Assembly (NCBI GenBank): GCA_025934385.1
Contig: JAICYE010000040.1
Span: 1 to 10,613 of the forward strand
Origin: Acidimicrobiia bacterium
Lineage (GTDB): Bacteria; Actinomycetota; Acidimicrobiia; IMCC26256; BP-133
Direction: 5' to 3'
DNA: 10,613 nt
This document shows, piece by piece, positions 1 to 10,613 of the stretch. How positions within the stretch are numbered: the first letter of the stretch is position 1; each line of letters opens with the position of its first letter. A program made the position numbers and the translations under genes. The notes beneath the pieces were generated by a model that was given only the letters and a program-made list of their open reading frames with translations, was not told the DNA's origin and made no database searches.

Positions 1-392
1 TAACGCTCGGCCAGATCCAGGGCCCGGCGGGCCATCGTCTCCGCCCTGGCCGGCACGTGGTCCAGCCGCCAGCGCGACGGCGGCAGCCCCGCCGCCAGTT
101 CCGCCATACGTTGCGTCAGCTCCGGTTCCGCCGGCAACGAGCCCCGCTCCGGAACGGCGAAACCGGGGACGACGACCCGCTCCCCGTCCGGCTTCGAGAA
201 CGGCGACAGCTCGGCCAGCACCGCTTCGACGTCGCGGCGCGGAAGTCCGCTACCGGCCACGAGCTCGCCGACCGTGGCCCCATCGGCCAACCCGGCCAGC
301 ACCGGGCGCACCCGGGCGAAGTCCAGCCCCCAGACGCCCCGCAGGCGGGCGACGGCCTCGGCGACGTCGGGCACATCCGGCGCGTCCGGCAT
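1..392 (-). CDS. BpsA-like branched-chain polyamine synthase family protein (3' end outside window)
   Basis: The first 130 residues are visible and the frame is still open at the left edge. Residues about 38-85 look like a winged helix: a helix-turn-helix stretch (VGELVAGSGLPRRDVEAVLAEL region) followed by a short wing (ERVVVPG). Residues 108-130 read WRLDHVPARAETMARRALDL and resemble the linker in archaeal and bacterial BpsA (N4-bis(aminopropyl)spermidine synthase), where a 'FDQ..VTPET..R' motif follows the winged helix and leads into the Rossmann-like aminopropyltransferase domain. BpsA adds aminopropyl groups from decarboxylated S-adenosylmethionine to spermidine in the cytosol. That catalytic domain, with its GDDD motif, lies outside the window, so the assignment rests on the linker and N-terminal domain only. 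The ATG is 9 bp after the acetyltransferase stop, with no clear Shine-Dalgarno, so it is probably co-transcribed. Another winged-helix methyltransferase-like protein remains possible. Confidence 0.66.
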   Translation of the reverse strand, partial: MPDAPDVPDVAEAVARLRGVWGLDFARVRPVLAGLADGATVGELVAGSGLPRRDVEAVLAELSPFSKPDGERVVVPGFAVPERGSLPAEPELTQRMAELAAGLPPSRWRLDHVPARAETMARRALDLAER

Positions 393-401
393 GGCCGGAG
401 G

Positions 402-1451
402 CTAATCCGGCAGCGGCGCTTCGAAGAGCTCCAGGCCCCGGGCCGGGCGGTAGCCGACTTCGGCGTTGACGGCGATCATGGCCGTGTTGTCGGCGGTGAC
501 CTCGGTGTCGAGCCGGTCGATGCCCCGCTCGGCGGCCCACAGCGCCAGGGCGGCCTTGAGCGCTCGCCCGACCCCGCGGCGGCGAACGCTCCGGCGCACG
601 ACAGTCCAGTCGACGAAGGCGGCGGGGACGAACGCCACCGGCTCGGCGGCCGACGCCCCGAGTACGGCCTTGTCGCCCGGGGGTTCGGGGGTGTCCCCCG
701 AAGTGAACGCGTCACCCTTGCGGCAGGCGACGAGAGTCACGCCGCCGTCCGCGGCCCGGCGCAGCTCGCCGGCCCGCCAGTCCTCGTAGACCGTGGCCGG
801 GAACGGTTCGGTGCTGGGGATGTCGGACCGGCCCTCGTCGTGGACCTCGTGCACCGCCCGGCAGAACGACTCGTCGTCGAATCGGGTGGCCAGCGGCACG
901 ACCTCGACGTCGGACAGCAGCATCTCGGTGAGCCCGGCCCGGTCCAGGCGGCTGACGTCGAGGACGTAGTTCCACCGCAGGGGCTCCTCGGCATCCGACG
1001 GCGAGAAACCCCAGCCCCGGACGACGCCGGCCGAGCGGTCGTCGTCGAGGTCGACGAGGCAGCGGAGCCGCCCGGCGCCGATCGCCTGGGCCCAGACACG
1101 GACCTGTTCGAACAGCAGGCGGCCGATGCCCCGGCCCGTGTACTCGGGGTCGACCTCGATGCCGGCGTAGACGACGCCCGGTTCGGCGACGGGCCCGGAG
1201 CTGGCCTCGAGCGCCCGGCTCGTGGCCACGATCTCGCCGCCGAGCTCGGCCACCAGCCGGATCCAGGGGACGTCGTCCCGCAGCGCCACCCCGGCGGCCC
1301 GACGGGCCCGGAGGGCGGCGACGGTGTCGGCCAGCAGCGGCCGGGCCCGGTTGTGGACCCGGACGATGGCGTCGAGGTCGGAGTCGACCGCCGCCCGGAT
1401 CAGCGGCTTCGCCGGGGTACGGGGGTGTCCCCCGGGATCAGGGGAGGACAA
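402..1451 (-). CDS. Tandem-GNAT N-acetyltransferase
   Basis: Two GNAT folds lie in one chain, the arrangement seen in mycothiol synthase (MshD) and many actinobacterial paralogues. Domain 1 runs over residues about 17-150: it starts PLIRAAVDSDLDAI and has an acetyl-CoA motif A with YTGRGIGRLL at 105-113. Domain 2 runs over about 180-345: SVRRRGVGRALKAAL near 288-301 is its pyrophosphate loop, then a DTEVTADNTAMIAVNAEVGY segment typical of GNAT motif B. The acceptor substrate cannot be told. An insert at residues about 245-268 (SGDTPEPPGD) comes from a palindromic repeat. The start is uncertain: the TTG at 1451 is chosen because upstream codons overlap a better-coding 75-residue ORF. No ATG or GTG lies just before the first strand, and a second repeat copy sits exactly there. 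Fold confidence is high; start confidence is low. Confidence 0.85.
   Translation of the reverse strand: MSSPDPGGHPRTPAKPLIRAAVDSDLDAIVRVHNRARPLLADTVAALRARRAAGVALRDDVPWIRLVAELGGEIVATSRALEASSGPVAEPGVVYAGIEVDPEYTGRGIGRLLFEQVRVWAQAIGAGRLRCLVDLDDDRSAGVVRGWGFSPSDAEEPLRWNYVLDVSRLDRAGLTEMLLSDVEVVPLATRFDDESFCRAVHEVHDEGRSDIPSTEPFPATVYEDWRAGELRRAADGGVTLVACRKGDAFTSGDTPEPPGDKAVLGASAAEPVAFVPAAFVDWTVVRRSVRRRGVGRALKAALALWAAERGIDRLDTEVTADNTAMIAVNAEVGYRPARGLELFEAPLPD
684..702. repeat. GC-rich palindromic repeat, copy 1 (inside acetyltransferase gene)
   Basis: TTCGGGGG-TGT-CCCCCGAA is a perfect palindrome with 8-bp arms and a 3-base centre. With four preceding G bases it shares a 21-base block (680-700) with the copy at 1414-1434, 20 of 21 bases identical. 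On the coding strand it is translated in frame as SGDTPEPP within a surface loop of the second GNAT domain. It looks like a small dispersed repeat of the REP/MITE kind. Copy number in the genome cannot be judged from here. Confidence 0.75.
1414..1434. repeat. GC-rich palindromic repeat, copy 2 (at acetyltransferase start)
   Basis: GGGGTACGGGGGTGTCCCCCG matches copy 1 at 20 of 21 bases. The palindromic core is CGGGGG-TGT-CCCCCG (1420-1434). It lies 3 bp past the stop of the 75-residue ORF and just before the first beta strand of the acetyltransferase, where the start codon would be expected. As RNA it could form a strong hairpin next to the translation start. Confidence 0.75.
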
Positions 1452-1665
1452 GGGCCCGAACCGTGTGGAGGGCCGGATCGATCTCCGCCCGCACCATTCC
1501 CTGCGCCACCGGCGGGGCGCCGCTGCGCCGCACGACCACGCCGATGCCCGCCATCCACGCCACCTTGTTCCCGTCGAGACCAAGCTGAACGTACTGCCCC
1601 AGCCGGTGCAGCATGGGGACCGCGGCCGGCACGAGCCGGTGGAGCGGGAGGAGTCTCGGGCTCAC
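1438..1665 (-). CDS. Small hypothetical protein, 75 aa
   Basis: I do not recognise this protein. The ORF begins with a GTG one base after the stop of the upstream lipoprotein gene (TGA-C-GTG) and ends just before a palindromic repeat. About nine in ten codons end in G or C, as in the neighbouring genes, while the overlapping acetyltransferase frame over the same bases is clearly poorer and Arg/Trp-rich. This ORF is therefore the more likely coding frame here. The protein is mildly hydrophobic and basic, with a central stretch (VAWMAGIGVVVRR) too short to be a sure membrane helix, and has no signal peptide or cysteine. No good Shine-Dalgarno precedes the GTG, so translation would rely on coupling to the upstream gene. 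An internal ATG at 1614 would give a shorter form. Confidence 0.5.
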   Translation of the reverse strand: MSPRLLPLHRLVPAAVPMLHRLGQYVQLGLDGNKVAWMAGIGVVVRRSGAPPVAQGMVRAEIDPALHTVRALVLP

Positions 1666-1666
1666 G

Positions 1667-2704
1667 TCAGCCGGTCGGCCGGCCGCGGTTCTCGAGCAGC
1701 GCCAGGCTGGCCTTCGTCGTGTCGGTCGGCATGTCGACCTTCACGTCGCCGCCGAGGTCCAGAAGGGCGAACTCCATGTCCCGCATCCGGATCGGGTCCT
1801 GCCCCTGGCCGGTGCGGATGGCGTTGAGGGCCTCGACGGCGATGGCGGCCAGCTCGGCCTTCGACCGGTCGGCGGGGAACTTCGTGTCGTAGATCTCCGA
1901 CAGGTCCTTGAGCCGGCTCTCGACGTCGATCTTCTCCACCACCTTGATGACCCGCTTGTCCTTCACGTAGACCGACATCTTCCGGAAGTGGCGGGCGTCG
2001 GGCGTCACCTGGTTGGGGCCGCCGCCGGTCTGCGACGCCTTGGGCAGGTTGGGCCGCTGGAGGTCGTAGCGGGTCACGCCGGAGTGGGCCGCCGGGGCGG
2101 GGAACGGGTCCTCGTCCTTGCGGTACTCGAGGGATTCGGGGTTGAACTCCACCACCCGGGCCGCTTCGTTCATGGCCTGCTCGACGTAGGCGAAGACGTC
2201 GCGGGCGTCGGCGATGGGGTCGCGGCCTGGCGTGTGGTCGGTGTCGGCGGTGGCGAACTCGGCGGGCGCCCCGGCCGGGTCGAGGACCCAACGCCGGGTG
2301 GAGAGCAGCTCCGCCGCCGTCGGCTGGCCGGGAGCGGCACCGCCGGAGCCGCTCGGCCCGGCGTTCGCCGGCTTGCGGAGGAAGCGGTTCATCCGGGTCG
2401 GGTCGAGGAAGCGGACGGCGAGGGCGTCGTCGCTCACGACCTCGTCGAGGACGGGCTTGCCGTCCTCCGCCACCCGGGCCTTGTAGCGGAAGTCGTCCTC
2501 CACCAGGCCGCGGACGTCGGTCTCGTGGTCGCCGGCCGTGTCGTGGACGGTCTCGGTGTAGAGGAACGTGTTCGACAGCTTCTCGGTGTTGTGCAGCGCC
2601 GCCCGCAGCCGCTTCTCGGCGTCGGCGGCATTGTTGCAGGCCGACAGGCCGAGGGTGGCCGCCACCAGCAGCCCGACGAGCACGATGTGACGTCGGCGGT
2701 TCAC
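1667..2704 (-). CDS. Lipoprotein of unknown function, possibly LolA/LprG-like
   Basis: The 345-residue protein starts at a GTG that overlaps the previous gene's stop (GTGA). This start places a compact lipoprotein signal at the N-terminus: basic NRRRH, hydrophobic core, lipobox LSAC with Cys 23. The mature protein begins with a helix (AEKRLRAALHNTEKL) followed by alternating strands (TETVHDTAGDHETDVRG, then DFRYKARVAEDGKPVLDEVV), with two more strands near the C-terminus (KMSVYVKDKRVIKVVEKI; MRDMEFALLDLGGDVKVDMP). This order is reminiscent of the LolA/LppX/LprG half-barrel lipoproteins that carry lipids, but I see no sequence signature that proves it. A low-complexity Gly/Pro/Ser stretch around residue 135 looks like a flexible linker. 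It would be anchored on the outer face of the cytoplasmic membrane. Lipoprotein status is well supported; the fold is a guess. Confidence 0.85.
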   Translation of the reverse strand: MNRRRHIVLVGLLVAATLGLSACNNAADAEKRLRAALHNTEKLSNTFLYTETVHDTAGDHETDVRGLVEDDFRYKARVAEDGKPVLDEVVSDDALAVRFLDPTRMNRFLRKPANAGPSGSGGAAPGQPTAAELLSTRRWVLDPAGAPAEFATADTDHTPGRDPIADARDVFAYVEQAMNEAARVVEFNPESLEYRKDEDPFPAPAAHSGVTRYDLQRPNLPKASQTGGGPNQVTPDARHFRKMSVYVKDKRVIKVVEKIDVESRLKDLSEIYDTKFPADRSKAELAAIAVEALNAIRTGQGQDPIRMRDMEFALLDLGGDVKVDMPTDTTKASLALLENRGRPTG

Positions 2705-3231
2705 GGCTGGATCCGGAGCGTCTGGCGCAGCAGCGTGCGGGGTTGGTCGTAATCGGCCCGGGTGGCCAGCACGAACAGGTACCGGCCCTTGAACCACACG
2801 GCGATCGACTGCTTCGTGCCGGTCGTCAGGTAGACGGTGTCATGCCCGAGGCGGACGGGCCGGGGGGCGGTGGCGCCGATCTGGTTGACCACCGTCCGGC
2901 GGAACGTGTCGGCGTTGACGTCGGCGCCGGGGTTGAACCGGCTGACCTGGAGGGTGGCCATCACGAGGTCGTTGCGCCGCAGGGAGTACAGCGACAGGGC
3001 GTCGACGAAGGCCTTCGGCACCCGGGCCAGGTCGCCGCTCACGTCCTCGGGGGCGAGTTTCAGGCCGAGGAGGTCGGGCGGCAGGTTGGCGATGTCGAGC
3101 GTTTTGACCGCCTTCCCGGGAGTGGGAGCGACCGACGCCTCCGACCGGGTGCAGCCGGCCAGGGCCACGGCCGCGGCCACGGCGGCCAGTACGGCCCCGA
3201 ACGGGCGGAGTCGGCGGAGACCCGTCCTCAC
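2701..3231 (-). CDS. Small lipoprotein of unknown function, 176 aa
   Basis: The GTG start overlaps the stop of the cupredoxin-like gene (GTGA), with GAGGG 10 bases upstream as a ribosome binding site. The signal peptide has a basic n-region (MRTGLRRLRP), an Ala/Val-rich core and lipobox LAGC with Cys 27. The mature part is a single compact domain: a helical segment (PEDVSGDLARVPKAFVDALS), then strands including LVMATLQVSRF, DTVYLTTGTKQSIAVWFKG and RYLFVLATRADY, ending in a helix (PRTLLRQTLRIQP). No catalytic motif or further cysteine is visible. Its place between two other lipoproteins in a coupled operon downstream of a transporter suggests a surface accessory role. I do not recognise a named family. 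Confidence 0.83.
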   Translation of the reverse strand: MRTGLRRLRPFGAVLAAVAAAVALAGCTRSEASVAPTPGKAVKTLDIANLPPDLLGLKLAPEDVSGDLARVPKAFVDALSLYSLRRNDLVMATLQVSRFNPGADVNADTFRRTVVNQIGATAPRPVRLGHDTVYLTTGTKQSIAVWFKGRYLFVLATRADYDQPRTLLRQTLRIQP

Positions 3232-3809
3232 GGTTTGTAAACCCTCAGCTCTCCGGTCACGTAGGGCCGCGTGTCGTCGCTGTAACTGAAGATTCCAACG
3301 GTGCCGGCGGTGTAGTCCCAGTGGGCGCCGGGCTGGATCGTGGGCGAGGCGAACTGGCCGCTGTCGGCCCGGACGGAGCGGGGCACGGTGTCCTTGTTGA
3401 CCCAGCGGATGATCGACCCGACATAGGCGGTCTGCACCTTCGGGTCGAGCGCCTCGTGGCCCGGGTCGTTGTCGCCGTAGATGTCGATCTCCCGGATGGT
3501 CTGCGTGGCGGCCGCCACGGTCGTCGCCGTCGTGGCGCTGGGGGCGCCGGCCGAACGGGCCGTGGTGGCCGTGGCCGCCGGCGCCGACGCCTTCGGCTTC
3601 GTCGTCGTGGTGGCGGCCGACCGGGCGGCCGCGCCCGTGGTCGTCGTGACCGCCGCCGCCGCCGTCGTGGTCGTCTCCCCGAGGCGGTTGTTGGCCTGCT
3701 CCTTGAAGTCGAGCAGCGCCTTGTTGCCCACCTTGTTCTCGCTCCCGCAGGCGCCGAGCGCCACCAGCGCCAGCGCGCTCAGCAGCAGAACCATGGCCCT
3801 TCTCGTCAT
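3228..3809 (-). CDS. Lipoprotein with Thr/Ala linker and degenerate cupredoxin-like domain
   Basis: The 193-residue protein has signal MTRRAMVLLLSALALVALGAC, lipobox LGAC, Cys 21. Residues about 45-104 are a low-complexity Thr/Ala linker with several TTTT runs, probably a surface stalk. Residues about 106-193 look like a plastocyanin/cupredoxin fold: VGSIIRWVNKDTVPRSVRAD matches the usual 'GD.V.W.NKD..PH.V.AD' strand pair, and RPYVTGELRVY matches the 'HPFMTG...V' end. The copper ligands seem absent: His becomes Arg 144, the Cys site has Asp or Ser, the second His becomes Arg 181, and Met becomes Val 184. The domain is therefore unlikely to bind type 1 copper and may be a structural or binding module. 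The ATG overlaps the MFS-ABC stop (ATGA) and has GGGGAG 6 bases upstream. The longer open frame upstream lacks a signal peptide and is rejected. Confidence 0.88.
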   Translation of the reverse strand: MTRRAMVLLLSALALVALGACGSENKVGNKALLDFKEQANNRLGETTTTAAAAVTTTTGAAARSAATTTTKPKASAPAATATTARSAGAPSATTATTVAAATQTIREIDIYGDNDPGHEALDPKVQTAYVGSIIRWVNKDTVPRSVRADSGQFASPTIQPGAHWDYTAGTVGIFSYSDDTRPYVTGELRVYKP

Positions 3810-6787
3810 CGGATGCTCCCCGAACGGTTGACAGCTTCGACGGTCGTCCCCAGGTACGACTCCACCACCCGCTCGTCCTCCAGCACGTCGGCCGGCCGGC
3901 CCCGGGTGACGAACCGGCCCTGGTCGAGGGCGATCAGCTCGTCGGAGACGGCCGAGATGAGCGGCATGTCGTGCTCGATGACGAGGATGGCACACCCCGT
4001 CTCGAAGCGGACCCGGCGCAGCAGCGGCGCCAGCCCTTCGGCCTCGGCCTGGGCGATGCCGGAGCTGGGCTCGTCGAGCAGGAGCACCTGCGGCTCGGTG
4101 GCCAGCACGCAGGCGAGGTCGACGATGCGCCGCAGCCCGGTCGAGAGCTCCTTCACGAACTTGTCGCGGTAGGCGCCGAGCTCGAGCAGCTCGATCAGCT
4201 TCTCGGCCCGCAGCCGCACCCGCTTCTCCGCCCGGCGGGCCTGGGGCAGTTGCGCCGCCGCCAGGATGGCGCTGTGTACTTCGAGGCGCCGGTCCAGCGC
4301 CACCAGCAGCGTCTCGAAGACGGTGAGCGACGGGAAGAGGCGGGCGTCCTGGAAGCGGCGCACCAGCTTGCGGCGGGCCCGCTCCTCGGGCGGGAGGCCG
4401 GTGATGTCGACGCCCTGGTAGCGGACGGCGCCGCCGTCGGGCAGCTGGAATCCGGAGATCAGGTCGAACGTCGTCGTCTTTCCCGATCCGTTGGGGCCGA
4501 TGACGCCGAGCACCTCGCCTTCCCGGACGGCGAAGCTCACGTCGTCGACGGCGGTGATACCGCCGAAGCGCTTGGTGAGATGCTCCACTTCGAGGATGGG
4601 CCGGGACTCACCGAGCTCCAGCGCCCGCCGCTCCCGCTCCGACCGCAGCGCCGAAGCCGGCGCGGCGGTGGTGAGGGCGCCCGTCCCCTTCACGTAGACC
4701 GCCCGGAGGATGTCGGGCCGGGCCAGCAGGTCGGCGGTGGCGCCGAAGAACCTGACCTCGCCCTTCTCCATGAAGATGGCCTTCTCAGCCAGCGTGAGGG
4801 CGACGTTGACCGACTGCTCGACGACGATGACCGTCGTGCCCCGGGCGTGGATCTGCCGCACGACGTCGAGCAGCTGACCGACCACCGCCGGCGAGAGGCC
4901 CAGCGACAGCTCGTCGATCATCAGCAGCCGGGGCCGGGCCAGGAACGCCTGGGCCAGCGACAGCATCTGCTGCTCGCCACCCGACAGGGAGGCCGCCGTC
5001 TCGTCGGCCCGCTCCCGGAGGATGGGGAAGATCCCGAAGACCTCGTCGAGGCGAGTCTGGCGCGCCTCCGCGCCGTCCCCGGAGTTCATCCAGGTCCCGA
5101 GGAGGACGTTCTCCCGCACGGTGAGCCCGGGGAAGATTCCCCGCCCGCCGGGCATGTGGATCACGCCCCGGGCGGCCGTCTCGTGGGGCGGCATGTGGGT
5201 GATGTCCCGCCCGTCGAACACGATGGCCCCGGCCGACGCCTCCTGGGTGCCGCTGATGGCCCGCAGCAGCGTCGACTTGCCGGCGCCGTTGGTGCCGAGC
5301 AGGGCGATGATCTCGCCCTCCTCGACGTCGAAGTCCACGCCGAAGAGCACCTGCCCGCCGTCGTAGGTGACATCGACGTCGCGACAGACGAGCAGCTTGC
5401 CCCGGCCGGCGGCCTTGGCCTCCCGCCAGTCGGCGTCGGCCATGGAAGCGGCGAAGGCGTTGCGCCGGTCGAACTCGAAGAACGACGCCGCCGAGAGGTT
5501 GACCAGCGCCCCCACCACGGCGAACGGGACGCAGAAGAGGATGGCGGCGCTGTAGCCGTACTGCGTCCGCAGCATCCCGGCCATGGGGACGAAGAAGATG
5601 AGCCCGGGGATGGCGGCCAGGCCGAGCATCTGCACGCCCTGGGTCCGCACCACCGGCGGGATGATCTGGGTCGTGATCGCCTGGGCGGCCGGCCCGACGA
5701 GGGCGTAGCCGAAGGTGAGCAGGGCGCTGAAGCCGACCAGCAGCCACAGCGGCGGCAGCGTGGCGGTACCCAGCAGGCCGAGGGCGCCGACGAGCCCGAA
5801 CAAGCCGACGACGACCAGCACCCGCGACGGGTTGACGGCCGACAGGCGGTCGATCAGGGCGCCGCCGACGAAGGCGCCGAGGAGGCCGGCCACGAACGCC
5901 GCCGGCCCCAGGACGGCGAACCGCTCGGTGGCACTGCGCAGCCCGTACTGGTCGACGAGCAGGAACGGCAGCAGCAGAGCGTAGACCGTACCGCCGGGGG
6001 TGGCGACGACAGCGGCGATGAACTGCCGGCGCAACGTGCGGACGGCCCACACCGTCCGCCACGCCTCGCCGAACGACTGCGGCTCGCCCTCCTGGCGGGC
6101 GATGTCCTCGTCGGCGCCCATGGCCCGGCGTTCCATGTAGCCCCGGACCGGCTCCCGCAGCGCCACCAGGATGACGACGCCGGAGGCGGCGACGAGCGCC
6201 CCGCCCACGACGAACGTCGTCCGCCAGCCGAGGCCGTCGATCATCAGCGCCGCCGTCAGCGACAAGGGCAGCGACGCCGTGCGGCCCACGATCCCGAGGA
6301 TGGCGAAGACCTTGCCCCGGCTCTCGGCCGGGTAGTAGTCGGCCAGCAGCGAGAAGCTCGGCACGTCGGAGGCGGCGCCGGCCACACCGCCGAGGACCTC
6401 GGGGGTGCCGAGCATGGCCAGGTTGTGGGCGCCGGCGGTGACCATCCGGAACAGGCCGGAGACGATCGTGCCGAGGCCGAACAGCGGCACCCGGGGGTGG
6501 CGATCGGCGTACCAGCCGAGGGCGATGGCGGCGAAGATCAGGAAGAAGCCGATCGTCGCCTGCACGTTGAGGATGTCGCGGACGTCGATCCGCAGGTCGA
6601 CGACGATGTCGGGCGCGGCCAGGGCGAAGGCCGGGCCGGCCAGCCCGCCGACGAGGCCGAGGAAGGCGAACACCGCCACCGGGCGGGTGCCGTAGGGCGT
6701 GTGGCGGAGATCGGTCCAGTTGCGGGCGACTCCGGCCAGGCCCTTGCGCCCCTGCCCGGGGTCGGGGATGTGGGCCGAGGCGGTCAC
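3806..6787 (-). CDS. MFS transporter fused to LivF-like and LivG-like ABC ATPases, 993 aa
   Basis: Three modules lie in one chain. Residues about 36-437 are an MFS transporter with about 12 hydrophobic segments, a motif A (GWYADRHPRVPLFGLG, 91-106), a weaker second-half copy (GGALIDRLS, 308-316) and a central loop at about 212-250. Residues about 465-700 are a LivF-like ATPase: Walker A GTNGAGKST (498-506), signature LSGGEQQ (601-607), Walker B with D625/E626, then VVEQSV. Residues about 729-980 are a LivG-like ATPase: Walker A GPNGSGKTT (764-772), Q-loop Q813, signature-like LSTGLRR, D905/E906, H939 in VIEHD. An even-helix MFS domain leaves its C-terminus in the cytosol, where the ATPases must be. 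The GTG overlaps the permease stop (GTGA) and has AGGAG 6 bases upstream. ABC1 has Gly 547 where LivF usually has Glu (PEGR). It presumably energises the LivHM-like permease next door. Substrate is unknown. Confidence 0.93.
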   Translation of the reverse strand: MTASAHIPDPGQGRKGLAGVARNWTDLRHTPYGTRPVAVFAFLGLVGGLAGPAFALAAPDIVVDLRIDVRDILNVQATIGFFLIFAAIALGWYADRHPRVPLFGLGTIVSGLFRMVTAGAHNLAMLGTPEVLGGVAGAASDVPSFSLLADYYPAESRGKVFAILGIVGRTASLPLSLTAALMIDGLGWRTTFVVGGALVAASGVVILVALREPVRGYMERRAMGADEDIARQEGEPQSFGEAWRTVWAVRTLRRQFIAAVVATPGGTVYALLLPFLLVDQYGLRSATERFAVLGPAAFVAGLLGAFVGGALIDRLSAVNPSRVLVVVGLFGLVGALGLLGTATLPPLWLLVGFSALLTFGYALVGPAAQAITTQIIPPVVRTQGVQMLGLAAIPGLIFFVPMAGMLRTQYGYSAAILFCVPFAVVGALVNLSAASFFEFDRRNAFAASMADADWREAKAAGRGKLLVCRDVDVTYDGGQVLFGVDFDVEEGEIIALLGTNGAGKSTLLRAISGTQEASAGAIVFDGRDITHMPPHETAARGVIHMPGGRGIFPGLTVRENVLLGTWMNSGDGAEARQTRLDEVFGIFPILRERADETAASLSGGEQQMLSLAQAFLARPRLLMIDELSLGLSPAVVGQLLDVVRQIHARGTTVIVVEQSVNVALTLAEKAIFMEKGEVRFFGATADLLARPDILRAVYVKGTGALTTAAPASALRSERERRALELGESRPILEVEHLTKRFGGITAVDDVSFAVREGEVLGVIGPNGSGKTTTFDLISGFQLPDGGAVRYQGVDITGLPPEERARRKLVRRFQDARLFPSLTVFETLLVALDRRLEVHSAILAAAQLPQARRAEKRVRLRAEKLIELLELGAYRDKFVKELSTGLRRIVDLACVLATEPQVLLLDEPSSGIAQAEAEGLAPLLRRVRFETGCAILVIEHDMPLISAVSDELIALDQGRFVTRGRPADVLEDERVVESYLGTTVEAVNRSGSIR
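3816..3821 (-). promoter_or_regulatory. Shine-Dalgarno GGGGAG for the cupredoxin-like lipoprotein
   Basis: GGGGAG lies 6 bases before the ATG at 3809, inside the last codons of the MFS-ABC gene. It supports the short start that exposes the lipoprotein signal peptide. Confidence 0.7.
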
Positions 6788-9099
6788 GACGCGCTCCTGC
6801 CGGCCGGACCGAAGATCCGGGTGCCGCGGCGGCTCTGGTAGAGGCCGGAGGCCAGGCTGAAACGGGCCTCGGGCGGGAGGGCGGCCAGGCCGCTGTTGCC
6901 CTTGGCCCCGGCCAGCGGGATGAGCCGGCGCTCCAGGGCCTCGGGGTCGTAGTCGGCGAACAGGCTCGGCACGACCATCTGCCGGCGCTGGGCCACGATG
7001 CGCAGGCAGGCATCGCGCAGCTTGGCCACCAGCGACACGAGCCCGCCGGGGGAGACGTACAGCAGCAGCAGCGTCCCGCCCGAGCCGACGAAGCCGGCCA
7101 GCAGCGGCGAATGGACGAAGTAGCGGGTCATGTTGAAGTAGAAGGCGCCGAGCAGCGCGCCGTTGACCGAGCCGATCCCGCCGAGCACGGCGAGGACGAA
7201 GATGTCGACGCTGGCGGCGGCGGCGAAGCTGTCGGGGTTGAGCCCCCGCTGCTGGTGGGCGAAGATCGCCCCGGCGAATCCGGCCAGCGCCCCGGAGAAG
7301 GCGAAGGCGGCCAGCCGCATGCGGACGGCGGCGATGCCGAAGGCGGCGACGTTCTGCTCGCTCTCCCGCATGGCGATCAGCACCCGGCCGAAGCGGCTCT
7401 TGCGGACGTTGACGACGACCACGATCGAGGCCACCAGCGCCGCCACGCAGAGGAAGTACATCGACCGCTCGTCGCCGAAGTCGAAGAAGAGCAGCGTCGG
7501 CCGCTCGACCGCGCCGGGCAGGAGCCAGGCGAAGTAGCGGGGTTCGAACAGCAGCGACCGCACGGCCACGGCGAAGGCGAACGTCGTCACGGCCAGGAAC
7601 AGCCCCCGGATGCGTAGGGCCGGGAGGCCGACGGCAACGGCGAAGGCGGCGGTGAAGACGGCCGCCAGCGGCACGGCCAGCCAGAACGACAGGCCCACCC
7701 GGGCGGTGAGGGCGCCGGCCACGACGGCGCCGACGGCCACGAAGGCGAACTGGCCCAGGCTCACCTGGCCGGCCCAGCCGGTCAGCACCACCAGCGACAG
7801 GGCCACGATGGCGTTGAGGGCGATGACGCCCCCGAGGTTCGTCTGCCCGGTGGAGGCGACGAAGGGGTAGACCACGACGAAGGCCACCCCGAGCCCGACG
7901 AGCACCCGGCGGGTGATGCGGACGGACGGGACCGCCAGCAACTCCTTGGGGATCGGCCGCTGCTCCTCGCTGGCCTGCCAGGCACTGGCCACCTCGTCGC
8001 CGCCCCGGAGCGACTGGCGCTGCTGGACGAGGAGGCCGACGGCGATGACCAGCAGCAGCCCGAGGTCGACCAGCGCCTTGTCCTTGTCGAGAGAGAACTG
8101 CAGCGCCTCCGTGACGACGGAGATGCCGACGGCGGCGAGCACGGTGGTCGGCAGGTTCCGCATGCGGCCGACGACGGCGGCGGCCAGCGCCGGCAGCAGG
8201 ACGCCGGGGGCGAAACCGGCCGCCGCTCCCGGCTGGGTGAGGACGCCGGTGAGGGTCACGCCGGCCCCGCCCAGCAGCCCGGCCAGCGCCCACACCAGCG
8301 TCGACAGCCGGCCGACGCTGATGCCGAGCAGGGCGGCCCGCTCGGTGTTCTCGGCCATGGCCCGCACCGCCACGCCGGAGCGGGTGAAGCGGAAGAATCC
8401 CGCCAGCGCCAGCAGGAGCAGCGCCGCCACCTCGACGGCGAAGACCTCGGAGAAGCCGAACGGAACGCCGTAGCCGCCGACGCGGAAGTGGAAGCCGGCG
8501 AAGGGCAGCAGGTCGTGGAGTGGCCGGGTACCCAGCGTCTGGGTCACCGACAGGGTGTCGGCCCGGGGGAAGAACGGGAGCCGCCCCACGAGATTGGCCG
8601 ACGTCTGCGACAGGAAGCCGGCCACCACGATCGTGACCACGGTGAGCACGAGCCGGGGAGCCCGGAAGAAGCGCCGGACCAGCGACAGGTCGAGGGCCAC
8701 CCCGACCAGCGCCGAGAGTCCGAGCCCGAGCAGGAAGGCCAGGGCGAACGGCACCTTGGTGTACTGCACGAAGTCGAACGTGAGGATGGCGCCGGCTGCG
8801 CCGATGGCCGTCTGGGCGAAGTTGATGACCCGCAGCGTCCGGTAGACGAGGACGATGCCGGCGGCGGTGAGGGCGTTGACGAGGCCGTAGACGAGGCCCC
8901 GGAAGAGGATGGCGGCCGGCGTCCCCCGGCCGGCGCCGCCCGCGCCGGGGAGGATCACCTGGGTGAACAGGGCGATGACCATCACCGCCAGCACCCAGCC
9001 CAGCACGGCCCTCCCGAGCGCCGAAGCAACGCCGGGCCGAAGGGGGCCTCGATCGGCGCGGCGCCGGTCGTTGCTGAGGTGCGAGCTGGCCCCGTTCAC
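6784..9099 (-). CDS. Fused LivH-LivM-type ABC transporter permease, 771 aa
   Basis: Both permease halves of a branched-chain-amino-acid-type (HAAT) ABC transporter are in one protein. Residues about 30-360 are LivH-like, with the hallmark TLRVINFAQTAIGAAGA (88-104) and a coupling loop FTRSGVAVRAMAENTERAALLGI (238-260). Residues about 395-690 are LivM-like, with GWAGQVSLGQFAFVAVGA (441-458), ALRIRGLFLAVTTFAFA (494-510) and coupling loop RFGRVLIAMRESEQNVAAFGI (569-589). About 80 residues follow as a soluble, probably cytosolic tail (YDPEALERRLIPLA near 717-730) that ordinary LivM lacks. Separate LivH and LivM proteins are each about 300 residues, so the length fits a fusion plus tail. The GTG start overlaps the upstream lipoprotein stop (GTGA) and has AGGGAG 7 bases upstream. 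Its ATPases are on the next gene, fused to MFS. No binding protein is in the window, so 'amino acid' specificity is only a family default. Confidence 0.93.
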   Translation of the reverse strand: MNGASSHLSNDRRRADRGPLRPGVASALGRAVLGWVLAVMVIALFTQVILPGAGGAGRGTPAAILFRGLVYGLVNALTAAGIVLVYRTLRVINFAQTAIGAAGAILTFDFVQYTKVPFALAFLLGLGLSALVGVALDLSLVRRFFRAPRLVLTVVTIVVAGFLSQTSANLVGRLPFFPRADTLSVTQTLGTRPLHDLLPFAGFHFRVGGYGVPFGFSEVFAVEVAALLLLALAGFFRFTRSGVAVRAMAENTERAALLGISVGRLSTLVWALAGLLGGAGVTLTGVLTQPGAAAGFAPGVLLPALAAAVVGRMRNLPTTVLAAVGISVVTEALQFSLDKDKALVDLGLLLVIAVGLLVQQRQSLRGGDEVASAWQASEEQRPIPKELLAVPSVRITRRVLVGLGVAFVVVYPFVASTGQTNLGGVIALNAIVALSLVVLTGWAGQVSLGQFAFVAVGAVVAGALTARVGLSFWLAVPLAAVFTAAFAVAVGLPALRIRGLFLAVTTFAFAVAVRSLLFEPRYFAWLLPGAVERPTLLFFDFGDERSMYFLCVAALVASIVVVVNVRKSRFGRVLIAMRESEQNVAAFGIAAVRMRLAAFAFSGALAGFAGAIFAHQQRGLNPDSFAAAASVDIFVLAVLGGIGSVNGALLGAFYFNMTRYFVHSPLLAGFVGSGGTLLLLYVSPGGLVSLVAKLRDACLRIVAQRRQMVVPSLFADYDPEALERRLIPLAGAKGNSGLAALPPEARFSLASGLYQSRRGTRIFGPAGRSAS
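6794..6798 (-). promoter_or_regulatory. Shine-Dalgarno AGGAG deciding the MFS-ABC start
   Basis: AGGAG lies 6 bases upstream of the GTG at 6787, inside the last codons of the permease gene. The frame stays open for about 500 codons further upstream without resembling protein. This site and the GTGA overlap therefore fix the start. Confidence 0.75.
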
Positions 9100-10334
9100 T
9101 TCGCTGCTCCCTGGTGCGGCGGCGCCGGCAGCGGGGACGGCTGCAGCTGTCCCAGCGAGAGGGTGACGTCGGTGGTGCCCTGGGCCGTGGTGGCGTGGAC
9201 CGCCTCGCTGATGATGATGCCGCCGAGCTGGGGGGCGACGATGTAGCGGTAGGTGCGGGGCGGGGCGGTCTGGCCGGCGCCGGAGAACGTCTGCGTCGCC
9301 TCCACGGCCCAGCCGTCGACCATCTCGCCGCAGGCGTCCACCCGTTCCCGCTTCACCACCTTGGCCTGGTGCTGCAGCACCGAACCGGTCCGGGGATCGA
9401 TGCCGACGGCGTTCCACTCCTCGCCGGGGACGATCTGCAGCGGCAGGTACAGCACGCCGGGCGAGAAGGTGAGCTCGCTGGAGTTGCCGGCGGAATCGAC
9501 CCGCTGGAGCTTGACCAGCGAGATGCCGCGCTCGGGGTCGCCGACCGAGAGCGTCTCGGGGACGGGGGCCTTCGGCAACGCCGGCTGCGTGCCCGGCACC
9601 TGGGCCGGCAGCGGAACGGTCACGGGCGGGTGGTTCGGGTCGGCGTCGACCGGCGGCGTGACCGTCTGCGACACGGCACCGGTCCTGACCTTGAACGTGC
9701 TGATCGTCGTGACGTCGCTGCCGAGCTCCGGCTGGACGGTCTCGAAGGTGTACTCCGTGGCCGACACCCGCACCACGTTGCGGACGAGGCGGGCTTCGAA
9801 CCCCGCCACCGGTAGCTTGACGCCGGGGAGGTTGGCCAGCGTCTGCGTCCCCGTCCGCTTCCAGCGGTACTGGCCCACGGCCGGGACACCCTCCACCGTG
9901 AGGCCGGCCTCCTTGGCCGGGAAGGCGGTGAGGGCGGCCGGCGGGCACGGTGCGCGCGGCGGGTTGAGCGGCGTCACCGGCCGGAGCCGGCCCCGTCCGG
10001 GCCCGGAGTCGAAGTCCCCGTCGTCGGATGCCTCGGACCCGGCGCCGCCGGCGGCGGCGGACGCCGGCCCGGGAACGTACGTCGTGGCCTCGCCCGGCCG
10101 GACCTGTCCCGGGGCGAGGTTCGGCGGCAGCGGGACCCCCGTCTTCGCCCCGAAGACGATGTCGGCGGCGAGCTTCTGCACCCCGACCCCCGGCGCCCCC
10201 TGGTTGACACATCCGGCGAGCAGAAGAGTGGCAACGCCGGCCAAGGCCCGCCGCCCCGCAAACCGGCGTTCATGTACCGGCCCATGAGCAGAAAACGAAC
10301 GCCGGTTCGAGCGCGGCGACGGCCACCATTCCAA
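9096..10334 (-). CDS. Proline-rich lipoprotein upstream of transporter genes
   Basis: The protein carries RRFAGRRALAGVATLLLAGC, a standard lipoprotein signal with lipobox LAGC. The mature part opens with a Pro/Gly/Ala-rich region of about 100 residues. Two beta-rich segments follow, separated by another proline-rich stretch: YRWKRTGTQTL...TFKVRTGAVSQT, then LPLQIVPGEEWN...TYRYIVAPQLGGIIISE. The second vaguely recalls DUF3108-like domains. Two cysteines remain (APCPPA and VDACGEM) and could form a disulfide. The start is unclear. In-frame options are GTG 10400 (overlaps the upstream gene), TTG 10334 (used here) and TTG 10244 (leaves only 11 residues before the Cys). An ATG at 10273 is one base out of frame. 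Its stop overlaps the permease start (GTGA), so it probably leads the operon. It is not a type I periplasmic binding protein, and its function is unknown. Confidence 0.82.
   Translation of the reverse strand: MEWWPSPRSNRRSFSAHGPVHERRFAGRRALAGVATLLLAGCVNQGAPGVGVQKLAADIVFGAKTGVPLPPNLAPGQVRPGEATTYVPGPASAAAGGAGSEASDDGDFDSGPGRGRLRPVTPLNPPRAPCPPAALTAFPAKEAGLTVEGVPAVGQYRWKRTGTQTLANLPGVKLPVAGFEARLVRNVVRVSATEYTFETVQPELGSDVTTISTFKVRTGAVSQTVTPPVDADPNHPPVTVPLPAQVPGTQPALPKAPVPETLSVGDPERGISLVKLQRVDSAGNSSELTFSPGVLYLPLQIVPGEEWNAVGIDPRTGSVLQHQAKVVKRERVDACGEMVDGWAVEATQTFSGAGQTAPPRTYRYIVAPQLGGIIISEAVHATTAQGTTDVTLSLGQLQPSPLPAPPHQGAAK
9107..9112 (-). promoter_or_regulatory. Shine-Dalgarno AGGGAG deciding the permease start
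   Basis: AGGGAG lies 7 bases before the GTG at 9099, within the end of the lipoprotein gene. The open frame runs on upstream to 10212 but reads as shadow sequence there, so this is the likely start. Confidence 0.7.
10261..10307. repeat. 47-bp inverted-repeat unit 1
   Basis: Perfect 11-bp arms AACCGGCGTTC (10261-10271) and GAACGCCGGTT (10297-10307) flank a 25-base centre that includes AGCAGAAAAC. A second unit of the same size and layout starts 72 bp further right. It lies at the 5' end of, or just before, the lipoprotein gene. The centre is longer than in a normal terminator and no U-tract follows, so an operator, a structured leader or a dispersed palindromic repeat are the main options. 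Confidence 0.75.
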
Positions 10335-10379
10335 CTGGCGTTCATCTACCGCCGTATCGGCAGAAAAGGAACGCCGGAA
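10333..10379. repeat. 47-bp inverted-repeat unit 2
   Basis: Arms AACTGGCGTTC (10333-10343) and GAACGCCGGAA (10369-10379) share a perfect 7-bp core (GGCGTTC/GAACGCC) around a 25-base centre, the same centre length as unit 1. The two centres agree at 18 of 25 positions, with conserved TACCG and GCAGAAAA. Within this unit GCCG-TAT-CGGC can form an inner hairpin. It begins 4 bp beyond the stop codon of the gene to the right. Confidence 0.72.
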
Positions 10380-10383
10380 CGGC

Positions 10384-10613
10384 TCAGGCCACCGCAGCAC
10401 GGTCGGACTCCTTCGGGGGACGGGCGGCGGCGGCCCGGCGCTCGGCGCGGGTCGGCCGGCGGAGGAACTGGGCCAGTTCCGGGGCGTAGGGGTGGCGCAG
10501 CGACAGGCGGGAGACGACGGCGATGGCCCGCACCGGTGCCGGGTGGGCCTGGGCCAGGCGGCGGCGCAACGCCCTGGCCAGTTCCTCCGTCATCGCCGCC
10601 AGTTCGGGCGTGA
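10384..10613 (-). CDS. Unidentified gene, C-terminal part (5' end outside window)
   Basis: The frame is open to the right edge and stops with TGA at 10384. About 75 residues are visible, reading TPELAAMTEELARALRRRLA at the edge and ending PPKESDRAAVA. An ATG at 10593 could start a 69-residue protein, but the residues before it continue the same amphipathic helix, so this is more likely the tail of a longer protein. The composition is Arg/Ala/Leu-rich and helical, with one motif-like piece (LSLRHPYAPELAQFLRRPT). I do not recognise a family. It is on the same strand as the transporter operon, with the repeat-containing spacer between them, so co-transcription is possible but not shown. Confidence 0.5.
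   Translation of the reverse strand, partial: TPELAAMTEELARALRRRLAQAHPAPVRAIAVVSRLSLRHPYAPELAQFLRRPTRAERRAAAARPPKESDRAAVA

What the first reader, a model, noticed from the sequence alone, without database searches (positions are those of the whole stretch)
3806..6787. MFS domain fused to two Liv-type ABC ATPases in one polypeptide
Residues 36-437 form a full MFS-like transporter and residues 465-980 two complete ATPases of LivF and LivG type, with no stop or frameshift between them. A junction linker of about 25 residues (5396-5470) joins them. Secondary carriers and ABC ATPases normally belong to unrelated transport mechanisms. Here the MFS module may be a second translocation path, a regulator, or a scaffold for the LivHM-like permease next door. 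The 4-base overlap with the permease gene argues against an assembly artefact. I cannot tell whether this architecture has been described experimentally.
Basis: partly seen in the sequence, partly recalled or inferred. Interest (0 to 1): 0.78.

Follow-up and report, generated by a model that had tools for sequence, protein, structure and literature searches.

The report
Spinster-type MFS domain built into ABC importer
An actinobacterial gene fuses a twelve-helix carrier of the Spinster lipid-transporter fold to both ATP-burning motors of an amino-acid-type ABC importer; the fusion recurs in related bacteria, and in this lineage the carrier part has lost residues that a Spinster relative uses to sense protons, so it looks like a carrier turned into a part of another machine.

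The parts
3806..6787 (-). MFS-LivF-LivG fusion gene, 993 aa
5477..6682 (-). Spinster-type MFS domain, residues 36-437
6638..6640 (-). A50: site of the TM1 acid (HnSpns D41), lost here
6398..6400 (-). E130: site of the TM4 arginine (HnSpns R122), lost here
6491..6505 (-). motif A D95-R96..R99 (HnSpns D87..R91), kept
6338..6340 (-). D150 (HnSpns D142), kept
6140..6145 (-). R215-G216 in loop 6-7 (HnSpns R233/G234 latch), kept
6026..6028 (-). R254 at the start of TM7: 74 of 74 triple fusions, 12 of 22 MFS-LivF, 1 of 11 unfused rows
5396..5470 (-). junction, residues 440-464, predicted helix of nearly fixed length
4685..5398 (-). LivF-type ATPase, residues 464-701
   Evidence: Q-loop segment E->G
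3845..4606 (-). LivG-type ATPase, residues 728-981
6784..9099 (-). LivH-LivM fused permease, 771 aa; GTGA overlap with the fusion gene
9096..10244 (-). lipoprotein (382 aa in the protein database, P0160), directly upstream of the permease, GTGA overlap; beta-rich model
3228..3809 (-). lipoprotein, cupredoxin-like by eye only, ATGA overlap with the fusion gene
2701..3231 (-). lipoprotein conserved downstream in the window's clade, GTGA overlap
1667..2704 (-). lipoprotein conserved downstream in the window's clade; start inferred from the GTGA overlap

Best explanation
A two-polypeptide ABC importer of the Liv (HAAT) kind: permease LivH-LivM, and ATPases LivF-LivG joined in one chain. Its LivF ATPase carries a Spinster-fold MFS domain at its N-terminus, joined through a predicted helix. 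The MFS is an accessory membrane domain of the ABC complex. In the window's lineage it has lost the proton-switch pair of Spns carriers but keeps the cytoplasmic latch (motif A, D150, loop 6-7), so it most likely no longer runs as an independent proton-coupled carrier; it holds the ATPases at the membrane and/or passes a ligand or lipid signal through loop 6-7 and the helix to LivF. Shown by computation: fusion, conservation, Spns fold, residue losses, conserved linker length, permease partnership. Inferred: physical complex, loss of proton transport, scaffold/regulator role. Substrate unknown.
For: Permease directly upstream in 72 of 72. LivG is fused either to LivF or to the permease (10 of 12 MFS-LivF loci) while the MFS stays on LivF in the loci seen: a Rosetta-stone sign of one complex. 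HnSpns and Spns1/2 are the best matches. Acid at 50 in 63 of 74 triple fusions, 11 of 22 MFS-LivF, 11 of 11 unfused rows; of 22 rows without it 20 also lack Arg/Lys at 130; independent pairs 7-8 of 9 the same way, 0 opposite, p 0.008-0.016. D95, R99, D150, R215, G216 in 74 of 74 triple fusions. R254 in 74 of 74 triple fusions, 12 of 22 MFS-LivF, 1 of 11 unfused rows (L080, which nests among triple fusions). Junction 24-27 residues in 93 of 103 against 21-82 for the LivF-LivG linker; helix 434-459 in the model.
Against: Most triple fusions (63 of 74) keep the TM1 acid, so a working carrier is likely elsewhere in the family; losing a proton switch does not exclude facilitated or lipid transport. 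Four of ten further unfused relatives lack the TM4 arginine too, though not the acid, so loss of that residue is not peculiar to fusions. Six genes do without the MFS, so it is dispensable to the ABC core. The MFS-LivF clade has lost parts of the latch (D95 and R215 each in 7 of 22 rows) and half of it lacks R254. Nine of 103 rows have a junction shorter by nine residues. No coordinates or interdomain confidence were seen; a complex with the permease was not modelled.
Confidence: 0.55

Rival explanations
1. Two working transporters on one chain: the MFS is an active secondary carrier that handles the same or a related substrate (antiport, efflux of a product, lipid movement) next to the importer, tethered for proximity and equal dose.
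For: 63 of 74 triple fusions keep the TM1 acid and 65 of 74 the TM4 Arg/Lys; motif A intact; Spns kin are carriers.
Against: The pair is lost together repeatedly among fused proteins, the window included; the near-fixed junction length and R254 suggest more than a loose tether.
Confidence: 0.27
2. A fusion for joint expression only, without functional coupling between MFS and ATPases.
For: Adjacent genes often fuse (general knowledge); the MFS is missing in six genes.
Against: A free linker should vary in length as the LivF-LivG linker does, but it mostly does not; a second arrangement keeps MFS on LivF; L097/P0159 look like a separate fusion event.
Confidence: 0.13
3. Assembly or gene-calling artefact.
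For: The window is a short contig.
Against: Same junction in many independent assemblies.
Confidence: 0.01

Closest known systems
Liv/HAAT-type ABC importers (LivFGHMJ; UrtABCDE)
   Same: LivF- and LivG-type ATPases, LivH/LivM permease
   Different: Components fused two by two; extra 12-TM MFS domain on LivF; VPEGR -> PGG in LivF; no binding-protein-like gene on the same strand near L001-L007, one on the opposite strand between the two copies L005 and L003
Spinster (Spns) MFS transporters, HnSpns and human SPNS1/2
   Same: Fold, motif A, D142 and R233/G234 equivalents
   Different: D41 and R122 equivalents lost in the window; R254 added; C-terminal ATPases
MFS carriers with C-terminal regulatory domains (CBS, CNBD, PAS, UspA; surveys by Willson et al. 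2019, known only through passages of PMC10710835)
   Same: A soluble domain fused C-terminally to an MFS
   Different: Here the fused part is the motor pair of another transporter class; the surveys are not held and may list it

Membership tests
HAAT (Liv-type) ABC importer | LivF-type and LivG-type ATPases with Walker A, signature and Walker B | tested here: met
   the LivG signature reads LSTG and the LivF H-loop Gln (the latter in all 123 LivF rows)
HAAT (Liv-type) ABC importer | BPD_transp_2 permeases LivH and LivM | tested here: met
   two stretches in 771 aa; LivM- and LivH-type matches, below the equivalog cut-offs
HAAT (Liv-type) ABC importer | Peripla_BP_6-type binding protein in the locus | tested here: inconclusive
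   none seen in the 10.6-kb window nor on the same strand near L001-L007; one opposite-strand gene between L005 and L003; same-strand in 59 of 72 genes of the wider family; no whole genome held
Spinster (Spns) transporter | 12-TM MFS fold closest to Spns | tested here: met
Spinster (Spns) transporter | motif A, D142 and loop 6-7 R233/G234 | tested here: met
   D95/R96/R99, D150, R215/G216
Spinster (Spns) transporter | TM1 Asp41 and TM4 Arg122 (RxxxG) proton switch | tested here: not met
   A50 and E130 in the window; both kept in 11 of 11 unfused rows; acid in 10 of 10 and base in 6 of 10 further unfused relatives
Spinster (Spns) transporter | proton-coupled lipid/solute transport | not testable with these tools
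   needs an assay

The most novel reading that the evidence does not exclude
A hybrid machine in which the LivF ATPase has taken over the MFS from the proton gradient: with the proton switch removed and loop 6-7 and TM12 held stiffly on the ATPase, ATP binding and hydrolysis at LivF/LivG would drive or gate the MFS's alternating access, so that one motor pair serves two unrelated membrane pathways.
Probability: 0.12. Interest if true: 0.92.

Novelty: new variant of a known kind. Interest (0 to 1): 0.62.

Why it matters
Secondary carriers and ABC motors are taught as separate transport classes. A conserved fusion of the two, with natural variants that keep or lose the carrier's proton switch, rearrange the ATPases or lack the MFS altogether, makes it testable whether an ABC motor can control, use or replace the energy source of an MFS fold. 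It also gives a reason not to annotate these genes simply as 'MFS transporter', as several public records do.

Tried and rejected
Assembly error: rejected. MFS-less genes as the ancestral state: the LivF tree rooted on canonical LivF rows places them inside the fusions (quick tree, many open forks, root branch support 49; one of the 27 'canonical' rows, from L032, is the fusion's own LivF and sits on the wrong side). One search labelled 8 rows MFS-less; L029:1-1764 (cut by the locus edge; a tail of the MFS is present) and L077 (cut at the contig start) were dropped, leaving 6. L080 is an unfused MFS nested among triple fusions, counted with the unfused rows; it may be a broken fusion. Dropped before the MFS tree: P0131, P0150, P0153 and P0154; by their ends P0131 and P0150 are fragments; both have R254, and P0131 has Leu at site 50 with Arg at 130. 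Other short hits (such as P0123, P0124, P0128-P0130) are fragments by their ends and were not entered as unfused. Four near-duplicate loci (L034, L048, L051, L054) were left out of the ATPase alignment (76 of 80 genes plus the window). For A5, 42 of the 120 proteins listed and 60 loci were used. rows include the window twice (window and P0001) and truncated rows. Of the unfused frames listed, ten new ones were scored (L122 is the gene of L091); L132, L133, L142 and L151 fell under my E-value cut there, and some listed matches had no locus. One search scored at most 6 candidates a genome and its sample includes G001 and G007, known beforehand to carry the fusion.

Full report
WHAT IS THERE. The gene 6787..3806 (minus strand, GTG start) encodes 993 aa without interruption. 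Pfam sees MFS_1 and two ABC_tran stretches; NCBIfam places the first ATPase with UrtE/LivF and the second with LivG. The permease gene 9099..6784 (two BPD_transp_2 stretches) overlaps it by 4 bases. The same kind of 4-base overlap joins lipoprotein/permease, fusion/next lipoprotein and the two genes after it, so this looks like one translationally coupled operon (inference). At the window's right edge, 10384-10611 (minus) resembles the C-terminus of the TgpA-like transglutaminase found at this place in L004, L006 and L007 (by eye).

REAL AND RECURRENT. A protein search listed 120 of 1645 hits; 115 cover at least 94% of the query at 60-94% identity, 5 are partial. They hold 80 double-ATPase genes: 72 with the MFS, 6 without, 2 cut. 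For 72 of the 80 the upstream side could be tested, and all 72 have the LivHM-like permease directly upstream. In 59 of these 72 a binding-protein-like gene lies near on the same strand; it does not for L001-L007 (the window's clade), L009, L020, L030, L038, L042, L048, though L030 and L042 have one further off and L003/L005 one on the opposite strand between the two copies. Pfam Peripla_BP_6 was met by only 7 of 59 neighbouring genes scanned. In a sample of Actinomycetota, 16 of 296 genomes matched the MFS profile at E<=1e-40, two of them (G001, G007) known beforehand; 41 of 43 matches lie in open frames of 733 aa or more (at most 6 candidates scored a genome, frames not each checked).

ARCHITECTURES. 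Fetched loci show (a) permease + MFS-LivF-LivG; (b) MFS-LivF + permease-LivG, 10 of 12 loci, the other two (L085, L086) with LivG as a separate gene; (c) permease + LivF-LivG without MFS, six genes, with no other MFS-family gene in those loci except the separate fusion in L061; (d) unfused MFS relatives. In these loci the MFS sits on LivF only. The rooted LivF tree puts (c) inside (a) (support 99, with three fused rows), so the MFS was probably lost there. In the MFS tree L097 and P0159 (type b) fall among unfused MFS (98), and their LivF forms its own branch (100), suggesting a second fusion event; these are quick trees, to be taken with care.

PATTERN OF LOSS. On 107 rows: acid at 50 in 63 of 74 triple fusions, 11 of 22 MFS-LivF, 11 of 11 unfused; Arg/Lys at 130 in 65, 11 and 11. 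Of 22 rows without the acid, 20 lack the base. The best tree needs 10 changes for the acid and 8 for the base; independent pairs agree 7-8 of 9, none opposite, p 0.008-0.016. D95, R99, D150, R215 and G216 are kept in 74 of 74 triple fusions, but D95 and R215 are each lost in 7 of 22 MFS-LivF rows. R254 is in 74 of 74, 12 of 22, and 1 of 11 (L080, which nests among fusions). Ten further unfused relatives keep an acid at 50 in 10 of 10 and have no R254, but four of them lack the arginine at 130, so that residue is not universal in unfused kin. In the wider set (210 rows, fragments and the window's duplicate included) acid and base are both present in 118, both missing in 62 (some truncated), one only in 30.

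COUPLING. Between D440 and L466 there are 25 residues in 84 of 103 fused rows, 24-27 in 93, 16 in 9, 30 in 1; the LivF-LivG linker runs from 21 to 82. The model shows one helix 434-459 there, mean pLDDT 85-86 at 441-460. Relative placement of MFS and ATPases was not assessed. The ATPase pair resembles the twin ATPase DppD of ATP-bound DppABCD (TM 0.71 by target length).

ATPASES. From the sequence and the invariant columns: the LivF part has Walker A, LSGGE, D625-E626, and Gln658 at the H-loop (Gln in all 123 LivF rows); the LivG part has Walker A, Q813, LSTG, D905-E906, H939. By established knowledge of ABC dimers one composite site is thus canonical and one degenerate (inference). In LivF, the acid of the VPEGR segment is Gly in 69 of 69 triple, 6 of 6 MFS-less and 19 of 21 MFS-LivF rows, against Glu in 25 of 27 rows taken as canonical; both exceptions come from L032, one being its fusion itself. 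This marks the whole subfamily and does not depend on the MFS.

STATUS. Automatic annotation already names both halves ('ATPase component/MFS family permease'), but no paper describing the fusion was found in the searches made (listed under Tried and rejected). New variant of a known kind.

Noticed in passing
10384-10611 (-) and L004:800-4435, L006, L007: DUF58 (L004) and TgpA-like transglutaminase genes lie upstream of the lipoprotein-permease-fusion operon in the window's clade.
   Followed up: partly
3228-3809 (-): Lipoprotein, cupredoxin-like by eye, without an evident copper ligand set; relatives in L004, L005, L007, L036.
   Followed up: no
9096-10244 (-): Lipoprotein family (140 relatives with E<=0.001) without Pfam match; beta-rich model, weak likeness to YmcC, LmcA, LolA.
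   Followed up: partly
L083, L084, L088-L090, L093-L097: MFS-LivF next to a permease-LivG fusion, a rearranged form of the same transporter.
   Followed up: yes
L003/L005/L032; genomes G002, G008, G009: Several paralogous copies per genome: three in one 285-kb contig, 8-11 MFS-profile matches at E<=1e-20 in some genomes, fragments counted.
   Followed up: no
L051, L047, L060: Records titled Bifidobacterium breve, Thermoanaerobacterales and Chloroflexi carry copies that group with Actinomycetota ones (L047, L060; L051 near L053 in layout); probably mislabelled or mis-binned, not tested.
   Followed up: no
L080:941-2455: An unfused MFS nested among the triple fusions, no ATPase found on its 4-kb contig: a secondary split or a broken copy.
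   Followed up: partly
402-1583 (-): Gene with two GNAT acetyltransferase stretches, also beside the operon in L036.
   Followed up: no
L005:16109-17989 (-), the same gene as L003:322-2202 (-): Binding-protein-like gene on the opposite strand between two tandem copies of the system in the window's clade.
   Followed up: no
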